This document shows, one piece after another, positions 1 through 64,000 of a stretch of DNA of 64,000 nt; position 1 is the first letter of the stretch; the number at the start of each line of letters is the position of its first letter. The notes beneath the pieces were generated by a model. The model was not told where the DNA came from, did no database searches, and saw nothing but the letters and a program-made list of their open reading frames with translations. The DNA comes from Victivallales bacterium. Lineage in GTDB: Bacteria; Verrucomicrobiota; Lentisphaeria; Oligosphaerales; Oligosphaeraceae. The stretch lies in the NCBI GenBank assembly GCA_017617415.1, contig JAFZWH010000091.1, positions 62,001 through 126,000 on the forward strand. Direction: 5' to 3'. A program made the position numbers and the translations under genes.

Positions 1-70
1 GCACATAGTTTTAAAGGGGTAAAGATTGCGAACTGGCGATTAATGTTTCCTACAAGAAAGGCGTTGTTGT

Positions 71-727
71 ATGAAGCAAAAAGGCGTTATCTACATTCTG
101 ACGAATCCGGCGTTTCCTCAATATGTCAAGATTGGGTATGCGCAGGATTTGGAGAAACGGCTTAAGCAGCTGAATCGTAGCGAGACGATTCCGTATGCCT
201 TCCGTGCATATGCGGTGTATGATGTCGAAAGCGAACTGACCGACAAGGATCTTCATGCGATTATCGACAGCATAAACCCCGATCTGAGGACAATCGAGAA
301 CTTCGACGGCAAGAAGCGCGTCAAGGAGTTCTATGCGATGTCCGCCGAGGATGCGTATCACCTGCTGGAGTGCATTGCAAAAATCAGCGGGACCACCGAC
401 CGCCTGAAGCGCATGAAGCCAGAGGGGCACGAAATTGAAGATGAAAACACGGCGCGCGAGGTGCAGGATGCGGCGCGGCGCGGTCCGTTCCGGTTCAGCA
501 TGTGCGGAATCAGTGCCGGAGCGCAGGTCGTGTTTGTGAATGACGAGAGTAAAAAGGCTATCGTCGTGGATGATCGCCACGTCAGATTTGCCAGTGAAAC
601 CACATCTCTTTCTGCACTCGCAAAGCAGCTCCTTGGTTGTGACCATCAAGTCCAGGGAACGCTCTACTTCTCCTACAACGGCATAATCCTTGACGACATT
701 CGCAAAGAGCGGGAGGCGGGTAATTAG
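71..727 (+). CDS. GIY-YIG / T5orf172-type nuclease-like protein
   Basis: A 218-residue protein. Residues 6-40 carry the GIY-YIG core in the T5orf172 style: the G-V-I-Y-I-L opening strand, then V-K-I-G-Y, then K-R-L-K-Q-L. GIY-YIG domains cut DNA with one metal ion. The C-terminal third (about 140-205) resembles the small domain often found after T5orf172 domains and near restriction genes, ending V-Q-G-T-L-Y-F-S-Y-N-G. The ATG at 71 follows a weak AAAGG. The gene opens an accessory patch with a YhcG-type nuclease and a Fic protein, which suggests a role in defence or mobile DNA, though no restriction methylase is present. The fold assignment is fairly sure and the biological role is not. Confidence 0.75.
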   Translation: MKQKGVIYILTNPAFPQYVKIGYAQDLEKRLKQLNRSETIPYAFRAYAVYDVESELTDKDLHAIIDSINPDLRTIENFDGKKRVKEFYAMSAEDAYHLLECIAKISGTTDRLKRMKPEGHEIEDENTAREVQDAARRGPFRFSMCGISAGAQVVFVNDESKKAIVVDDRHVRFASETTSLSALAKQLLGCDHQVQGTLYFSYNGIILDDIRKEREAGN

Positions 728-839
728 AGTGAAACTAATTGAAGGGGTTGTACGAAGTAGTCGCGGAATAAGAAGGCAACCGGAAAAGATCTCTTCCTAT
801 TTTATCTATTCCATGACCACGCCAATGGAGTGAGTCCCC

Positions 840-1469
840 ATGCCACGCCGCACACAAACACCCGAATCCTCGCAGTCCATCCCCGAGATGGTGGATGAAC
901 TGACACGTCAGGAAATTGCCACTTGGTACAAGGACGGCAAGTTGACGCCTCATGGAAGGGAAATGGCGAAGTTCCTGGACCGCGCCTTTCCGGCGGAGAA
1001 GGTGGACAAGTGGGGCTTCCTTCTCACGCGCAAGGAGATAGAGGCCATCAAACGCAAGGCTGCGGAGCGGAAGCGCCTTGCGGCGGAAAACCGGGCCAAG
1101 ACGGCGGCGATCCGCAAGATTCGGGCGGACACGCGGAAGAACGGCTTCGGGCCGGAGGACGAGCTGAACGACTTCGCCAGCATCCACTGGGCTTTCATGG
1201 CGGCCCGCGACGAGCTGAAGGTCCGCGGCTTCTCGCTGGACCTGATGAACAAGCTCAAGGCGGACGTCGTGGCGCGAATCTCTCCCTGGAACATGCAGCA
1301 CCATGTGGACTACATCAAATACTTCATCTACCAGTACTACCTTTCCTGCAGCGAGCTTCACATCGCAACCCTGCCCGCCTCCCAGCAGGAAGAGGCAAGG
1401 CAAGGCTGGACGAAGATCCTGCGCCCCTTCAAGTGCCGCGAGCCGTGGCTGAGTCCATTGCGAGGCTAG
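840..1469 (+). CDS. Hypothetical protein, paired with the YhcG nuclease
   Basis: I do not recognise this 209-residue protein. It starts M-P-R-R-T, has a Lys/Arg/Ala-rich segment likely to be helical at about 60-110, and ends in a more hydrophobic, tyrosine-rich part with the run Y-I-K-Y-F-I-Y-Q-Y-Y. There is no signal peptide. A GGAG about ten bases upstream supports the ATG. The stop lies 26 bases before the YhcG-family gene, so the two are probably co-transcribed. Its first ~45 bases recur at 2639 as a diverged short ORF, suggesting the gene start was duplicated or a second copy was lost. A DNA-binding or partner role for the nuclease is only a guess. Confidence 0.6.
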   Translation: MPRRTQTPESSQSIPEMVDELTRQEIATWYKDGKLTPHGREMAKFLDRAFPAEKVDKWGFLLTRKEIEAIKRKAAERKRLAAENRAKTAAIRKIRADTRKNGFGPEDELNDFASIHWAFMAARDELKVRGFSLDLMNKLKADVVARISPWNMQHHVDYIKYFIYQYYLSCSELHIATLPASQQEEARQGWTKILRPFKCREPWLSPLRG

Positions 1470-1495
1470 ACAAACGCGAGAACAAGGAGTTTGAC

Positions 1496-2620
1496 ATGAC
1501 GAAAAAACAGACAGAACTGTCAAAGCGAAAGAGCGCGGCAAGAAGGGCAACGGGCCTTTCTTTGCAAGCGACTCCGTCGTACGACGCACTGGTCTCGGCC
1601 ATCGAAAGTCTTGTTCTTGATGCCCGCGCCGGATTGAAGGCGGCGATGAACGCCATCATGCTTCAGACATATTGGCGGACGGGGGAGTATATCGTGGAGT
1701 ATGAGCAGAACGGCTCTGACAGGGCAATCTATGGGGCCGGGTTGATGCGGCGGCTCGCGCGAGATTTGACGATCAAATTAGGGCGCGGTTTTAGCCATGC
1801 GAACCTCATCTATATGCGCAAGTTGTATGTGGTCTCACAAAAAAGTCAGACGTCTGACCTTTTCAATAAAAGCCAGACGTCTGGATTTTTGACCTGGAGC
1901 CATTATCTGGAGATTCTTCGAGCCGACGATCCACTTGAGATCGCGTTCTACGCGAAGGAGTGCGAGAATTCAAAATGGAGCGTCCGCGAACTGCATCGCC
2001 AGATGCAGTCCATGCTATTCCATCGCATTGCGCTTTCGCGGGACAAGGAAGGCGTACTTGCCTTGGCGAACAAGGGAGACCATGTTCAGAAACCGGAAGA
2101 CATTCTCCGTGACCCGTATGTTCTTGAATTCGCGGGGCTTCCTGTCGCAGAGCGTTTGAAAGAAAGTCGGCTTCACTCCGCGCTTGTCGAGCATCTGCGG
2201 GACTTCCTTCTTGAACTCGGGCGAGGATTCTCCTTTGTCGCCAGCCAATACCGCATACCGCTCAACACGGATCATCCGTGTCGGGTTGATCTTGTCTTCT
2301 ATAACTTTTTGCTCAAGTGCTTTGTCCTTATCGATCTCAAGCGCGGGATGGTCAAGCACCAGGACATCGGGCAGATGAACATGTATCTGAACTACTTCAA
2401 GTCCGAAGTAGGTGGCAAGGGCGATGCCGAACCTGTTGGAATCGTTTTGGGCGCGAACAAGGACGATCTGGTTGTGCAGTTCGCCACGCAGGGGATTTCC
2501 AACCGCCTCTTCGTAAGCAAATACCAGTTGTATTTGCCCAACGAGGACCAGTTGCGCGGCAAGTTGGCAGCATTGCTCGAAAATGCCGGTAAAGGCAAAA
2601 GGAAAAGCCATAACCAATGA
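1496..2620 (+). CDS. YhcG/DUF1016-family PD-(D/E)xK nuclease
   Basis: A 374-residue protein with the two-part YhcG layout: an N-terminal DUF1016 domain (about 25-170, with Y-W-R-T-G-E-Y-I-V and L-T-W-S-H-Y) and a C-terminal PD-(D/E)xK nuclease-like domain (about 200-350). The likely metal-binding core is R-V-D-L-V-F-Y followed by V-L-I-D-L-K. The ATG at 1496 is chosen because AAGGAG lies six bases upstream and homology begins here; the frame is open further upstream, but that part reads as a shadow of the preceding gene. Residues about 116-130 are a two-copy insert (K-S-Q-T-S-D / K-S-Q-T-S-G) encoded by perfect DNA palindromes. Related proteins sit near restriction and defence genes; the substrate here is unknown. 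Confidence 0.85.
   Translation: MTKKQTELSKRKSAARRATGLSLQATPSYDALVSAIESLVLDARAGLKAAMNAIMLQTYWRTGEYIVEYEQNGSDRAIYGAGLMRRLARDLTIKLGRGFSHANLIYMRKLYVVSQKSQTSDLFNKSQTSGFLTWSHYLEILRADDPLEIAFYAKECENSKWSVRELHRQMQSMLFHRIALSRDKEGVLALANKGDHVQKPEDILRDPYVLEFAGLPVAERLKESRLHSALVEHLRDFLLELGRGFSFVASQYRIPLNTDHPCRVDLVFYNFLLKCFVLIDLKRGMVKHQDIGQMNMYLNYFKSEVGGKGDAEPVGIVLGANKDDLVVQFATQGISNRLFVSKYQLYLPNEDQLRGKLAALLENAGKGKRKSHNQ
1845..1884. repeat. Twin palindromes inside the YhcG-family gene
   Basis: GTCAGACGTCTGAC (1845-1858) and CCAGACGTCTGG (1873-1884) are perfect palindromes sharing the core CAGACGTCTG, 28 bases apart. They encode the duplicated S-Q-T-S segment of the nuclease. Two identical 10-base palindromes in a coding region are unlikely by chance and may mark a small in-frame repeat expansion. 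Confidence 0.7.
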
Positions 2621-2638
2621 ATGATTGGAGCGTTCCAC

Positions 2639-2743
2639 ATGCCACGCCGCACGCCAGCGCCCGAATCTGAGCAGCCTATCCCCGAAGATAGCGACGGACT
2701 TGCCCGCAAGGAGAAGCGAAAAAACACGAGAACCGAATCGTAA
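2639..2743 (+). pseudogene. 34-codon ORF duplicating the start of the gene at 840
   Basis: This short ORF begins M-P-R-R-T-P-A-P-E-S-E-Q and matches the first ~15 residues of the unknown protein at 840 (M-P-R-R-T-Q-T-P-E-S-S-Q), including P-E-S and I-P-E. The first 14 bases are identical and the next 30 clearly similar, as is the GGAG upstream. After about 20 codons the similarity ends and TAA follows at 2741. It begins 18 bases after the nuclease stop. The simplest reading is a remnant of a second copy of the 840 gene; a real small peptide is possible but unsupported. Confidence 0.5.
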
Positions 2744-2774
2744 AAATCACGAGATGAATTACATTACAGCATTC

Positions 2775-2845
2775 GGAAGTTTATCTTGCAAAATACGCAA
2801 CAGTTTTCCAAGCGATAAACTTCCTTTTAAGGCATATAAACTTCC
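2775..2845 (+). promoter_or_regulatory. Operator-like repeats upstream of the Fic gene
   Basis: GATAAACTTCC at 2814-2824 is repeated as TATAAACTTCC at 2835-2845, exactly 21 bases (two helical turns) later and ending at the ATG. The exact inverse GGAAGTTTATC lies at 2775-2785. Three phased copies directly before a gene whose product starts with a helix-turn-helix suggest autoregulation. Confidence 0.55.
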
Positions 2846-3793
2846 ATGACGGATGGAAAAGAACAAATGAATTACCTCACGATAGATGAAATTGCCGCAA
2901 ATTGGGGCATAACACCTCGTCAAGTACGCACATACTGTGCCACTGGGCGTGTCCCAGGCGCGACATTGGAACATGGCGAATGGCGGATTCCGGACAATGC
3001 CGCCAAACCGGAGCGAAAAAGTCGCCGGACATTTCCCAAGACCATTCTTGGTATTTTGAAGGCGGAACGGATCGCACGCATTTCGGGAGGACTATACCAC
3101 AGGCTCCAGATCGACCTCGCTTACAACTCCAACCACATCGAGGGCAGCCGCCTGACCCACGAGCAGACACGTTGGATTTTCGAGACCCAAACTGTCGGCG
3201 ATATTGGTGCAGACGTTCCAGTGGATGACATTGTCGAGACGGTCAATCATTTCCGAGCAGTCGATTTTGTCATCGAATCGGCTGGTGCGGCACTCACCGA
3301 ACGCTATATCAAAAGGCTTCATCGCCAGCTCAAAAGCGGAACGACCGACAGCCGCAAGGAGTGGTTTGCTGTCGGCGACTATAAGCGCCTTGACAATGTG
3401 GTTGGCGAGATGGAAACCTGTCCTGCCAAGGATGTGCACCATGAGATGTTAGCGTTGCTTGCATGGTGGAAGAACGCGGACAAGACCTTCGAGAATCTCC
3501 TTGACCTTCATGTGCGCTTTGAGCAAATACATCCTTTCCAGGATGGCAATGGTCGTGTCGGGCGGCTCATTCTTCTCAAAGAGTGCCTCAAATACGGCAT
3601 CACGCCATTTGTGATTGCGGATAAGTTCAAGCAATTCTACTATCTCGGTCTTCAGGACTGGCGCCACGGCAAGCACTTGAGACTCATGGACACCTGTCGT
3701 ACCGGACAGGACGTGTTTATTCTCGAACTTCGTCAGTTTGGACATCTGAAACTGGCGGAGAAGGCGGAAGCCGAACAAAAGACTTCGAAATAA
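2846..3793 (+). CDS. Class II Fic family protein with N-terminal helix-turn-helix
   Basis: A 315-residue protein. Residues about 8-50 form a MerR/excisionase-like helix-turn-helix (L-T-I-D-E-I-A-A-N-W-G-I-T-P-R-Q-V-R-T-Y). The Fic core follows, with the catalytic loop H-P-F-Q-D-G-N-G-R starting at His229. Such enzymes usually transfer AMP from ATP to a hydroxyl of a target protein. Before the core, S95-N-H-I-E99-G100 matches the inhibitory S/TxxxE(G/N) motif, so this is a self-restrained class II Fic rather than a toxin with a separate antitoxin. The ATG at 2846 is used; ATG 2867 (M-N-Y-L-T) is equally possible. Repeated operator-like sites end at the start codon. The target protein cannot be read from the sequence. 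Confidence 0.9.
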   Translation: MTDGKEQMNYLTIDEIAANWGITPRQVRTYCATGRVPGATLEHGEWRIPDNAAKPERKSRRTFPKTILGILKAERIARISGGLYHRLQIDLAYNSNHIEGSRLTHEQTRWIFETQTVGDIGADVPVDDIVETVNHFRAVDFVIESAGAALTERYIKRLHRQLKSGTTDSRKEWFAVGDYKRLDNVVGEMETCPAKDVHHEMLALLAWWKNADKTFENLLDLHVRFEQIHPFQDGNGRVGRLILLKECLKYGITPFVIADKFKQFYYLGLQDWRHGKHLRLMDTCRTGQDVFILELRQFGHLKLAEKAEAEQKTSK

Positions 3794-3816
3794 CAGAGAC
3801 GAATATAAAATGGAAC

Positions 3817-3852
3817 GAGTAAACTGCAACAACGAATTGTTGCAGTTTACTC
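3817..3852. repeat. Perfect 16-bp inverted repeat after the Fic gene
   Basis: GAGTAAACTGCAACAA (3817-3832), a CGAA loop, then TTGTTGCAGTTTACTC (3837-3852): a flawless 16-bp stem starting 24 bases after the Fic stop. It lacks a T-run, so it is not a textbook terminator. It may still stop or stabilise the Fic transcript, or mark the edge of the accessory patch. Confidence 0.7.
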
Positions 3853-3910
3853 ATTAGTTATTGATAAAGAAATGGATATAATGATTTAACATCGGCAGGA
3901 CGCAACTCTG

Positions 3911-3934
3911 AAGGCGGGAGCGCGTCCCGCCCTT
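3911..3934 (-). terminator. GC-rich hairpin after the GH16 gene
   Basis: AAGGCGGGA and TCCCGCCCTT pair with one bulged base, beginning three bases after the GH16 stop codon. There is no clear T-run on the minus strand, so factor-independent termination is uncertain. The GGGACGCGCTCC core recurs at about 48.59 kb between ilvN and murI. Confidence 0.4.
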
Positions 3935-3937
3935 AAT

Positions 3938-6900
3938 CTACTCCTTCACCAGGTCGAAGTGGCTGAAGTTGGCGCCACCCATGAATAAGAATTTGAGGAC
4001 GTGCTTGCCTTTGGTCAACGGGATGCCACTCACTTCCGCAACGGTGTCGGGCATCCAGTTCTTCGCCTCGTGGGCCTTCAGTTTGAACTCGCCGACCAAT
4101 AGGCCATCCACGAAAAGCATCACTCCGAGGTGTTGCGTGTTCGGCGTGCCATAGCACAACTGCACGGCATAGTTACCCTCATGGGTGACCTCGATGGTGT
4201 AGTTAAGCCATTCGGTGGGAGACACAAAGCCGATGACCTCCTCGTTGCAGTCCACCGACTCGCCGGGCCGGAAGGTGCCGGTCTTGTCGGTCTGGTTGGC
4301 GGGCGTGGTGTCAAAATACGCCACGTCGGGACCGCCTTCGTCATAGTGCGACATCTTGATTCGGCATGGCGGATCTGGTGCGACCCCCTGATAGGGCGTG
4401 CTGGTTTTTCCAGTGTCGTACGAGATGAGGTGCCAGTCGGGATTGCTGTAGGCGACCTGCCCATTGGCGTCTTGCACCATCACCGCGAAGGCATGCATGC
4501 CTTTGCCGAAAGGAATCGGAATTCCAGTGCGACCGGGCTTCACAAAATTGGTGGTGCTGTAGAACTTGGGCGTCAGTGAGACCATGAACTCGTAGGGCGG
4601 TTCGGTCTTGTAGTCCATCAGGAAGCCGGAATCCATCAGATATACGCCAGTGATAGGGGCGTTGGTCTTCTCAGAGGGCGTGGCCTCCACCTGGAAGGTG
4701 ACCTTGCGCCCCTCGGGCAGCACGAACTCCTCAGCGCCCTGGCTGGCAACTTTGACGGTTGGCGCCTCGTCCTGCGGATACCCCCAGATTTTCACGTAGT
4801 CCACCTCGAACTGGTCGGGGAAATTGCCGTCCTTGGGATCGCCGCCAGAACGCCCCAGCGAGGCGGAGAGGATGGCAGAGAGCGGCTTGATGCAGGCGCC
4901 GTGGTGGAAGGCGTCAAAGGTCACGGAATGGTATGGGCTGTGGTTCGCAGTGCTTTCAATGAGCTTTCCATTCAGATAATAGGAAATCTCGAAGGGGGTC
5001 CATTTGCAGCCCACGACGTAAAAGTCGTTGATGGAACCGGGCAGATGGCTGTTGTAGTTCCAGCTCTTAAGTCCGCCGCCGGCGAACATGTGGAGGTTGT
5101 GGTCCAGAATGTCGCGGGGCTCGCCACCAGGGACCAGCGGGCGCAGGTAGTAGTCCTCGTAGATGTCGATTTCAAAACCATCCACGAAGGCGTTGGAGGG
5201 ATTGGGCACGCAGAGCCAGAAGGCGGACCACCAGCCGTGCTCTTTGCGGAATTTCACCCGTGCCTCGAAATAGCCGTAGAGAAAACGCGGCTTGCTCCAA
5301 AGGCTGACGCCCTCCAGCGCAGTGCGATCCTTGTTCCAGTCCGCCTGGATAATCAACTTGCCATCCTCGAAGTGCATCAACTTGGGGTTGCATTTGTAGG
5401 CGGACATCTCCCATTTGTCGGTGTCCAGTTCTGGACCGTCGAAGTCATCTTGGAAGACCACTGGCCAGCCCGCCTTATCGGGATTGAAGGCAGGATCGAT
5501 GTCGATGCGGAAAGGAACCTCCTCCACGCTGTCCTCGGGGACGGCATGGCCGTGCAGGAGGTTGTCCACAGTGACTGTGCTACCAGGGGCCAATTGCCAC
5601 GAGAGTTCCACATCCGGATGGTTGGCGAAGAAGGAACTGGTGCCGTGGATGGCGCGGGAACTGCTGTCCACCAGACTGTCCACCAGCAGGAAATAGTCGC
5701 CGAGACGATTCGCGGCCAGCAGGAAGTCCGCCGGAAGCAAATCCAATGACACCTCGTCAGTGCTGACGGGAACGCCATTCTCTTTGAATTGAATCGAAAG
5801 CAAGGCGGAACCGACATGGTGGACGACCTCCGCCGCAAAACTCGAACTTGCATCGGAAAAGACGATGGCCAACGCGCCATCTTTGTCTTCCTCCCCGAAA
5901 TTCTGGATGCGTACTCCTGAAGCCAGATAGGTTTCGGCATCCTCGGACAAAGCCAGTCGGGGCTGTTCGGGGACGATGGCCAGCACGTCATCTCCTGACT
6001 GGAAGACCCCTTGGCCAGTCAACGCCAACAGTCCAGGCGTGGGAAAGCCCTGGATGATAGTGGGATTCCCGGAGACCTGGAGTGTCCGCTGATCGAAGTC
6101 CTCCAGCCAATCGATACGCTGAAGTTTCACTTTGCCTTGATTGCCACGCAGTTCCAGCGGCCCCGCCGTGTACAAATGGGAACTCTTGCTTCCAGTGATG
6201 AGTTTGACGGCCAAGATGTTGCGTCCTTTCAGCAAGCGCACGTTCGCCAGATGGTTGTCGGGCGCAACTGGAGCCGCGACATTGCCGCCAGGTCCCGTCG
6301 TGTCAAAGATGAGTTCGCCATTGAGGTAGTATTCCATCCACCAATCCCCGCCAGCACCGATGGTGTAGTCGCAGTCAATGGGCGACTCGATGACCGCAAA
6401 CGCCCAGCCACATTTCATCTCGCCAGGTCCCCCAACGTATGGCGCAAAGTCAAGCAGATTTCTGTGGAGTTGAGCGGACTGCGAAGCAAGCCCCGCAAAA
6501 TTGTCGGGAATTGTCAATAATTGTCCTGCCTCGGGTTTGAAATTGGAATCCACGGGACCGAAGACACTCCACTCCGTCGGGAATGGCACATCGCCGACAT
6601 ATTGCGCAGGAATTTGTTCGACACGGATGGAGGAGAGTTCCAGTTCTGCGCCATTCAATGCGCCAAAGCAAACCTGGAAAAATGCGGTCTCGCCTCTCGG
6701 TCCATTGCTTAGATAGAAACTGCACACCTGCGTGCGCCAATCTGGCGAATACTCGTAATATTGTCTCTCAGAGGGAGGATTCCACTCGCCTTTCGCCGTG
6801 TAGTGATAGATTTCAACGGAGCCTTTGGCTCGCCCGCGCCCGCGCACTCGGAAGGTCACGCGAATCTGGTCCCCGCAACGCCCTGGCAGACGCTTTTGAT

Positions 6901-7156
6901 TTCGGAAGCCCATCCCGCTTGCACCGCGAATCTCCTGGATATGAAGTACATTCCGACCGTCATCGGCACCAGGCAGAACCCGCATCGTTGCCAACGGCTG
7001 GAAGCCCGACCACTCGTGCAGAACCCACCCGACAGGCTGATTGTTTGCTGTAATCTCGGAGAAATCGCCGTTCACCGAGAGGACCTCGGCGAATAAAGAC
7101 ATCCCAACACACACAAAGAAAACCACAAAAAGCCAGGAAGAGTATTTTTTCATCAT
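3938..7156 (-). CDS. Secreted multidomain GH16 endo-glycanase
   Basis: A 1072-residue exported protein. The signal peptide is M-M-K-K-Y-S-S-W-L-F-V-V-F-F-V-C-V-G-M. A CBM4/9-like beta-sandwich follows at about 25-190, then a second sandwich-like region (about 190-340) that reads like an N-terminal glycosidase accessory domain. The GH16 catalytic domain spans about 565-825, with the active-site motif E662-I-D664-I-Y-E667 (nucleophile, helper Asp, acid/base). The last ~130 residues look like a CBM6-type module. GH16 enzymes cut beta-1,3/1,4-glucans, agars or carrageenans; the exact substrate cannot be read here. The first Met of an ATG-ATG pair is used because the signal peptide starts there. 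The gene is divergent from the HNH gene. Confidence 0.88.
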   Translation of the reverse strand: MMKKYSSWLFVVFFVCVGMSLFAEVLSVNGDFSEITANNQPVGWVLHEWSGFQPLATMRVLPGADDGRNVLHIQEIRGASGMGFRNQKRLPGRCGDQIRVTFRVRGRGRAKGSVEIYHYTAKGEWNPPSERQYYEYSPDWRTQVCSFYLSNGPRGETAFFQVCFGALNGAELELSSIRVEQIPAQYVGDVPFPTEWSVFGPVDSNFKPEAGQLLTIPDNFAGLASQSAQLHRNLLDFAPYVGGPGEMKCGWAFAVIESPIDCDYTIGAGGDWWMEYYLNGELIFDTTGPGGNVAAPVAPDNHLANVRLLKGRNILAVKLITGSKSSHLYTAGPLELRGNQGKVKLQRIDWLEDFDQRTLQVSGNPTIIQGFPTPGLLALTGQGVFQSGDDVLAIVPEQPRLALSEDAETYLASGVRIQNFGEEDKDGALAIVFSDASSSFAAEVVHHVGSALLSIQFKENGVPVSTDEVSLDLLPADFLLAANRLGDYFLLVDSLVDSSSRAIHGTSSFFANHPDVELSWQLAPGSTVTVDNLLHGHAVPEDSVEEVPFRIDIDPAFNPDKAGWPVVFQDDFDGPELDTDKWEMSAYKCNPKLMHFEDGKLIIQADWNKDRTALEGVSLWSKPRFLYGYFEARVKFRKEHGWWSAFWLCVPNPSNAFVDGFEIDIYEDYYLRPLVPGGEPRDILDHNLHMFAGGGLKSWNYNSHLPGSINDFYVVGCKWTPFEISYYLNGKLIESTANHSPYHSVTFDAFHHGACIKPLSAILSASLGRSGGDPKDGNFPDQFEVDYVKIWGYPQDEAPTVKVASQGAEEFVLPEGRKVTFQVEATPSEKTNAPITGVYLMDSGFLMDYKTEPPYEFMVSLTPKFYSTTNFVKPGRTGIPIPFGKGMHAFAVMVQDANGQVAYSNPDWHLISYDTGKTSTPYQGVAPDPPCRIKMSHYDEGGPDVAYFDTTPANQTDKTGTFRPGESVDCNEEVIGFVSPTEWLNYTIEVTHEGNYAVQLCYGTPNTQHLGVMLFVDGLLVGEFKLKAHEAKNWMPDTVAEVSGIPLTKGKHVLKFLFMGGANFSHFDLVKE

Positions 7157-7247
7157 AAGAAAGAATTGTGGTGGTGAAAGATGAAATAATATAGACGGGT
7201 TTCGCCATCTTGCTGAAAAATCTAAAACAAGAATTACATTGTGCAAT

Positions 7248-7631
7248 ATGCCTGACGAACCCGACATCCTCAACGACCCCAATCTCGAAGAGTTTCTGGA
7301 TTTCCAAGACGACTTTCGCGCGGATCCGGCTTTCGTGAAGCGTGAGAAGGCAAAGGCGCAGGAACTGCGCAACTCACAGTGGTGGAAGAATCTCCGTGCC
7401 AGTGGGAAATGCCACTACTGCGGGAGGACTTTCCGTCCCCAGGACCTCACAATGGACCACATCGTGCCCATCGCCCGCGGCGGACGCAGCACCCACGGGA
7501 ACATCGTACCCGCCTGCAAGGAATGCAACGCGAAAAAGCGCTATCTCCTGCCATCGGAATGGCAGGAATACCTCGATCATCTTGCCAAGCCACAACCACC
7601 TGTGACACCGCAGCCCCAAACCAATGACTGA
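7248..7631 (+). CDS. HNH endonuclease-like protein
   Basis: A 127-residue protein with an HNH fold at about 50-105. Two Cys pairs (C-H-Y-C and C-K-E-C) would hold a structural zinc, and M-D-H-I-V-P-I-A-R-G-G with the later G-N-I-V-P forms the beta-beta-alpha-metal active site. Such small HNH proteins nick or cut DNA, but many stand-alone copies have no known role. ATG 7248 is preferred over an in-frame TTG nine bases earlier. The 3' end overlaps the fumarase gene by eight bases, so the two are translated from one message, an odd pairing of nuclease and metabolic enzyme. Confidence 0.85.
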   Translation: MPDEPDILNDPNLEEFLDFQDDFRADPAFVKREKAKAQELRNSQWWKNLRASGKCHYCGRTFRPQDLTMDHIVPIARGGRSTHGNIVPACKECNAKKRYLLPSEWQEYLDHLAKPQPPVTPQPQTND

Positions 7632-8475
7632 TTTCTATCCCACTCTTCTTGAACTGATTATAAAGGCATCCACGGAATTGCCGGAAGATGTCACGACGGC
7701 TCTGAAAAGCCAACTCGCGCAGGAAGAAAACGGCTCCACTGCCGCCAGCGTGCTGGAGACTCTTCTGGAGAATATCCGCCTTGCCAACGAGCGCCAATTG
7801 CCACTCTGCCAAGACACCGGTACCATCCATTTCTTCGTGACTGCACCCGATGACTTCCCACGCCGCCGCTTCAAGGCAGACGCCGAACGCGCGGTTGTGG
7901 AGGCAACTCGCCGGGGTCTTCTGCGCCAGAACTGCGTGGAAAGCGTAACCGGCCACAACACAGGTAACAACCTCGGCTATGTGAACCCCACTTTCCACTG
8001 GGAAGAGGCTGATGACAATGCTATCCCCAAAGTTACCGTGTTGCTCAAGGGCGGTGGCTCCGAAAATGTGGGCATCCAGTATTCCCTGCCCGATGAGCCT
8101 CTCCATGCAGGCCGCGATCTCGACGGTGTGAAGAAGTGCATCCTGGATGCGGTTTATCGCGCCCAGGGAAAAGGCTGCGCCCCTGGCATCCTAGGTGTCT
8201 GTATCGGCGGAGACCGCGCCGGCAGTGCCGAAGAGGCCAAACGACAACTCCTTCGACGCATTGGCGAACGCTCCAATGATTCAGCGCTGGCGAACCTGGA
8301 GCAGGAGGTTCTCGCGAAAGCCAACGCCCTCGGCATCGGCCCAATGGGCCTCGGTGGCAAAACTACATTGCTCGATGTCTTCGTCGGCACCCGAACCCGT
8401 CACCCCGCGTCCTACTTCGTGACCGTCTGCTATAACTGCTGGTGCATGAGAAGACAAACCTTGGAAATGATTTAA
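7624..8475 (+). CDS. Class I fumarate hydratase, alpha subunit
   Basis: A 283-residue protein matching the alpha (catalytic N-terminal) part of [4Fe-4S] class I fumarases and related tartrate dehydratases, which interconvert fumarate and malate. Visible landmarks are L-C62-Q-D-T-G, T-G-H-N-T-G-N-N, the cysteines in G-C185-A-P-G and G-V-C193-I-G-G-D, and a C-terminal Y-N-C-W-C block; three of these Cys should bind the oxygen-sensitive cluster. The two-subunit form needs a beta subunit, usually encoded directly downstream, but here a Nudix gene follows after three bases and no beta gene is in the window. The beta gene must be elsewhere if the enzyme works. Subunit identity is firm; substrate is fumarate by family average. 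Confidence 0.88.
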   Translation: MTDFYPTLLELIIKASTELPEDVTTALKSQLAQEENGSTAASVLETLLENIRLANERQLPLCQDTGTIHFFVTAPDDFPRRRFKADAERAVVEATRRGLLRQNCVESVTGHNTGNNLGYVNPTFHWEEADDNAIPKVTVLLKGGGSENVGIQYSLPDEPLHAGRDLDGVKKCILDAVYRAQGKGCAPGILGVCIGGDRAGSAEEAKRQLLRRIGERSNDSALANLEQEVLAKANALGIGPMGLGGKTTLLDVFVGTRTRHPASYFVTVCYNCWCMRRQTLEMI

Positions 8476-8478
8476 TAT

Positions 8479-8979
8479 ATGGAAGAATATTTTGATATCG
8501 TCGATGAAAACGACAACATCATCGGCACTGCGCCACGTTCCCGTTGTCATGGCGACCCCAGCCTGATTCACCGCACCGCGCATGTCGTGGTTTTGCATCC
8601 GGACGGTCAGCGCATTCTCCTGCAGAAGCGCACCATGACCAAGGATATCCAGCCCGGCAAGTGGGATACCGCCGTTGGCGGGCACCTCGCCCACGGAGAA
8701 ACCTACGAGGACGGCGCGCGCCGCGAGATGTCCGAGGAACTCGGCCTCCCCCGCGACCTCCCGCTGAAATTCCTCTTCCGCAGTGAAATCCGCAATGAAA
8801 TCGAGTCCGAGAATGTCGGCATCTTCCTGCTCGTCTCCGATGGTCCGTTCCACTTTCAGCAAGAGGAAATCGACGAAGTGCGCTTCTTCACCCGCGAGGA
8901 ACTCGCTGCATACGCTGACGCCTTCACGCCGAATCTCCGCCGCGAGTTGGCCGAATTGACTGACAAGAATATCTTCTGA
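8479..8979 (+). CDS. Nudix hydrolase (IPP-isomerase-like class)
   Basis: A 166-residue protein with a full Nudix box at about 64-88: G-G-H-L-A-H-G-E-T-Y-E, then R-R-E-M-S-E-E-L-G-L. These glutamates bind Mg2+ and the enzyme splits nucleoside diphosphates linked to another group. The opening E-Y-F-D-I-V-D-E-N-D and the run Q-K-R-T-M-T-K-D-I-Q-P-G-K-W-D place it among the small proteins resembling isopentenyl-diphosphate isomerase and E. coli YfcD. The true substrate is unknown. It starts three bases after the fumarase stop and ends the plus-strand HNH-fumarase-Nudix unit, facing the GH2 gene tail to tail. Confidence 0.9.
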   Translation: MEEYFDIVDENDNIIGTAPRSRCHGDPSLIHRTAHVVVLHPDGQRILLQKRTMTKDIQPGKWDTAVGGHLAHGETYEDGARREMSEELGLPRDLPLKFLFRSEIRNEIESENVGIFLLVSDGPFHFQQEEIDEVRFFTREELAAYADAFTPNLRRELAELTDKNIF

Positions 8980-9076
8980 CCAAATTACCTGGAAGACAAG
9001 AATATGTATATAATGGACGCCACGGCAAGCAATCGCAAGCCGCAGCGCCCATCATGGCATTAAGTTCAATCCGGCC

Positions 9077-11587
9077 TCAGTAGCTATTACGCAGGTCGCT
9101 AATGGCAAGACGTTTCTTGAATTCTGCCGGATTCATTTTCACACCTGGACGGTAGATGAGTTGACGACTTCCAGGAAGCATCGCAAAAGCATTGTCCTCA
9201 AAACGGCCCGCAGGGTCACCCGCGACAGCCAGCCAGACATAGAACGCCGGTGCGGAGGCGGTGATGGTGAGCACCAGCTCGTCTTCCTTACCCTTGGTCA
9301 CATTCGTCAACTCCACCTTGGTATCCGGCAGGTCGCAATGCTTCCAGACATCGAGGCAGACCACTTCGTTGTGGCTGTAGTTGTTGCCTTTGAAGTCCCG
9401 TGCCGTGGTCTCCAACATCAGGAAGCAGTCGTTGATGGCCAGGCCGCCACGCGCCCGCTCGTCATGGTAGAGGTCAGGCATATTCAGAAGCATGGATGCG
9501 GCGGTCTGCGTCTTGGCTGCAAATCGCCAGCTCTTGATCGGCTTCCCATCGGAGAGTTGGTGCAGACGCACTACAATCTGCGCCTCGACCTTCTCTGCCA
9601 GGTCGGAAATGAAGTGCAGTTCCAGCGGAGCATCTTTGTCGGTGTGGTATATCACCGCCTGGACCGGCGCATAGAAGCGCTTTGCCAGATAATGAAGCAC
9701 CTTCCAGCGCCCGCCGTATTCCAAAGATGCCCAAGAGGCCACAGGCCAATTGTCGTTGAGCTGCCAGAAGATGGTCCCCATCGTGCGTGGACGCAATGAA
9801 TGCCAGTACTCCACGCCCGTCTTGATGGCAAGTGCCTGCTGCACCTGCGAGAGGTAGAGCGTCTGCGTGAAATCCTTGGGCATCCGGAAGTAATTCCCGA
9901 ACATCCCGAGAATCTTGGCGTTTCCTGCGCCGTTCTTCTGGTGACGGTCCATCACCGGACTGAAGAGGTTGAAGTCGCCCTGCTTCTCGTCGGCAAAGGT
10001 ACGCACCGTCTCCAGCGACGGGAAGGACTGGAAGCCGAACTCCGAACAGAAGCGCGGCTTCACCTTGTAGAACTCGTTGAAAGTGGCACCGCCGTGCCAG
10101 ACCTGCCAGTAGTGCATGTCGCCATCGGCGTCCGCCTTCCAGTTGTCCGCGAAGTTGTCAGGACCTGCACAGGGCGAGCTGGGCCAGAAGGTGCGCTCGG
10201 GGTCGCAGGCGTGGACCACATGGGCGATGGCCTGGTTGGTGCGGTCGTAGCCCACCAGCCATGCGTCGCGCTGGCGTGGGGTCTTGGCGCCGTTGATGTT
10301 GCCGATGAGTTCGTTGTCTCCGCACCACAGTGCGATACACGCATGATGGCGGAGGCGTTTGACCTGATATTCGACTTCGGCTCGAATCTGGTCGATGAAC
10401 CAGTCCGCAGAAGGATAGATGGCACAGGCGAACATGCAGTCATGCCACACGAGGATACCCAGGCGGTCGCATTCTTCGTAGAAGGCATCCTCCTCGAATT
10501 TGCCGCCGCCCCAAACCCGCACGATGTTCATATTCGCGTCATGGGCGGACTTCAGCAAGTCATGGTACCGTTCCGGCGTGTGCTGCTGAGGCCGCGCATC
10601 GCAGGGAATCCAGTCGCCGCCTTTGGCGAAGATTCGCACACCATTCACCTGGAAAACCAGCGAGTAGCCAATCTCGTCCTTTTCGTTGACCACCTTGAGT
10701 TCCCGGAGACCGACCTTCCGGCTCATCGTCTGCCCATCCGCTTCGACTTCCAAGTCATAAAGTGGCTGTTCGCCGTAGCCATTGGGCCACCAGAGCTTGG
10801 GATCCTTGATTGTGAAAACCGTTGTTACCTGGAAGAGTCCCCCTGCGCGTGGAACAACTCCGGTTCCCTGGCGGACTTTGCCAGCAAAGGAGAATGTCAC
10901 GGGGATCTCCGCGCCAATCGGCGCGTCCTCAAAAGCGAAAAGTTCGACAGTCACGGTGACCTTGCAGACATTCTTGTCATGTTCTTGCGCAGTATAGACA
11001 TGTTCCAGCCGGACGAATTTCGCACCCTGGAGATAGTTCTGCCCCATCAACCCAGAGCTGGGCAGCGAGATGCCCCAGTCCCAGCCCGCCGAACACTGGC
11101 TTTTGCGAATAAGGTTCAGGTGGGCAATGGTACTCAATCCATCCCAGTAGCTGGGGATGGTGTGGTTCAGGCGCACATCGTTGTCGTTACCCGCCTTCGC
11201 TGGCGACTTGATGGCGACCGCAATGGAGTTCTTGCCTTTTTTGAGTGCATTTTTGGCATCAAAGCGCCAGCGACGGAATTGGTTGTCCGTGCGGCCGACT
11301 TCCTTGCCGTTGATTTTCACCGTGGCGACGGTGTCCACGGAGTCCAGATTCAAGAAGACATGCTTTGATGCCAGCAATGCGGCGGGCACCTGGAACTCCT
11401 TTTCATAGGTCCAGTCCACCTGGGAGACCCACTGCACTTCCTTTTCATTTTCCCGCCAATAGGGGTCGGGTATGACACCAGCAGCCTGAAGCGCGGAGTA
11501 GTTGTCGCCCGGAATGATAGCCTTGATGGAGTTTTTTTCGGAGGTGCGGCGCAGTTGCCACACGCCATTGAGGTCCAGTTTTGTCAT
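9077..11587 (-). CDS. GH2 beta-mannosidase
   Basis: An 836-residue protein with GH2 architecture: an N-terminal jelly-roll domain (about 1-170, opening L-D-L-N-G-V-W-Q-L), an immunoglobulin-like sandwich, then the TIM-barrel catalytic domain. W-C-G-D-N-E carries the acid/base Glu426 and C-S-E-F-G-F-Q-S-F-P carries the nucleophile Glu516. The W-C-G-D-N-E spelling and R-V-W-G-G-G are typical of beta-mannosidases, which release mannose from the non-reducing ends of beta-mannosides. No signal peptide is seen, so it probably acts inside the cell on imported oligosaccharides. It lies 12 bases downstream of a second glycosidase-like gene and is surely in its operon. Confidence 0.92.
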   Translation of the reverse strand: MTKLDLNGVWQLRRTSEKNSIKAIIPGDNYSALQAAGVIPDPYWRENEKEVQWVSQVDWTYEKEFQVPAALLASKHVFLNLDSVDTVATVKINGKEVGRTDNQFRRWRFDAKNALKKGKNSIAVAIKSPAKAGNDNDVRLNHTIPSYWDGLSTIAHLNLIRKSQCSAGWDWGISLPSSGLMGQNYLQGAKFVRLEHVYTAQEHDKNVCKVTVTVELFAFEDAPIGAEIPVTFSFAGKVRQGTGVVPRAGGLFQVTTVFTIKDPKLWWPNGYGEQPLYDLEVEADGQTMSRKVGLRELKVVNEKDEIGYSLVFQVNGVRIFAKGGDWIPCDARPQQHTPERYHDLLKSAHDANMNIVRVWGGGKFEEDAFYEECDRLGILVWHDCMFACAIYPSADWFIDQIRAEVEYQVKRLRHHACIALWCGDNELIGNINGAKTPRQRDAWLVGYDRTNQAIAHVVHACDPERTFWPSSPCAGPDNFADNWKADADGDMHYWQVWHGGATFNEFYKVKPRFCSEFGFQSFPSLETVRTFADEKQGDFNLFSPVMDRHQKNGAGNAKILGMFGNYFRMPKDFTQTLYLSQVQQALAIKTGVEYWHSLRPRTMGTIFWQLNDNWPVASWASLEYGGRWKVLHYLAKRFYAPVQAVIYHTDKDAPLELHFISDLAEKVEAQIVVRLHQLSDGKPIKSWRFAAKTQTAASMLLNMPDLYHDERARGGLAINDCFLMLETTARDFKGNNYSHNEVVCLDVWKHCDLPDTKVELTNVTKGKEDELVLTITASAPAFYVWLAVAGDPAGRFEDNAFAMLPGSRQLIYRPGVKMNPAEFKKRLAISDLRNSY

Positions 11588-11599
11588 GGTTTTGGTGAA

Positions 11600-13792
11600 T
11601 TATGCGAGTTTCCAGTTTTTGGGAAGGCAAATCGGGAGTTTCGGAGGATTCTCCCAGGTAATCTTGACCACGCCGTCCTGTGCCTCCAGGTCCATTCTCC
11701 CATATTTGGTATGGAGCCCGTGGATGGCGAAACGGCGGTGGGGCTTTTCAAGTTCGAAGGGAGCGAAGCCTCCCAGCAAGATGATCTCATCTGGCGTCTC
11801 GAAATACATTCTCGCCAGTTCGAGTTCCAGAAGGCGACCGTTGCTGGAGGCATTGGGCTGCCAGGAGGTATGGTTCGGGTCGTCCAGGTCATAGCGCTCC
11901 TGAGTGATGTAGGTATCGGGCGTGCAGCCATAGTTCTCGTAGGCCTGGATGGCGCACCACGCTTTCTTCCACTGATGGGTGGCCAGGTAAATCAATGCGG
12001 CGACCTGTTCCGCAAAGCCGATGTACATCAATTTTTCGGACATCGGTCCCAAGAAGAAGCCATTCACCGCATTCTTCTCCGCCCAGGCAAGATACCCCAG
12101 CTGGAGCGGATGCGTCATCGGCATCAGTCCAGAGTACGCAAGGTGCATGATGGAATCGCAGTACTCGAAGCCCAGGCACAGCGCGCCCTCGCGGTTCAGG
12201 GAGCGCGGGATGAAGCCATCAGGCTGGCGCAACTGCGTCATCGCGGCCTCTATGTCTTTATAATATCTTTCCCCCACTGCCGCAATGTGATCCGCCTCGG
12301 GATGTCCAAAGCGTTTGAGGATGGGCGCGACCAGCCGAATACCCAGGCACGACCAGTTGTCCGTGATTGCCAGCACGCGTCCGACATCGCCGTCCGAGGC
12401 GGTGCAGCAAGGCATCAGCCCGGGGAACGGGTAGTCCGGCGGATGCGGAGCCGTGACCTGCCGGACAATCCAGAGCGCCGCGCGAGCCATTGGCTCGAGG
12501 TATTTTCGTGCGAACTCCTCGTCCTGCGACGCCTCGAAATACTGCGCTGCCATGGTGAGTGCGGAACCAGTCACGCAGGCCCATTTGGGCCCAGTGGTCC
12601 CCAACGACCCTTCAAGATCCGTGAACTGTCCTTCGGACGGGAACCCGCCGTCCTGCAACGAGAAGATGAAGTCAAGAATTTCGCGCATCGGCTGGAAATA
12701 CCCCAGTTTTGCCATCGGCGCCATTTCGCACATGACCTCCCATACCCACATGAAGAATCGCTCGCTGGTTCCACCCTGGCTGGGGAAAAGTATGGGACCA
12801 TGCCCCGGCCAATCCATCGTGTACCAGAGTTGCCGGGTGACCAACTGAAGGCTCTTGAAGCGGTCATTGAGCATCTGGTCGCCGAAATCCACAGTGGCGA
12901 CGCCCTGCTCTTCCTCGGCGGCATGCTGCGCGTTCCAGGCGGAGGCCGTCGCAAAATCGGGAACTTGTTCTGGCACGCCATGCGCCAGGCTGGTGTCCAT
13001 CGTCAGTTCAAAGGAACGGCTTTCCCCCACATCCAGTTCCGCGCTCATTGTCAGGAGATTGCGTGCGTGCTTCACGCGAAACTCCGGCTGTGGGTAATAC
13101 GGGCTGTCCCAGATGAAGCGGTAATCCGTGAACTCGGCATCCGTGGCCGAGAACTCCTCGCGCCATTCGGAAGCGAAATCGCCAGGGCGCAGGCGGGCGA
13201 CCACCGTTCCGTCCGCCGCCACAAAGTCATTGCCCTTCATGGTAACGGAGGTATCCTCCAACACGCTGGGCTTGGCATACCAGTGGAAGGAAATATAGTG
13301 GTAGTCGTAGGTCTGAAACTCATTGGGATGGCTGAGTTTCACGGAAATCGAGCACTTCTGACGCTTCGGCGAGGTGTTCGTGACAGTCACCTTCGCGCAC
13401 AACTGGTCGTTGGCCCCCATCGCATAGTCGATGTCGTAGCGGATATAGTAGGCGTAGTAACTCTGGCGGATCTGCGGAAGGCTGCCGCCAAGGCGTTCCA
13501 GTTTCGCATGGGTGTATTCCGCCACGAACGGCGGTGCGTCCGGCAGGAAACTCAGGAAGCGCATCGTAAGGGCGCGGATGACCTTCCCCCCCTCGGCGTC
13601 GTTGTTCAAACCAGGGGGCATTTGCAAGACCGCCGCATTCAGGGCGTGGTCCGCAATCACGCTATGACGCGAACGCGAGAGATTCAACGGGTTGTGAACC
13701 GAATACGGCGGAGTCAGCCGCAGGTCGCGCGTCGCGGCCAGCAGTTCGTACCAGTCATGCTGGTCAGCGGTGGAATAGGTGATCTTGTCCAT
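11600..13792 (-). CDS. Putative six-hairpin (alpha/alpha)6 glycosidase
   Basis: A 730-residue cytoplasmic protein. The N-terminal half (about 1-300) looks like a beta-sandwich. The second half has the repeated helical pattern of (alpha/alpha)6-barrel glycosidases, with G-G-F-P-S-E-G-Q-F-T-D, then T-G-P-K-W-A-C-V-T-G-S-A-L, then D-N-W-S-C-L-G-I. I cannot name the family with certainty. The start M-D-K-I-T at 13792 is chosen since residues encoded upstream read like leader DNA. It is the first gene of a two-gene operon with the beta-mannosidase, so a mannose-containing glycan is the likely target. It is divergent from the DUF4838 gene, sharing a 291-base intergenic region. Confidence 0.6.
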   Translation of the reverse strand: MDKITYSTADQHDWYELLAATRDLRLTPPYSVHNPLNLSRSRHSVIADHALNAAVLQMPPGLNNDAEGGKVIRALTMRFLSFLPDAPPFVAEYTHAKLERLGGSLPQIRQSYYAYYIRYDIDYAMGANDQLCAKVTVTNTSPKRQKCSISVKLSHPNEFQTYDYHYISFHWYAKPSVLEDTSVTMKGNDFVAADGTVVARLRPGDFASEWREEFSATDAEFTDYRFIWDSPYYPQPEFRVKHARNLLTMSAELDVGESRSFELTMDTSLAHGVPEQVPDFATASAWNAQHAAEEEQGVATVDFGDQMLNDRFKSLQLVTRQLWYTMDWPGHGPILFPSQGGTSERFFMWVWEVMCEMAPMAKLGYFQPMREILDFIFSLQDGGFPSEGQFTDLEGSLGTTGPKWACVTGSALTMAAQYFEASQDEEFARKYLEPMARAALWIVRQVTAPHPPDYPFPGLMPCCTASDGDVGRVLAITDNWSCLGIRLVAPILKRFGHPEADHIAAVGERYYKDIEAAMTQLRQPDGFIPRSLNREGALCLGFEYCDSIMHLAYSGLMPMTHPLQLGYLAWAEKNAVNGFFLGPMSEKLMYIGFAEQVAALIYLATHQWKKAWCAIQAYENYGCTPDTYITQERYDLDDPNHTSWQPNASSNGRLLELELARMYFETPDEIILLGGFAPFELEKPHRRFAIHGLHTKYGRMDLEAQDGVVKITWENPPKLPICLPKNWKLA

Positions 13793-13900
13793 AAAACAGG
13801 GAAACCATACATCGAAATGAAACTTCCCCACAATATATTCCACTGTGTACATTTCCCCATACGACAAACAAACTTTTTTGCCAGAAAAACCAGAAGCATG

Positions 13901-13934
13901 TCGGACGGCGGGACGGCAGACGACGGACGTCTCC
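13901..13934. repeat. Degenerate heptamer repeat (ACGGACG type)
   Basis: TCGGACG, GCGGGACG, GCAGACG and ACGGACG follow one another with a period of seven (one unit of eight). They lie in the gap between the divergent glycosidase and DUF4838 genes. The same motif class occurs at 41705-41757. Confidence 0.5.
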
Positions 13935-14040
13935 GAAATTCCCATGCAATTGCAAAAGTTGCCGTGTCAAATGGATTCGCACGGTTTATATTACTTCATC
14001 GCCAAATTCCACACCCGCAAACACAAAGAACTTTGAAGCA

Positions 14041-14070
14041 ACCTGGACAATTCTGGACAATTCTGGACAA
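14041..14070. repeat. Three 10-bp tandem repeats before the DUF4838 gene
   Basis: ACCTGGACAA is followed by two exact TTCTGGACAA units, ending 13 bases before the ATG at 14084. One repeat per helical turn directly upstream of the start could be an operator or an mRNA leader element; a slipped-strand expansion without function is equally possible. Confidence 0.65.
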
Positions 14071-14083
14071 AAACCGCACTGCT

Positions 14084-16387
14084 ATGATTTGCTCACCCTT
14101 CAAATTCCTCCGGTCCAGCGTAGAACTCATTCTGGTCATCGGTAGTTTCATGGCACTCACTTCAGCACAAGTCACCATCGCCTCGAATGCCCTGCCCGCC
14201 GAGCGCACCGCCGCACGGGAACTCCAGAAATACCTCGCGCTCATCGCTGACGACTCCGAGGTCACCGCGACCTTCCATGTCGGGCAGTCGCCTGAGGCTC
14301 TGGCAGTCTTCGGCCTGGACGGCTGGAACGACCTCCGTCCCGACGAAGTCCTGTATTGCGTGAAGGACGGCGAGGTCTGGCTGGCCGGGGATGCCCCGCG
14401 CGGAACCCTCTACGCAGTTTATGAATTCCTCGAACGCGAATACGGCGTGAGATTCTTCACGGCGGACGACGAGCTGGTGCCCGCCCAATCGCCTTTCCGC
14501 CTGCCCCCTGACGGCACTTCGTACCGCTATGCGCCGGCGTTTTTTCAGCGCTCCGCCGCCTACACGACCATCAACAACGACCAGCCCGCCTTCGCGGCCA
14601 AGATGCGCAACAACTACTTCTACGCGCCCAGCGCCGAGGAATGGGGCGGCTACAACGGGCTGATCGGCTGGTGCCACACGCTTGACCAGTTTCTCCCTGC
14701 GGAGAAGTATTACAAGGACCATCCCGAATGGTATTCGATGCAGAAGGGTATTCGCCTGGGTGGTCCGCAGTTCCAGATGTGCCTCACCAACCGCGAGATG
14801 CGCCAGGAACTCATCAAGGTCGTACGCGAAAAGCTCAAGGGAAACCCGAACAGCCACTTTATCTCCGTTTCGCAGAACGACAACCATCATCCCTGCCAGT
14901 GCAAGGAGTGCAAGAAGTTCATCAAGCAGCACGGCAACGAGACCGACCTGCTGCTCGACTGCGTGAACGAGGTCGCCGCCATGGTCGCCGAGGAGTTCCC
15001 CGGCGTCTTCGTCGAGACGCTCGCATACGTTTACACCCGTCAGCCACCCAAGACCATCCGCCCGCTGGACAATGTCGCCATCCGCTACTGCACCATCGAG
15101 GCTGCCGCACTCGCGCCGGTGGACTCCCCACGCAATGCCGTCCTCGCCAATGAATTGAAAGCCTGGCAGCCGATTGCCAAGCACACCATGATCTGGAACT
15201 ACGTCACCGATTTCGCCAGATACTACCTGCCCCACCCCAACTGGACCTTCCTCGACCAGGACCTGCGATTCTTCCGCGACAACAACGCCATCTCGGTCTT
15301 CGAGCAGGGCTCCTTCAACCACTGTGGGCGGGCCGCCGACCTCACCGACCTGCGCACCTACGTCGTCAGCAAGCTGCTCTGGAACCCCGACCTCGACGGC
15401 CAGGCGCTCATCCATGAGTTCGTGGACCACCACTATGGCCCCGCCGCACCGTATGTCTATGCATATCTCGACGGCGTGACCGCGGCCTCCGCACGCCATC
15501 CGGAGTGCCTGGACAACTGTTATCCGCACAACACCGACAAATGGCTCAGTGACTCCGAGCGCGTCCAAATCTGGTCGGAGGTCTTCGCCGGCGTGGAGAA
15601 GTTCGCGGAGGATCCGATATACGGTCCTCGCATGGCAATCGCCGCCCTGCCCATCACGATGGACCTGCTGGACCATCCGGACCTGTTCGTTCCCGAACCA
15701 GACAAGCGCCTTCCGCAACTTCGCGAGGTCGATACCGAAAAACTTCTGGATTTCTGCGAAAAGTACCTCGCCCTCGCTGATGCGAAGGATTTGCAGGAAA
15801 GCATGGGCCTCCCAGCCACCCAGTGGATTGCCAACCGCCGAACCACTACCAGCGGAGAAGCGCATATCTCCTGGCTCACGGAAGGCGAACAGCCAGACGG
15901 GCTGCCGGACGGCGAAAAGTGGTGGGGGTGGAATGCCGAGAGCATTGGACAACTCTTTGGCGAATCGCAGACCACCATCGCGCTCTGCGACGACCCCAAA
16001 GCCGTCGGTGGCAAGGCCGTCCGAATGCCCAATGTCCACAACGAGTGGTATTTGCAGATGTCACGTCTCCCCACGGGCATCTTCGAGCTCTATCTCACGG
16101 TGCGCTGCCAACTCAAGCCCGGCTGCAAGGCCGAGGGCGCCGCCATGACCTGCGGGAACTACCCCGCCGGACCGGAACCCGTCACCTTCACCGCCGCCGA
16201 AATCGCCGGAGATGAGTACAAGCTGGTCAAGCTTGGCGTCAGCAATCTCGGAAAGGCATATTATGTCTATGCCGCGCCAGTCATCAACGACAATGTCGAG
16301 AGCATCTGGATCGACCGACTCATTGTCATTCGACCGCAGGACAAGGACGGGAATCCCGTCAAGGTCATCGATGAGTTCCAGCCATAG
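14084..16387 (+). CDS. Secreted DUF4838 protein (alpha-glucuronidase-like N-terminus)
   Basis: A 767-residue exported protein whose signal peptide ends near F-M-A-L-T-S-A-Q (residue 29). The next ~110 residues resemble the N-terminal domain of GH67 and GH20 enzymes (A-A-R-E-L-Q-K-Y-L, G-T-L-Y-A-V-Y-E-F-L). A DUF4838 region follows (about 150-500) with the Cys cluster H-P-C-Q-C-K-E-C-K-K-F, and a C-terminal sandwich. DUF4838 is thought to be a glycosidase-like TIM barrel common in PVC and Bacteroidetes polysaccharide loci; no reaction is established. ATG 14084 was chosen because the signal peptide starts there. The next gene begins 72 bases downstream on the same strand. Confidence 0.8.
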   Translation: MICSPFKFLRSSVELILVIGSFMALTSAQVTIASNALPAERTAARELQKYLALIADDSEVTATFHVGQSPEALAVFGLDGWNDLRPDEVLYCVKDGEVWLAGDAPRGTLYAVYEFLEREYGVRFFTADDELVPAQSPFRLPPDGTSYRYAPAFFQRSAAYTTINNDQPAFAAKMRNNYFYAPSAEEWGGYNGLIGWCHTLDQFLPAEKYYKDHPEWYSMQKGIRLGGPQFQMCLTNREMRQELIKVVREKLKGNPNSHFISVSQNDNHHPCQCKECKKFIKQHGNETDLLLDCVNEVAAMVAEEFPGVFVETLAYVYTRQPPKTIRPLDNVAIRYCTIEAAALAPVDSPRNAVLANELKAWQPIAKHTMIWNYVTDFARYYLPHPNWTFLDQDLRFFRDNNAISVFEQGSFNHCGRAADLTDLRTYVVSKLLWNPDLDGQALIHEFVDHHYGPAAPYVYAYLDGVTAASARHPECLDNCYPHNTDKWLSDSERVQIWSEVFAGVEKFAEDPIYGPRMAIAALPITMDLLDHPDLFVPEPDKRLPQLREVDTEKLLDFCEKYLALADAKDLQESMGLPATQWIANRRTTTSGEAHISWLTEGEQPDGLPDGEKWWGWNAESIGQLFGESQTTIALCDDPKAVGGKAVRMPNVHNEWYLQMSRLPTGIFELYLTVRCQLKPGCKAEGAAMTCGNYPAGPEPVTFTAAEIAGDEYKLVKLGVSNLGKAYYVYAAPVINDNVESIWIDRLIVIRPQDKDGNPVKVIDEFQP

Positions 16388-16440
16388 CCAACCCGTGGCC
16401 CCCCCCAGCAAGTTCTCGTTTCGAGAAACTACACCTTAAT

Positions 16441-16457
16441 TTCTAATTGCTAATTGA
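16441..16457. repeat. CTAATTG heptamer repeat
   Basis: Two exact CTAATTG units (16443-16456), preceded by a degenerate copy, sit directly before the ATG at 16460. The same heptamer recurs at about 40.14 kb upstream of the V-ATPase E gene. Confidence 0.5.
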
Positions 16458-16459
16458 AA

Positions 16460-18154
16460 ATGTCCGACGACTTCTCTCACCACCAGCATTCCTGGATCGG
16501 TCTTTTCATCGTGCTTGGCGTCGCCGTGCTCCTTTGCCTCTGCGTCATTGCCTTCCTGGCCAGTGGGCAACAGGATATCTTCAGGCGTTCGAACAGCAAT
16601 CCACCATCTGCGGAGGAAATCTCGCCTGCTGTGGCAGTGGATGCCGGCGCCGAACCGTCATTTGAGGCATCCTCTGCTACAGAGCATCCACCGATTGATG
16701 CCAACACTTGGTCAGTTCGTCTGCCTGATGCCTACACCTCATTGATTCGGTATCCAGTGGTTTTTGAGTATGCGACCGCCGAACCTGAATTGCCATCCGT
16801 TCAGCCAGGGCAGGCCATTCTGGTCACCTTCCGCCCGAACATCTCGGATCCGCTGAACGCCTGGTATGCCGAAAACGATGCCGTGAAGTGCCTTCAGGAA
16901 CTGCCAAACCAATACTCCATTGATGCAGAACGCATTTATTTAGTCACCACCGGACTTCCCGGCCTGGCTTTCGCGACCCGACACGCCAGCCATTTCTGCG
17001 GACTACTCCTCCAGTTGCCTGAAGATCTGGGACCATTCTCTTGGGCTGCACTGCCGCTCGCCAATTTGAACAACCTTCCTGTTCTCCTGGACACCAGCCG
17101 AAATCCGCATCCCGATCCGGCAGTCTTAGACTTGGAAAAAGCCTTGACCACCGCCACTGGCTGTCGCCCCCATGCCCCCCTCCATCCGCTTGCCTCGAAT
17201 GCACCGCTTCTTCCACAACTGCTTGCTCAACTTACATTAGACGCACCATCCCACCACCATAACATAAGTTGGCAGACGGAACTTCTTGCCACAGGCGAAG
17301 CGTGGTGGCTTCGCGCGGAAGAGATTGCCACGCCCGGCCAACCTGCATCCATTGACGCCGAATATCATCATGGCAATGCCGCCGCCATGGCGCAAATCAC
17401 CATCGCCACGCAAAATCTCAGCGCCTTCGCCATCAGAAGAACCTGGAAGGATTTCGCCAAAGTGCGGACTTTCATTCTTACAGTCGATGGACAGCGGGTT
17501 GATTTGCTCATCCGCCCCAACAGTCCGGAATGGTGCGTCATCTGGAAACATGGCAATGGCTGGCAGCCCACTTCGCCACCGCACGATCACCCGCGAAAAA
17601 CCATTGCCTGTGAAGGACCACTCGTCCGTGCCCTCCAAGAACCACATGTCATCGTTTGGGGGTCCACCGACCCGGACACCGCACCATTGTGGAAGAAAAG
17701 TGCGAACGACCTTGCCAGCCGATGGCAGGAACTCACGCAGCAATCCGCCAAAATCCTTTCCGATCAAGAATTCATCTCGCAAGGAGTGACCGGGATGCAT
17801 CTCATTCTTCTGGGCAGCCCCCGCGAAAACCTCGTTACCAATGGGTTATTGGACCCCCATCCAGACTTCCTTCGCCAGATTTATCAGAAGGACTCACTGT
17901 CCGCCAATGTCTTCACCCCCGATGCGGAGAATGAAACCTCGCTCTGCTGTCTTACCCTCTTCCCCGCCGACTATTACACTCCCGGCAAGCTCGCCCTTGT
18001 CATCTTGGCAGACAGTCCGGAGTTCATCGAGAAATCCTGGCAACCGCTCTTTTCCCCTCAAGCACTTCAATGCGATTTCCTGCTTTTCCACCCTGACGAA
18101 CCCGTGCCGCGCGCCACTGGATGGTGCACCTCCGCCTGGGAAGTCGATGATTGA
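16460..18154 (+). CDS. Membrane-anchored alpha/beta-hydrolase-like protein lacking the nucleophile
   Basis: A 564-residue protein with one N-terminal membrane helix (about 12-35), probably a periplasmic or surface-facing anchor. The body reads like the esterases that precede a C-terminal transport-like strand pattern: D-A-E-R-I-Y-L-V-T-T-G-L-P-G-L-A-F lies where such enzymes have the serine elbow G-x-S-x-G, but here it is T-G-L-P-G, with no serine. A later block (V-I-V-W-G-S-T-D-P-D and L-I-L-L-G-S-P-R-E-N-L-V) fits the same families. It is probably a non-catalytic carbohydrate-binding or pseudo-esterase partner of the DUF4838 protein. The ATG at 16460 is preferred over an in-frame TTG six bases earlier. 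Function is inferred weakly. Confidence 0.5.
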   Translation: MSDDFSHHQHSWIGLFIVLGVAVLLCLCVIAFLASGQQDIFRRSNSNPPSAEEISPAVAVDAGAEPSFEASSATEHPPIDANTWSVRLPDAYTSLIRYPVVFEYATAEPELPSVQPGQAILVTFRPNISDPLNAWYAENDAVKCLQELPNQYSIDAERIYLVTTGLPGLAFATRHASHFCGLLLQLPEDLGPFSWAALPLANLNNLPVLLDTSRNPHPDPAVLDLEKALTTATGCRPHAPLHPLASNAPLLPQLLAQLTLDAPSHHHNISWQTELLATGEAWWLRAEEIATPGQPASIDAEYHHGNAAAMAQITIATQNLSAFAIRRTWKDFAKVRTFILTVDGQRVDLLIRPNSPEWCVIWKHGNGWQPTSPPHDHPRKTIACEGPLVRALQEPHVIVWGSTDPDTAPLWKKSANDLASRWQELTQQSAKILSDQEFISQGVTGMHLILLGSPRENLVTNGLLDPHPDFLRQIYQKDSLSANVFTPDAENETSLCCLTLFPADYYTPGKLALVILADSPEFIEKSWQPLFSPQALQCDFLLFHPDEPVPRATGWCTSAWEVDD

Positions 18155-18192
18155 ACTTTCCCCAAAAAAGTCGTTTCTCTTTAGTGATACAC

Positions 18193-18221
18193 TTGAAAAT
18201 TAACGCATTTTTACCTATAAT
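18193..18221 (+). promoter_or_regulatory. Strong sigma-70-type promoter
   Basis: TTGAAA (18193-18198) and TATAAT (18216-18221) are separated by exactly 17 bases, a near-consensus vegetative promoter. It lies 52 bases before the prepilin-like gene and fits the strong terminator after that gene, making it a one-gene unit. Confidence 0.8.
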
Positions 18222-18273
18222 TTAAATAAGACTTTTGCTAATTCAATTTCCTGAAACTCCTTTACAACACAAC

Positions 18274-19089
18274 ATGAAAAAGACCTTTACCCTCATTGAA
18301 CTGCTCGTCGTAATCGCCATCATCGCGATCCTGGCTTCCATGCTGTTGCCGGCGCTCGCCAAGGCGCGCGAGAAGGCCCGTGGAATCTCCTGCACCAACA
18401 ATCTCAAGCAGGTGATGCTCGGCTTCATCGCCTACGGTATTGACTCCAACGACTACTGGACCATCCAGTGTGGCGACCAGGCCTCCTGGGTCTGGGGAAA
18501 CTACGCGACCGGCGTCTTCCCCGAACTGGTCGGCAAACCCGAATGCATTAACGGCGTCGACTGGGCACAAAACACATGGCTTTATCAACGTGCCAAATAC
18601 GCCTGGTGCCCGGATGACAAGCCCCGTGAGCAGAATACCTGCTACGGCGTGATCGTCGCCAACAGCAAGAACTACGACGACGAGTGGATCAAAAGCTTCG
18701 AAATCAACAGTTCCTGGAAGCAGATTTACATCAACTACGGCACCCTGTCCACCTTCCTCTTCCTCGGCAAGATCCGCAAACCCGCGCAGTATTTCATGTT
18801 CGCGGATGCCTGGCGCAACGACGGCCAGACCTACACCGGCTGCGGCACTGCGCCGGCTTGGGGCACCATCCATCACGTCATCGGTTCCCACGGCAGCGGC
18901 ACGCCCTTCAGCTTCATCGACGGGCACGTTCAGGCCATCACCAGCGGACTGCAGTATGTCCAGATGGCCGCCGTCGAGCGCAAGGCCGTCAACAAGTATT
19001 CCTGGGGTTGCTGGGGCAATGGACACAACCAGGCCTACTACTACGCTGGCTACAACGGAGCAAGACTCTCCGTCACCTATGGCAACTAA
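18274..19089 (+). CDS. Prepilin-type N-terminal cleavage/methylation domain protein
   Basis: A 271-residue pseudopilin-like protein. [20 protein letters not shown] is a textbook type IV prepilin leader: cleavage is expected just before Phe5, and Glu9 (E5 of the mature protein) is the conserved assembly residue. The rest is a globular domain ending near [15 protein letters not shown], like the H-x9-DG signature of prepilin-like proteins greatly expanded in Lentisphaerae and Planctomycetes. Such proteins are exported and their function is mostly unknown; some may form surface fibres or bind glycans. A near-consensus promoter lies upstream and a strong terminator downstream. Confidence 0.93.
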
Positions 19090-19116
19090 GGTCTGACGCA
19101 CAATTCTCATAAAGTT

Positions 19117-19156
19117 AATCCCCGAAAGCACATCGCTTTCGGGGATTTTGTTTTTC
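19117..19156 (+). terminator. Strong intrinsic terminator
   Basis: AATCCCCGAAAGC (19117-19129), a five-base loop and GCTTTCGGGGATT (19135-19147) form a perfect 13-bp stem followed by TTGTTTTT. It ends the prepilin-like transcript and may also serve the minus strand. Confidence 0.92.
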
Positions 19157-19204
19157 CGCTTGTAGCCAGAGCACTGTTAGCACAAATAGAAGCTATAGAA
19201 GTGC

Positions 19205-21034
19205 TCACTCCGCGCCAAGCCACTGCTGGAAGAAGTCGAAGGCGATAGGCACGGCTGTTCGCCCGCCAGACTGCCCGCGCTCGATAACGCACGCCAACGC
19301 ATATTTGGGATGGTCGGCAGGTCCAAAGGCGATCACCCAGGTGTTCTTGTGACGGTTCTCCTCCTCGCCGACCTCGGCCGTGCCGGTTTTGGCGGCCAAC
19401 GGCAGACACGCTTCCGACAGCCCATGCGCCGAGCCATCTTTTGCGACCACCGCCTGACGCATCGCACGCTGGACAATGGCAAGATTTTCCTGACTGACGG
19501 GCAGACGGTTGCGCGCCTGTGGCTGTGCGGTCATTAATAAATCTCCAGACTGGGTACGGATTTCCTTCACCAAGTAGGGCTTCCATATACTGCCGCCGTT
19601 GGCGATGGCGGCAGTGAAAAGCGCCGCCTGAAGCGGTGTGATGGTGATTGCCCCCTGCCCCAACGATGCGTATGCGGTATCAATGGCCAGCCAGTTGCGT
19701 TGCCACAGCCGCCTGGCAACAGCACGCTCCGGGCGCACTCCGGCCAAGTCGCCAATCTCAATGCCAGAACGGGCGCCGATTCCGGCGGACTTGAGGAACT
19801 CCGAGTAGTCATCGATTCCGACCGATAGTCCGAGGTGGATGAAAAATGGATTGCAGGAAACCGTGATGGCCTCCTGAAGCGTCAGCACGCCATGTCCCCA
19901 GATGCGCGCACAGCGGATGGCGTGGTTTCCAATCATATATTTGCCGGTGCACTCGTATGGCGAGTGCGCCAGCGTGGGACGGCTCTCAAGTGCGCAAAGT
20001 GCCAGCAGCGGCTTTATGATGGAGCCCGGAGTATAGAGACCTCTGGTCGCCCGATTCAGCAACGGACGTCCTACATGGTCCTTTGAGAGTTCACCCAAGG
20101 TATCGCCGTTGAGGTGTGCGAGGTCATAGCTGGGAGCTGATGCCATCGCAAGTACGGCGCCAGTGTCCGTCTCGATGAGCACAAGTGCGCCGCAATATCC
20201 TTGAAGAAGCTCTTCGGCGATACGCTGTGCTTTGAGGTCGATCGTCAGAAAGAGGTCGTTTCCAGCAGTCGGCGGGGTGACGTCGCCATCGCTTTCGTGG
20301 GCATAGCCGATGGAATCCACCACCAGCTGCCGCATGCCAGCCTGCCCGCGAAGTTCCTGGTCAAAAGCGGCTTCAAGGCCATTGCGTCCCTTCAACTCTG
20401 GGGTAGTATAGGCACGGGGATACTCATCGGCAAGTTCGGTGACCTCTGGCTGGTCACGGCCAGTATATCCCAACACATGGGTAAGCAATCCTGGCCGTCC
20501 GTGAATTCGTTCAATGCGCGGTTGGATGTCCACGCCAGTCGGCATCGGCAGATATTCCGCAATGGCAGACAACTCGGTGGGAGTCAAATCCTGCATCACA
20601 GTCATTGGAAGCACCGGCTGATGCGTAAGTTGCCAGTGTACGCGTTGGCGTTTCAGCGTGGAATCCCGTCCCAGATATGCCGCCAGCGAGCGCTCTTTTT
20701 CCAGAATGTATTCGATGGTATTGACCTGCTTGCCTGGCCGACGCATCTCCGAAACATAAAACACCAAGTCGTAGTGCGCCTGATTGTCCACCAGAGCTTC
20801 GCCGTCCGCGAAAATCCTCCCGCGAACTGCATTCAACCATACCAGCCGGACGGATTGGCGCTGAGCCTTGCGGCGATGTCGTGTCCCCTGCAACACCTGC
20901 ACCTGCCAGAGACGAAACACCAGCAGGCAGAAGAGTCCCACGATGACCAGGGTGCAGACCACCACCCGCCGATGCATCGCCTCTACTGGGATATTGCCAT
21001 GGCGTGACTCAGGTTGTTCATTTCTTAGCCGCAT
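19205..21034 (-). CDS. mrdA: Penicillin-binding protein 2 (elongasome transpeptidase)
   Basis: A 609-residue class B penicillin-binding protein. There is a short cytoplasmic N-terminus, one membrane helix at about 24-45 (V-V-V-C-T-L-V-I-V-G-L-F-C-L-L-V-F), a dimerisation domain, and the transpeptidase domain. The three active-site motifs are present: S338-I-I-K341, S-C-N (in T-V-S-C-N-P-F-F), and K549-T-G-T. It cross-links peptidoglycan during side-wall growth with RodA and MreBCD. It starts nine bases after the mreD stop, the usual mreD-mrdA order, and both are translated from the same message. Confidence 0.95.
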   Translation of the reverse strand: MRLRNEQPESRHGNIPVEAMHRRVVVCTLVIVGLFCLLVFRLWQVQVLQGTRHRRKAQRQSVRLVWLNAVRGRIFADGEALVDNQAHYDLVFYVSEMRRPGKQVNTIEYILEKERSLAAYLGRDSTLKRQRVHWQLTHQPVLPMTVMQDLTPTELSAIAEYLPMPTGVDIQPRIERIHGRPGLLTHVLGYTGRDQPEVTELADEYPRAYTTPELKGRNGLEAAFDQELRGQAGMRQLVVDSIGYAHESDGDVTPPTAGNDLFLTIDLKAQRIAEELLQGYCGALVLIETDTGAVLAMASAPSYDLAHLNGDTLGELSKDHVGRPLLNRATRGLYTPGSIIKPLLALCALESRPTLAHSPYECTGKYMIGNHAIRCARIWGHGVLTLQEAITVSCNPFFIHLGLSVGIDDYSEFLKSAGIGARSGIEIGDLAGVRPERAVARRLWQRNWLAIDTAYASLGQGAITITPLQAALFTAAIANGGSIWKPYLVKEIRTQSGDLLMTAQPQARNRLPVSQENLAIVQRAMRQAVVAKDGSAHGLSEACLPLAAKTGTAEVGEEENRHKNTWVIAFGPADHPKYALACVIERGQSGGRTAVPIAFDFFQQWLGAE

Positions 21035-21043
21035 AGTGCAAGG

Positions 21044-21547
21044 TCAGTCGTTGTCTTCATCAGGCGCTGAGAGCCATGTGACACTCCGACGAAGCAACCG
21101 ATTCAGTGCGAAGGCGATGGCCAGCGTTAAAAATATAGATATAACTACTTGATATACAAGAAGTTGTATTATTAAATAAAAGCTCTTTTCCAAATTACCT
21201 GCAATCAGCAGGCCCAGCAGGAAAAACAGCCAGGAAATAACACCAAGGCACCCACCGGAGAGAAACAACGACAGACCGGAGTTCACATCACCATAGGGTT
21301 TCCAAGCGTTGGAAAGTCCCGTCACCGTCAGAATCATCAAGATTTGACTGGGAAAGCGATGCATCCAGCAAGCGTCCAGGAATGCGGCGGCCACCACCAC
21401 ACCAGCCAATGTCCGCATTGCACCATAACGCATGGTGAAATAGAAGGCACAGATTGCCAGGCACGGCATCAACCCGCCGTAATTGCCCACCACCACCTCG
21501 GAAACGATGCTCAGAATCAATGAGATGGTAAAAACAGCCCAGGGCAT
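21044..21547 (-). CDS. mreD: Rod shape-determining protein MreD
   Basis: A 167-residue integral membrane protein with about five hydrophobic helices and a short charged tail. Sequence conservation in MreD is weak, so the call rests on size, membrane pattern and position directly upstream of mrdA. MreD is part of the elongasome that guides lateral wall synthesis. The mreB and mreC genes that usually precede it are absent here: the upstream neighbour is a PHP phosphoesterase 12 bases away, so mreD-mrdA has been moved into a different operon. Confidence 0.75.
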   Translation of the reverse strand: MPWAVFTISLILSIVSEVVVGNYGGLMPCLAICAFYFTMRYGAMRTLAGVVVAAAFLDACWMHRFPSQILMILTVTGLSNAWKPYGDVNSGLSLFLSGGCLGVISWLFFLLGLLIAGNLEKSFYLIIQLLVYQVVISIFLTLAIAFALNRLLRRSVTWLSAPDEDND

Positions 21548-21559
21548 GGGAATATGCGA

Positions 21560-22378
21560 TTAGTCCAGTGGAATCATCCTCCGGCGGTGTTCGGTGAATT
21601 CGCAAACCTGGGTGATGGCTGCTGCACGCAGTGCCGCACGAGCCTCGGAGAAATGCCTCACGACCTGACTGGTTGCGTGGGCATCCGCATTCACCAGCAG
21701 TGGGATGCCCAGAGCAACCGCCCGATGGAGGATTTCCTCAGAGGGATACCATTCCTGGCAAGGCTTGTCGAGTCCGGCTGTATTGACCTCCATCGCCACT
21801 CCGGATTGTGAAATGGCCTGAAGAAGCTGCTCCATCTTTGGCTTCAGCGCATCCGGCAATAACGCGCCGAACTTCTTGGGAAGATCGAGATGCGCAATGA
21901 AGTCGCAATAGCCCGCCTGGCAGACACCTTGGATTTTGTCCAGGTAAACCTCCCAGATTCGCTGTCGTGAGGCTTCATCCAGGGGTTCCCAATCTTCGGT
22001 TGCGTGATCTATCTCAAAGTCGCCAGCATAATGGCAGGCCCCAATGACATAATCTACCTGGGGATACTTTGTCAGCATCGCTTTCAGTGAATCGATGTTT
22101 TCCTCAAAGAAGTCCGCTTCGACTCCAATGCGGAACTGAAATGCCGGAGTCTGGAGTTCGTTCTTCACTTCCTGAGCAGCCAAGACATAGGCGCCGAAGG
22201 CTTCCGGCTTCATGCTCCAACTGGCGGCCTTCGATGCAATGACCGGATTGGGCGCCAGCACCAGATGATCGCTGATGCCAAACTCGGTGACCCCGGCATC
22301 TCGTGCGGCAAGCGCCATCTCGCGGATAGACGCGATTCCGTCGCTCCAAGTGCTGTGGTTATGATAGGAAGTCAGCAT
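21560..22378 (-). CDS. PHP-domain phosphoesterase (histidinol phosphatase-like)
   Basis: A 272-residue PHP-superfamily metalloenzyme. The first metal-binding motif H-N-H-S-T-W-S-D-G is at residues 6-14, followed by I-S-D-H, Glu in the G-V-E-A-D-F strand, H in I-G-A-C-H, and N-A-D-A-H near the C-terminus. The arrangement is closest to HisK-type histidinol-phosphate phosphatases, which remove phosphate in histidine synthesis, but no his gene is nearby and many relatives act on other sugar or nucleotide phosphates. It lies 35 bases downstream of the GH109-like gene and 12 bases upstream of mreD. Confidence 0.82.
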   Translation of the reverse strand: MLTSYHNHSTWSDGIASIREMALAARDAGVTEFGISDHLVLAPNPVIASKAASWSMKPEAFGAYVLAAQEVKNELQTPAFQFRIGVEADFFEENIDSLKAMLTKYPQVDYVIGACHYAGDFEIDHATEDWEPLDEASRQRIWEVYLDKIQGVCQAGYCDFIAHLDLPKKFGALLPDALKPKMEQLLQAISQSGVAMEVNTAGLDKPCQEWYPSEEILHRAVALGIPLLVNADAHATSQVVRHFSEARAALRAAAITQVCEFTEHRRRMIPLD

Positions 22379-22413
22379 TTTTGCCTACTCGCCAGAGGGA
22401 CCAGTGGGCCTAA

Positions 22414-23679
22414 CTATTCCAACGCTCCTGGGCGGCAGACTTCCTCGAGGCAGTAGGTGCCTTTCACATACGGGCGCGGATCAATCCACTTTCCGTTGGT
22501 GAAATCCGGCACAGGGACAGGCATAGAACCCATTGCGATAGATTCCTCGGAGAGTGGTGTAATGGACATCCAGGCGGCGGTGTCATAGACGTCGATTGGC
22601 GTCTGGGTGCGTTTCTGCACGGCCTCGAAGAAAGCGCGCAGGACCAGAAAATCCATTCCGCCATGACCGCCCTTCACGCCGGCAGTCTGGAATTTCTTCC
22701 AGAGCGGATGGTCGTATTTCTTCCAGAAGTCGTTGAGATCCTGCCAGCAGTCCGGGTCCCAGAAGCCCTTGCGGGATTTGGTCAGGCCCTCGATTGAGAC
22801 GGAGTGCTTGTCCTCCATCCAGATGCCCTTCGTACCCTGGAGCATATTGCGACGGGAATACGGACGATGCAGACTGCAGTCGTGGGTGAGCACAATCGTC
22901 TCGCCTCGTGCGCACTTGATCATCGTGGTGACCACGTCGCCCTCGTTGAAGGGGTAGTCGCGAAGTTCATCGCCCTCGGGACGATTCGCGCGCGCCCAGG
23001 CCCTGAGACCGACCGCCTTGGAGGCCATCGAGGTCAAAGTCAGCATGCGATTTCCGCGGTTGATGTCCAGATATTTGGCGATGGGACCGAGGTCGTGCGT
23101 CGGATAGAGTTCGCCGTTGCGGTGCTTGAAATTGGCCAGACGGTAGTGGCGGTTCTCCTTGCCGTTGTCAATCTCGGAGCGCAGGTCGTGGCAGTAGCCA
23201 CCTTCGGCATGGACCAGTTCGCCGAAGAGTCCCTTCTTGATCATGTTCAGGATGGCCATCTCTTCGCGGCCATAGCAGCAGTTCTCCAGAAGCATGCAAG
23301 GCATGCCCGTGCGTTCGGAGGTGTGCACTAGGTCCCAACAGGCCTGCACGGAGTAGGCCCCGCCGACTTCCGTGGCGACATATAGCCCCGCCTCCATCGC
23401 ATAGAGGCAAATCTCCACGTGAGATTGCCACGAACTCGGACAGAAGACCGCCTCCAGCCCTTCCTTCACGCCATCGTCAATCATCTTGCGGTAGTCCGTG
23501 TAGCCCTTCGGACGCTGACGATTCGCCTTCACGAAAAGTTCCTGGGCATTCTTCACGCGATCCGGATAGAGGTCGCAAACGGCAATGACTTCCACGTCCG
23601 CCATTTCGGCGATAAGTCCCATCATCCCGTTGCCTCGGCCAGAACACCCGACAACAGCCAATTTAATGCTACGTTTCAT
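22414..23679 (-). CDS. Gfo/Idh/MocA-family protein, GH109-like
   Basis: A 421-residue protein with an N-terminal Rossmann fold (A-V-V-G-C-S-G-R-G-N-G) and a C-terminal alpha/beta domain. The blocks G-G-Y-C-H-D-L-R and L-Y-P-T-H-D-L-G-P, with L-D-I-N-R-G-N-R, closely fit the GH109 branch: NAD-dependent alpha-N-acetylgalactosaminidases that work by a redox-elimination route. Dehydrogenases of the same superfamily remain possible. The ATG at 23679 is preferred over a TTG 12 bases upstream. No signal peptide is obvious, although many GH109 proteins have one. It supports amino-sugar use, like the GH123 and GH20-like genes at 51-57 kb. Confidence 0.8.
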   Translation of the reverse strand: MKRSIKLAVVGCSGRGNGMMGLIAEMADVEVIAVCDLYPDRVKNAQELFVKANRQRPKGYTDYRKMIDDGVKEGLEAVFCPSSWQSHVEICLYAMEAGLYVATEVGGAYSVQACWDLVHTSERTGMPCMLLENCCYGREEMAILNMIKKGLFGELVHAEGGYCHDLRSEIDNGKENRHYRLANFKHRNGELYPTHDLGPIAKYLDINRGNRMLTLTSMASKAVGLRAWARANRPEGDELRDYPFNEGDVVTTMIKCARGETIVLTHDCSLHRPYSRRNMLQGTKGIWMEDKHSVSIEGLTKSRKGFWDPDCWQDLNDFWKKYDHPLWKKFQTAGVKGGHGGMDFLVLRAFFEAVQKRTQTPIDVYDTAAWMSITPLSEESIAMGSMPVPVPDFTNGKWIDPRPYVKGTYCLEEVCRPGALE

Positions 23680-23703
23680 TCTTGTAATCAACTTATTGAA
23701 TTG

Positions 23704-25887
23704 TTATTCATTTAAAAAGAAAGGCAACTCGTCCTGATGGAGTTTACTGGTCTGAGGATTCTTCTGACCTTTCGGAGATTCAGGAACCTCCGGCTTCTCC
23801 GGTTTTTCCAGGACCTCCGGCTTCTCCGGCTCGGCTGGTGCATCCGGACTTTCCGAAGGAGCCGGAGTCTCCGAACTCTCCGCCCCATCCGGTGCTGTCC
23901 CTCCGCGTTTCACCACGGAGATTTTCAGGACAGGATAACTGGTAACCTTGAAGCCACGCGCCTCGCGCCCGCGCATCGGCAGGGAGTCAAAATCGACTTC
24001 GATGGCATTTTGCGCACGGCGTCGGCTCACCGGCAATTCGAGGGAGACCACCACCCCTGCGTTGGTGTAGAGTGCGTCAATCACGCAACCATCCGGCACC
24101 ACATGGTACTCCTTCTCCAAAATGCACGCTCCCACCTGGAAGCGCTTGGCATACCAGGTGCCGGTCTTCTTGTCGTGGTAGAGGATGCTGAAGACCTGCT
24201 CCTTGTCGTAAACGAAAAGGTACTTGGTCTGACCGATGTAGGTCTTGTCCTTGATGGGAAGCATGGCGCAGGTGCCATCCGTACGGAGGATCAGTAGGCG
24301 GTCGTATTCCGTGCAGACCAGCGGCTCGGCGTCCTTGCTGGAGGACTTGACGCTGGTACCCACGAAATAGTTCACGCGGTCGTGGTAAACCTTCACGTTG
24401 CGCAGGGCTATCTCCTTGCGGTCCACATCTGAGAAACTGGTGATGGTGGTGCGCCGCGGATAGTGTGATCCGTATTCCTTGAGGATACGTCGGAGGAAGG
24501 CGATGGCATATTCCACCTGATGCTTCAGGTCATGGCGCGTCTGCTTCAGGTTCTTCTTGACCGCATCGATGTCATCTTGGTTCTTGTTGAGGTCAAAGAG
24601 CGAGATGCGGCGGATGGGAATCTGAAGCAGTCGCGAGACATCCTCGTCCGTGACATCCCGCACGAACTGCTCCCGGAAGGGCGCCAGCCCTTTGTGGACG
24701 GCGCTCATGATCTTCTCCAGGGTTGGGCACTTCTCGATGACCTTGTAGATACGGTTCTCGATGAAGATGCGCTCCAGGGACAGCCGTTGGAGCTGCTCCA
24801 GCTCGCTCTGCTCCTTGAGTTTGAGTTCCTGCTCCAGCTGCTCCCGCAACTTCGCCACATTGCGCTGAAGAATCTCGGAGACCGTCATCTTCGCAGGGAG
24901 GTTGTCCCGGATGACCAACAGATTGGAGCGGAGCGTTTTCTGGCAGTCCGTATAGGCATACAATGCCTGGACGGTCTCCTCGGCGTAAACGCCGCGATTC
25001 AGCGCGATCTCGATATTGACCTCCTCGCTGGTCAGGTCCGCGATGGAAGCGATCTTGAGTTTGCCGTTCCGGGCGGCCTTCTCAATCGATGCGATGAGCT
25101 GCTCGGTGGTGGTCTCGGCCGGCAGTTCGCGGATGATGACCCGCTTGTCGCCCTCGGTCTCGATTTTGGCGCGCACGCGGATGAAGCCACGCCCGTCGTC
25201 ATACTCGGAGGCGTCCATCAGCCCGCCGGTCTGGAAATCCGGCAGCACCTGGAAGGGACGTTCCTCCAGGATGGCGATTTCGGCCTCCAGCAACTCGCAG
25301 AAGTTATGGGGGAAGATATGAGTGGCCATGCCCACCGCGATGCCGTCCGCCCCCAGCATCAACAGCGCCGGGACCTTCGCCGGCAGAACCACCGGCTCCT
25401 TGCCGCGCCCATCATAGGAGTCCACAAACTCCGTGATTGCATTGTTGAAAAGGACCTCGGTGGCAAATTTCGCCAGACGGCATTCGATGTAACGGCCAGC
25501 CGCCGCCGGGTCGCCTGTGATGATGTTGCCGAAATTCCCCTGACGGTCAATGAAGTAGCCTTTGTTGGCCAGCACCACAAGCGCGGCCTGGATGGACGCG
25601 TCACCGTGCGGATGGTACTTCATCGTCTGCCCCTGCACCATCGTCACCTTGTGGAAACGCCCATCGTCCATCTGCGACAACGTGAACAGGATACGGCGCT
25701 GCACCGGCTTGAGTCCGTCATCCACATCGGGGATGGCGCGGTCCTTAACCACATACGAGGCCCAGTCGATGAAGTACTGCTGCATCATCGTGCGAAGCGC
25801 ATCCTCGCTCGATGGCGCATCCTGCGCCACCTCGGCTGTCAGCTCATCATCTTCGGACAGATCTTGGTTTTTCGGAGGTTCAGTCAT
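23704..25887 (-). CDS. Type IIA topoisomerase subunit A (ParC/GyrA-like)
   Basis: A 727-residue DNA-cleaving subunit. The catalytic tyrosine is Tyr133 in A-A-A-G-R-Y-I-E-C-R-L, with the upstream Q-R-R-I-L-F-T-L and Y-H-P-H-G-D blocks conserved. The protein is shorter than GyrA (about 850) and lacks a clear GyrA box, so it fits the ParC or second-GyrA group. The last ~70 residues are a low-complexity Pro-Glu-Lys tail (repeats of E-K-P-E-V) ending D-E-L-P-F-F-L-N-E. With an ATPase partner it would relax or unlink DNA, but no parE or gyrB is in the window. The flanking purH-like and GH109-like genes are unrelated in function. Confidence 0.88.
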   Translation of the reverse strand: MTEPPKNQDLSEDDELTAEVAQDAPSSEDALRTMMQQYFIDWASYVVKDRAIPDVDDGLKPVQRRILFTLSQMDDGRFHKVTMVQGQTMKYHPHGDASIQAALVVLANKGYFIDRQGNFGNIITGDPAAAGRYIECRLAKFATEVLFNNAITEFVDSYDGRGKEPVVLPAKVPALLMLGADGIAVGMATHIFPHNFCELLEAEIAILEERPFQVLPDFQTGGLMDASEYDDGRGFIRVRAKIETEGDKRVIIRELPAETTTEQLIASIEKAARNGKLKIASIADLTSEEVNIEIALNRGVYAEETVQALYAYTDCQKTLRSNLLVIRDNLPAKMTVSEILQRNVAKLREQLEQELKLKEQSELEQLQRLSLERIFIENRIYKVIEKCPTLEKIMSAVHKGLAPFREQFVRDVTDEDVSRLLQIPIRRISLFDLNKNQDDIDAVKKNLKQTRHDLKHQVEYAIAFLRRILKEYGSHYPRRTTITSFSDVDRKEIALRNVKVYHDRVNYFVGTSVKSSSKDAEPLVCTEYDRLLILRTDGTCAMLPIKDKTYIGQTKYLFVYDKEQVFSILYHDKKTGTWYAKRFQVGACILEKEYHVVPDGCVIDALYTNAGVVVSLELPVSRRRAQNAIEVDFDSLPMRGREARGFKVTSYPVLKISVVKRGGTAPDGAESSETPAPSESPDAPAEPEKPEVLEKPEKPEVPESPKGQKNPQTSKLHQDELPFFLNE

Positions 25888-25955
25888 TCAGAAAAAAGCA
25901 ATCAAATGGGAACTATAGCACTCCTATCATTCCTAGTTAAGGATAGAAAAAAAGC

Positions 25956-27077
25956 CTAGTGGTGCGAGAAGACGCGCTCGGGCGCATGGAAGAGCGCCAC
26001 GCCCAATTCATTGGCACGTTTGACCACATCTGCGTCTTTGATGGAGCCGGCGGGCGCGATGACCGCGGTCACACCGGCGGCAGCGGCAACCTCCACCGCG
26101 TCCGGGAACGGGAAGAAGCCATCGGAGGCCATCACGGCACCGTGGATGTCCTCTTTGCCCTCGTACTTCTGCTTGAACTTCTCGACCGCCTGCTCCACCG
26201 CGCCAACACGGTCCTGCTCGCCGGTGCCCACGCACAGCGTCCCACCGTTCTTGACGATAACCACACCGTTGGAGCGCACGGAGATGTTGATGTACCAGGC
26301 GGCCAGCAGGTCCAGCAGCTGCTGCTCGGTGGCCTTGACGGTGCTCTCCACTCGCCCGCACGCCTTGTTCTCACCCACGGCGGGCTTGAGGTCCGCGACG
26401 CTCCGAAGATGCGTGAGCAGCGGCTCGGAAACCACGACGGTTCCATCCGCCAACGCCTTAAGGGTGTAGGAGCCGCTCACGTCGTCACCGACGTATTTGG
26501 GCAACTTGGCCAAATCGCCGCACTGCAGGATACGCACCTGCTTGTCAATCTTGACTTCGGGGTCGTTGAAGACCGCAAGCGCCTCGGGTGTGAAGCCGGG
26601 GGCGACCACGCATTCCACGAAGGTGGACATGATTTCGCGGGCAGTCTCCTCGTCCACGGTCACATTGAAGGCGATGACGGAGCCGAAGGCCGCGCGCGGG
26701 TCGCAGTCACGCGCCTTGATGTACACCGCCTTGAGGGACTCGTCGCCGGCCTGGATAGCCGCGCCGCAAGGATTCACGTGCTTCATGCACGCGCATGCCG
26801 GACGGTCGAAGTACTTCACGATGTTCAAAGAGTAACTGATGTCCTCGAGGTTGGTCTGAGAAAGGCCGCTCTTGCCGGTTTTGAGCACTTTCATGTCGCC
26901 AATCACCGAGTCCAGCGCCCCTGCCGGCTTGTAGTAGGCGGCCGGCTGATGAGGATTGGTGCCATACCGAAGGTCGTTGACCTTCACATACTTGACGCCG
27001 AAGAACTCGGTGTCGGCAGGGAAACTGCCCAGATTCTGGGTGAGGTAACTGTTGCGATTCAAGGTGTTGTCAGCCAT
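25956..27077 (-). CDS. Stand-alone AICAR transformylase (PurH C-terminal domain)
   Basis: A 373-residue protein matching only the AICAR transformylase part of PurH: L-R-Y-G-T-N-P-H-Q, then C-M-K-H-V-N-P-C-G, then D-P-R-A-A-F-G-S, and the C-terminal F-F-P-F-P-D. It adds a formyl group from 10-formyl-THF to AICAR, the ninth step of purine synthesis. Normal bacterial PurH is about 520 residues, with an N-terminal IMP cyclohydrolase domain (MGS fold) that is absent here. The cyclisation step must be done by a separate protein. purF lies 13 kb away on the same strand. The gene stands alone, with AT-rich DNA before it. Confidence 0.9.
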   Translation of the reverse strand: MADNTLNRNSYLTQNLGSFPADTEFFGVKYVKVNDLRYGTNPHQPAAYYKPAGALDSVIGDMKVLKTGKSGLSQTNLEDISYSLNIVKYFDRPACACMKHVNPCGAAIQAGDESLKAVYIKARDCDPRAAFGSVIAFNVTVDEETAREIMSTFVECVVAPGFTPEALAVFNDPEVKIDKQVRILQCGDLAKLPKYVGDDVSGSYTLKALADGTVVVSEPLLTHLRSVADLKPAVGENKACGRVESTVKATEQQLLDLLAAWYINISVRSNGVVIVKNGGTLCVGTGEQDRVGAVEQAVEKFKQKYEGKEDIHGAVMASDGFFPFPDAVEVAAAAGVTAVIAPAGSIKDADVVKRANELGVALFHAPERVFSHH

Positions 27078-27136
27078 GGTCGTCTCCTGATGTTAGAAAT
27101 TAGATTTAATTAATTATAAATCAATGACTTAAGAAA

Positions 27137-29131
27137 TCATTCACCATGTTGCATCCGATGCAGCTGCGCGTAAGCGCCGTCGGCCGCCAGCAACTGTTCA
27201 TGGGTACCACGTTCAATGATATGGCCTTGATCCAGTACGAGGATTTCATTGGCCTTTTGGATGGTCGAGAGGCGATGAGCAATGGCAATCACCGTGCGGT
27301 CTTTCATTACATTATTTAAAGCCTCCTGCACCAGTCGTTCAGTGACAGTGTCCAGTGCGCTGGTCGCCTCGTCCAGAATGAGAATCGGCGGATTGCGCAG
27401 AATGGCCCGTGCGATGGCGATACGCTGCTTTTGTCCGCCGGAGAGGAGATTTCCGCGCTCCCCGACGCGATGCTGGAACCCATCTGGGAACTGCTCGATG
27501 AACTCCATCGCGTTGGCCTGGATGGCGGCGAGCCGTACTTCCTCGTCCGAAGCATTTGGTCTGCCATAACGGATATTCGCCTCGATGGTGGTGTTGAAGA
27601 GGAAAGTATCCTGGCTGACCATCCCGACCTGCTGGCGGAAGTCACCGATGTCGAACTCCCGCAAATCTGTTCCGTCGATGGTGATGCGTCCCTCGGTCGG
27701 GTCGTAGAAGCGGGCGAGCAGATTCGCCAAGGTGGATTTGCCCGAGCCAGTCTGCCCCACCAGTGCGACAAGATTCCCTTTGGGGATGGTCAAGTCGATG
27801 TGGCTAAGCACGGGCACACCTTCCTTGACATAGCGGAAGGTCACATCGTGGTATTGAATGGCTTCACGGAAATTGCTGAAAGGCACCGGATGCTCCGCCT
27901 GCGGAAGGCTCGTGTCCAAGTCCAGCAGTTCGAAGACGCGCTCGCCGGCCGCCGCGCCGCGGACAATGTTGGAGTAGAGTTTCACCAGGTCCTTGACCGG
28001 CTTGTAGGCGGTCTGAGCGGCAAAGCCGATGACCGCCAGCGAGCCCAGCGTGACATCGAACTTGTAGCACAACAACACAAAGACCACGCACAATGCAATG
28101 GCCACAAACTGCAGCATCGGATGTACCAGCACTCCCGCCATGATTGCCTTCTTCTGCTGACGGAAGAATTTCTCGTTCACCGCATGGAAGCGCTCATGCT
28201 CGGCAGTCTCCTGACGGAAACTCTTGATAACCATCATCCCGGAGAAGACCTCCTGCATCCGCCCGGTCACATTCGCCAATTCGCCCAGCACCTGCTTCTG
28301 GTAGGAGCGCAGAAAACGCGTCAGCAGGTAGAATGGTGCAATGAAGAAGGGCAGCAGCACCACGATGCACAGAAACTGCCAGCCCAGCCCCTGCGAAATC
28401 GCCTGCACCACCACAAACTGGATGGACACCAAAATCAGCACCGGCGCCTGGCACAACTCAGGAAGCGCCTGCGAAACAACAGTTTCAATCGAAGCCACGT
28501 CATTGGTACACCGGCTAATCAACACCCCCGTCGAACTGTTTGCGAAAAAGCCCAGCGACTGCTTCATTAACTGGTCCACCAATGCCTGGCGCAAGTCCAC
28601 TACCACCCGTGCGCCGATGTAACGAAGGCTATAGTGATTCGCCCATTCGCCAAGCGCCTTGACGCCGAAGAGCAGGACGATTGCCCCAAGCAGCACCGCG
28701 ACCGTCTTGAGTTCCAGCACGCTCCCGTCGTCCACCGGCTCCATGTGAAACACTGCCAGAATCCGGTTTACCTGCGCCAGCAACTTGTTGGACTTCTGCT
28801 TGTGGCGCTCGGCGCGGGACTGCAATTCCGGGTTGCCGGACATCTGCGACGACGACGCGCCGGCGGGTGGATTCGTTTCATCCACAGCCTCCTGAGTCGC
28901 TGCCACAGCAGTCGGAGCCGTTCCGGCAGTGCCCGCCTCGAAAAGATTCACGGAGGTGCTCATCATCCGGAAGGCAACCCCCAGCGAGCCGCCCATGATC
29001 ACGGCCGAGAGGACCCCGATTGCCAGATAGCCCGGATAGTGAAAGGCATAATCCCGCATCAAGCGCCAGAAAATCTTGAAGGTGCCCTGCTTCGCCCGTT
29101 CAAGTCTAAGTTTGTGGTGCTTGTGCCCCAT
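27137..29131 (-). CDS. ABC exporter, MsbA-like half-transporter
   Basis: A 664-residue fused membrane plus ATPase protein. There are about six membrane helices in the first ~430 residues, with an unusually long loop after the first helix pair (about 55-130, rich in Ala, Thr and Gln). The nucleotide-binding domain follows with Walker A G-Q-T-G-S-G-K-S-T, the signature L-L-S-G-G-Q-K-Q-R, Walker B I-L-I-L-D-E-A-T-S-A-L-D, and an H-loop His in I-A-H-R-L-S-T. Such dimers flip lipids such as lipid A core, or pump drugs. No lipopolysaccharide gene is adjacent except the DegT aminotransferase gene 20 bases upstream, which makes a glycolipid substrate plausible. Confidence 0.9.
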   Translation of the reverse strand: MGHKHHKLRLERAKQGTFKIFWRLMRDYAFHYPGYLAIGVLSAVIMGGSLGVAFRMMSTSVNLFEAGTAGTAPTAVAATQEAVDETNPPAGASSSQMSGNPELQSRAERHKQKSNKLLAQVNRILAVFHMEPVDDGSVLELKTVAVLLGAIVLLFGVKALGEWANHYSLRYIGARVVVDLRQALVDQLMKQSLGFFANSSTGVLISRCTNDVASIETVVSQALPELCQAPVLILVSIQFVVVQAISQGLGWQFLCIVVLLPFFIAPFYLLTRFLRSYQKQVLGELANVTGRMQEVFSGMMVIKSFRQETAEHERFHAVNEKFFRQQKKAIMAGVLVHPMLQFVAIALCVVFVLLCYKFDVTLGSLAVIGFAAQTAYKPVKDLVKLYSNIVRGAAAGERVFELLDLDTSLPQAEHPVPFSNFREAIQYHDVTFRYVKEGVPVLSHIDLTIPKGNLVALVGQTGSGKSTLANLLARFYDPTEGRITIDGTDLREFDIGDFRQQVGMVSQDTFLFNTTIEANIRYGRPNASDEEVRLAAIQANAMEFIEQFPDGFQHRVGERGNLLSGGQKQRIAIARAILRNPPILILDEATSALDTVTERLVQEALNNVMKDRTVIAIAHRLSTIQKANEILVLDQGHIIERGTHEQLLAADGAYAQLHRMQHGE

Positions 29132-29151
29132 CGCTTGTCGCGTCCTATCTG

Positions 29152-30267
29152 TTATGCCTTCAGGAGTCGAATAACCGTTTCGGCAACCGTCGCCTTCTGG
29201 TCGGCAGTCAATTCGGGGAAGATTGGCAAGGCGAGGGTTTCCAGTGCCGCGCGTTCACTCTCGGGGAAATCTCCCTGACGATAGCCCAGCGAGGCAAAGC
29301 ACTCCTGCAAATGCAACGGCACAGGATAGTACACCGCGCAACCGATGCCAGCGGTCTTCAGCCCATCCCAGACACGGTCCCGCTTGCCATCCAGAATGCG
29401 GATGACATACTGGTTGCGGACATGGCGCGTGGACCAGGCCGCCTCGTGCGGCAGTTCAATCCCCGCCACACCAGCAAAGAGCTGGTCGTAGTCTTGTGCG
29501 TTTTGCTGGCGAGCCTTCGTCCAGTCATCCAGATGCGGGAACTTTTTGAGGAGTACGTCCGCCTGCAGGGCATCCAGGCGGAAATTACTGCCAATCAGAT
29601 GATGGTGATATTGCGGAGCCATGCCATGATTGCGCAAAATCTTAAGTCGCTCTGCGCGTGTCTGATCATTGCAGAGCACCATCCCGCCATCTCCAAAACA
29701 TCCCAAATTCTTGCTGGGGAAGAAGGAGAGGCATCCATACTCGCCAAGCGCACCCACCCGTCGCCCCCGGCACTCCGCACCGATGGCCTGGCAGGCATCC
29801 TCAATCACCACCAAATGATGCGCCTTGGCAAGTTCCAGAATCGCCTCCATATCCGCAGACTGTCCATAGAGATGTACGGGAATGATAGCCTTGGTGCGTG
29901 GCGTTATCGCCGCCTCAATTTGGGTCACGTCGATGTTGTAGGTCACGGGGTCAATGTCCACGAACACCGGCTTGGCGCCCGTGCGGCAAATTGCTCCGGC
30001 AGTGGCGAAGAAAGTATATGGCGAGGTGATGACCTCGTCACCCGCGCCGATCTGTTCGGACATCAGGGAAACCAACAGTGCATCCGAACCGCTGGACACG
30101 CCGCAGCCATAGCCCGCTTGGCAGTATGCGGCAAGGCATTGCTCCAGTTCCTCGACCTTCGGTCCAAGGATAAACAGTTGGCTGGCACACAGTTCGGCCA
30201 GGCTGGGCATAATCTCGTCCTTGAGGGACTCGAATTGCTGTTTCAGGTCTAAAAGCGGTATTGTCAT
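29152..30267 (-). CDS. DegT/DnrJ/EryC1/StrS-family sugar aminotransferase
   Basis: A 371-residue PLP enzyme of fold type I. S-G-S-D-A-L and Y-T-F-F-A-T lie near the N-terminus, E-D-A-C-Q-A-I-G-A binds the cofactor, and the Schiff-base lysine is in F-F-P-S-K-N-L-G-C-F-G-D-G-G. The family transfers an amino group from glutamate to keto-sugar nucleotides for surface glycans. The start M-T-I-P-L-L-D-L-K at 30267 is chosen over an upstream in-frame codon because AAGAGGT lies eight bases before it. The MsbA-like exporter follows 20 bases downstream, so both may serve cell-surface glycan assembly. Confidence 0.92.
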   Translation of the reverse strand: MTIPLLDLKQQFESLKDEIMPSLAELCASQLFILGPKVEELEQCLAAYCQAGYGCGVSSGSDALLVSLMSEQIGAGDEVITSPYTFFATAGAICRTGAKPVFVDIDPVTYNIDVTQIEAAITPRTKAIIPVHLYGQSADMEAILELAKAHHLVVIEDACQAIGAECRGRRVGALGEYGCLSFFPSKNLGCFGDGGMVLCNDQTRAERLKILRNHGMAPQYHHHLIGSNFRLDALQADVLLKKFPHLDDWTKARQQNAQDYDQLFAGVAGIELPHEAAWSTRHVRNQYVIRILDGKRDRVWDGLKTAGIGCAVYYPVPLHLQECFASLGYRQGDFPESERAALETLALPIFPELTADQKATVAETVIRLLKA

Positions 30268-30363
30268 CGGCAAAACCTCTTGAGATATGGTATCTGGCAA
30301 AAAAGAATTGACCTAATATAACCCACGCCCACGGGTTTTCCGTCATTTCCGCCCGCCTTCCAG

Positions 30364-30391
30364 CAAAAAACGCCCGGTTTTCGGCCGGGCG
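30364..30391 (-). terminator. Intrinsic terminator of the V-ATPase/cyclophilin run
   Basis: On the minus strand, CGCCCGG, a seven-base loop, CCGGGCG and then six T residues form a textbook terminator, 31 bases after the cyclophilin stop. Confidence 0.9.
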
Positions 30392-30421
30392 CTTGTCAGG
30401 CGTAAATGCGAAGTGCCTCGA

Positions 30422-30901
30422 CTACTCTTTCACATCGGCGGCGACCTGCATCTTCACAATCCGATCCGGATTGATGACCTTCCCGTTGGGATCACCGGCG
30501 CTCTTCTTGATCTTGTCCACGAACTCCATGCCACTGGCGACCCTGCCCCAGACGGTGTACTGGCCATCCAGAAAACGCGCGTCCGCGAAACAGATGAAGA
30601 ACTGACTGTCCGCCGAGTTCGGATCCATCGCCCGCGCCATGGAGACCGTTCCGCGCACATGCGGGAAGGCGTTGAACTCGGCGGGGAGTTTCGTGCCACT
30701 GCCACCCATGCCGGTGCCGGTCGGGTCGCCCGTCTGCGCCATGAAGCCGTCAATCACGCGGTGGAAGACGATGCCGTCATAGAAGCCCTGGCGCACCAGC
30801 TCCTTAATGCGGGCGACATGCTTCGGCGCGGCCTGTGGCAACAACTCGATGACAACGCGGCCATCCTTGAGGTCCAGATACAGAGTGTTTTCTTTGTCCA
30901 T
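30422..30901 (-). CDS. Cyclophilin-type peptidyl-prolyl isomerase
   Basis: A 159-residue compact cyclophilin with F-H-R-V-I-D-G-F-M-A-Q-T-G-D (the catalytic Arg and Gln strand), M-A-R-A, S-Q-F-F-I-C-F and W-G-R-V. It speeds cis-trans rotation at proline bonds and helps folding. No signal peptide is seen, so it acts in the cytoplasm. It is the last gene of the long minus-strand run, followed by a strong terminator. A repeat with four exact heptamers lies directly upstream of its start codon, with a MITE-like insertion further on. Confidence 0.95.
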   Translation of the reverse strand: MDKENTLYLDLKDGRVVIELLPQAAPKHVARIKELVRQGFYDGIVFHRVIDGFMAQTGDPTGTGMGGSGTKLPAEFNAFPHVRGTVSMARAMDPNSADSQFFICFADARFLDGQYTVWGRVASGMEFVDKIKKSAGDPNGKVINPDRIVKMQVAADVKE

Positions 30902-30910
30902 GGTGTTTTC

Positions 30911-31126
30911 GAATGAGGAATGAGGAATGAGGAATGAGAAACCGCAGGGGTGCGGGGGCGTGCAGCCCCCGTAGAATTGTACCTAAATCCGTGAATTGCG
31001 GCAAGATGTACTGTCGGCGCCCCGCCGACAGTACACGCATTATGCAGACGCCACGCCTGCACTGTTCACCATTCACGGATTCAGATTGTAGGGTGCAAAC
31101 GACGGAATGGAGCCGCAGGGGTGTCC
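30911..31126. repeat. Dispersed intergenic repeat, copy A (interrupted)
   Basis: The copy opens with four exact GAATGAG heptamers (30911-30938), then a GC-rich part with hairpin GGGGGC/GCCCCC, then CCGTAGAATTGTA. The right part resumes at 31085 (ATTGTAGGGTGCAAAC) and ends with CCGCAGGGGTG (31113-31123), an exact direct repeat of 30942-30952. A shorter, uninterrupted relative lies at 39417-39504. Both sit between the 3' end of one minus-strand gene and the start of the next. Confidence 0.75.
30976..31090. mobile_element. 103-bp MITE-like insertion with 6-bp target duplication
   Basis: The six bases ATTGTA at 30976-30981 and 31085-31090 flank 103 bases missing from the sister repeat at 39.4 kb, which has a single ATGGTA there. 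Inside are near-terminal inverted repeats AATCCGTGAAT (30986-30996) and ATTCACGGATT (31071-31081), and a central perfect 12-bp hairpin TGTACTGTCGGC/GCCGACAGTACA (31007-31035). There is no coding capacity. This matches a miniature inverted-repeat element that needs a transposase in trans; no such gene is in the window. Confidence 0.6.
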
Positions 31127-32701
31127 CTATTTCACGAACAATTCAGCGGCCTGCTTGAGCGCCTTGCGGACACCCAATGCGGTCAGGGTATCCCCTGCCT
31201 GGAGCACCGTCTCGCCACGGGGCACGATGTACCGCTGACCGCGCTGGACCATGATGATGAAGACCCCCTGGGGCAGTCCGCACTCGCGGATGGCCTTGCC
31301 GACCATCGAGGACTCCGGCGTCACGGCGAACTCCTGCATCCGATTGTCTGCATAGTCGTCCTGATCCGCCGCCTTGCCTTTTTGACGTGGCAGGTTCACG
31401 CGGTCAAAGGAAATCGGCGCCGTAGGCGCGACCTTCAGTGGTGCGTCCAGTTTGAGCCATTTCGCCCATGGCATGATGGTGTAGCTTTGGCAGACCACCG
31501 AGAAGAGCACCACCCAGAAAACAAGATGGAAGAGCACCAGCGCCACGGAGCAACCTTCGTCGGGGACAATGTCGAATTTCCCCTGATAGAGCATCGGGAA
31601 GGTCGCCAGCATGATGGGAGCGCCACCGCGCAGTCCTACCCAGCTCACCAACGCTTTGGACTGAAACGAGAAGCGCTTCCCCCAAAGCAGTGCAAAAACC
31701 ATCGCCGGTCGCACCACGAACATCAGCAGGCATCCCAACAGCAGCCCCTGCCACCAGGTCCGGCCGAGCAGTTCCGGGCTTGTCATGAAGCCCAGCATTG
31801 TGAAGAGCACCACCTGCATCAGCCACGAGATCGCATTGGCAAAGCGGATGAAACTATTGTGAAAGACAAACCAGCGGTTGCCCATGAAAACGCCAGCCGC
31901 ATAGACCGCCATGAAACCATTGGCCTTCAGCAGGTCGGCAAGCGAGTAGGTAATCAGCACCACGGAGATGCCCATCACGTAGTAGAGGCCGTCATGGTCA
32001 AGATTGCCGTGATTGAAAAGCGCAATGGCTGCTTGGGACAGCACCCAGCCGATGAAAAGCCCCGCCAGCATCTTCCAGGCAAAGACTGGCAGGAAAAACA
32101 GCAGGCTCCTGCCCACGGGAAGCTCCGGCGTGATGACCAACCCAAGGAAGAAAAGCGTCAGGAAGGTCGCCATCGGGTCGTTGGAGCCAGACTCATATTC
32201 CAGCAACGACCGCAACTCCCCTTGCAAACCGACCTTCTTGGAACGCAAGATGGTGAAGACCGCCGCCGCATCCGTGGAAGAGATGATCGCGCCAAAGAGC
32301 AGACAAGTCGCCAGCGTCGCACCCGCCAGACACCCAAAAAACGACCGCAACAGGAAGCAAATTCCCCCCAGCAGCACTGCAGTCAGTAGTACACCGACGG
32401 TTGAAAGCACCGTCCCCGGCACCAGTACCCGTTTGATCTCTTTCAGGGACGACTCGCAGCCGCCGGAGAACAGGATATAGCACAAGGCGATGATCCCCAA
32501 GCGGTTCGCCAATCCCCAGCTAAGTCGGCTGTTGACATCGTATAATACGGTATCATGCAACGACAACAGCCGAACCAGCACGCCGATAACCAGGAAAATC
32601 AAGAGTCCTGGCATGCTCCAACGGCTGCTGAGTTTGCTGGAAAGCACGCAGCCCAGTATCAGCAATCCGCCAAACAGAATAAGCGCGGAAAAAAGATCCA
32701 C
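31127..32701 (-). CDS. Potassium/proton antiporter, CvrA/NhaP2-like
   Basis: A 524-residue CPA1-type antiporter. About twelve membrane helices fill residues 1-400, followed by a cytosolic tail. The tail from about 430 contains a TrkA-C (RCK-C) domain, with G-K-A-I-R-E-C-G-L-P and I-V-P-R-G-E-T-V-L-Q-A-G-D. This combination fits NhaP2/CvrA, which exchange K+ (or Na+) for H+. GTG at 32701 is the first plausible start. It lies 45 bases downstream of the V-ATPase K gene on the same strand, so it may be co-expressed with the ion pump to balance cation gradients. Confidence 0.9.
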   Translation of the reverse strand: MDLFSALILFGGLLILGCVLSSKLSSRWSMPGLLIFLVIGVLVRLLSLHDTVLYDVNSRLSWGLANRLGIIALCYILFSGGCESSLKEIKRVLVPGTVLSTVGVLLTAVLLGGICFLLRSFFGCLAGATLATCLLFGAIISSTDAAAVFTILRSKKVGLQGELRSLLEYESGSNDPMATFLTLFFLGLVITPELPVGRSLLFFLPVFAWKMLAGLFIGWVLSQAAIALFNHGNLDHDGLYYVMGISVVLITYSLADLLKANGFMAVYAAGVFMGNRWFVFHNSFIRFANAISWLMQVVLFTMLGFMTSPELLGRTWWQGLLLGCLLMFVVRPAMVFALLWGKRFSFQSKALVSWVGLRGGAPIMLATFPMLYQGKFDIVPDEGCSVALVLFHLVFWVVLFSVVCQSYTIMPWAKWLKLDAPLKVAPTAPISFDRVNLPRQKGKAADQDDYADNRMQEFAVTPESSMVGKAIRECGLPQGVFIIMVQRGQRYIVPRGETVLQAGDTLTALGVRKALKQAAELFVK

Positions 32702-32746
32702 TACTGGTCAGAGTCTTCGTCCCGGATTGTTTCCGGAACATGCAAA

Positions 32747-33208
32747 TCACGCCATGGGAATTTTCCCGATGAACATCAATGCGAAAACCATCACGAAAAT
32801 GGCGATGGTTTCGACAATGCCCAGCGCCAGAAGATTGTTCGCAAAACCCTGGTTGGTCTCGGCAAAGGAGTCGCAGGCGCCGGCGGCGGCACGCCCCTGG
32901 TAGGCTGCAGACCCGCCGATGCCCAAGCCGCCAAGGATGCCGATGGCAAGCGCAGCAAGCCAATACTGCGTGTCAATGCCCGCCACGGTATTCATCAGAA
33001 TCATTCCGTAGAAGGTCTGCGACATCGGAACACCGGTCAAGATACTCAACTGGAACGGCGCCGGCTTGCCCTGCGCATAGCAACGCTTCCAACTGCCGAT
33101 AGCAGAGGCGGCTGCAAGACCACAGCCAATGACGGAACCGAGGGCGGCAAAGCCAAACGAGGCGAAAGCGCCCAGGCAGACCAAGGCACGTGCAGTGGAA
33201 TCAATCAT
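32747..33208 (-). CDS. atpK: V-type ATPase subunit K (rotor ring, c subunit)
   Basis: A 153-residue proteolipid made of two fused helical hairpins (four membrane helices). Only the second hairpin has the ion-binding glutamate, in L-G-I-V-E-T-I-A-I-F. The first hairpin instead shows G-V-P-M-S-Q-T, and Gln occurs in A-A-Y-Q-G-R. A Ser/Thr-Gln pair, a second Gln and the V-E-T glutamate match the Na+ ligands of the Enterococcus hirae NtpK ring, which suggests sodium rather than proton transport. It is the last V-ATPase gene of the operon, after subunit I and before the antiporter. Confidence 0.93.
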   Translation of the reverse strand: MIDSTARALVCLGAFASFGFAALGSVIGCGLAAASAIGSWKRCYAQGKPAPFQLSILTGVPMSQTFYGMILMNTVAGIDTQYWLAALAIGILGGLGIGGSAAYQGRAAAGACDSFAETNQGFANNLLALGIVETIAIFVMVFALMFIGKIPMA

Positions 33209-33265
33209 GAATGTTACCTCCTTGAAGGTTGATTGGATATAACAGAAAGAGACAAAATTGGACTG

Positions 33266-35068
33266 CTACTGGAATGGCCGATAGGGTCGGCCGCTCCACT
33301 CCAGGCCGATGTGCCCGGAGAATTCCAGCGTATTGAGGCGGATGCCGTGCACCAGCACGCTCATCACCGCGAGGGCTACATTGAGAAGGTGCCCGACGCC
33401 CAGCACCAAAATGCCGACGGGAATCAGCCAGCGGTTCCCGCTCCAGATGCCGACCGCCATCGCATTGAACGCCTTGGCAATCTCCAGACTGGAAAGGCCC
33501 ACCGCAAAAAGGCGGACATAACTGAGCAGGTCGCCGAAACTGTTGATGAAAGTGAAAGGCGAATTGATGATTTCACTGATGGAGCGCCAGTTGATGCCGA
33601 AGCAGACGATAAGCGCAGTCCCAGCAATGTAGAGCCACTTCGGGATGGTAAAGTCTCCGAAACTTCCATCAATTAACATCCCTTTGACCGTGAAATAGTT
33701 TCCGCCAAGGAACAGCGCCCAGCCCACATTTGCCAGCCGGTCCCGCCAGCCAGGCGCGAGCTTCGCCCGCCACAGATGCGCCAACGCCATGTGCCCTGCC
33801 CCCAGGAAGAAGCAGAAGAGCTGAATGTGCTCGTTGTTCTGGTCGTGCGTGAACCACGGCAGTCCAAAGGTTTTCAGTCCGAACCAGTTGCCAGTCAACG
33901 CACCCCAGCCAACCACGGAAAGCGACATCACCAACAGCAGTTTGCCGGACTCGGCCATCTTCCTGTCGCCCAGTTTCTTCGCCTTCAAGAAGAACCACAG
34001 GCTCGCAACGGTAAAGATGGCACCGTAGCCGGCGTCGCCAATCAGCATTCCGCAGAAGAGCGTCAGGAAAACCAGCAACGACACCGACACGTCCACTTCG
34101 CGGTAGCCCGGAACGATGCCGATGAAGTCCAGCACCACTTGCGCCATTCGGAACGCTTTGGGAATCAACAATTTCGTAGGAACTTCCATGTCATCGTCCG
34201 CCACTTCCTCGTAGCGGATGGCCCAGCCTTTCCCATGAGCCAGTGCGCGAAGTTCATCCAGTTGCGCTCCAGGGACATATCCCTGGAGGAAAGTCAAACG
34301 TCCGCCGGATTTGCCCATGCCCTCGCGTGTCTGCTCAAAGCGGATTTTACTCTCCAGACGCTGAGCCACCTGATTCAGAGACGCCAAATCGACCACTGCG
34401 TGTCGCCGAAGCAGTTTTTCACATTCGCTCCGCTCGTGGCAGGCATCCTGACGCATCCGGCGCAAGATGCCAAGGTCACTGCCTTCAGGGAAATTCGCCA
34501 TCGGCAGTCCAAGCCCTGAAAGGTCACGGCGGGAAACCAGCAACGAATGAAGCTGTCCTTTCTGACACGCCACGACATATTCGTAGATTGGCTCGCCATC
34601 TTCAACTTCTTCAGTATATTTTGCCAGCCAGTCCACGCCTTTGGGTGGCTGTGGGTGGATTACCAGTGCGGTATGCCACCCCCGAGCCTTCAGGCGCTCA
34701 AGCGCCGCCATGTCGAATTGCCCCCAAGGTTCCAGTCGGGAAATTTCACGGTCAAGAACCACGCAACGTTCGTTCAGATGACGCAGCCGCGTCAAAGCCG
34801 CCCCGCATTCACGGCAACATGCCTCGCCATCTGTCATCGGCGTGCCTGCAGCCTGACGGTCCGCATCGGTCAATTTGATGCTCCGAAGATAAAACAGCAC
34901 CTGGACAAGCTCGGCATGTTCACGCCGCAAATCATCCAGCACAGCCGAATTGGTTTCAGTCGCCATCGGCACCACATGCACGGAACCGAGCTTGCGGAGC
35001 TCGATCAGGGATTGCTCCTGGTCGTCAGCCAGGCAGACAATCGTGACTTTGTTCATCCGTTCAATCAT
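33266..35068 (-). CDS. atpI: V-type ATPase subunit I (stator, a subunit)
   Basis: A 600-residue protein with a soluble N-terminal half rich in helices (about 1-330) and a C-terminal half with about seven membrane helices, starting near L-L-V-F-L-T-L-F-C-G. S-Y-V-R-L-F-A-V-G-L-S-S-L-E-I-A near the C-terminus carries the conserved arginine that faces the rotor glutamate. It forms the ion half-channels and one stator arm. The start M-I-E-R-M-N-K follows AGGA at a good distance. It lies 15 bases downstream of the D gene. Confidence 0.93.
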   Translation of the reverse strand: MIERMNKVTIVCLADDQEQSLIELRKLGSVHVVPMATETNSAVLDDLRREHAELVQVLFYLRSIKLTDADRQAAGTPMTDGEACCRECGAALTRLRHLNERCVVLDREISRLEPWGQFDMAALERLKARGWHTALVIHPQPPKGVDWLAKYTEEVEDGEPIYEYVVACQKGQLHSLLVSRRDLSGLGLPMANFPEGSDLGILRRMRQDACHERSECEKLLRRHAVVDLASLNQVAQRLESKIRFEQTREGMGKSGGRLTFLQGYVPGAQLDELRALAHGKGWAIRYEEVADDDMEVPTKLLIPKAFRMAQVVLDFIGIVPGYREVDVSVSLLVFLTLFCGMLIGDAGYGAIFTVASLWFFLKAKKLGDRKMAESGKLLLVMSLSVVGWGALTGNWFGLKTFGLPWFTHDQNNEHIQLFCFFLGAGHMALAHLWRAKLAPGWRDRLANVGWALFLGGNYFTVKGMLIDGSFGDFTIPKWLYIAGTALIVCFGINWRSISEIINSPFTFINSFGDLLSYVRLFAVGLSSLEIAKAFNAMAVGIWSGNRWLIPVGILVLGVGHLLNVALAVMSVLVHGIRLNTLEFSGHIGLEWSGRPYRPFQ

Positions 35069-35083
35069 GGTGTTTTCCTGTGG

Positions 35084-35701
35084 CTATGGCTGCGGCTCCA
35101 CCACCTCGCGAGCCTGGCATTTCGCCTTCGCAATCTTCGACCGCCCAACCGAATTGGTCTGCTGGTCGCCAATGTAGATGTTGATGCGCCGAATGTTCTC
35201 CTGGGCACCTGGAATCTTGACCTTCTCAAAAAGATTCACGCGTTGCGTGACCGTACGAAGCTCCTCCTCAATGCAGGCCAACTGCTCCACCAGCAACTGG
35301 CGGCGCAGACGCACCTCGGTCTGCTGCTTGAGAAGTTCGGCGGCAGTATCCTCCCAGATGGGGCTGACAAAGAGGTCGCGTTCAGGCACTTCGAAGTCCA
35401 GCCCGGAAAAGGCCGGCACCTCTGCGCCAGCAATGTTCAGCGACTTGACACGCCACTCGGTGACGGTCGCTAGTGCCGGTGCAGCCGGATCCAGCGTGGC
35501 GAAAAGCGCCAAATCGGCCGAGTGTTCGGCGAGCACCCGCTCGTTCTCCTCGTCCAGTTCGCGCAGGCGTTCACGGGCCTGCCGGACCTCCAATTGCAGC
35601 TGCTGTTTCTTGAGCTGCAAGGTCGGCAGATACCGCTCGAAGCGCTTCAGCGCATCGCGCTGGTTCTTCAGTTCGTTCTTGGTGAGCTTGATCTTCGTCA
35701 C
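35084..35701 (-). CDS. atpD: V-type ATPase subunit D (central shaft)
   Basis: A 205-residue protein, helical throughout, opening K-L-T-K-N-E-L-K-N-Q-R-D-A-L-K and ending in a long antiparallel coiled coil. Subunit D is the central stalk that turns inside the A3B3 head. The start is a GTG inside the heptamer repeat GGTTAGA, whose AGAGG may act as ribosome-binding sequence. It lies 51 bases downstream of the B gene, a wider gap than elsewhere in the operon. Confidence 0.9.
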   Translation of the reverse strand: MTKIKLTKNELKNQRDALKRFERYLPTLQLKKQQLQLEVRQARERLRELDEENERVLAEHSADLALFATLDPAAPALATVTEWRVKSLNIAGAEVPAFSGLDFEVPERDLFVSPIWEDTAAELLKQQTEVRLRRQLLVEQLACIEEELRTVTQRVNLFEKVKIPGAQENIRRINIYIGDQQTNSVGRSKIAKAKCQAREVVEPQP

Positions 35702-35721
35702 CTCTAACCTCTAACCTTTCT
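35701..35721. repeat. CCTCTAA heptamer repeat
   Basis: Two exact CCTCTAA units and a diverged third lie between the B and D genes. Read on the coding strand (GGTTAGA), they run into the GTG start of subunit D. Confidence 0.5.
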
Positions 35722-35752
35722 GCTGGCGGGGCGCCTGCAGTACTCTAACTTC

Positions 35753-37054
35753 TCATTTTGACCAGAACTTCTTGACCAAATCGGTTTTGACGCCAGTCTC
35801 GGCGGGTTCGAAACATTCCGCCAGAATCTTCCAGCCTTGGTCAAGGGCGCCCTCCAGCGGGATGTTCACCTGCAAATCCATCATGTTCCGTTCGAACAAG
35901 TCACCGTATTTGAGCAACTTCTGGTCCCAGGGGGACATCCGGAAGCCCATGGACTGCTTTTCCAAGGTGTCGCGGTATTCGGAGTAGAGGCGGATCATGG
36001 TGTCCATCAGCGTACGGTGGTCTTCGCGCGTGTCCTTGTTGACATTCTGCTTCAAACGCGAAAGCGACCCGAAGGGTTCGATGTGGCCGCCACTCAAGTA
36101 GAACTGTCCCTCGGTGATGTATCCGGTATTGTCGGGAACGGGGTGTGTCACGTCGTCGCCAGGCATGGTAGTCACCGCCAGGATGGTGATGGAGCCGCCG
36201 TTTTCGCCCCGGAACTGCACCGCCTTCTCATAGCGAGAAGCCAGCTGACTGTAGAGGTCTCCGGGGTAGCCACGGTTGGAGGGAATCTGCTCCATCGTGA
36301 TTGCGATTTCCTTCATCGCGTCCGCAAAATTGGTCATGTCGGTCAAGAGCACCAGCACGCGCTTGTGTTCCTCTACCGCAAAAAACTCCGCAGAGGCCAG
36401 CGCCAGATCCGGAACCAACGTGCACTCCACCGTGGGGTCGCTGGCGGTGTGAACGAACATCACCGTGCGCGGCAATGCGCCATGTTCGTCCAGCGTGTTG
36501 CGGAAATAGAGGTAGTCATCGTATTTGAGTCCCATGCCGCCAAAGACAATCACATCGACCTCGGCCTGCATTGCAATTCGTGCCAGCAACTGGTTGTAGG
36601 GTTCGCCAGGAATTGAGAAAATCGGCAGTTTCTGGCTTTCCACCAATGTATTAAAGACATCAATCATCGGAATGCCCGTGCGAATCATCTTCTTCGGGAT
36701 GATACGGCAGGCCGGATTCACCGAGGGTCCCCCGATTTCCACCAGATGATCCGTCAATTCTGGACCATTGTCACGCGGAGTGCCATTGCCGGTGAAGATG
36801 CGCCCCAGCAGGTCCGTCGTCGCCGAGACCTGCATCGGATGCCCCAAGAAGCGCACCTCGGAATCCGTCGAAATGCCACGCGAACCGCTGAACACCTGCA
36901 ACGACACGCGCTTCCCCGCCAGGCGAATGACCTGCGCCAGCGAACTCTGGCTGCCGGAACGGACCTCGGCCAGCTCGCCATTGAAGACATTCTCGGCCTC
37001 CAGCGTGATGACATTGCCGCTAATCTGGATGATTCGGTGGTAGATTTTTCTCAT
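35753..37054 (-). CDS. atpB: V-type ATPase subunit B
   Basis: A 433-residue non-catalytic head subunit of the A3B3 hexamer. It resembles subunit A in fold but lacks a Walker A lysine loop; the region of [14 protein letters not shown] takes its place. [14 protein letters not shown] and [12 protein letters not shown] are typical B-subunit blocks. It helps form the ATP sites at the A/B interface. It starts 33 bases after the A gene stop. Confidence 0.95.
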
Positions 37055-37087
37055 CGGGACACCTGTTGAAAATGAATTTTATAATAA

Positions 37088-38818
37088 TTACTTGTTATAC
37101 AACAAGTTATCAATTGTTTTTTCACCGCACTCGAATTCCGTGCTCTGCCATGGCGTGTAGTTCCAGTCGATGAACGCCTGGCGCAGCTGGTTGAAGTAGT
37201 TTCGCGCGATGGTCTTGTCTTCAAAGGTGAATTCGCGCTTAAGCACATCCAGCACCTTGGTGAAGACATGGCGCTGCCGTTCCGAGGAGCATGCACTGTC
37301 GATGGGGTCAAAAGTGTTCTGCTGGAGATACACGGCATCCAGGAACTCGCCCTTGAGGTAGATGACGAAGTCCTCGATGGGAGTTCCCTCCTCGCCGACG
37401 ACCATCATCATTTGGTTCACCTCGTTTCCCCTGCGCAACATCGCGCGCGCCTCGGCAACATCTTCAGCAGGAACCAGGCTGTGGTATTTGCTCCAGGACT
37501 CCAGTGGATGGATGGATGGATAGCGTCGGGCGTTGGCGCGGTCACGCGAAAGCCCCAGGAAGGCACCGACGACTTTCAGGGTGGCCTGAGTGACCGGCTC
37601 CTCGAAGTTTCCGCCGGCGGGCGAGACCGCTCCGCAGATGGTCACCGAGCCGGTCTTTCCGTCTCTGAGCCGCACCAGTCCGGCGCGTTCGTAGAAGCTG
37701 GCGACCAGAGACTCCAGATAGGCGGGGAAGGCCTCTTCGCCCGGAATCTCCTCCAGTCGTCCAGACTCCTCGCGCAACGCCTGCGCCCAACGAGAGGTCG
37801 AGTCGGCAAGGAGCATCACGTTCAAGCCCATCTGACGGTAGTATTCGGCGATGGTGACGCTGGTGTAGATGGAGGACTCGCGGGAGGCCACCGGCATGGA
37901 ACTGGTGTTGCAGATGATGATGGTGCGGTCAATCAGTTTGTGGCCAGTACGCGGGTCTTCCAGCACAGGATATTCCTGGAGGATTTCGACGACCTCGCCG
38001 GCGCGTTCACCGACGGCCGCCACAATCACGATGTCCGCCTCGGAACGCTGCGCCAGACCATGCTGGAGCACGGTTTTGCCGGCGCCGAAAGGACCAGGCG
38101 TGCAAAAAGTCCCCCCCTTGGCGATCGGGAAGAAGGTGTCGATGATACGGAACTGCGTCACCAGCGGCTCCTCCGGCAACAGCTTTTCCTTATAAGTACG
38201 GATAGGCACGCGCACGGGCCAGGACTGCACCATGCGGATTTCACGCTCCTCGCCGGACTCGTTCTGCGCCTTGGCGACGACCGTCTGGATGTTGTAGTCG
38301 CCCCCCGCGATGGTCCAGGTGATCTTCCAGGTTCCCTGCCAGCCGAAGGGGAGCATGATTTTGTGGTGGAAGATGCCTTCTGGCACCCAGCCGACTTCAT
38401 CGCCAGCCTGGAGTTCAGTTCCCACGGGCGCGGTCACGCTGTAGCTCCAGAGCCTTTCCGTGTCCAGAGGATAAAGATAGGTCCCGCGCTTGAGGAAAAG
38501 CGATTCTTCGGCCAGCCGCGGCAGGGGATTCTGGAGACCGTCGAAGACCTGCGTGAGCAATCCGGGACCCAGTTCCACGGAGAGCAGCTGGTCGGTGAAC
38601 TCCACGGCATCGCCCACCTTGATGCCGCCAGTGGCCTCAAAGACCTGCATATCCGCCTCACGGCCACGAACGCGGATGACCTCGCTCTTCAGACGGGAAC
38701 CGTCGGAAATCTCGACATAGCCGACCTCGTTCTGACGCACGCTGGTGTCAAAGGCCACGGAGACCAGGTTGCCATTCACGCCGGTGACCCGGCCCGTCTT
38801 GATGTTCACATCACTCAT
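37088..38818 (-). CDS. atpA: V-type ATPase subunit A (catalytic)
   Basis: A 576-residue catalytic subunit. It has an N-terminal barrel, the V-type non-homologous insert (about 110-190), the nucleotide domain with Walker [10 protein letters not shown], and Walker B near L-L-A-D-S-T-S-R-W. It hydrolyses ATP to turn the rotor, or makes ATP in reverse. The start [10 protein letters not shown] at 38818 is chosen over an upstream in-frame codon because the barrel begins here. The DUF2764 gene ends only seven bases upstream. Confidence 0.96.
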
Positions 38819-38825
38819 GGGTTCG

Positions 38826-39407
38826 TTATCCTTCCGTCTGCACCCGATGGGCGGCGGCTTCCGCCAGACGGGCCTTGATGATTTCTTCAAAGACTGCTTT
38901 GCCGGCCTCGGCGGAGTAGCGCCGGTGCGTCTCCAGCAACTGCAATTTCAGGGCATAGAGCACCAGCGTGTCAAAGCAAAAACGGTTCAGAGGCTCCAAT
39001 TCCTCCAGCTTCGCCCACTGGAGTGCCTCCCAGCCCTGCTGACGTCTCCAAGTGCTCTTTTCCTCCAGCACGGCGGTTAGGCGCTTGAGGTCGCCGCTAT
39101 AACTGCCCGAGTCACCCTCGCGCAGGAATTTCCGTGCATCAGTCTTTAGTGAACGCGCCCGCCACACCACAATCGCATTGCGCATCGCAATCTGCCACCC
39201 ATACCACTCGCGCACAACCGCATTCCCCAAGTCCGCCACAGAAACACTGGTTGGCGGACACAACGACAGCGCCGCCAACATCGCGCACTCCTGCTCAGAC
39301 AACGCCTCGTGGCAGCGGGCAAGAAACTCCGCCAACTTCGGAGCACCCTCCCCCGTTGCCTTCAGGCTCGGCAAAGTGCTAATGAAATAATAGAGGTCTA
39401 ATGCCAT
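38826..39407 (-). CDS. DUF2764 protein of the V-ATPase operon
   Basis: A 193-residue protein opening D-L-Y-Y-F-I-S-T-L-P-S-L, the hallmark of DUF2764, found between the E and A genes in V-ATPase operons of Bacteroidetes, Chlamydiae and PVC bacteria. It is mostly helical with no membrane segment. Its role is not established; the position suggests a structural or assembly subunit standing in for the missing C/F-type subunits. The start M-A-L-D-L-Y at 39407 is taken from homology. Two GAATGAG heptamers and the 39.4-kb repeat lie directly upstream. Confidence 0.85.
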   Translation of the reverse strand: MALDLYYFISTLPSLKATGEGAPKLAEFLARCHEALSEQECAMLAALSLCPPTSVSVADLGNAVVREWYGWQIAMRNAIVVWRARSLKTDARKFLREGDSGSYSGDLKRLTAVLEEKSTWRRQQGWEALQWAKLEELEPLNRFCFDTLVLYALKLQLLETHRRYSAEAGKAVFEEIIKARLAEAAAHRVQTEG

Positions 39408-39416
39408 CAAAAAAAG

Positions 39417-39504
39417 AGGAATGAGGAATGAGGGGGCGCAGTGGTGCGGGGGCGCAGCCTCCGTAGAATGGTAGGGCACAAACAGCGGAATGAACGCGCG
39501 GGGT
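39417..39504. repeat. Dispersed intergenic repeat, copy B (uninterrupted)
   Basis: Two GAATGAG heptamers (39419-39432), GGTGCGGGGGCGCAGCCTCC, CCGTAGAATGGTAGGGCAC, then AACAGCGGAATGAACGCG. It matches both ends of the 30.9-kb copy but lacks its 103-bp insertion, so it represents the empty site. It fills the gap between the V-ATPase E and DUF2764 genes. Confidence 0.7.
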
Positions 39505-40113
39505 TCACCCCTTCATCAGAATCGCGCCGAGCGCTGGGGAAAGATGCGCGGCGATGGCCTCGGTGAGCGCCTCATCGCTGAAGTCATAAAGCACATCGCT
39601 GCCACTGAAACTCAGTTTGAAGCCATTCGCCAACGCCTTGCTGGGCGCCAGACTCACGCGCTCGCGCAGATTCTCGGCAAGTTTCGCCTTCACGGCGGAG
39701 GCAAGCGCATCCAGTTGGCCTTCCGGCACCAGCACAGCGAGGTTCTCCTCGTTGCCCTGTTTCGCCAAGTAGTTGATGCAGAGCGTCGCGATGATTTCCG
39801 CAACAGCATTCGGATGCAACTCGGCCTTCAGCAGACTGGCGACCGCACCCTGCACTCGGCTTTGAAGCTCGTTGCGGACTTCCAGCAGAATCTGACGCCC
39901 CGACTGACGCATCGCCTCCTCGGACTTCTGGCGCATCATCTCCGTCTCCGCCTTGGCATCCGCCACCAGTTTCGCCGCCTTCTCCTGAGCGGCGGCGACC
40001 ATAGATGCGGCCTCGGCCTTCGCGGCGGCGATGATCTTCTCCTTCTCGGCTTCGCCACGCTGTATGCCATCCCGGTCAATACGGTCCAGCAACGCCTGCA
40101 ATTCGTCAGCCAT
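39505..40113 (-). CDS. atpE: V-type ATPase subunit E (peripheral stalk)
   Basis: A 202-residue protein with a long Ala/Glu/Lys-rich N-terminal coiled coil (about 20-85, A-A-A-K-A-E-A-A-S-M-V-A-A-A-Q-E) and a globular C-terminal domain ending A-H-L-S-P-A-L-G-A-I-L. Subunit E forms the outer stalk that keeps the head from turning. It is the first V-ATPase gene here, 41 bases after purF, with CTAATTG-type heptamers in between. No separate G/H partner gene for the stalk is found. Confidence 0.85.
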   Translation of the reverse strand: MADELQALLDRIDRDGIQRGEAEKEKIIAAAKAEAASMVAAAQEKAAKLVADAKAETEMMRQKSEEAMRQSGRQILLEVRNELQSRVQGAVASLLKAELHPNAVAEIIATLCINYLAKQGNEENLAVLVPEGQLDALASAVKAKLAENLRERVSLAPSKALANGFKLSFSGSDVLYDFSDEALTEAIAAHLSPALGAILMKG

Positions 40114-40135
40114 CGTTATGATTCCTTATTCTTAA

Positions 40136-40156
40136 ATTGCTAATTGCTAATTGCTT
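40136..40156. repeat. CTAATTG heptamer repeat before atpE
   Basis: Two exact CTAATTG units flanked by degenerate ones (TAAATTG and CTTAATC) lie between purF and the E gene, reading CAATTAG on the coding strand. The same unit occurs before the gene at 16460. Confidence 0.5.
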
Positions 40157-41573
40157 AATCCTTTCCTGTCCAACAGTAGGTACAGAGCTGGTCGGCGGGG
40201 AAGCCAATCGCCTTGATGGTATCCTCCAACGTCTGGTATTTCAGAGTCGTGAAGCCCATCTCCTCACGGATGCGGCGAACCATCTCCTGGTACTCCGGCG
40301 TGGTGGCGTCAGTGTACTTCTCCAGATGCTGCTCGTCCTCCTGACCATTCTCCATCGCATGGACGGCGCGGCGGGCAATCAGTTCCAGCGGCGTGCGCGA
40401 CGGCGAGAAATTCAAGAACTTGCAGCCGAAGAGAATGGGGGGACATGCCGCGCGCACGTGAATCTCCTTGGCACCCCATTCCGGAAGCCGCGCAAAGGTG
40501 TCTTTGAGCTGCGTGCCACGCACGATGGAGTCCTCGCAGAAAAGCAACTTCTGGTCGTGGATGAACTCCTGAATCGGAATGAGCTTCATCTTCGCGACAT
40601 GGCGACGCGTGGTCTGGGAGTCGGAGATGAAACTACGTGGCCAGGTCGGAGTATATTTCACAAATGACCTGCGATAAGGAAGATGCTTGTATCCCGCATA
40701 ACCGAGCGCATGGGCGGTCCCGGAGTCCGGCACACCCGCCACCGCATCCACCTCCAATCCATCGTCCTGCTTGGCAAGATTCTCGCCGCAGCGATAGCGC
40801 ACCTGCTCGACGTTGATGCCCTCGTAACTGGCCGCCGGAAAACCATAGTAGATCCACATAAAGGCGCACATCTTCATGACCTTGCGTGCCGGAAGTACAG
40901 AGTCAATCTCGAAGGTCGTGCGGTTGAGCAGCACCGCCTCGCCTGGCCCCAGCCAACGGATGACTTTATATCCAAGGTTATGCAGCGCACAGGACTCGAA
41001 AGAGGCGGCGAGGCTTCCATCCTCCTTGCGCCCAATCACGATTGGCGTGCGCCCGACCTTGTCGCGAGAGGCATAGACGCCCTGCTCCGTCAACAACAGC
41101 ACGCTGCACGAGCCGTCAATCTTGTCCTGCAAGGTGCGCAGACCTTCAGCAAGGCTGGAGGCGCTGGCAATCAGCGAGGCGGCGACCTCGGTGGGCGACA
41201 CTCCGCCGCCCCAGCTCTCGGTGAAATGGGTATGGCGGTTCTGGAGAAACTCGGCCTGAAGTTCCTCCAGATTGTTGATGATGCCCACCATCGTGATTCC
41301 GAAGGTGCCGGACGAGGAGAAGACCGTCAGCGGCTGCGAGTCCGTGTCCGAGATGCAGCCAATGCCGCAGTTTCCATGCATCGCATCCAGGTCGCGCTCG
41401 AATTTCGAACGAAACTGGTCCCGGCGAATGTCATGGATGAACTTCTGAAAACCATTCTCGCCCAACACCATCATCCCGCCACGCATATTGCCGAGATGCG
41501 AATGGTAGTCGGTACCGTAGAAAATGTCAGCCACACATTCGGTTTTCGAGACGCAGCCAAAAAAACCACCCAT
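40155..41573 (-). CDS. purF: Amidophosphoribosyltransferase-like protein without Cys nucleophile
   Basis: A 472-residue PurF-family protein. The C-terminal phosphoribosyltransferase part is intact, with the PRPP loop L-L-F-C-E-D-S-I-V-R-G-T-Q-L and the A-G-V-P-D-S-G block. The N-terminal glutaminase fold is present, but the start reads M-G-G-F-F-G-C instead of M-C-G-x-x-G: the catalytic cysteine at position 2 is a glycine. Such proteins form a recognised branch in anaerobes, usually annotated as PurF; they may use ammonia or have another role. The C-terminal L-C-T-Y-C-W is conserved in that branch. It heads the V-ATPase run. Confidence 0.88.
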   Translation of the reverse strand: MGGFFGCVSKTECVADIFYGTDYHSHLGNMRGGMMVLGENGFQKFIHDIRRDQFRSKFERDLDAMHGNCGIGCISDTDSQPLTVFSSSGTFGITMVGIINNLEELQAEFLQNRHTHFTESWGGGVSPTEVAASLIASASSLAEGLRTLQDKIDGSCSVLLLTEQGVYASRDKVGRTPIVIGRKEDGSLAASFESCALHNLGYKVIRWLGPGEAVLLNRTTFEIDSVLPARKVMKMCAFMWIYYGFPAASYEGINVEQVRYRCGENLAKQDDGLEVDAVAGVPDSGTAHALGYAGYKHLPYRRSFVKYTPTWPRSFISDSQTTRRHVAKMKLIPIQEFIHDQKLLFCEDSIVRGTQLKDTFARLPEWGAKEIHVRAACPPILFGCKFLNFSPSRTPLELIARRAVHAMENGQEDEQHLEKYTDATTPEYQEMVRRIREEMGFTTLKYQTLEDTIKAIGFPADQLCTYCWTGKD

Positions 41574-41704
41574 CTATGGGACTCCAAATTTAAAGAGGAA
41601 CCTGGACGAAAGAAACGACAAAACGGAAAAATATAATATAGCTTTCACTCCATAACCCGGCGGACTCATCGGTTCTTTTTACGCTTTTTTCTCAACGCAA
41701 AGGG

Positions 41705-41757
41705 CCGGAAGGCGGGACGTCGGACGTCAGGCAACGGACGTCGGGCGACGGAGACAC
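41705..41757. repeat. GACGTCG-type heptamer repeat upstream of purF
   Basis: GGACGTC, GGACGTC, AGGCAAC, GGACGTC, GGGCGAC and GGAGACA follow in strict steps of seven. They fill the end of the 185-base gap between the DUF4434 stop and the purF start. Motif and spacing match the repeat at 13901-13934. Confidence 0.6.
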
Positions 41758-41758
41758 C

Positions 41759-42757
41759 TCAGCCATAGATTTCGTCGATGATGGCGGGGTCCTTCCCAAT
41801 CATCTCAAGATAGCGTGCCAGCAGACGACGCGCGGAACCCCACTCGGTATTGGGACTCATGCAGCTGAAGAACTCGTACGTGATAATGCGTTCGACCAGG
41901 GGGGACGCCTCCTGCAACTTCATATACAACGAGCGGTAGTCCGCCTGCCGGAAGACCTCCGGAGGCTCGCCGTGACCGGGGAAAGGTCGCTGGAAGGTCT
42001 CGATGTTGCTCCACAACTCGATTCCGCATTTGCGGAAGAGCGCGCCAACCTTCTCGTACCAGACCTTCAGACCATTGTCGCCAATCACGCCGTTGGAACA
42101 CTCCGGCGCAGTGATTTTGTCCTGCGGCGCACAGTAGTCCAGCAGTCCGGCGACCTGCTCGAAGAAATAGCGCCCGTAGATGTCGCACCAGGTATCCGGG
42201 TCGTAGCGATGCTTCATGTCCCCGATTGGTCCCCCGAAGCTGGGGGACATAAAGGTCTTCATGGTCGGGAAGTTCTTTTTGGCGTACACGAGCACCTCGC
42301 GGCAAATATCAAGGAAGTTGAAATGCCACGGCAACGCCTCAAGACTCACGTAAATTCCTTGTAAACAAGGATGGTTGGCATACTTGGGCATCACGCGGTC
42401 GTAGTAGCGCTTCGTGTCGTCAATCTCCTTGAGCCAGTCGCCGCGGTAGAGGTTGGTGATGCCGATGGGACCGCCCAGGAACAGCCGCATCCCGTATTTG
42501 TCCGCCAGACGGAATACCATGTCCAGCAGACACTCGTCCTCCGGCCAGGTGGTAGAACGCGGGTCCTCCGCCGAAAGGTGAACCCCGTCGCGCTCATGCT
42601 CGGTGCGGATCACGAAAAGCTGATCCATCCCCATCGCCTTCATCATCTGGAAATCCTGCTCCCATTCCTTTAGCCCGGCATTCACGATGCCAGTGTCGGA
42701 GATGAGCATGTTCACAAAAGTGCCGGTAATCGGCTTCAAAGACCCGTCATGCAGCAT
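41759..42757 (-). CDS. DUF4434 protein, TIM-barrel glycosidase-like
   Basis: A 332-residue protein with the opening P-I-T-G-T-F-V-N and later Y-V-S-L-E-A-L-P-W, characteristic of DUF4434, a predicted TIM-barrel domain related to glycosidases. Candidate catalytic carboxylates are in the E-A-L strand and in W-S-N-I-E-T-F, but none is proven. No signal peptide is seen. It lies 51 bases downstream of the first receptor kinase gene on the same strand, so it may be co-transcribed and linked in response. Substrate unknown. Confidence 0.7.
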   Translation of the reverse strand: MLHDGSLKPITGTFVNMLISDTGIVNAGLKEWEQDFQMMKAMGMDQLFVIRTEHERDGVHLSAEDPRSTTWPEDECLLDMVFRLADKYGMRLFLGGPIGITNLYRGDWLKEIDDTKRYYDRVMPKYANHPCLQGIYVSLEALPWHFNFLDICREVLVYAKKNFPTMKTFMSPSFGGPIGDMKHRYDPDTWCDIYGRYFFEQVAGLLDYCAPQDKITAPECSNGVIGDNGLKVWYEKVGALFRKCGIELWSNIETFQRPFPGHGEPPEVFRQADYRSLYMKLQEASPLVERIITYEFFSCMSPNTEWGSARRLLARYLEMIGKDPAIIDEIYG

Positions 42758-42808
42758 AAGAAATTAATCCTAAGTTTTTTAATTGAACAAGTTAAGATGT
42801 TATTAAAT

Positions 42809-45184
42809 TCATTCTTCCGTCAACTCGTCATCCGCATCGAGCAAGTCGAATTGCCGTGCATGGCTGAAGTCGATCTCCTCGATGTACACGCAACCTAGGG
42901 ATTCGAGACGCACGAAGATGAAGAGAGTCTCCGCTTTCTCGTCCTGGAAGAGCCTTCCGGTGTGGAGTTCCCACATTTTAGAGAACTGCTCCGTGGCCGG
43001 GAAGGGATGGCAGACGACTTTTCCGTCCTGGACGGATGGCTTGAGGTCCTGCGCGTCAGTGGCGTAGATGTCCCCGCTGAAATGAACCAAGTATCGTGCC
43101 TTGATCTCCAGGGACGAGGTCAGCTTCTGCGCGAAGAGATCGAGGATGGATGCGGGATCCAGCATGGTGACCGCAGCCCCGATGCGCTCGTCGTGGACAT
43201 TGACCACCGGCGCGCTACAGCACATCAAAAGGCGGTTCTTGACTATGGGGTCAACCATCGGTCCGGTCCACACCGGGCGATCGGCGAAGTCCTCGATGGC
43301 ACGCACATACCACTTCTGCTGGGTTACTCGGAAATTAGAATCGCGGTGGCCCTCAAAAGGATAGGCAAAGAGAAGGTCGTTGCTGAAGCCCAACATTGTG
43401 GAGACGACAGGGGTGCGCTCCTCCGAAAGGTCGATGCCCGCCAGCTCCGTCTGCCCCTCCTTCCGAATGCGGAAATGCTCCGTGGTCATCTTCACGAATG
43501 ACGGCAGCATCGGGTAGAGCGTGGAGAGGATGGAGTCCAGGGCGGGAATCTCCCCCGCGTCAATGGGCACATGCCAACCGAAGGCCCGAAAAGAGGCTTG
43601 CTTTCCCAGGCTAGGCTGGTAGCCATAGCCCGGAGGTTCCTCGGCAACCCCTTCGGTGCCACGATAATAGTGATAAGACGAATTGGGCCGTTCCAAGTGC
43701 CCCAGGCGGGCGGAGGCCTCGCGGCATAGCTCCAGCAAGTCGTCCTCGAGCTGCACAATCTCGTGTTCGACCTGGATGCCGGTGCGCATGTTCGAGGAGT
43801 AGATGCGCTTCAACACCGTGTGCTGCTCCTCGCTGACGATCTTCTTCGCCACCTGCTGGCGTAGATTGAAGATGATGCCTCCGCAGCACACCGCTGTGAC
43901 CAACAGGAAAAGCACCAGCAGCGCGGCGCTATAGCGCGCCAGCATTCGGGTGAAGCGCGACCAGCGCGGGAAGAGTTCGACGCTGGTGGCCTCGTTCTTG
44001 AGATAGCCGCGCAGGTCGGCGGCCAAGTCGGCGACCTCCTGATAGCGGTCCAGCGGATCCAGCGCCGTGGCCTTGCGGATGATGCGCTTCAGAACGGAGG
44101 GCACATGGCAGCCAAAGTAATGCGCCATCGGCGAGAGTTCACCTGCCTTCACGCACTCCAACACAATCGTCTTGTCCCGCCAGGGGAAAGCACGGCGCAG
44201 GAAGACAGTCTCGTAGAGCAGAAGCCCCAGCTGGTAGATGTCCGCCGTCTTGCCGTATGGGCGGTGCTGGAGCACCTCCGGCGCGATGTAACGAGGGGTT
44301 CCGGCGGCGGAGGTGATAATCCAGTCCTGCCCTTTAGGGATCACGCGCGCCATGCCCCAGTCCATCACATAAAGTTCGCCAAAGCGGCCGACCATGATGT
44401 TCTCGGGCTTGAGGTCGCAGTGGAGGACATTGCGGTTGTGCGCGTACTCGATGGCCTCGCATACCCGCAGGAAATGCTCGATGCGCAACTTGCGCTGCCA
44501 GCGCTCGACGGTACAAATCTGGTACCAGCTCAAAGGCGAATACTTCTTCTTGATCTTGGCGATGCGCTCCCGAAAACTCTTGCCCTCCACATACTTCATC
44601 ACCAGATGCGGGACATTCTCGTGGTCCACATAGAGATTGTGGATCGGAACGATCGCCGGATGCTCCAGATGCGCAGTGATGCGGGCCTCGTTGAAGAAAG
44701 CCCCGCGCGCCTTGGGATTTTCGGAGTTCTTCAGACTCTTGATGGCCACCCGCCGCCCAAACTGGAGATCCTCCGCGGCCACGATGGTGCCTTGCCCGCC
44801 CTTGCCCACGTCCTTCAACAGCGGGTAGTTCTTCTCCAAGTCGCCGATAGTGGATTCATCGTGGAACGAACTGGCGTCGGCACAATGCTCGTCCTCGCTG
44901 ACCTCAAGGCTGATGCTCGAATCGTCGATGTCATACTGGTGGTCGTATTTGCGAACTCCGAAGAGTTCCAGAAGATCCGAGAAGAAGGCCACCGCGGCAG
45001 AACGCTGGTGCATCACCGGAATCTCCTCGAACAGATAGTCCCGGCGGCCGAGATTGGCGCACCGCAGGAAATTCAGCTGGCTCTCGTTGAAACTGCCGGT
45101 GCCATTGCTGTTGACATTGTTCTCGACCACACCCGTCTTGACTTCGAGGTCATCGGATAGTTCGTTGGGCTTCTGGACAATCAC
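42809..45184 (-). CDS. Receptor-like Ser/Thr kinase with dCache-like sensor (copy 1)
   Basis: A 791-residue protein. Residues 1-120 are a conserved acidic N-terminal region shared with the next gene. The kinase domain (about 122-400) has the loop G-K-G-G-Q-G, the ATP lysine Lys149 (V-A-I-K), D257 in H-C-D-L-K-P-E-N, and D275-W-G instead of DFG. The usual HRD arginine is Cys256. One membrane helix at 419-439 is followed by ~350 external residues with dCache features (Q-Q-K-W-Y-V-R-A-I, P-V-W-T-G-P, C-S-A-P-V). It would sense a small molecule outside and phosphorylate proteins inside. The start is a GTG, matched by the paralogue. It is a tandem duplicate of the gene upstream. Confidence 0.85.
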   Translation of the reverse strand: MIVQKPNELSDDLEVKTGVVENNVNSNGTGSFNESQLNFLRCANLGRRDYLFEEIPVMHQRSAAVAFFSDLLELFGVRKYDHQYDIDDSSISLEVSEDEHCADASSFHDESTIGDLEKNYPLLKDVGKGGQGTIVAAEDLQFGRRVAIKSLKNSENPKARGAFFNEARITAHLEHPAIVPIHNLYVDHENVPHLVMKYVEGKSFRERIAKIKKKYSPLSWYQICTVERWQRKLRIEHFLRVCEAIEYAHNRNVLHCDLKPENIMVGRFGELYVMDWGMARVIPKGQDWIITSAAGTPRYIAPEVLQHRPYGKTADIYQLGLLLYETVFLRRAFPWRDKTIVLECVKAGELSPMAHYFGCHVPSVLKRIIRKATALDPLDRYQEVADLAADLRGYLKNEATSVELFPRWSRFTRMLARYSAALLVLFLLVTAVCCGGIIFNLRQQVAKKIVSEEQHTVLKRIYSSNMRTGIQVEHEIVQLEDDLLELCREASARLGHLERPNSSYHYYRGTEGVAEEPPGYGYQPSLGKQASFRAFGWHVPIDAGEIPALDSILSTLYPMLPSFVKMTTEHFRIRKEGQTELAGIDLSEERTPVVSTMLGFSNDLLFAYPFEGHRDSNFRVTQQKWYVRAIEDFADRPVWTGPMVDPIVKNRLLMCCSAPVVNVHDERIGAAVTMLDPASILDLFAQKLTSSLEIKARYLVHFSGDIYATDAQDLKPSVQDGKVVCHPFPATEQFSKMWELHTGRLFQDEKAETLFIFVRLESLGCVYIEEIDFSHARQFDLLDADDELTEE

Positions 45185-45230
45185 AGGTGTTTTCCAAATC
45201 GATAAGAGTTCTCTTGAGGTCAGTCGGTCT

Positions 45231-47630
45231 TCACGGCGCCGTGCCGACGGCTGGCACGGCCTCTGCCGGAGTCGACTCAGTGGTCCAATCCATCTCCATC
45301 GCGCGGTCGAAGTCGATCTCCTCGATGTAGATGCAGTTCATGTCCTCGACCAGGTTGAAGATGAAGAGCGTGTCCCGCTTCTGGTCGTCCAGGAAGACGC
45401 GGCCGGTCTTAAGGTTCCACATCTCCCGGAACTTCTCCGGGTATGGAAAGTCGAACAGCCCGATCTCGCCCTGGCAAACCGGCTGGCACCGCGCCACGTC
45501 GGTCGAATAGACCTTCCCGCTGGCATGGACCAGATAGTGCCCCTTGATGTAGGGACCATGCGTCAGCCGTTCCGCAAACTTGCCGATGAAGTCCCTTGGA
45601 TCCAGCACTGCCACTGCCACACCCTCGGTGAAGCCCGGCGGCGCCTCGTCCACCTGGAATGGCATCGCGCAGGCAATGATGATGCGGTTGCGCACGCGCA
45701 CAGACTGGAAGAGGTCCGTCCAGATCGGACGGTCCACTGCCTCGCGCTCCGCGCGCTGGTACCAGACCGAGGTGGTCACATCGTAGTCCTGAGGCATGTT
45801 GCCCTCGTAGGGATAGGCGAGCATCAGCTTGTTCTCGAAGGCCACGCGCGAGTTCAGCACAGGGGTGCGCTCCACCCCAAGGTCACGGATCGGACTCTTC
45901 GTGCGCCCCGTCTTGTCCACCAGAAAATGGTTCGTCAGCACCCGCTTGAAGGTCGGCATCATCGGATAGAGCGTGGTCAGCACCGCGTCCAGATTCTCCA
46001 CCTGGACATTCGTCGGCAGGTGCCAGAAGAAGGCCCGGAACGAGACCTTGTTGTCGAAGGTGGACGCCCAGCCGTAGCCGGGTGGGGGGAACTCGATCAT
46101 GCCCGCCGTGCCGCGGTAGTAGTTCAGGTCGGGATTCGGAGGCTGAAGCGTCGCGAGACGCACCCGCGTCTCGCGCGCCAGCGACAGCACATCGTCGGCC
46201 ACTTCCTTGATCTCCTGGGCAAGCATCACGCTGGTATGGAGGTTGGAGGAGTAGAGGCGACGAAGCGCCTCCTCCTCGCGCTGCTCATGCAGCTTCTCGT
46301 TCACCTTGCTTCGGACATTGTAGAGAACCACCGCGAAGAGAATGGTCGTGACCAGAATCACCAGCCCCAGAAGCAGATGGCTATAGCGGGACATCACCCG
46401 CATGAAGTTCGACAGCCGCGGATGGCGCTCGACGCTAGTGGCCTCGTTCTTGAGATACCCGCGCAGATCCCGCGCCAGATCCGACACCTGCTGGTAGCGG
46501 TCGCGCGGCGAGAAGGCCGTGGCGCGGGAGATGATCTTGCACAGCGTCGCGGGCACATGGCATCCGTAGTAGTGCTGCATGGGGGCCATCTCGCCCGCCT
46601 TCACCCGCTCCAGCACCTCGTCCTTGCTCTTCCAGGGAAAGGCGCGGCGCAGGAAGACGGTCTCGTAGAGGATGAGACCCAACTGGTAGATGTCCGCCGT
46701 CTTGCCGTAAGGCTTGTGCATCAGCACCTCGGGGGAGATGTAGCGCGGGGTTCCGCAGATGGGCGAAACCACCCAGTCCTGCCCCTTGGGCATCACCATC
46801 GCCATTCCCCAGTCCATCACATAGACTTCTCCGAAGCGCCCGACCATGATGTTCTCCGGCTTCAGGTCACGGTGGAGGATGTTGCGGTTGTGCGCGTACT
46901 CGATGGCCTCGCAGACCCGCAGGAAACGCTCGATGCGAAGCTTGCGCTGATAGCGCTCCACCGCGCAGACCTTGTACCATGGAAGGCTGGCGTACTTCTG
47001 CTTGAGATTCTGGAGACGCTCCCGGAAACTCTTGCCCTCCACCAATTTCATCGCCAGATGCGGAGCGTTGTCGTGGTCCACATAGAGGGTGTGGATGGGG
47101 ACGACGCCGGGGTGCTCCAAGTGGGCGGTGATGCGCGCCTCCGTGAAAAAGAGATGCCGCGCCTCCTGGTTCTCCGGCTTGCGGAGGCTCTTGACCGCGA
47201 CACGACGCCCGAACTGCAGGTCCTGGGCGGTCGAGATGGTCCCCTGCCCGCCGTGAGCGACCTCTTTGCCGAGCGGATAGTTGGTCTCCAGGTCGCAGGT
47301 GTTGCCCTCCTCGTGGAACGAACTGGCGTCGGTGTTCTGCTCTTCCTCGCTGGACTCCAGGCTTCCGGAGGTGTCGTCGATGTTATATTCGGAGTCGAAT
47401 TTGTGGACACCGAACATCTCGCGGATCTCCGCCCAGAAGCTCGCGAAGGCACTGTGCTGATGCATCCGCGGAATCTCATCCGCCAGATACTCCTTGTAGG
47501 CGGCGATGTGCTGTGCGGCAGCCTGGTCCTTGGCCCCCATCACCCTCGTCCCCGTCACCTCCGCCTCGGGATGCGAGTCGCTCCCGCTGAGCCGGTCGTC
47601 GGAGAATTCTTTGTCGGAGTGAATAATCAA
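45231..47630 (-). CDS. Receptor-like Ser/Thr kinase with dCache-like sensor (copy 2)
   Basis: A 799-residue paralogue of the kinase 46 bases downstream, with the same order: acidic N-terminal region (E-I-P-R-M-H-Q-H-S-A matches E-I-P-V-M-H-Q-R-S-A), kinase with V-A-H-G-G-Q-G, V-A-V-K, a normal H-R-D-L-K-P-E-N and D-W-G, one membrane helix (L-L-L-G-L-V-I-L-V-T-T-I-L-F-A) and an external dCache-like domain (W-Y-Q-R-A, P-I-W-T-D). TTG at 47630 is chosen because its product L-I-I-H...S-D-D aligns with the start of copy 1; ATG 47540 is the alternative. The sensor halves differ more than the kinases, so the two may read different ligands. Confidence 0.85.
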   Translation of the reverse strand: MIIHSDKEFSDDRLSGSDSHPEAEVTGTRVMGAKDQAAAQHIAAYKEYLADEIPRMHQHSAFASFWAEIREMFGVHKFDSEYNIDDTSGSLESSEEEQNTDASSFHEEGNTCDLETNYPLGKEVAHGGQGTISTAQDLQFGRRVAVKSLRKPENQEARHLFFTEARITAHLEHPGVVPIHTLYVDHDNAPHLAMKLVEGKSFRERLQNLKQKYASLPWYKVCAVERYQRKLRIERFLRVCEAIEYAHNRNILHRDLKPENIMVGRFGEVYVMDWGMAMVMPKGQDWVVSPICGTPRYISPEVLMHKPYGKTADIYQLGLILYETVFLRRAFPWKSKDEVLERVKAGEMAPMQHYYGCHVPATLCKIISRATAFSPRDRYQQVSDLARDLRGYLKNEATSVERHPRLSNFMRVMSRYSHLLLGLVILVTTILFAVVLYNVRSKVNEKLHEQREEEALRRLYSSNLHTSVMLAQEIKEVADDVLSLARETRVRLATLQPPNPDLNYYRGTAGMIEFPPPGYGWASTFDNKVSFRAFFWHLPTNVQVENLDAVLTTLYPMMPTFKRVLTNHFLVDKTGRTKSPIRDLGVERTPVLNSRVAFENKLMLAYPYEGNMPQDYDVTTSVWYQRAEREAVDRPIWTDLFQSVRVRNRIIIACAMPFQVDEAPPGFTEGVAVAVLDPRDFIGKFAERLTHGPYIKGHYLVHASGKVYSTDVARCQPVCQGEIGLFDFPYPEKFREMWNLKTGRVFLDDQKRDTLFIFNLVEDMNCIYIEEIDFDRAMEMDWTTESTPAEAVPAVGTAP

Positions 47631-47730
47631 CGGAAAAACGGTTGGTATAAAATGAAGCCGTAGCAAAAAGCGAAATCAATAAGTACAATAATGCGTCAAA
47701 GCGATTTTTCCCAAGACGCCCTGAAAAAAC

Positions 47731-48546
47731 TCACCAGGCGCCAATGTCCACCTGGCGAATCTCGCCGTCCTCCGGTCCACCCAGAAAAAGCTCCACCATA
47801 TTGGCAAAATTCGCCACGGTGTCCGTCACATAATAACTGTGTTGCCCAGAATGTCCCAGACCATTGGACAGTCCCTCGGCTTCCAGTTGCGTGGCGGTCG
47901 CTTGGGCAACCGCCTCGCCGGAATCGATGATCCGAGTCCCCGGCAGGCATTCTCGGATGGCATCGATAATCAATGGATAATGGGTGCACCCAAGTATTAT
48001 TGTATCTATATTTCGTTCAACAAGTTTTGATATATATTCTTGAAGAGCACAGCGTAGCACGGGATGTTCCAGGCGAACATAGCCATTCTCGATCAGCGGA
48101 ACCAGCAATGGACAGGCCAGACCATAGACTTGAGCCGACGAGTCCAATCGTAAGACTTCCCGTTCAATGGTCCGGCTGCGGATGGTGGCGTTTGTCCCCA
48201 GGATGGCGATGCGGTGGTTCAGGGTGACAGCCACCGCCGCCCCCGCGACGGGTTCGACGATGCCCATCACGGGCACGGGACAATGCCGCCGCAATTCCTC
48301 CATCGCGATGGAACTCACGGTTCCGCACGCCACCACAATCAGCTTGACCCCCTGCTTCAGAAGGAATTGCGCGTCCTGCAAGGCAAAACGGATGACGGTT
48401 TCCGCAGAACGAGTTCCATAAGGGACACGCGCGGTATCCCCAAAATAGACAAGATCTTCGTGCGGAAGCAGTCTCCGCAGGGCACGCATCGCGGTCAGCC
48501 CGCCTAGTCCGGAGTCAAATACGCCGATGGGCTTTGATGAGGTCAC
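47731..48546 (-). CDS. murI: Glutamate racemase
   Basis: A 271-residue cofactor-free racemase. F-D-S-G-L-G-G-L-T binds substrate, and the two catalytic cysteines are C74 in V-V-A-C-G-T and C187 in G-C-T-H-Y-P-L. It makes D-glutamate for peptidoglycan. The start is a GTG, preceded on the coding strand by CTCACCT heptamers. The stop codon overlaps a small CCAGG/CCTGG hairpin followed by T-rich DNA, a possible weak terminator. It is 81 bases downstream of ilvN, with a GC-rich repeat between. Confidence 0.95.
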   Translation of the reverse strand: MTSSKPIGVFDSGLGGLTAMRALRRLLPHEDLVYFGDTARVPYGTRSAETVIRFALQDAQFLLKQGVKLIVVACGTVSSIAMEELRRHCPVPVMGIVEPVAGAAVAVTLNHRIAILGTNATIRSRTIEREVLRLDSSAQVYGLACPLLVPLIENGYVRLEHPVLRCALQEYISKLVERNIDTIILGCTHYPLIIDAIRECLPGTRIIDSGEAVAQATATQLEAEGLSNGLGHSGQHSYYVTDTVANFANMVELFLGGPEDGEIRQVDIGAW

Positions 48547-48553
48547 AGGTTAA

Positions 48554-48620
48554 AGGTGAGAGGTGAGAGGTGGAAATGGGAGGGACGCGCTCCTGCGCGC
48601 CCTGCGTGGTGCTCCGCACC
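48554..48620. repeat. AGGTGAG heptamers and GC-rich hairpins between ilvN and murI
   Basis: AGGTGAG, AGGTGAG and AGGTGGA (48554-48574) are followed by GGAGGGACGCGCTCC and the hairpin GGTGC-TCC-GCACC (48608-48620). The GGGACGCGCTCC core also occurs in the GH16 hairpin at 3.91 kb. The element may end the ilvBN transcript or serve as the murI leader. Confidence 0.5.
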
Positions 48621-48627
48621 ATTGCCT

Positions 48628-49179
48628 CTACAGCACATTTTTGCCGTAGTCGAATTCGTTCTTCTCCTTGGTGTCCTCATTGATGGTATGCTGGCCGCGT
48701 TCAAGAGCGACCATTCCAGTGCGCACCATCTCCAGAATGCCGAACTCGGCCAGGAGATTCTGGATGGCCTCGGTCTTTCTTTCAGCTCCAATGACCGCTA
48801 TGGTCAGAGTGGTCTGCGAGACATCGATAATGGAGGCACGGAAGATGTTCGCAATCTGGATAACCTGATTGCGTTGTTCGCTGCCGGCTGCGGAGACTTT
48901 GATGAGTACCAACTCGCGCCGGATTTCGTTGTCCTCTTCCAGCAGTTTCACCGAATAGACTGGAAGGAGCTTGCGCAACTGGTTGCACAGCAGCTGTGCG
49001 CGTTGGTCGTCGGTAAGCACTTCAATAGTGATTCGACTGGTGGAGGGATCGTCCGTGGTTCCCACGGCCAGGGACTCGATGTTGTAGCCTTTTCTGGAAA
49101 ACAGACGCGTTACCTGGCTGAGCACGCCAGAAGCATTTTCCACAAGCACTGCCAAAGTATGAATCTTGACCTGTTCCAT
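48628..49179 (-). CDS. ilvN: Acetolactate synthase small (regulatory) subunit
   Basis: A 183-residue protein with an N-terminal ACT domain (residues 5-80, H-T-L-A-V-L-V-E-N-A-S-G-V-L-S-Q-V-T) and the C-terminal IlvN domain. It activates the large subunit and confers feedback control by valine. AGGAGA lies seven bases before the ATG. It starts 18 bases after the ilvB stop, so the two are one unit. Confidence 0.95.
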   Translation of the reverse strand: MEQVKIHTLAVLVENASGVLSQVTRLFSRKGYNIESLAVGTTDDPSTSRITIEVLTDDQRAQLLCNQLRKLLPVYSVKLLEEDNEIRRELVLIKVSAAGSEQRNQVIQIANIFRASIIDVSQTTLTIAVIGAERKTEAIQNLLAEFGILEMVRTGMVALERGQHTINEDTKEKNEFDYGKNVL

Positions 49180-49197
49180 GTTCTTTTCTCCTAAATG

Positions 49198-50907
49198 TTA
49201 GTTCATCAAGAATTGGTCGATTGGGCTTCCGCTCTTGACCATTGGCCGCACCATCTCGTCGATGTTGATGACGCATTCGATGACGTATCCATGACCGCAT
49301 TTGAGCGCCTTCTGAAGAACCTTTTCAAGTTCCTTGACCGTCTTGACACGGCTTCCCTCCAGCCCATATGCCTCGGCCAATTTCACGAAATCCGGACCCC
49401 GGTTGGTGAACGTAGTCTGGCTGAATCGCTTTCCCAAGGTAAGGCTCTGCAGTTGACGAACCATCCCCAACGTATTGTTCTTGAAGATGATAGTCACAAT
49501 CGGCAACTTGTAATACGCAACCGTGGCCAATTCGTTGCAATTCATTCGGAAACTGCCATCACCAGTCATGTGAATCACGGTCTTGTCAGGATTGCCGACC
49601 TTTGCGCCGATGGCGGCGCCCAGCCCGAAACCCATCGTGCCGAAACCGCCGGAGGTCAGCAGTTGCCCCGGATAGTCGAACTTGAAATTCTGGACGCACC
49701 ACATCTGGTGCTGCCCCACATCTGTGGCAACGATGGTATCCTCGGGAACCAGACGCGAGCAGGCGTCGCAGACCTGCTTGGGGGTCAGCACATCGCCATC
49801 CAGAGGATACTGCGAATCAGTTGGATAGGAGAAAACCTGAGCCTTCCATTCAGAGTTGTCGTGTTGCTTCACCCGTTTCATCATCCGCCTCAACACACTC
49901 TTGGCATCGCCGATGATATGGTGGGCAGTCGGCACATTCTTGTCAATCTCCGAACGGTCGATGTCAATTTGAACCACTTTTGCCTGTTTTGCGAAGGATT
50001 TGGTGTCTGTCGCCACGCGATCCGTAAAACGACAACCCACCGCTATGAGTAAGTCACAGGCCGCGCAGGCCATATTGGAGGCCCGCGAGCCGTGCATGCC
50101 AATCATGCCGGTTGCCAGCGGGTGCCTCCCCCGGATGCCGCCGCAGCCCATCACGGTGTAGGCGGTCGGCGCATCCAGTTTCTCCGCAAAGGCAGTGAAC
50201 TCCTCCTGCGCACGGGAAAGCACCACGCCGCCTCCGCAAATAAGCATCGGGCGTTTGGACTCGGCGATCATCTCGCCCAGCTTGTCCAGGTCGGCGGAGT
50301 TCGGTTCGGGTTCCTTGAAGTCGTGGCTGGCGCGATGGATAAGCGCCGCCAGACTGCCGTGGGTGACATGCGCCGGCAGGGGAAGCGGCTCGTATTTCGC
50401 AGTCTCGGTGGTGGCATTTGTCAAAATATCCACCAGCACCGGTCCGGGACGACCGGAACGCGCAACCGCAAATGCCTCGCGAACCGTATCCGCCAGCCGG
50501 TCGGCACTCTTGACCAAGAAGTTGCTCTTGGTGATGGGCATGGAGATGCCAATCATGTCCACCTCCTGAAAGGAGTCCTTGCCAATCAGGGGTTCCGCCA
50601 CATTGCAGGTGATGAAGACCACCGGCGAGGAGTCCAGGTAGGCCGTCGCGATGCCCGTGGTCAGGTTGGTTGCGCCAGGACCGCTCGTCGCAAAGCACAC
50701 GCCGACCTTTCCCGTGCTGCGCGCATACCCGTCCGCCGCATGGCTGGCACCCTGTTCATGGCTAGTCAGGTAATGGTGGATTTTGCCCCGATAACGGTAC
50801 AATTCGTCGTAAACGATAATGATGGCGCCGCCGGGATAGCCGAATATGGTGTCCACGCCCTGCTCCAGCAGGCATTCCATCAAGATTTTCGCTCCTGAAA
50901 TCTGCAT
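49198..50907 (-). CDS. ilvB: Acetolactate synthase large (catalytic) subunit
   Basis: A 569-residue thiamine-diphosphate enzyme that joins two pyruvates, or pyruvate and 2-oxobutyrate, in valine, leucine and isoleucine synthesis. F-G-Y-P-G-G-A-I-I and the activating Glu in S-H-E-Q-G-A lie near the start; the cofactor motif M-T-G-D-G-S-F-R-M-N is near residue 440. The ATG at 50907 is chosen because AGAGGT sits seven bases upstream, although the frame is open for 13 more codons. A terminator-like hairpin and an Ile/Val-rich mini-ORF lie in its leader, suggesting attenuation by branched-chain amino acids. Confidence 0.96.
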   Translation of the reverse strand: MQISGAKILMECLLEQGVDTIFGYPGGAIIIVYDELYRYRGKIHHYLTSHEQGASHAADGYARSTGKVGVCFATSGPGATNLTTGIATAYLDSSPVVFITCNVAEPLIGKDSFQEVDMIGISMPITKSNFLVKSADRLADTVREAFAVARSGRPGPVLVDILTNATTETAKYEPLPLPAHVTHGSLAALIHRASHDFKEPEPNSADLDKLGEMIAESKRPMLICGGGVVLSRAQEEFTAFAEKLDAPTAYTVMGCGGIRGRHPLATGMIGMHGSRASNMACAACDLLIAVGCRFTDRVATDTKSFAKQAKVVQIDIDRSEIDKNVPTAHHIIGDAKSVLRRMMKRVKQHDNSEWKAQVFSYPTDSQYPLDGDVLTPKQVCDACSRLVPEDTIVATDVGQHQMWCVQNFKFDYPGQLLTSGGFGTMGFGLGAAIGAKVGNPDKTVIHMTGDGSFRMNCNELATVAYYKLPIVTIIFKNNTLGMVRQLQSLTLGKRFSQTTFTNRGPDFVKLAEAYGLEGSRVKTVKELEKVLQKALKCGHGYVIECVINIDEMVRPMVKSGSPIDQFLMN

Positions 50908-50949
50908 TGCAATGACCTCTGTCATTTGAGGCGACATTCGCCGCATTGA

Positions 50950-50986
50950 TAAAGAAAAGCCCCTCGAAGTACTACTACGAAGGGCT
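50950..50986 (-). terminator. Terminator-like hairpin in the ilvB leader
   Basis: On the minus strand AGCCCTTCG pairs with CGAGGGGCT (nine pairs, one G-T) around an 11-base loop, then TTTTCTTT follows. It lies between the likely promoter and ilvB, 43 bases before the ATG, so it would act as an attenuator rather than an end-of-gene terminator. Confidence 0.6.
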
Positions 50987-51095
50987 CTTCCTCTTTAAAT
51001 GTTCCAATTACTTATCCCCCTATTTCTGGCGGGGGTTTGACGTCAAGCCTTCGTTTCCCAAATGAAGATTGTCGCACTGCCAACTCTGACCAGAA

Positions 51096-51149
51096 TCAGA
51101 CGTTGACAGTGCAACTAACGATGACGAATTGGAAACCAATGGCTTGCAT
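51096..51149 (-). CDS. Possible Ile/Val-rich leader peptide of ilvBN
   Basis: A 17-residue ORF M-Q-A-I-G-F-Q-F-V-I-V-S-C-T-V-N-V with six branched-chain residues, 110 bases upstream of the terminator-like hairpin. This is what a translation-dependent attenuator of an ilv operon would need. Against it, no ribosome-binding site is visible and its ATG overlaps a TATAAT at 51148-51153; if that is the -10 box, the peptide is not transcribed. Confidence 0.3.
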   Translation of the reverse strand: MQAIGFQFVIVSCTVNV

Positions 51150-51223
51150 TATAGAAAATCAAAAACAGCGCGCAGTGCAAAAAAAGCTTTGTTCCTCCAG
51201 TGGACAGGACGCCTATGCCTCGG

Positions 51224-53416
51224 CTATTTGTCTTCCGGAATCACCCAGTTAGCCGGCAGATACCAAGCAAGCTTGGCAACGGGGGTCTTCTTGACCAACT
51301 GACGCTTGAGCTGCTCCAGGAAAAGTTTGTGGCAACCCATCTGTTGCATGTTGAGCCACAGCAGCCAATCGGGCATGTGCGACTCAATGACTTTGAACTG
51401 CTCCATCAGGTGTGCAAGTGCGCCATCCACCAACGGAATGACGGCGGCGGCGCCTTTACGGCTCGCCAGCGCAGCCTGAATCTTCAGCAGAGCCTGGAAG
51501 TAGTCCGCGTAGATCATCAACCGCTGGGCGCTGGCATAGAGGCTATGGAGACACTCGCCCATCGGACTGGTGATGCGCTCACCGTCAGTTCCACTGTGGG
51601 AAAATTGTTCACTGTCAAGCTTTTTGGCAAAGAATGCCGCCGCCTCGGAGGCCTCGGCGCTGACCGCCGACAACTCTTTCGCGGCATTGGCGTGCTTGCC
51701 CAGTGCCGCCAGCGCATCAGCCGGATAGGCAGGCAACATCGCATCCGCCTTGGAAGTAGCCTGGATGGTGAAATAGGGGAAAGGCAGACAGAGCCGAAGC
51801 GCCGGTTGCGAAGCCGCATGGCTCAGCTGGTCCAGCGCATTCACATAGCGCTTGCCCATCCCGCCGAAAATGAGCTCCGCCCAGCGAAGGCGCAGGTCGG
51901 CCAGCGTGTCTTCAGCGACTTCCGCGCCTTCCCAGGTACGCACCCCAAGCAACGCCAGATGATCCAGATATGCGGGGTCGAACTGGAAATTCGCCATGGC
52001 GCCCTGGTATTTGTTCTTTAGCAAGGTCAGCAAGCCGGCATCCAGCTGCGCAAGGCATTCGCAGTAGTTGGAGTAGTTCCCCTGCCCGCCCAGCGGACTG
52101 AGCCATGTATCGGGGAAGCCCTTGGGGTTGCAGACGGTGGCGTATTTCTTGCCGGTCTCGTTGCCACAGTCCTGGAAGTCCACAACGAGATGTCCCTTCA
52201 CCGACGATTTCTTCAAAAGCGCACTCACCGCCTGACGGAAACCCTTCAGCTTGTCCAGCAGATTCGAGAAGATGACTACCTTCTCCACGCCACGCGCAAC
52301 CAACTCCTTCACAAGGTACTCCAGGAAGTTCGCCAGGCGTTTGTCTTCGCTGAGAGCCTTGCATTTGGCGCATTTGCACCATGGTGACTCGCAACCGCCG
52401 TCCTCTTCGTGAGCATGGATGTCGTTAAGTTCCGCCAGGCCGAGGTGGAAATACTTCACTCCCTTGGGGTAGTATTTCCGCAGGAAGCTGCCCAGGAAGT
52501 CCATCAGGGTCTCCCGCGCCTCCGCGGAAGTCAGACACAGCGAGGCATGCGTGGGCTTCCCCTTGGCATTCTTGGCCGAGAGCGCCGGCAAGATGGTCGG
52601 AAGAAGGCTGCTGCTGGAGAGAAGATTAAAATATGGATAAATGGCAACGCCGCGTTCCCGGCCGTAATTGAGGACATCGCCAAAGAAATCCTCCTCGAAC
52701 ATCGTCGGCAATTCGGTGCGGTCATACCAGCGGTCATATTTCAGATTATAGAAGCGAAAGCGCGAAAGCGACCTGGGATCGGTATCATTGGGTTCTGCCG
52801 AAACTGGCGTCATCAGGAACTCGGAGGGCATTTGCGGCTCGGAGATTCGGCAGGATGGCACGCAGTTGTAGATGCCAAGGCACAACGCATTCAACTTGAA
52901 CGATGAAATCGCATTGATGACCTGGTACCAGTCATTGCGGCTCATTCGCTCATTGCCCCAGTTGCACTCGCTGACAATGCCCCGCAACGGCATGCTCGGC
53001 CAGTCCCGAATCAGCAGATTCGGCACGGCATAGCCATTGAACATGATGTGGAAGAGCGTGGAGAGCGTCTGGGCAGCCCAGACAATCCCCTCCTGGTAAG
53101 GAGTGCGGATGAAAATCTTGCTGCCCTGGATAGTCAGCTCGTAGTATTCCTGGCGAAGCTCTTCCGGGACCTTCTCCAGATACGGGAAAGCCGCCTCGCT
53201 CTCTACGCGCGCGTCAATGATATAGTCTTTTTTATTAGCGACCACATGCACATCGGCATCCGACAAAATCAACCGCAGAGCCTTGCGCTCCACGGGATCC
53301 ACATTGAACGTCGTCAAGCGAACATCCCGAGCCAGCTCGCTGATGCCCTCACCAAGCTCAACTTGCTTGGGCTGAGGGTAGAACTCGGCTATCTCATACT
53401 TATGGCTTATGCTCAT
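51224..53416 (-). CDS. GH20-like protein with altered catalytic pair
   Basis: A 730-residue protein laid out like a beta-N-acetylhexosaminidase: an N-terminal alpha/beta domain opening F-Y-P-Q-P-K-Q-V-E-L (about 8-130), then a TIM barrel beginning R-G-I-V-S-E-C-N-W. The position of the family's H-x-G-G-D-E motif reads H-L-G-L-A-E, so the aspartate that helps the substrate acetamido group is alanine. A Cys-rich loop (C-E-S-P-W-C-K-C-A-K-C) follows. No signal peptide is seen. It may hydrolyse by a different route, act on a non-acetylated sugar, or only bind. A promoter with an inverted repeat in its spacer lies 103 bases upstream. Confidence 0.68.
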   Translation of the reverse strand: MSISHKYEIAEFYPQPKQVELGEGISELARDVRLTTFNVDPVERKALRLILSDADVHVVANKKDYIIDARVESEAAFPYLEKVPEELRQEYYELTIQGSKIFIRTPYQEGIVWAAQTLSTLFHIMFNGYAVPNLLIRDWPSMPLRGIVSECNWGNERMSRNDWYQVINAISSFKLNALCLGIYNCVPSCRISEPQMPSEFLMTPVSAEPNDTDPRSLSRFRFYNLKYDRWYDRTELPTMFEEDFFGDVLNYGRERGVAIYPYFNLLSSSSLLPTILPALSAKNAKGKPTHASLCLTSAEARETLMDFLGSFLRKYYPKGVKYFHLGLAELNDIHAHEEDGGCESPWCKCAKCKALSEDKRLANFLEYLVKELVARGVEKVVIFSNLLDKLKGFRQAVSALLKKSSVKGHLVVDFQDCGNETGKKYATVCNPKGFPDTWLSPLGGQGNYSNYCECLAQLDAGLLTLLKNKYQGAMANFQFDPAYLDHLALLGVRTWEGAEVAEDTLADLRLRWAELIFGGMGKRYVNALDQLSHAASQPALRLCLPFPYFTIQATSKADAMLPAYPADALAALGKHANAAKELSAVSAEASEAAAFFAKKLDSEQFSHSGTDGERITSPMGECLHSLYASAQRLMIYADYFQALLKIQAALASRKGAAAVIPLVDGALAHLMEQFKVIESHMPDWLLWLNMQQMGCHKLFLEQLKRQLVKKTPVAKLAWYLPANWVIPEDK

Positions 53417-53519
53417 CGTTACGATGGTGCAAAATGGTTTAAAGTGCGACCAACAAACACCCTATAAACTCTGCGCCAAGCCCATGGGTGCAGTGGTAAT
53501 TTCTTCAATCAGAATGGTT

Positions 53520-53547
53520 AATATAATTCCTTCCAGGAATTTTGCAA
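53520..53547 (-). promoter_or_regulatory. Promoter with embedded operator for the GH20-like gene
   Basis: On the minus strand TTGCAA (53542-53547) and TATATT (53520-53525) are 16 bases apart. The spacer is filled by the perfect inverted repeat AATTCCT-TCC-AGGAATT (53525-53541), a classic place for a repressor to block polymerase. The rest of the 258-base gap (53417-53674) has no gene. Confidence 0.6.
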
Positions 53548-53674
53548 GCTCCAAACGCCAAAATGCCCCGTGAAACACCATCCAAACCGTTTTTTCTTCT
53601 CAACGCCCCGGGAGGGATATGCGCCCACCACACCCCATCGTGGGAAAAGGGGGCGCAAGGGCGCGATCCTCCCG

Positions 53675-56600
53675 TCATTTTGCCAAGCGTTGAATCTCCT
53701 CGGCAGTCAACGCCCGGTCGTAAAGGCGGTACTCGTCGTAGGTGCCGGGTGCGAACATCGCCATGTTGCTGGGGTGGGTGCCCAAGGTAGCGGGGAAGCC
53801 GTCCAGTTTCGGAGCGACGAAGGGCTGGGTGTTCGTAATGACCGGCTGACCATTCACATAGAGGATGCGTTCGCCGGGCTTCCAGGTCAGAGCCAGATGC
53901 ACCCCCTCCCCTTTGACGAGCGGCGAGGGCACCTCGCCCATGAAGACCTGCGGGCACTTGCCGCCGACGCGCGCCTTGAGTTTGCCGTCGTTGAGGTAGA
54001 TGCCAATTTCGTCATAGCCGCTTGGGGTGGCGTTCTGGTCAGTCTCCATCAGGTATGCCAAGGCGACATTTTTGCGTTCTGCCACGAAGGCATTGTCAAA
54101 AGCGGGGCAGACCCAGAAGGCCAGAGTTCCCGTTTCGGGTTGCGGTCCAAGCAGTTCTGCACCGCCTGGCAGCATCACCCTGCCCCACTGGGACTTCGTG
54201 CGGAAGGCATTGCCGGGATGGCCGACGCCGGAAAGGCGCATGCCCTCGGCGGGCATTCCGTCAAAGCGGTTTCCAGAGCGATCGGCCACGAGCGCATAGT
54301 CGCCCTCGAAATCGTAATAGACACGAAGACCGTCCTCGGGAAGGTCTGCAGGACGTCCCGTCTCCAACGCCTCCAGTTTGGCGCGATTCTCCTCGAAGAC
54401 CGTGCGGCGGCGAACGAGTTCGCCCGCATCGAACTCCGCCAGCGTCTTGGCGGCCTCCTCGCCGACGAGCCCCTTCCGCCAACGCGGACGGCCGACGATT
54501 TCCGGCTGATGTCCCAACAATGCGATGGCTTCCTCCAGTGCATCGGACATCGCGCGGCGGGCCGCCAGCATCGGCTTGGGGTCCAGATTGTAGTGTTCAA
54601 AGTCCTCCAGCACATCGGGATTGATGGACAATAGCGCGTCAATGCGCTTGGTCAGTTCCGGGGCCTGGTCGCCCAGTTCGCGTTTCGCGGCCTCAAGGAG
54701 ACAGAAGACCTCGTAGTCCTCCATGCCGTCGCGGAAGCACTCCCACCGCAGGGAGTCCACAGGCATGCCGTCGTCGCCCTCGCCGGGATACATCAGCGAG
54801 CCGTCGCCATTGGACTTCGGGAAAGTCCCGCCGGAGAACCACGGGTTGTTCCAGCCCCACCAGGTGACCGCCCAATAGAGCATGCCGTCCAGGTCGTGCT
54901 TCCAGGACATCCAGGGCCAGACGCGGCAGTCGATGGCGGGATAGTCGATCCAGACATTGGGATAGGGATGTCGGGTTCCGAAGGCAGTGTACCACCAGAC
55001 CATGCGCCCGCGTTCCTGCTCTGCCTTCGCGCCCTCCGCGTCAAAAGAGTAGATTTCGGGGCACCAGATGTCCACGAACTTGAGCGCCTCGGGGAAGGAG
55101 CGCGCCGTCATCATGTTGCGGATGTCGTGGTCGCCGATGCGCTTGGCGGCGGCGAGCGCCTCGTTGATGTAGGGGTAGTCCTTCGCCTCCGGCTCGTCCG
55201 ACAGGTAAGTATAGAAGTACTGAAGCCAGCCCTTTTCGGCGAGGTGTTCGTGATAGAGACGCAGCCACAGCGGGCGTGGGGAGTGCGAGGGCAATTCGTG
55301 GGAGGTGATGCCACGCGTGAGCGCCTGCTCGAAACTCTCGTCGAAGTGCGTCCAATCCACCTCGGCGGGGCGGTCGTAGATGTCCATGGCGAGGAACTCC
55401 CACTCCGGCCAGGCATACATCCATTCCTCGTTGAAACAGGCGAAGGCCTCCTCGGCGTCAATCAGCGTACGTGGTGCCTTCCCCGCCTGCCGGAGCACCG
55501 CCGTGAGCGTGGCATCCCCCGCGCCGCTGACCCTAGCCTCCAATCCCCAGAGGCCATCGAACTTCTCATCCGCCGCGAAGACGCCTGTGTAACGCTGATT
55601 CTCGCCCGCCGGTATTTGCTGTTCCAGAAGTGTTTGGTGATTATTGTTGACATCGTAGGCCACCACATACAGACGGCCCGGACGGTCGCTGGTCACCGTC
55701 ACTTCCAGTTCGTCCCCCGCCTTCACCTCCAGCGAGGGTTTCCGCAGCAATTCCGCGCGTCGGGCGCTCTGGTAGGGACTCACGCGGTGTTCGTGCATGT
55801 TCTCCCGATAGGAGTCCTCATTCTGTTTGACCGCAAACTGATGCAACCCGAAGGCGGTCACGATGCTGGAATCCTTCGGGATGGTGAAGTTGCGCACCAG
55901 CACCTCCATGGGGACGGCGGTCGGAAGCGCATTCTTCGCCTCCAGAATAAGTGTTCCGGCATAGCGTCCGGGTTTGGCGTCCACTGGCACGCGCACATCC
56001 ACCCAAAGGGTCTCGCGGCCATTCGCGACCACATCAAAGGGCGTGGCGTCCATCAACGGATCCGGCCAGGGGCCGGTGTAGATGACCTTGTGGTCGGTGG
56101 GAATCATCTCGACATAGCCCTCGCGGCGAATGCGGAAGTTGTTGGCGGATAGAACAGTTCCGTCTTCCTGCACGAAGTCGCCCGCAAGACGCGCCTTGGC
56201 CAACAGCAATGGGGCATCGCCGGCGAAGAGCGTGATCTGCACGGCATCCATCTCGTTGCGTGCGGCATCCAATTGGACTTTGGCACCGATCTCGCCTTCG
56301 TATGGGTGGATGGGAAGAAGCTTGACCAGCGAGGACTCAACGCCGTAGAGAATCTCACGCGCCTGGTGGCCCTGGGCCTGGAAAAGTTGTTCGTCCGCAT
56401 AGTGGATGATGCGGTTCGCAAGAAGTTCAGCCTGGTGCTCCAGCGGGGGGAAGAGCGCGGCGGGAACAGCGGAAGCGGAGATGAGCACCTTCGCCTCGTC
56501 TCGAAGCGCCTTCGCGTCGTCGGTCTGGATATCTCCGATGCGCGCCAACGCGGGGGCGAGAATCTCCTCGCCACGGTAGTTGCGGGTGACGTGATAGCAC

Positions 56601-57391
56601 TGCATCACCACGCGGTCGTCGGCGGAATACTCCTCGCAGAGCACGCGATAGCCGGGATGCCCCTTGCGCACTTCGGCGGTACGTAGCGTAGGCTCCTGGC
56701 CATGCCAAGCCAACTGCGGAGCAGGCGCATTCGCCTCAGCAACGCCCAGCACGCCAGTCGGATACGGTTCGATGTCGCTGAAGCGGATGGTGCCAAAGCA
56801 CTCCACATCGTGGAAGGTCTCCTTGATGGTCGAGGACCAGCTGGAGTTCTCCTTGACCGAATAGCGGCTGCGGCATACGTTCATCCGCCATTCGTCACCC
56901 TCCTGCGGAGTCGCTCCCAAGGTGCCGAAGGGGATGATGATTTCCGCCGTCCAGTCATAGACCTTGCTGGTGGTGCGGACCTCCCACTCGCCATTCCACG
57001 TCACGTCGCGATCCTGCTCGTCATATTTGACACCGCGCGAACTGGCGATGAAATGCAGGTAGTTCTCGGCGCCTTTGGGCAGCAGAAAGACCTCCACGCA
57101 GTCGTCCTCCCAGACCATGCCATCCTGCACATCGATATTTGTTTTGATCTTTCCCATGTAGGGTTCCTGGCACTCGAAGCGGAAGTGCATCGCCTCGGCA
57201 TCCTTCCACACGAAGACCGCAGTATTGGCGTCCGGACGGCTCATGCCATCCAGCGCGATGAAGTCTCCCAGATAGGAGGCGGATGATCCGTCTGCACTTG
57301 TGGGAACGATGGTCATCGGTGTCCAGGCCGCAAAAAGCGATGAGACTGTCAGCAGGGAAACCAGGGCAAAGCAATGGAACGTGTTTTGCAT
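53675..57391 (-). CDS. Secreted GH123/DUF4091 glycosidase with CBM9-like and LamG domains
   Basis: A 1238-residue exported protein with signal peptide to about residue 21. A CBM9-like domain (about 35-200) has the family's W-E-D-D-C-V-E-V-F-L block. A large central region leads to the DUF4091/GH123 catalytic domain (about 640-930) with the acid pair D732-E733 in L-S-D-E-P-E-A. GH123 enzymes release N-acetyl-beta-galactosamine with substrate help. The last ~210 residues are a LamG/concanavalin-like domain (Y-Y-D-F-E-G, ending D-E-Y-R-L-Y-D-R-A-L). A glycosphingolipid- or mucin-type glycan is the likely target. The GH20-like gene follows on the same strand after 258 bases and has its own promoter. 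Confidence 0.85.
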   Translation of the reverse strand: MQNTFHCFALVSLLTVSSLFAAWTPMTIVPTSADGSSASYLGDFIALDGMSRPDANTAVFVWKDAEAMHFRFECQEPYMGKIKTNIDVQDGMVWEDDCVEVFLLPKGAENYLHFIASSRGVKYDEQDRDVTWNGEWEVRTTSKVYDWTAEIIIPFGTLGATPQEGDEWRMNVCRSRYSVKENSSWSSTIKETFHDVECFGTIRFSDIEPYPTGVLGVAEANAPAPQLAWHGQEPTLRTAEVRKGHPGYRVLCEEYSADDRVVMQCYHVTRNYRGEEILAPALARIGDIQTDDAKALRDEAKVLISASAVPAALFPPLEHQAELLANRIIHYADEQLFQAQGHQAREILYGVESSLVKLLPIHPYEGEIGAKVQLDAARNEMDAVQITLFAGDAPLLLAKARLAGDFVQEDGTVLSANNFRIRREGYVEMIPTDHKVIYTGPWPDPLMDATPFDVVANGRETLWVDVRVPVDAKPGRYAGTLILEAKNALPTAVPMEVLVRNFTIPKDSSIVTAFGLHQFAVKQNEDSYRENMHEHRVSPYQSARRAELLRKPSLEVKAGDELEVTVTSDRPGRLYVVAYDVNNNHQTLLEQQIPAGENQRYTGVFAADEKFDGLWGLEARVSGAGDATLTAVLRQAGKAPRTLIDAEEAFACFNEEWMYAWPEWEFLAMDIYDRPAEVDWTHFDESFEQALTRGITSHELPSHSPRPLWLRLYHEHLAEKGWLQYFYTYLSDEPEAKDYPYINEALAAAKRIGDHDIRNMMTARSFPEALKFVDIWCPEIYSFDAEGAKAEQERGRMVWWYTAFGTRHPYPNVWIDYPAIDCRVWPWMSWKHDLDGMLYWAVTWWGWNNPWFSGGTFPKSNGDGSLMYPGEGDDGMPVDSLRWECFRDGMEDYEVFCLLEAAKRELGDQAPELTKRIDALLSINPDVLEDFEHYNLDPKPMLAARRAMSDALEEAIALLGHQPEIVGRPRWRKGLVGEEAAKTLAEFDAGELVRRRTVFEENRAKLEALETGRPADLPEDGLRVYYDFEGDYALVADRSGNRFDGMPAEGMRLSGVGHPGNAFRTKSQWGRVMLPGGAELLGPQPETGTLAFWVCPAFDNAFVAERKNVALAYLMETDQNATPSGYDEIGIYLNDGKLKARVGGKCPQVFMGEVPSPLVKGEGVHLALTWKPGERILYVNGQPVITNTQPFVAPKLDGFPATLGTHPSNMAMFAPGTYDEYRLYDRALTAEEIQRLAK

Positions 57392-57438
57392 ATCAGTTCA
57401 GGGTAAAAGGACGAGCAGGACTAGAAAGGCTAGAAGGG

Positions 57439-58494
57439 TTAGATTCTTTTGGCAATCTCCTCCAGGATGCGGTATGCGGCAGCCTGCTTGGAGAGCATTG
57501 GCAAGGCCAGCACAGTGCCGTCGGGAGCGTAGATGGTGATTTGGTTGGTGTCTCCGGCGAAACCGCTTCCTGGCTTGCGGATGTCGTTGGCGCAGAGCAG
57601 GTCGCAGTGTTTTCTACGGAGTTTGTTCAGGGCGTTGATCTCCACATCGTCGGTCTCTGCGGCAAAGCCGACCAGGAACGGATGATTCGGCATTGCGCCC
57701 AGTTCCGCGAGGATGTCTGGCGTGCGCTCCAGATGAAGCACCATCCCCTCCCCTTCAATCTTCTTGATTTTCTGGGGGACATAGTAGTCCGGGCGGAAGT
57801 CCGCCACCGCCGCGCAAAGCACTGCCACCTGCGCCTCCTGCCAGTGTTGCCGCACCGCATCATGCATCTGCTGCGCCGAGCGCACGGGAAACCTCTCCAG
57901 ATTAGGCAAATCCGGCACCTCGGTCGTCATGGGTCCGTGGATCAGCAGTACCCGTGCGCCACGCATTGCGGCGGCCCATGCGATCGCCACGCCCATCTTG
58001 CCACTGGAGCGATTGGTGATAAAGCGCACAGGATCGATGTCCTCGGCCGTCGGCCCCGCCGTAACCAGCACTGTCTTCCCAGCAAAATCTTGTGGTGAAG
58101 CGAGTTGTTCCAGTCTCTGCAGAATTTCCATCGCATCGAATTCCGGCAATGCGGCACTGCCAGGCGGCAGTCCGGGCGGCAGTTCATCCCCCAATATCAA
58201 CACGGGGACGCCAGAGTGCGCCAACAGCGACGCCAATTCTTTCCGCCAGCTTTGACAAAGCACCGCCAAGGGCTTCTGCTCCAAATATTTTGGCAGTTCC
58301 CGCTCGGACACAACGGAATGCCCCGTCAACGCCTCCCAGCCCGCCGGAGTGACCAGACGCAGAAGTTCCTCGTCGGGACACACCCACACTTGGATGCTCC
58401 ACAAGTCTCTGTCCCTGCACAAATCGCCCAGCACCCCCAAAGTCTTCTGCAGTGGCCTGGTGTGATTCAAAAGAAAAAGAACCGGTGTCGTCAT
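57439..58494 (-). CDS. Phosphopantothenate-cysteine ligase with degenerate CoaC half
   Basis: A 351-residue protein. The C-terminal CoaB half (about 140-351) is normal: V-T-A-G-P-T-A-E-D-I-D-P-V-R, N-R-S-S-G-K-M-G and A-A-V-A-D-F-R-P. It joins cysteine to phosphopantothenate in coenzyme A synthesis. The N-terminal ~135 residues occupy the place of the flavin-dependent decarboxylase CoaC but show none of its landmarks (no G-S-I-A-x-Y-K start, no P-x-S-A-N block, no lid cysteine). The decarboxylation must be done elsewhere, or by a diverged site here. ATG 58494 is preferred over an in-frame TTG nine bases upstream. Confidence 0.82.
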   Translation of the reverse strand: MTTPVLFLLNHTRPLQKTLGVLGDLCRDRDLWSIQVWVCPDEELLRLVTPAGWEALTGHSVVSERELPKYLEQKPLAVLCQSWRKELASLLAHSGVPVLILGDELPPGLPPGSAALPEFDAMEILQRLEQLASPQDFAGKTVLVTAGPTAEDIDPVRFITNRSSGKMGVAIAWAAAMRGARVLLIHGPMTTEVPDLPNLERFPVRSAQQMHDAVRQHWQEAQVAVLCAAVADFRPDYYVPQKIKKIEGEGMVLHLERTPDILAELGAMPNHPFLVGFAAETDDVEINALNKLRRKHCDLLCANDIRKPGSGFAGDTNQITIYAPDGTVLALPMLSKQAAAYRILEEIAKRI

Positions 58495-58505
58495 TGTTGC
58501 CAAAG

Positions 58506-58535
58506 TTGATTTTTGTCGTTTCGTTGTACTATAAT
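58506..58535 (+). promoter_or_regulatory. Promoter of the gene at 58601
   Basis: TTGATT (58506-58511) and TATAAT (58530-58535) lie 18 bases apart. It would drive the plus-strand run starting with the unknown gene and dut, and is divergent from coaB. Confidence 0.6.
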
Positions 58536-58600
58536 GTTAAAAACACATACAAAACCCAATCGATAGATTATATTCTTTTTGAAACCATTTTAACTTTCCC

Positions 58601-59296
58601 ATGAACGACAGACTTGACGAAATCTGGTACGCGGCCAAAACCACACAGATTGTGTATATGCCGCCCAAGCTGCTCGAGACCTTCGGCGAGACCCTGGTCC
58701 ATTATCTGGTCGTTGCCGAAGATCCGGACAGCCCCGCACAAATCCATCTCCACGACGGGGTGGTCACCGCCGAGCGTCCGCGAATCATCACCCCGCAATA
58801 CTACCGCCAGAGGGTGGTTGAAAATTTCGGAGAAGACGCACAGCGGTATTTTGACGAGGTGCTCGCCAAGGACACCGCCGCGCGATTTCTCCAGTATGGC
58901 CTGAAATTCAGCAAGCAGGAGTACCACACCCATCAGGTCACTGGAGACCTCCGCGAAATCGCCGAACAGGCCGCCAAGGACGCGCAGGACAATCTCCACG
59001 AACTGCGCGGAGTGGTCATCGGAACCAACGACACTTGGGAGGTCTCGCTCCTTTACTTCATCACTCAACTGGTCCAGCGGTCGCTTCCCTATCATGCGCG
59101 AGACATTGCGCAACGAGGATTGCTGGACCTCCAAGACGGGGTGCCCGCCGCAGTCCGCATGGAAATCGAGGATGACCTCCAGAACTGCACCACACTGGAA
59201 AGCGCCCGGAACCTCGGCGCAAAATTGCGTGACTACGGACTCTTCGAGCAATTCGAGGACCGCTTTTACGAGGTGTATCGGAGAGTAAAATCCTGA
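58601..59296 (+). CDS. Hypothetical protein
   Basis: I do not recognise this 231-residue soluble protein. It is acidic, without signal peptide or membrane helix, with an alpha/beta N-terminal part (I-V-Y-M-P-P-K-L-L-E-T-F-G-E-T) and a long helical C-terminal part. It leads a plus-strand group with dut, a lytic transglycosylase and rimO, which may be simple co-location. Codon use looks like its neighbours, so it is probably a long-resident lineage gene. Confidence 0.65.
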   Translation: MNDRLDEIWYAAKTTQIVYMPPKLLETFGETLVHYLVVAEDPDSPAQIHLHDGVVTAERPRIITPQYYRQRVVENFGEDAQRYFDEVLAKDTAARFLQYGLKFSKQEYHTHQVTGDLREIAEQAAKDAQDNLHELRGVVIGTNDTWEVSLLYFITQLVQRSLPYHARDIAQRGLLDLQDGVPAAVRMEIEDDLQNCTTLESARNLGAKLRDYGLFEQFEDRFYEVYRRVKS

Positions 59297-59327
59297 TAAA
59301 CAATATAACCACTTTAACACAAAAAGG

Positions 59328-59765
59328 ATGGATAAAATTTTCTTCCAGATGGAGCCGGATTGCGACGATTTGCTGCCCCGCAAGGCCCACGCAAGCGACG
59401 CGGCCTACGACTTGCGCGCCGCCCGCGACCTCACGCTGGCACCCGGCGCATATGCGGCGGTGCCCACCGGCGTACACATCGAATTACCGGCGGATTATGT
59501 GGCGGACGTGCGGCCACGCAGCGGTCTTGCACTCAAGCATGGCGTGACGGTTCTCAACGCGCCAGGCACCATCGACTCCGGCTACCGCGGCGAAATCCAG
59601 GCCATTCTCATCAATCATGGTTCCGAGCCTTTCGAGATTCAGCGCGGAGACCGCATCGCCCAGATGCTTTTCCTGCGTCTGCCGGAATGTGAATTCATCC
59701 CCGCGCCGACTCTTTCGGCAAGCGACCGCGGCGAAGCCGGCTTCGGCTCCACTGGCAGGCAATAA
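59328..59765 (+). CDS. dut: dUTP diphosphatase
   Basis: A 145-residue trimeric dUTPase with all five motifs in order: A-S-D-A-A-Y-D-L, R-P-R-S-G-L-A, the uracil loop G-T-I-D-S-G-Y-R-G-E-I, G-D-R-I-A-Q-M, and the C-terminal flap R-G-E-A-G-F-G-S-T-G-R. It hydrolyses dUTP to dUMP, keeping uracil out of DNA and feeding thymidylate synthesis. AAAAGG lies before the ATG, and the next gene begins nine bases after the stop. Confidence 0.97.
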   Translation: MDKIFFQMEPDCDDLLPRKAHASDAAYDLRAARDLTLAPGAYAAVPTGVHIELPADYVADVRPRSGLALKHGVTVLNAPGTIDSGYRGEIQAILINHGSEPFEIQRGDRIAQMLFLRLPECEFIPAPTLSASDRGEAGFGSTGRQ

Positions 59766-59774
59766 TCGCGCCTC

Positions 59775-60509
59775 ATGCATCGCGTGACTGCCAAACCAGC
59801 CGTCGCCTCACAGCCCAAGCCGGAAGAGGATACTGTGGCTCCCGCCAAGCCTGGCGCAGGTTCCAAGTCCGCATCAGGCAAGCCACGCCATCGGAAACGA
59901 ACACCGCGTTCCCGAAACACTTCGGGCGGTCTTTGGCGTGGTTGGTTCTTCCTGATAAGCGTGCTGATTGCCGTGCTTCTGGGGTTCGGCGCTTTGGAAT
60001 GGCGCTTTGTCACCCTGAAAGAGCGTCAGCGGGAAGAGAAGCTTCTGCTGGCCATCCAGGTCGCTGCCGCCTGCCACGGGCTGGACCCCACGCTTGTCCG
60101 TGCAGTGGTCTGGAAGGAAAGCCGTTTCAACCCGGAGAGCATCGGCACCAAAGGCGAAATCGGCCTGATGCAGATTACTCCCGGTGCAGTGCAGGACTGG
60201 GCGCGGCTCAACCGACAGCCCGTTCCCACCCAGGCTGAACTTTTTGCCTCAGACAAGAATCTCATGATCGGCTGTTGGTATCTGGCCCACTGCCGAAAGC
60301 ATTGGGACGGCTATGCCTCCCAGGAAATCCTCCAACTGGCCGAATACAACGCCGGTCGCACCAAAGTCCTCAAGGATTGGGCACCCGCAACTCCTGAAGA
60401 AACCATCTCCATCGAGAACATCACCTATCCCAGTACCCGAAGCTATATTCAGCAGATTCTGAAGCGGAGGCGCCTCTACCAAAAAGAGGGGTCCACCGTC
60501 AACAACTAA
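59775..60509 (+). CDS. Membrane-anchored lytic transglycosylase (SLT domain)
   Basis: A 244-residue protein with a Lys/Pro-rich cytosolic N-terminus (1-53), one membrane helix (about 54-72) and a periplasmic SLT domain. The catalytic glutamate is Glu115 in V-V-W-K-E-S-R-F-N-P, followed by G-E-I-G-L-M-Q-I-T-P, A-E-Y-N-A-G and an S-Y-I-Q-Q-I end. It cleaves peptidoglycan strands to give 1,6-anhydro ends during wall turnover or insertion of envelope machines. The fold resembles MltC/Slt types. It is only nine bases after dut and four bases before the next gene. Confidence 0.9.
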   Translation: MHRVTAKPAVASQPKPEEDTVAPAKPGAGSKSASGKPRHRKRTPRSRNTSGGLWRGWFFLISVLIAVLLGFGALEWRFVTLKERQREEKLLLAIQVAAACHGLDPTLVRAVVWKESRFNPESIGTKGEIGLMQITPGAVQDWARLNRQPVPTQAELFASDKNLMIGCWYLAHCRKHWDGYASQEILQLAEYNAGRTKVLKDWAPATPEETISIENITYPSTRSYIQQILKRRRLYQKEGSTVNN

Positions 60510-60513
60510 GCCA

Positions 60514-61386
60514 ATGAAACCCACTACTCCAACCAAACATACCGCGGGGCATGCCACCACCGGCCAGGACACCCTCAAGGCGCTGCTGATGGATCCCAAT
60601 CCCTGCATCTCCTCCCTGGCGATGGAGCAGATGCTGCAGAACCGCGACCAATGCAAGAAGTTCATCGCCGCCACCCAGGACAGCGATGAACTCGTATTGC
60701 GTAAAAGCGCCCACCAACTGGCCGCCTGCCTCCGCCTCCAGCTGCTCCAGGACCAGTTCGCCTTTCGCTTCGAACAGGGCAAACTGGATCCATGGGATGC
60801 TCTGATGATCATCGATCAACTTTATGACCAGCGATCATCCGCCTCATACCTTCAGGAACTTTTACTGGAATTCTGCGACGGCTTTCAGTTTTACGGCGAC
60901 CTCACCCTGAAAAAAATCGCCAAATACATGAACGAGAGGAAATTCACTGTTCCGCCTCACCCCATCCTCAACATTTTCTATTATCTCGTTGGCGACGTGT
61001 TGGAAAACTGCCAAGGCATTGCCCTGGTACTCTGCCTGCTGGCCCGACAGCTTGCACAGCTTGCAAGCAAACACTCTTATCCACTGAAAGTTTGCCTGAG
61101 CTGCGGAAAATTCTGCCTGGTGGACCGCCAGCGAACCCTCCTCGACCCGACCGACGGATGGACTATCACGAATGACGTCCCCCCCGATGCGATTCATCTC
61201 TGCACCAGCCAGGAAATCATCCGCGTCTATCTGGCACAGCTAATCGCCTCCTCCGTAATGGTCTGGGAAGTCTACGACGTCCACCTTTTCATACAATTGT
61301 TGCTGCGAATCGAAGGGTTTAGCCGTGACCTGCTGCCCTACCCCTACGGCAATTTCCAAGCCCCTGCCCCGGATCCGGAACCATAA
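60514..61386 (+). CDS. Hypothetical protein, distantly SirB1-like
   Basis: A 290-residue soluble helical protein. The middle part (N-P-C-I at ~28, then P-H-P-I-L-N-I-F-Y-Y-L and E-N-C-Q-G-I-A-L-V-L-C-L-L-A-R-Q-L near 150-180, then C-L-S-C-G-K-F-C-L-V-D) has the order of blocks seen in SirB1-type transglutaminase-like proteins. The resemblance is weak and my call is tentative. It starts four bases after the transglycosylase gene, so the two are translationally linked, and might act on peptidoglycan peptides. Confidence 0.45.
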   Translation: MKPTTPTKHTAGHATTGQDTLKALLMDPNPCISSLAMEQMLQNRDQCKKFIAATQDSDELVLRKSAHQLAACLRLQLLQDQFAFRFEQGKLDPWDALMIIDQLYDQRSSASYLQELLLEFCDGFQFYGDLTLKKIAKYMNERKFTVPPHPILNIFYYLVGDVLENCQGIALVLCLLARQLAQLASKHSYPLKVCLSCGKFCLVDRQRTLLDPTDGWTITNDVPPDAIHLCTSQEIIRVYLAQLIASSVMVWEVYDVHLFIQLLLRIEGFSRDLLPYPYGNFQAPAPDPEP

Positions 61387-61400
61387 CCCATGGAGTCATT

Positions 61401-62111
61401 GTGAATCAGCTGATTAACAACTTTTTACAAGCTCTCGCACAGACCACCCGCTTCAATTTCCTCCCCGAGGATACGGAGGGCGCCACGCCGGCTTCCAGCC
61501 GCTGGATGCATGTCCTCATCCGCGCCATGATGGGAGTGGTGTATTTTCTCATCGCGGCTCTGCTCTCACATATATTTCGCCAGCCGGCGGCCGCCGTCGT
61601 GTTGAGCACTGTCACCATTCTGGCACTCCACCATTGGCTCACCGCCGGCCGCGAAAGCCACCTGCCTAAGCTCTTCCAGCAGGCATGGCTGCCCTCCACC
61701 ATAAAAACAGATACCCTCGATGCCTTGTCGCTGTTCTTCCAATGTCTCCCGGCTCTCCTATTGCTTGCGCTCCTCTGCCTCCATTCGGCCATCTGGCTGC
61801 CCTCCATCCTGGCACTTGGAGCGGCCGGCGGGCGAGAACTTGCCAGAAAGACCACTGCCGACTTGAAACTCGACTGGGGCTGCTGGCTGGTCGCATTGGC
61901 AACCATTTTTCTCACCATTATATGCCCTTGCCTCGGAAGCGCAACGCTATGCAGTCTAGCCACTCATAGCACTTTGCAGATCTTAACGATAACTTTCCTG
62001 TCGATTTTCTGTGGACGACTTCTGCCCCGCCGCCCGGCTGGCTTCCTCGCCAACTCCTTCTTCATCTCCATGGTGGTCACCTTGATGGTCCTGCTAATCG
62101 AGTGCCTCTAA
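61401..62111 (+). CDS. Integral membrane protein of unknown function
   Basis: A 236-residue protein with about six hydrophobic helices. F-L-Q-A-L-A-Q-T-T-R-F-N-F at the start recalls the opening of CobS-type cobalamin synthases, but the family's Asp-rich metal motif is not visible, so I do not assign it. GTG at 61401 is the start, with GGAG six bases upstream. It sits between the SirB1-like gene and rimO with gaps of 14 and 4 bases, so it belongs to this tightly packed unit. Confidence 0.55.
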   Translation: MNQLINNFLQALAQTTRFNFLPEDTEGATPASSRWMHVLIRAMMGVVYFLIAALLSHIFRQPAAAVVLSTVTILALHHWLTAGRESHLPKLFQQAWLPSTIKTDTLDALSLFFQCLPALLLLALLCLHSAIWLPSILALGAAGGRELARKTTADLKLDWGCWLVALATIFLTIICPCLGSATLCSLATHSTLQILTITFLSIFCGRLLPRRPAGFLANSFFISMVVTLMVLLIECL

Positions 62112-62115
62112 CTCC

Positions 62116-63528
62116 ATGTCTCGACACATTCCCTCCCCCAGCCTTTCCCGCGATGACGAAGCACCCCTGGTGGTTCGAATCATCACCTTGGGATGTGCCA
62201 AAAACCTCGTGGACGCCGAGGTGATGTGCGGCTCGCTTGCCGCCAACGGCATCTGCCTGACCACGGACCCCGAAGCAGCCGACCTGACCATCATCAACAC
62301 CTGTGGCTTTATTCAAAGTGCGCGGGACGAGGCGGAGGCCGCCATCGAGGAGGCGATTCGCTGGAAAATGAACGGCCGCCGCAAAGGTCTGTTACGACGC
62401 ATTGTGGTCGGCGGATGCCTGGCACAGCGTTCTGCGCCAGAATATGCTGAAAGATACCCAAAAGTTGATTGCTTCATTGGCATTGACGCCGCGCCGCGCA
62501 TCCACGAGGTGTTATTCGCTCTGGCGGCTCAGCCCCCAACCGCCAAGCCTCAAGTGCTTGTCGGTTCCAACATGCCTCAATGGCTTTATGACGACAAGAC
62601 TCCGCGCATCCAGGTGACTCCCGCCTCCTACGCATACGTCAAGATCGCCGAGGGCTGCAACCACCGTTGCTCCTTCTGCGCCATCCCCGGCATTCGCGGA
62701 AATTTACGCAGTCGAGCACCAGAATCCGTCCTGGAGGAGTGCCGTCAGTTGCTGGCCAGTGGCGTGAACGAACTTGACCTGATTGCACAGGACACTACCG
62801 CCTACGGCTATGACCAGAAACCCCGCAACACCCTCGCAGAGCTATTGCACGGCATTGAGAAACTGCCTGGCGACTTCTGGGTGCGTGTCCTCTACACCCA
62901 CCCGCTTCATCTCACGCCGGAGTTTCTGGAATTGCTTGGCAATGGGCGCCATCTGGTCCCCTATCTCGATGTGCCGCTGCAGCATATCGCCGACCCCATC
63001 TTGAAGTCCATGCGTCGCGGCATGACCACTGCCCAGACCCGCGAACTGATGCTGTCCATCCGCGAGAAATGGCCGCAGATGGTTATCCGGACGACTTTCA
63101 TGACCGGCTACCCAGGGGAGACAGAGGAGGACTTCCAGGAACTGCTCGCCTTTGTCAAAGCGATGAATTTTGATCGACTGGGAGCCTTCGCCTTCTCCCC
63201 TGAACCAGGCACTCCCGCCTTCGACCTCCAGGAAGGCAAAGTCCCCCAGGAAGTGGCCGAAGAACGCCGCAGACAACTGTTGGAACTCCAAAAAAGCATC
63301 TCCCGCAAACGCAATCAGACCTGGGTGGGAAAGTCGATGCGCGTGCTGGTAGAGGAGCGACTGCAGAAAGGCGTCTGGCTTGCCCGCAGTGTCGCCGACG
63401 CCCCAGAGGTGGATCCTGCGGTAACAGTCCATGCCGGCAGTGATCGCCTGCTGCAAACCAATCGCTTCGCCCAGGTTCGGATCACCCATGCCGGCGAATA
63501 TGACTTGACCGCACAGCTTTTGACTTGA
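62116..63528 (+). CDS. rimO: Ribosomal protein S12 methylthiotransferase RimO
   Basis: A 470-residue radical-SAM enzyme. The N-terminal UPF0004 domain has three cluster cysteines (L-G-C-A-K-N, N-T-C-G-F-I, G-G-C-L-A-Q). The radical-SAM cysteines are in E-G-C-N-H-R-C-S-F-C, and a TRAM domain closes the protein (V-L-V-E-E to Q-V-R-I). L-G-C-A-K-N-L-V-D and C-S-F-C-A-I-P fit RimO, which adds a methylthio group to Asp88 of ribosomal protein S12, better than MiaB, which acts on tRNA. It starts four bases after the membrane protein gene. Confidence 0.94.
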   Translation: MSRHIPSPSLSRDDEAPLVVRIITLGCAKNLVDAEVMCGSLAANGICLTTDPEAADLTIINTCGFIQSARDEAEAAIEEAIRWKMNGRRKGLLRRIVVGGCLAQRSAPEYAERYPKVDCFIGIDAAPRIHEVLFALAAQPPTAKPQVLVGSNMPQWLYDDKTPRIQVTPASYAYVKIAEGCNHRCSFCAIPGIRGNLRSRAPESVLEECRQLLASGVNELDLIAQDTTAYGYDQKPRNTLAELLHGIEKLPGDFWVRVLYTHPLHLTPEFLELLGNGRHLVPYLDVPLQHIADPILKSMRRGMTTAQTRELMLSIREKWPQMVIRTTFMTGYPGETEEDFQELLAFVKAMNFDRLGAFAFSPEPGTPAFDLQEGKVPQEVAEERRRQLLELQKSISRKRNQTWVGKSMRVLVEERLQKGVWLARSVADAPEVDPAVTVHAGSDRLLQTNRFAQVRITHAGEYDLTAQLLT

Positions 63529-63544
63529 CATTTTCTATATTGAT

Positions 63545-64000
63545 ATGAAGATAAAAGAACAAACCACGCCACTCGATCCCCTGATTCCCCAGTCTTCGAA
63601 GAAATCCGTAGTCCTTCCGCTGGTCGGACTACTGCTCGCTTGCGCCCTGATCGTGCTGACGATTTTCCTCTGCCGATATGGCGTGCGGCATCTATACCGC
63701 GAAAACCCCGCTTTCCTGCTTAGCCGCATCGAAGTACTTTCTTCCAATGAGCAGATGCGTGTCAAAACCGAGGAATGCCTTCACCAACTGCAAATTCAAG
63801 AGGGACTGACCAACTTGACCGGCATTGATTTGCGATCCGTGCGCAATGAGCTTTGCAAGAATCCGCGAGTGGCCAATGTCGAGCTCCAGCGAATCTTTCC
63901 GGGCACCCTACGGGTTTCCGTCAAGCCACGCGTTCCAGTGGCCATTCTGCGCTTTCCGCCGGAATCCGGACGTGGGGAATTGAAGGTAGACCAGGAAGGT
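63545..64000 (+). CDS. ftsQ: Cell division protein FtsQ, 5' part (cut by window end)
   Basis: The first 152 codons of an FtsQ-type protein. It has a short cytosolic start, one membrane helix (about 24-46) and a POTRA domain with L-S-R-I-E-V, L-T-G-I-D-L-R-S-V-R, N-P-R-V-A-N-V-E-L and R-I-F-P-G-T-L-R-V-S-V. FtsQ bridges early and late divisome proteins. ATG 63545 is chosen from the helix position. In many genomes ftsQ follows murC or ddl; here rimO precedes it by 16 bases. The remainder lies beyond the window. Confidence 0.85.
   Translation, partial: MKIKEQTTPLDPLIPQSSKKSVVLPLVGLLLACALIVLTIFLCRYGVRHLYRENPAFLLSRIEVLSSNEQMRVKTEECLHQLQIQEGLTNLTGIDLRSVRNELCKNPRVANVELQRIFPGTLRVSVKPRVPVAILRFPPESGRGELKVDQEG

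Follow-up and report, generated by a model that had tools for sequence, protein, structure and literature searches.

Predicted autoregulatory operators upstream of a class II Fic gene with an N-terminal helix-turn-helix in a Victivallales bacterium

Fic gene, encoded protein and surrounding region

The window, which is the whole 64-kb stretch of DNA that was analysed, encodes a Fic-family protein whose gene is directly preceded by an array of three short repeats (Table 1). Pfam analysis of the translation starting at ATG 2846 identified a Fic domain (E 1.4e-16) and an HTH_17 domain (E 1.9e-4), the latter with a profile score of 22.1 bits that lies below the gathering cut-off of 27. The AlphaFold2 model of the N-terminal helix-turn-helix (HTH) is composed of two helices (residues 6–13 and 17–25) followed by a hairpin wing (strands at residues 33–35 and 38–42), with the second helix, PRQVRTYCA, serving as the recognition helix. 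Two helices and a beta-hairpin wing make up the fold of the MerR/excisionase-type HTH family (HTH_17), and the modelled domain fits this fold. An earlier note on this DNA, made from the sequence alone, had proposed a DNA-binding-like N-terminal domain, which the modelled winged HTH supports, with a profile match below the gathering score.

Table 1. Predicted features of the fic locus, in window coordinates
Feature	Position	Strand	Remarks
Distal operator half-site (predicted) GGAAGTTTATC	2775–2785	-	Exact match; inverted copy of GATAAACTTCC
Inferred promoter GCGATA (2812–2817)-N17-TATAAA (2835–2840)	2812–2840	+	By homology with relatives
Middle operator half-site (predicted) GATAAACTTCC	2814–2824	+	Exact match; pairs with the distal site, outer span 50 bp
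Proximal operator half-site (predicted) TATAAACTTCC	2835–2845	+	Exact match; follows the middle site at 21 bp
Fic-family protein with N-terminal HTH, 308 aa	2867–3793	+	Conserved start ATG 2867 (MNYLTIDE...), common to relatives
Winged HTH, residues 6–42 of 308 aa	2882–2992	+	AlphaFold2 model, mean pLDDT 91.3
Class II inhibitory motif SNHIEG, residues 88–93	3128–3145	+	S88, N89, H90, E92 and G93 identical in all 26 sequences of the alignment (window included)
Catalytic Fic motif HPFQDGNGR, residues 222–230	3530–3556	+	Invariant in 26 aligned sequences (window included)
Terminator-like hairpin downstream of fic	3817–3852	+	16-pair stem; scored on the other strand too

The Fic motif is given as HPFx[D/E]GN[G/K]R (PMC2686095) and the class II inhibitory helix, (S/T)xxxE(G/N), lies in the same chain N-terminal to the Fic core (PMC10628234). 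The present protein carries both the Fic motif and an inhibitory helix N-terminal to the core in the same chain; it is a class II Fic protein and is predicted to be a self-inhibited AMP-transferase. The self-inhibition suggested by the earlier note agrees with the inhibitory motif and its invariant key residues. The closest solved structures by sequence, which are also first by fold-search E-value, are CdFic of Clostridioides difficile (4x2c/d/e) and BT_2513 (3cuc); these match residues 71–277 and 79–258 respectively, covering the Fic core without the HTH.

The best PADLOC profile for the protein is the phage-defence candidate PDC-S04 (E 1e-93, residues 59–292), counted by PADLOC 1,628 times in cattle-rumen genomes according to PMC13356809. 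The SoFic profile also matches, much more weakly (E 7.4e-23). SoFic/Sofic proteins are Fic AMP-transferases linked to phage defence (PMC12249575, PMC11514479) and reportedly protect through abortive infection (PMC12249575); their control is attributed to a small antitoxin encoded downstream. The present gene does not fit a type II toxin-antitoxin system of the Phd-Doc type: the terminator-like hairpin directly follows fic, the inhibitory motif is present in cis and, among ORFs of at least 70 aa, no neighbour within three genes is common to more than 8/81 loci, a check that smaller antitoxins would escape. The hairpin also suggests that fic forms a single-gene transcription unit.

The region upstream of fic encodes a series of defence-type genes, located at positions 3625–10008 of L211 (the 10 kb left of the window) and at window positions 71–2620, with fic following. 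These encode a type I methylase with an HsdR N-terminal domain, a specificity subunit, a TIR protein (PADLOC spbK, E 3.8e-36), a 680-aa protein without a Pfam match, a T5orf172 protein (PDC-S57), a 209-aa protein of unknown function and a YhcG/DUF1016 nuclease (PDC-S02). Restriction-type genes are thus found near fic in the window, and judged by eye the same seems to apply to L015. An imperfect 23-nt inverted repeat, AAAAAGTCAGACGTCTGACCTTT, lies inside the YhcG nuclease gene at positions 1840–1890. A 52-nt repeat with 81% identity is found at positions 835–886 and 2634–2685, such that the start of the 209-aa gene recurs, apparently truncated, just before the Fic array; this is a possible trace of recombination.

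Repeat array and its conservation in relatives

The sequence ATAAACTTCC occurs three times upstream of fic, each time exactly, at 2775–2784 on the minus strand and at 2815–2824 and 2836–2845 on the plus strand, the two direct copies being 21 bp apart from start to start. The first two of these copies are part of a longer inverted repeat of 11 bp, GGAAGTTTATC-N28-GATAAACTTCC (2775–2785 and 2814–2824). In the 64 kb, ATAAACTTCC is alone among 10-mers in occurring three times without overlap inside 75 bp, and clusters of this kind arose in 0/60 dinucleotide shuffles of the window when words of one or two letters were not counted. The direct pair and the inverted copy therefore lie exactly where the earlier note had placed them, and their clustering is unique in the window. 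The start codon that had been taken to adjoin the array fared differently: ATG 2846 directly follows the last copy, but alignment with relatives places the start at ATG 2867, and a purine-rich ribosome-binding site is located between the third copy and this codon.

Relatives were collected as the best 80 of 280, fetched from genome contigs, and further ones came from the class of the window (12 of 197 genomes, its own included) and from its phylum (21 of 387 genomes, with L094 as the query). Six of the loci L083–L115 were added, most of the others being repeats of known loci, HTH-less or of the Cro/C1 type, and one locus with an identical upstream region (L072) was dropped, leaving 84 loci. 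L001, L082 and L106 are the window itself. Removal of L065 (which has lost its start but has the sites) and L068 (a chimeric N-terminus without an array) gave an 82-protein comparison; L015 and L020 are without upstream DNA, and 79 loci were scored, window included. Among plasmid records with a relative, 74/78 belong to Helicobacter, and in the 20 plasmid records listed the matches begin at query residues 53–64, after the HTH region.

Each upstream region was scored by an unbiased repeat statistic, which takes the best 10-mer in the 110 bp upstream and sums its three best sites. A search for the repeats upstream of Fic orthologues had been set beforehand as the refutation test of the proposed array, and the array was found to be kept: the statistic reached 28–30 in 59/79 loci (78 relatives and the window) versus 43/402 control upstream regions from the same loci. 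The difference corresponds to a Mann-Whitney p of 1e-25 for relatives that are not independent of one another, and only 9/79 loci, with 3/402 controls, lie above the 95th percentile of the controls (29). In six viral loci where TTGCCGAT sites can be seen, the score is just 26–28, and the statistic therefore misses some arrays. It replaced a count of exact 7-mer repeats that proved too crude, with at least three copies in 21/79 loci and p of at most 0.05 in 19/79.

Homologues without the HTH do not exhibit the array, as 9/9 scored loci of this kind reach 24–26, like the controls. Their starts were set by eye, and L089 (unclear frame), L092 (cut) and L118 (same upstream region as L117) were left unscored. 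Two HTH-less homologues, L090 and L091, have GGAAGTATATTTC in common shortly before the start. Proteins with a different HTH are preceded by a different array: L093 and L094 have a Cro/C1-type HTH (Pfam HTH_26) and arrays of CTTTACTT sites, a third repeat type, that score 30 in 2/2 loci. L094 encodes a full Fic domain, and the frame of L093 stops before the Fic motif, with no Fic domain found by Pfam. Genome G048 encodes two Fic genes, the A-type L083 (see below) behind an A array and the Cro/C1-type L094 behind its own array.

Operator classes and their apparent exchange between Fic proteins

The relatives were divided into classes by recognition helix and site, with class A tried before class B and a single B site accepted. 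Class A comprises 14 of the 82 proteins, window included, with a recognition helix of the form R[QR][VA]R.YC. The inverted GATAAACTTCC pair is present in 13 of these 14 loci, again with the window included and at most two mismatches allowed, with a span of 49–51 bp from GG to CC; the exception, L016, has an A-type helix and degenerate sites. Relative to the start codon, the 13 class-A loci carry the distal half-site at -83 to -98, and nine of them (window included) also have a third, direct site 21–22 bp after the pair. Class B is defined by the helix RNYC and has TTGCCGATA-type sites in 58/58 compared proteins under lenient scoring (at least one TTGCCGATA site with at most one mismatch; L065 and L068, both RNYC, left out). 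The class-B inverted pair spans 47 bp in 35/55 pairs, with the rest at 44–50 bp and one at 76 bp. The description of the array as phased in the earlier note thus holds for the direct spacing of 21–22 bp, but the inverted pair, at 47–51 bp, is the more widely kept feature. Two smaller helix groups, VQ[IL]HC (6) and VRLRC (4), have TTTCG- or TTCCGC-like sites by eye, and the sites of classes C and D were likewise read by eye. L068 carries an unrelated N-terminus (KALVTSNGNLKVAAAMLGISERTVRNYC, around 567) in place of the first HTH helix, retains RNYC and has no array; it is either a natural fusion or an assembly chimera.

A maximum likelihood tree was built from the enzyme core alone, with the HTH columns left out, for 43 of the 82 rows picked by hand, and class labels were set by hand from helix and sites. 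Classes A and C need at least two changes each, on well-supported branches. All four classes together require 4 changes versus a minimum of 3, just one above the minimum, and therefore few independent switches are proven. Operator similarity averaged 8.54 of 9 for A–A pairs with core identity below 0.70 (n=24), and A–C pairs with core identity of at least 0.70 averaged 7.78 (n=55), below the distant A–A pairs. In a partial Mantel test of 25 loci, the correlation of operator with HTH given the core was 0.51 (0/2000 permutations as high) and that of operator with core given the HTH was 0.32. By these measures, the class of site is tied more tightly to the HTH than to the core of the enzyme. Mutual information per column, in which residues 19 and 22 of the recognition helix reach the maximum but so do several core columns because class A versus B is confounded with phylogeny, was set aside as evidence on specificity residues.

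The core of the locus L012 is 85% identical to that of L005 (class A) and 79% identical to that of L013 (class C), and its HTH is 47% identical to that of L005 and 80% identical to that of L013. Tandem arrays precede its one Fic gene at positions 1507–1680, A type then C type: the TTTCGC-type (C-type) array lies directly before the gene, with a complete GGAAGTTTATC/GATAAACTTCC array further upstream, and a stretch resembling a ribosome-binding site comes after each array. Read from these identities and arrays, L012 appears to be a natural replacement of HTH and operator together.

Proposed self-repression, alternatives and significance

The promoter of the window is placed under the middle and proximal sites (Table 1). 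We infer its position from relatives because the consensus scan of the window's plus strand does not find it: no significant promoter was identified, the elements assigned by homology are weak and the best consensus match, which lies elsewhere, is not significant. Among 41 non-RNYC loci examined, ten have a significant sigma70-like promoter (p-values from 60 mononucleotide shuffles), and the operator core lies inside the -35/-10 spacer in eight of these ten, the exceptions with the site outside the spacer being L014 and L019. All eight spacers are 17 bp, in a scan that allowed only 16–18 bp. The class-A locus L105 has TTGACT-N17 with TAAACTTCC inside the spacer; it is not significant alone and forms, with the clear promoters, the basis for the placement in the window. 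In RNYC upstream regions, the palindromic site lies over the first element of a Bacteroidetes-type promoter, TTG...TAnnTTTG, in 41/60. In the window, a transcript starting from the predicted promoter would begin near 2847, a position compatible with ATG 2867 and unfavourable to ATG 2846.

The repeats are probably, at roughly 0.85, the operators of the N-terminal winged HTH of Fic itself, through which Fic would repress its own gene. Control of its own transcription, as the earlier note suggested, is supported by the conservation of the array, the tracking of sites with the HTH and the HTH-less loci without an array. We infer that Fic itself binds, that binding represses rather than activates and that a dimer sits on the inverted pair. 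In the proposed mechanism, a Fic dimer would bind the widely spaced inverted pair, with an outer span of about 50 bp, and a further protomer or dimer would bind the proximal direct site. Since the middle and proximal sites overlie the predicted promoter, bound Fic would exclude RNA polymerase and the single-gene fic transcript would be repressed. Fic would then be restrained in two ways: its own inhibitory helix would block the AMP-transferase, and self-repression would limit the amount of protein.

A precedent is found in CccR of Yersinia pseudotuberculosis, which belongs to the class II Fic proteins, has its HTH at the C-terminus and represses its own gene; according to PMC9755527, it binds the inverted repeats AGATAATCAT-N26-ATGATAATCT near -35 and -10 with 46 nt protected, the DNA-binding helices of its dimer are about 70 Å apart and it is secreted by the T6SS. 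The present system resembles CccR, as described there, in being a class II Fic protein whose HTH is part of the one polypeptide, in its widely spaced inverted repeats (50-bp span versus 46 nt) and in having these repeats over its own promoter, as seen in relatives and predicted for the window. The similar span of the inverted pair suggests, by analogy, a similar dimer on the DNA. The two differ in that the HTH is N-terminal here and C-terminal in CccR, and in that the array here has a third, direct site where CccR is described with one pair; the repeat sequences are unrelated. CbFic2 of Coxiella burnetii is also a class II Fic protein with an HTH, but a C-terminal one; according to PMC10628234 it AMPylates host histone H3, and its DNA binding is linked to dimerisation and a switch to deAMPylation.

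An alternative is that Fic binds the array but activates its own promoter in a MerR-like manner. MerR activators bind in the -35/-10 spacer, and MerR promoters have a spacer lengthened to 19–20 bp. The winged HTH_17-like domain is of the MerR/excisionase kind, and the location of the site in the spacer of eight of the ten clear sigma70 promoters would suit activation, but the 17-bp spacers are not lengthened within the range scanned, the site covers the upstream box in Bacteroidetes-type promoters and CccR is a repressor, making activation improbable.

The sites could also belong to another, host-encoded regulator and lie before fic by accident, inverted repeats being common operators and binding by Fic here being a prediction. 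In the own genome, GATAAACTTCC with at most one mismatch occurs 28 times versus 37 for the reversed control, and its two exact copies are both inside the array. The pattern GGAAGTTTATYN{22,36}GATAARCTTCC is found in two places in the 197 class genomes, both just before Fic (reversed control 0), and this search found no second copy of the inverted pair in the own genome. A genome-wide regulon was rejected, as the sites are not in excess in the own genome or in the 197 class genomes. No common partner gene was identified within three genes of Fic, where the largest gene cluster is present in 8/81 loci; control of a restriction system by Fic was rejected as a general rule on the same count. With sites not in excess and no common neighbour cluster, the array belongs to this gene and not to a regulon in this genome. 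In viral contigs, the A pattern gave 0 matches and the B pattern gave 81, of which 5 adjoin Fic and are all 55 bp long, as is 1 of the other 76; the 9-bp inverted TTGCCGATA pattern alone is not Fic-specific. A host regulator is very improbable, given that the class of site changes with the Fic HTH inside a single host phylum and even inside a single genome, that the nine HTH-less homologues have no array and that the sites are not in excess elsewhere.

Still less probable is that the repeats are the ends of a small mobile element or an island recombination site. The defence region, the truncated duplicated segment just upstream of fic and flanking genes that differ between loci would be in keeping with such an element, but the distance to the start codon is near-constant within class A, the sites overlap promoters in relatives and covary in sequence with the HTH, and a second copy of the pair is absent from the own genome. 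Chance repeats in AT-rich leader DNA are scarcely credible: the whole-window count of ATAAACTTCC with one mismatch allowed is within expectation (3 versus 1.87; at least 3 in 29/100 shuffles), unremarkable because such a count ignores clustering, but the clustering is absent from 60 shuffles and the array is kept in relatives.

Autorepression by a Fic protein with an HTH has already been published for CccR; what appears new is the N-terminal architecture, its spread and the apparent co-exchange of HTH and operator. None of the literature matches listed concerned operators of N-terminal-HTH Fic proteins or such co-exchange. Such autorepression appears to extend to the branch with an N-terminal HTH, which includes records named Verrucomicrobia/Kiritimatiellae, Prevotella and other Bacteroidales, Lachnospiraceae, Selenomonas and Slackia. 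Building on self-repression, a more speculative and rather doubtful extension is a plug-in family, in which the DNA-reading head and the operator array would form one exchangeable cassette on a conserved AMP-transferase core. The inverted pair would force a dimer, so that operator occupancy would also set the state of the enzyme, the dimer on DNA being inhibited or deAMPylating. If this were true, release from the operator, for example by phage DNA processing in this defence region, would raise transcription and enzyme activity at once.

The apparent exchanges of HTH and operator give natural pairs for tests of DNA recognition and of operator control over AMP-transfer. Encoded next to a type I methylase/TIR region, Fic may illustrate how a defence enzyme, its defence role here being a candidate one, stays quiet without an antitoxin gene.

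Follow-up and report, generated by a model that had tools for sequence, protein, structure and literature searches.

A multicopy 104-bp element with IS1380-type ends, probably a MITE, interrupts an intergenic repeat in a Victivallales bacterium

A 104-bp intergenic segment in the window (the whole 64,000-nucleotide stretch of Victivallales bacterium DNA that was analysed) is, with a probability of about 0.93, a non-autonomous MITE with ends of the IS1380 family. We read it as a MITE because it has 15-bp terminal repeats, is flanked by 5-bp duplications at many sites independent of one another, is absent from sister copies of the repeat that it interrupts, reaches tens of copies per genome in one genus, leaves no space for a transposase gene and carries IS1380-like ends. 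A miniature transposon had been proposed from the letters of the window alone (the sequence-only reading), and that proposal was supported, since both copies with the same boundaries and duplications and IS1380 ends were found.

The segment lies between genes for a cyclophilin-type peptidyl-prolyl isomerase (30422-30901, minus strand) and an Na+/H+ exchanger with a TrkA-C domain (31127-32701, minus strand). ATTGTA is present on both sides of it (30976-30981 and 31085-31090) and had been taken as a 6-bp duplication around 103 bases. The flanks are real, but sister copies terminate in ...GGATTCAGA or ...CAGG, so that the last A is part of the element; this makes the element 104 bp long and shortens the duplication to 5 bp, TTGTA (Table 1). 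The 15-bp terminal inverted repeats have the family consensus CCTGAATCCGTGAAT, and the family ends read CCTGAATCCGTGAAT...ATTCACGGATTCAGG, with the last G changed to A in the own genome's close copies. Within them, the near-terminal 11-bp inverted repeats already noticed (AATCCGTGAAT/ATTCACGGATT) were located at 30986-30996 and 31071-31081. The inner stem was perfect, as first described, but measured 13 bp instead of 12, with 31007-31019 pairing with 31023-31035. Folded as DNA, the segment gave a z of −7.2, and none of 200 shuffles folded equally well. Full-length copies were 102 to 106 bp long and without a transposase gene, and the short gene-less body, terminal inverted repeats, target duplication and multiple copies that characterize MITEs were all observed. 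A promoter-like match on the minus strand (31004-30976), a consensus match only, runs across the element's left end and the target; the TACAAT in it comes from the host repeat, and it points toward the cyclophilin gene.

Table 1. Coordinates of the element, its parts and the repeats around it (window positions unless a contig is given)
Feature	Position	Strand	Remark
Left target duplication	30977..30981	.	TTGTA; boundary set from sister copies
Complete element, probable IS1380-type MITE	30982..31085	+	104 bp; subfamily A; model R1 match at exactly these ends (G000:C173:92982-93085)
Left terminal inverted repeat	30982..30996	+	CCTAAATCCGTGAAT
Hairpin 1 (internal)	31007..31035	+	13-bp perfect stem, TGTACTGTCGGCG/CGCCGACAGTACA
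Hairpin 2 (internal)	31043..31061	+	TGCAGACG/CGCCTGCA, one mismatch
Right terminal inverted repeat	31071..31085	+	ATTCACGGATTCAGA
Right target duplication	31086..31090	.	TTGTA
Host repeat, left part	30911..30981	+	GAATGAG units, then GGGGGCGTGCAGCCCCCGTAGAATTGTA; interrupted by element
Host repeat, continuation	31086..31113	+	TTGTAGGGTGCAAACGACGGAATGGAGC
Sister copy of host repeat	39417..39504	+	uninterrupted; empty-site control
Enclosing ~150-nt repeat, L276-L280	G000:C96:5641, C97:5825, C97:17016, C92:3996, C26:2909

The interrupted sequence is itself a repeat, matched 46 times in the own genome, in which GAATGAG units are combined with a GC-rich palindrome terminating in ...CCCCCGTAGAATTGTAGGGT. 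Its usual uninterrupted reading is GTAGAATTGTAGGG, and in the displayed host-repeat copies GTAGAATTGTA or a close variant was uninterrupted by the element, the window copy excepted; there the order is GTAGAATTGTA, 104 bases, TTGTAGGGT. The claim that an intergenic repeat with an uninterrupted sister had been split was borne out, as the sister carries a single ATGGTA (39468-39473). Only the sequence of the empty site needed revision: compared with the other host-repeat copies, which usually read GTAGAATTGTAGGG without interruption, ATGGTA is a variant and TTGTA the ancestral target. Since this usual target sequence is exactly the duplicated one, the internal empty-site control is stronger than the sequence-only reading had stated.

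As had been anticipated, further copies with identical boundaries and flanking duplications were found in the own genome and in same-genus genomes, the duplications being typically of 5 bp instead of the 6 bp first proposed. Five close copies in the own genome (90 to 100% identical in the search) were accompanied by diverged ones, and model R1 gave 18 matches there, some of which are relics or the composite repeats L276-L280. Two same-genus genomes, G001 and G003, had at least 20 R1 matches each (at least 41 copies by DNA search in G001), and the third, G002, had none. Beyond the genus, a same-family genome from a different genus had one good copy (two overlapping R1 matches on opposite strands), and three further genomes each had one weak, near-threshold match; the R1 search of the class (198 genomes) gave no match in the remaining genomes searched. 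In the sampled genomes, the MITE family is thus confined almost to one genus, where it shows both multiple copies and presence or absence at individual sites. By eye, three subfamilies were visible in the alignment: A in the own genome (the window copy and four others, 89 to 96% identical to it), and B and C, found mainly in G001 and G003, respectively. Neither a plasmid search with the element nor a scan of viral contigs with the exact subfamily B pattern gave a match. The exact paired-end pattern also found nothing in 388 genomes of the phylum, a list without G001 and G003, and it missed the own genome too, because copies there carry substitutions in their ends; as evidence of restriction this null is weak, and the class-wide model search is better. 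One element and its printed flanks were identical in two genera (L078, G013:C129, and L080, G003:C74), which suggests a recent transfer or a misbinned contig.

Flanking duplications were assessed in two sets. Among 29 full-length copies extracted from four genomes and oriented, an exact duplication was found of 5 bp in 13, of 6 bp in 3 and of 8 bp in 1, compared with 0.04 5-bp matches expected when flanks of different copies were re-paired. An enlarged set of 51 rows (the earlier copies plus 20 more places, with a few rows that are alternative framings, so that distinct copies are slightly fewer) gave a duplication in 22, namely, 17 of 5 bp, 4 of 6 bp and 1 of 8 bp, against expectations of 0.14 (5 bp), 0.06 (6 bp) and about 0.2 overall. 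The exact 5-bp duplications were 75% A+T; they varied between sites and matched the flank, not a consensus. The lack of an exact duplication in more than half of the copies would be expected of old or recombined insertions.

In G001, the cyclophilin and exchanger genes are also neighbors, and the gap between them holds a relic of the family. That relic, however, is a truncated member of a different subfamily and sits at a different position, and is thus no proof of a fixed segment: the gap is without the host-repeat palindrome, and the truncated element is joined straight to the GAATGAG tract (L244, ~1415-1490). Its similarity reached 86.5% with subfamily C, the closest, but only ~70% with the window copy. 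The window copy has a perfect duplication, and another own-genome copy resembles it at 96%; we therefore read it as a younger insertion, separate from the relic. For another copy, L003, no equivalent was present behind the orthologue of its neighboring gene in either G001 or G003, where the noncoding sequence is too diverged for an exact-site alignment.

The ends of the element linked it to a known transposase family. IS1380-family elements of many phyla carry CCTGAATCCGTGA, near-identical to the MITE ends, at both of their ends. One IS1380 fragment from a same-family genome, scanned against the named genome collection, gave 80 loci with the transposase, most of which had CCTGAATCCGTGA-type ends (0 to 2 mismatches) on one or both sides. 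Where both ends lay ~1.5 to 1.9 kb apart (49 loci), a 5-bp duplication was present in 27 and a 6-bp duplication in 1; many of these loci are copies in one genome, Lentisphaera marina, so they do not each represent an independent lineage. At such loci, five full-length transposases scored far above the NCBIfam IS1380 cutoff, and in the same-family genomes G007 and G020 the same ends stand beside degraded (broken or incomplete) IS1380 copies. A transposase with matching ends, as looked for by the sequence-only reading, was therefore traced, ends sharing AATCCGTGAA being found on IS1380-family elements. IS1380 transposition is reported to give repeats of 4 to 5 bp (PMC12116815), and IS1247 is listed with repeats of 5 bp (PMC3281130). 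Both end type and duplication length are thereby shown to link the element to the IS1380 family, with which it shares the terminal repeats and the 4- to 5-bp duplication; at 104 bp and without a gene, it is not an autonomous member. No intact IS1380 partner was found in the own genome or genus: among the incomplete draft assemblies G000 to G003, no PF13701 transposase exceeded the cutoff, and the Oligosphaeraceae IS1380 fragment gave no match. By eye, the interior of the element was unlike what lies just inside the ends of the IS1380 copies seen, and the MITE may therefore not be a simple deletion derivative. In relatives in the Oligosphaeraceae, IS1380 copies (L113, L117, L125, L127, L134 and L135) have at one end a ~48-bp near-palindrome, in which the terminal repeat is joined by a second repeat in inverted orientation.

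Under the preferred reading, an IS1380-family DDE transposase supplied in trans would bind both ends and move the element, the target would be cut with a 5-base stagger, and repair would yield TTGTA twice. Such a transposase may have come from an IS1380 element that was lost from the genus or is missing from the draft assemblies. It is very improbable that the element is instead mobilized by a similar-ended DDE transposase from a different family, such as the IS4-like one of the own genome, its likeness to IS1380 being convergence. The own-genome transposase L045 does look IS4-like and matches PF13701 only below the cutoff, and no IS1380 transposase was found in this incomplete draft. However, the L045 locus, within reach of its contig, is without the 15-bp repeat at up to 4 mismatches, and its homologue L117 (in G005) appears by eye to be flanked by CTGTCCGGTAAAAAA-type ends and inserted beside an IS1380 end. 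A match of 13 to 14 bases to IS1380 ends together with an equal duplication length would also be hard to reach by convergence.

Over 27 copies, the terminal repeats were paired in 93% of cells, and two hairpins stood at fixed places, with 92.7% of the structure's cells being standard pairs. Two-sided (compensatory) changes were found in 23 cells compared with 6.3 in shuffles and 0 to 2 with the structure slid, and pairing was kept through such changes between subfamilies; since most are subfamily-wide differences at few pairs, they may reflect few events. These strong hairpins, the free-standing hairpins resembling hairpin 1 (GTCGGCG...CGCCGAC) outside the MITE in the own genome (L018, L020 and L025) and the presence of four Y1-type transposases would suit a nonmobile structured repeat, REP/BIME-like or an RNA element, that spread by recombination and included the direct repeats as part of itself. 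We consider this highly implausible. It is contradicted by the duplications, which are site specific and match the flank, by the sharp boundaries and by the empty site; an Rfam search of the element likewise gave no family match. Membership among REP/BIME elements with a RAYT gained no support, target duplications being present and no such hairpins being seen beside the four Y1 genes.

For the interior of what we take to be an IS1380-type MITE, two accounts fit: selection on structure, and correction of near-palindromes by template switching. Quasi-palindrome correction is known to act on near-perfect inverted repeats, and the changes are largely common to whole subfamilies, which points to few events; the chances are about even that the compensatory changes arose by such template switching in replication in a functionless interior and not by structural selection. 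Against this stands the finding that both hairpins are retained without a change of position across the three subfamilies, although the linkers drift. It is improbable that both hairpins are a maintained functional part of the MITE, e.g., a single-stranded DNA structure recognized by the transposase or a structure that dampens host transcription. If they were, the MITE could keep its high copy number even once its autonomous partner had been lost.

Compared with known systems, the element resembles the IS1380 family (ISEcp1/ISEc9, IS1247 and ISBha1; NF033539, PF13701) in its CCTGAATCCGTGA ends and 5-bp duplications, as judged from the IS1380 loci collected here, and differs from these insertion sequences in being 104 bp without a transposase gene and in a two-hairpin interior not recognized in them. 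The ISEcp1 end as printed in PMC12116815, CCTAGATTCTACGT inverted, is only partly like the MITE end. MITEPye1 (IS1182 type; PMC11578231) and TIMEs (Tn3 type; PMC4133298) are thought to be mobilized in trans by a full-size element. They are likewise short, with terminal repeats as in the full-size element, flanking duplications and a folded transcript, but they belong with other transposase families and occur in low numbers, whereas the present MITE has tens of copies per genome and its partner was undetected in the genus. The type II MITEs of Anabaena sp. 90 are similarly multicopy with no same-ended partner IS found in the genome (PMC3542288); here, in contrast, a partner family is identifiable from the ends, which also occur in relatives and in other phyla. 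The portion of the open literature covered gave no description of an IS1380-family MITE, and nothing was found there on transposases of Oligosphaeraceae; for these reasons the MITE family looks undescribed in the open literature, yet ordinary in kind. In this uncultured genus it can mark recent changes of the genome, and since many IS1380 elements have their terminal 13 bases in common across distant phyla, trans-mobilization is directly testable.

One end of the MITE and part of its body were also found enclosed, at five places, in a second repeat with outer inverted arms near AACGCTCTGTTTCCCAAGAGTGTTG (Table 1). This looks like a MITE that was captured by another small element and copied along with it.
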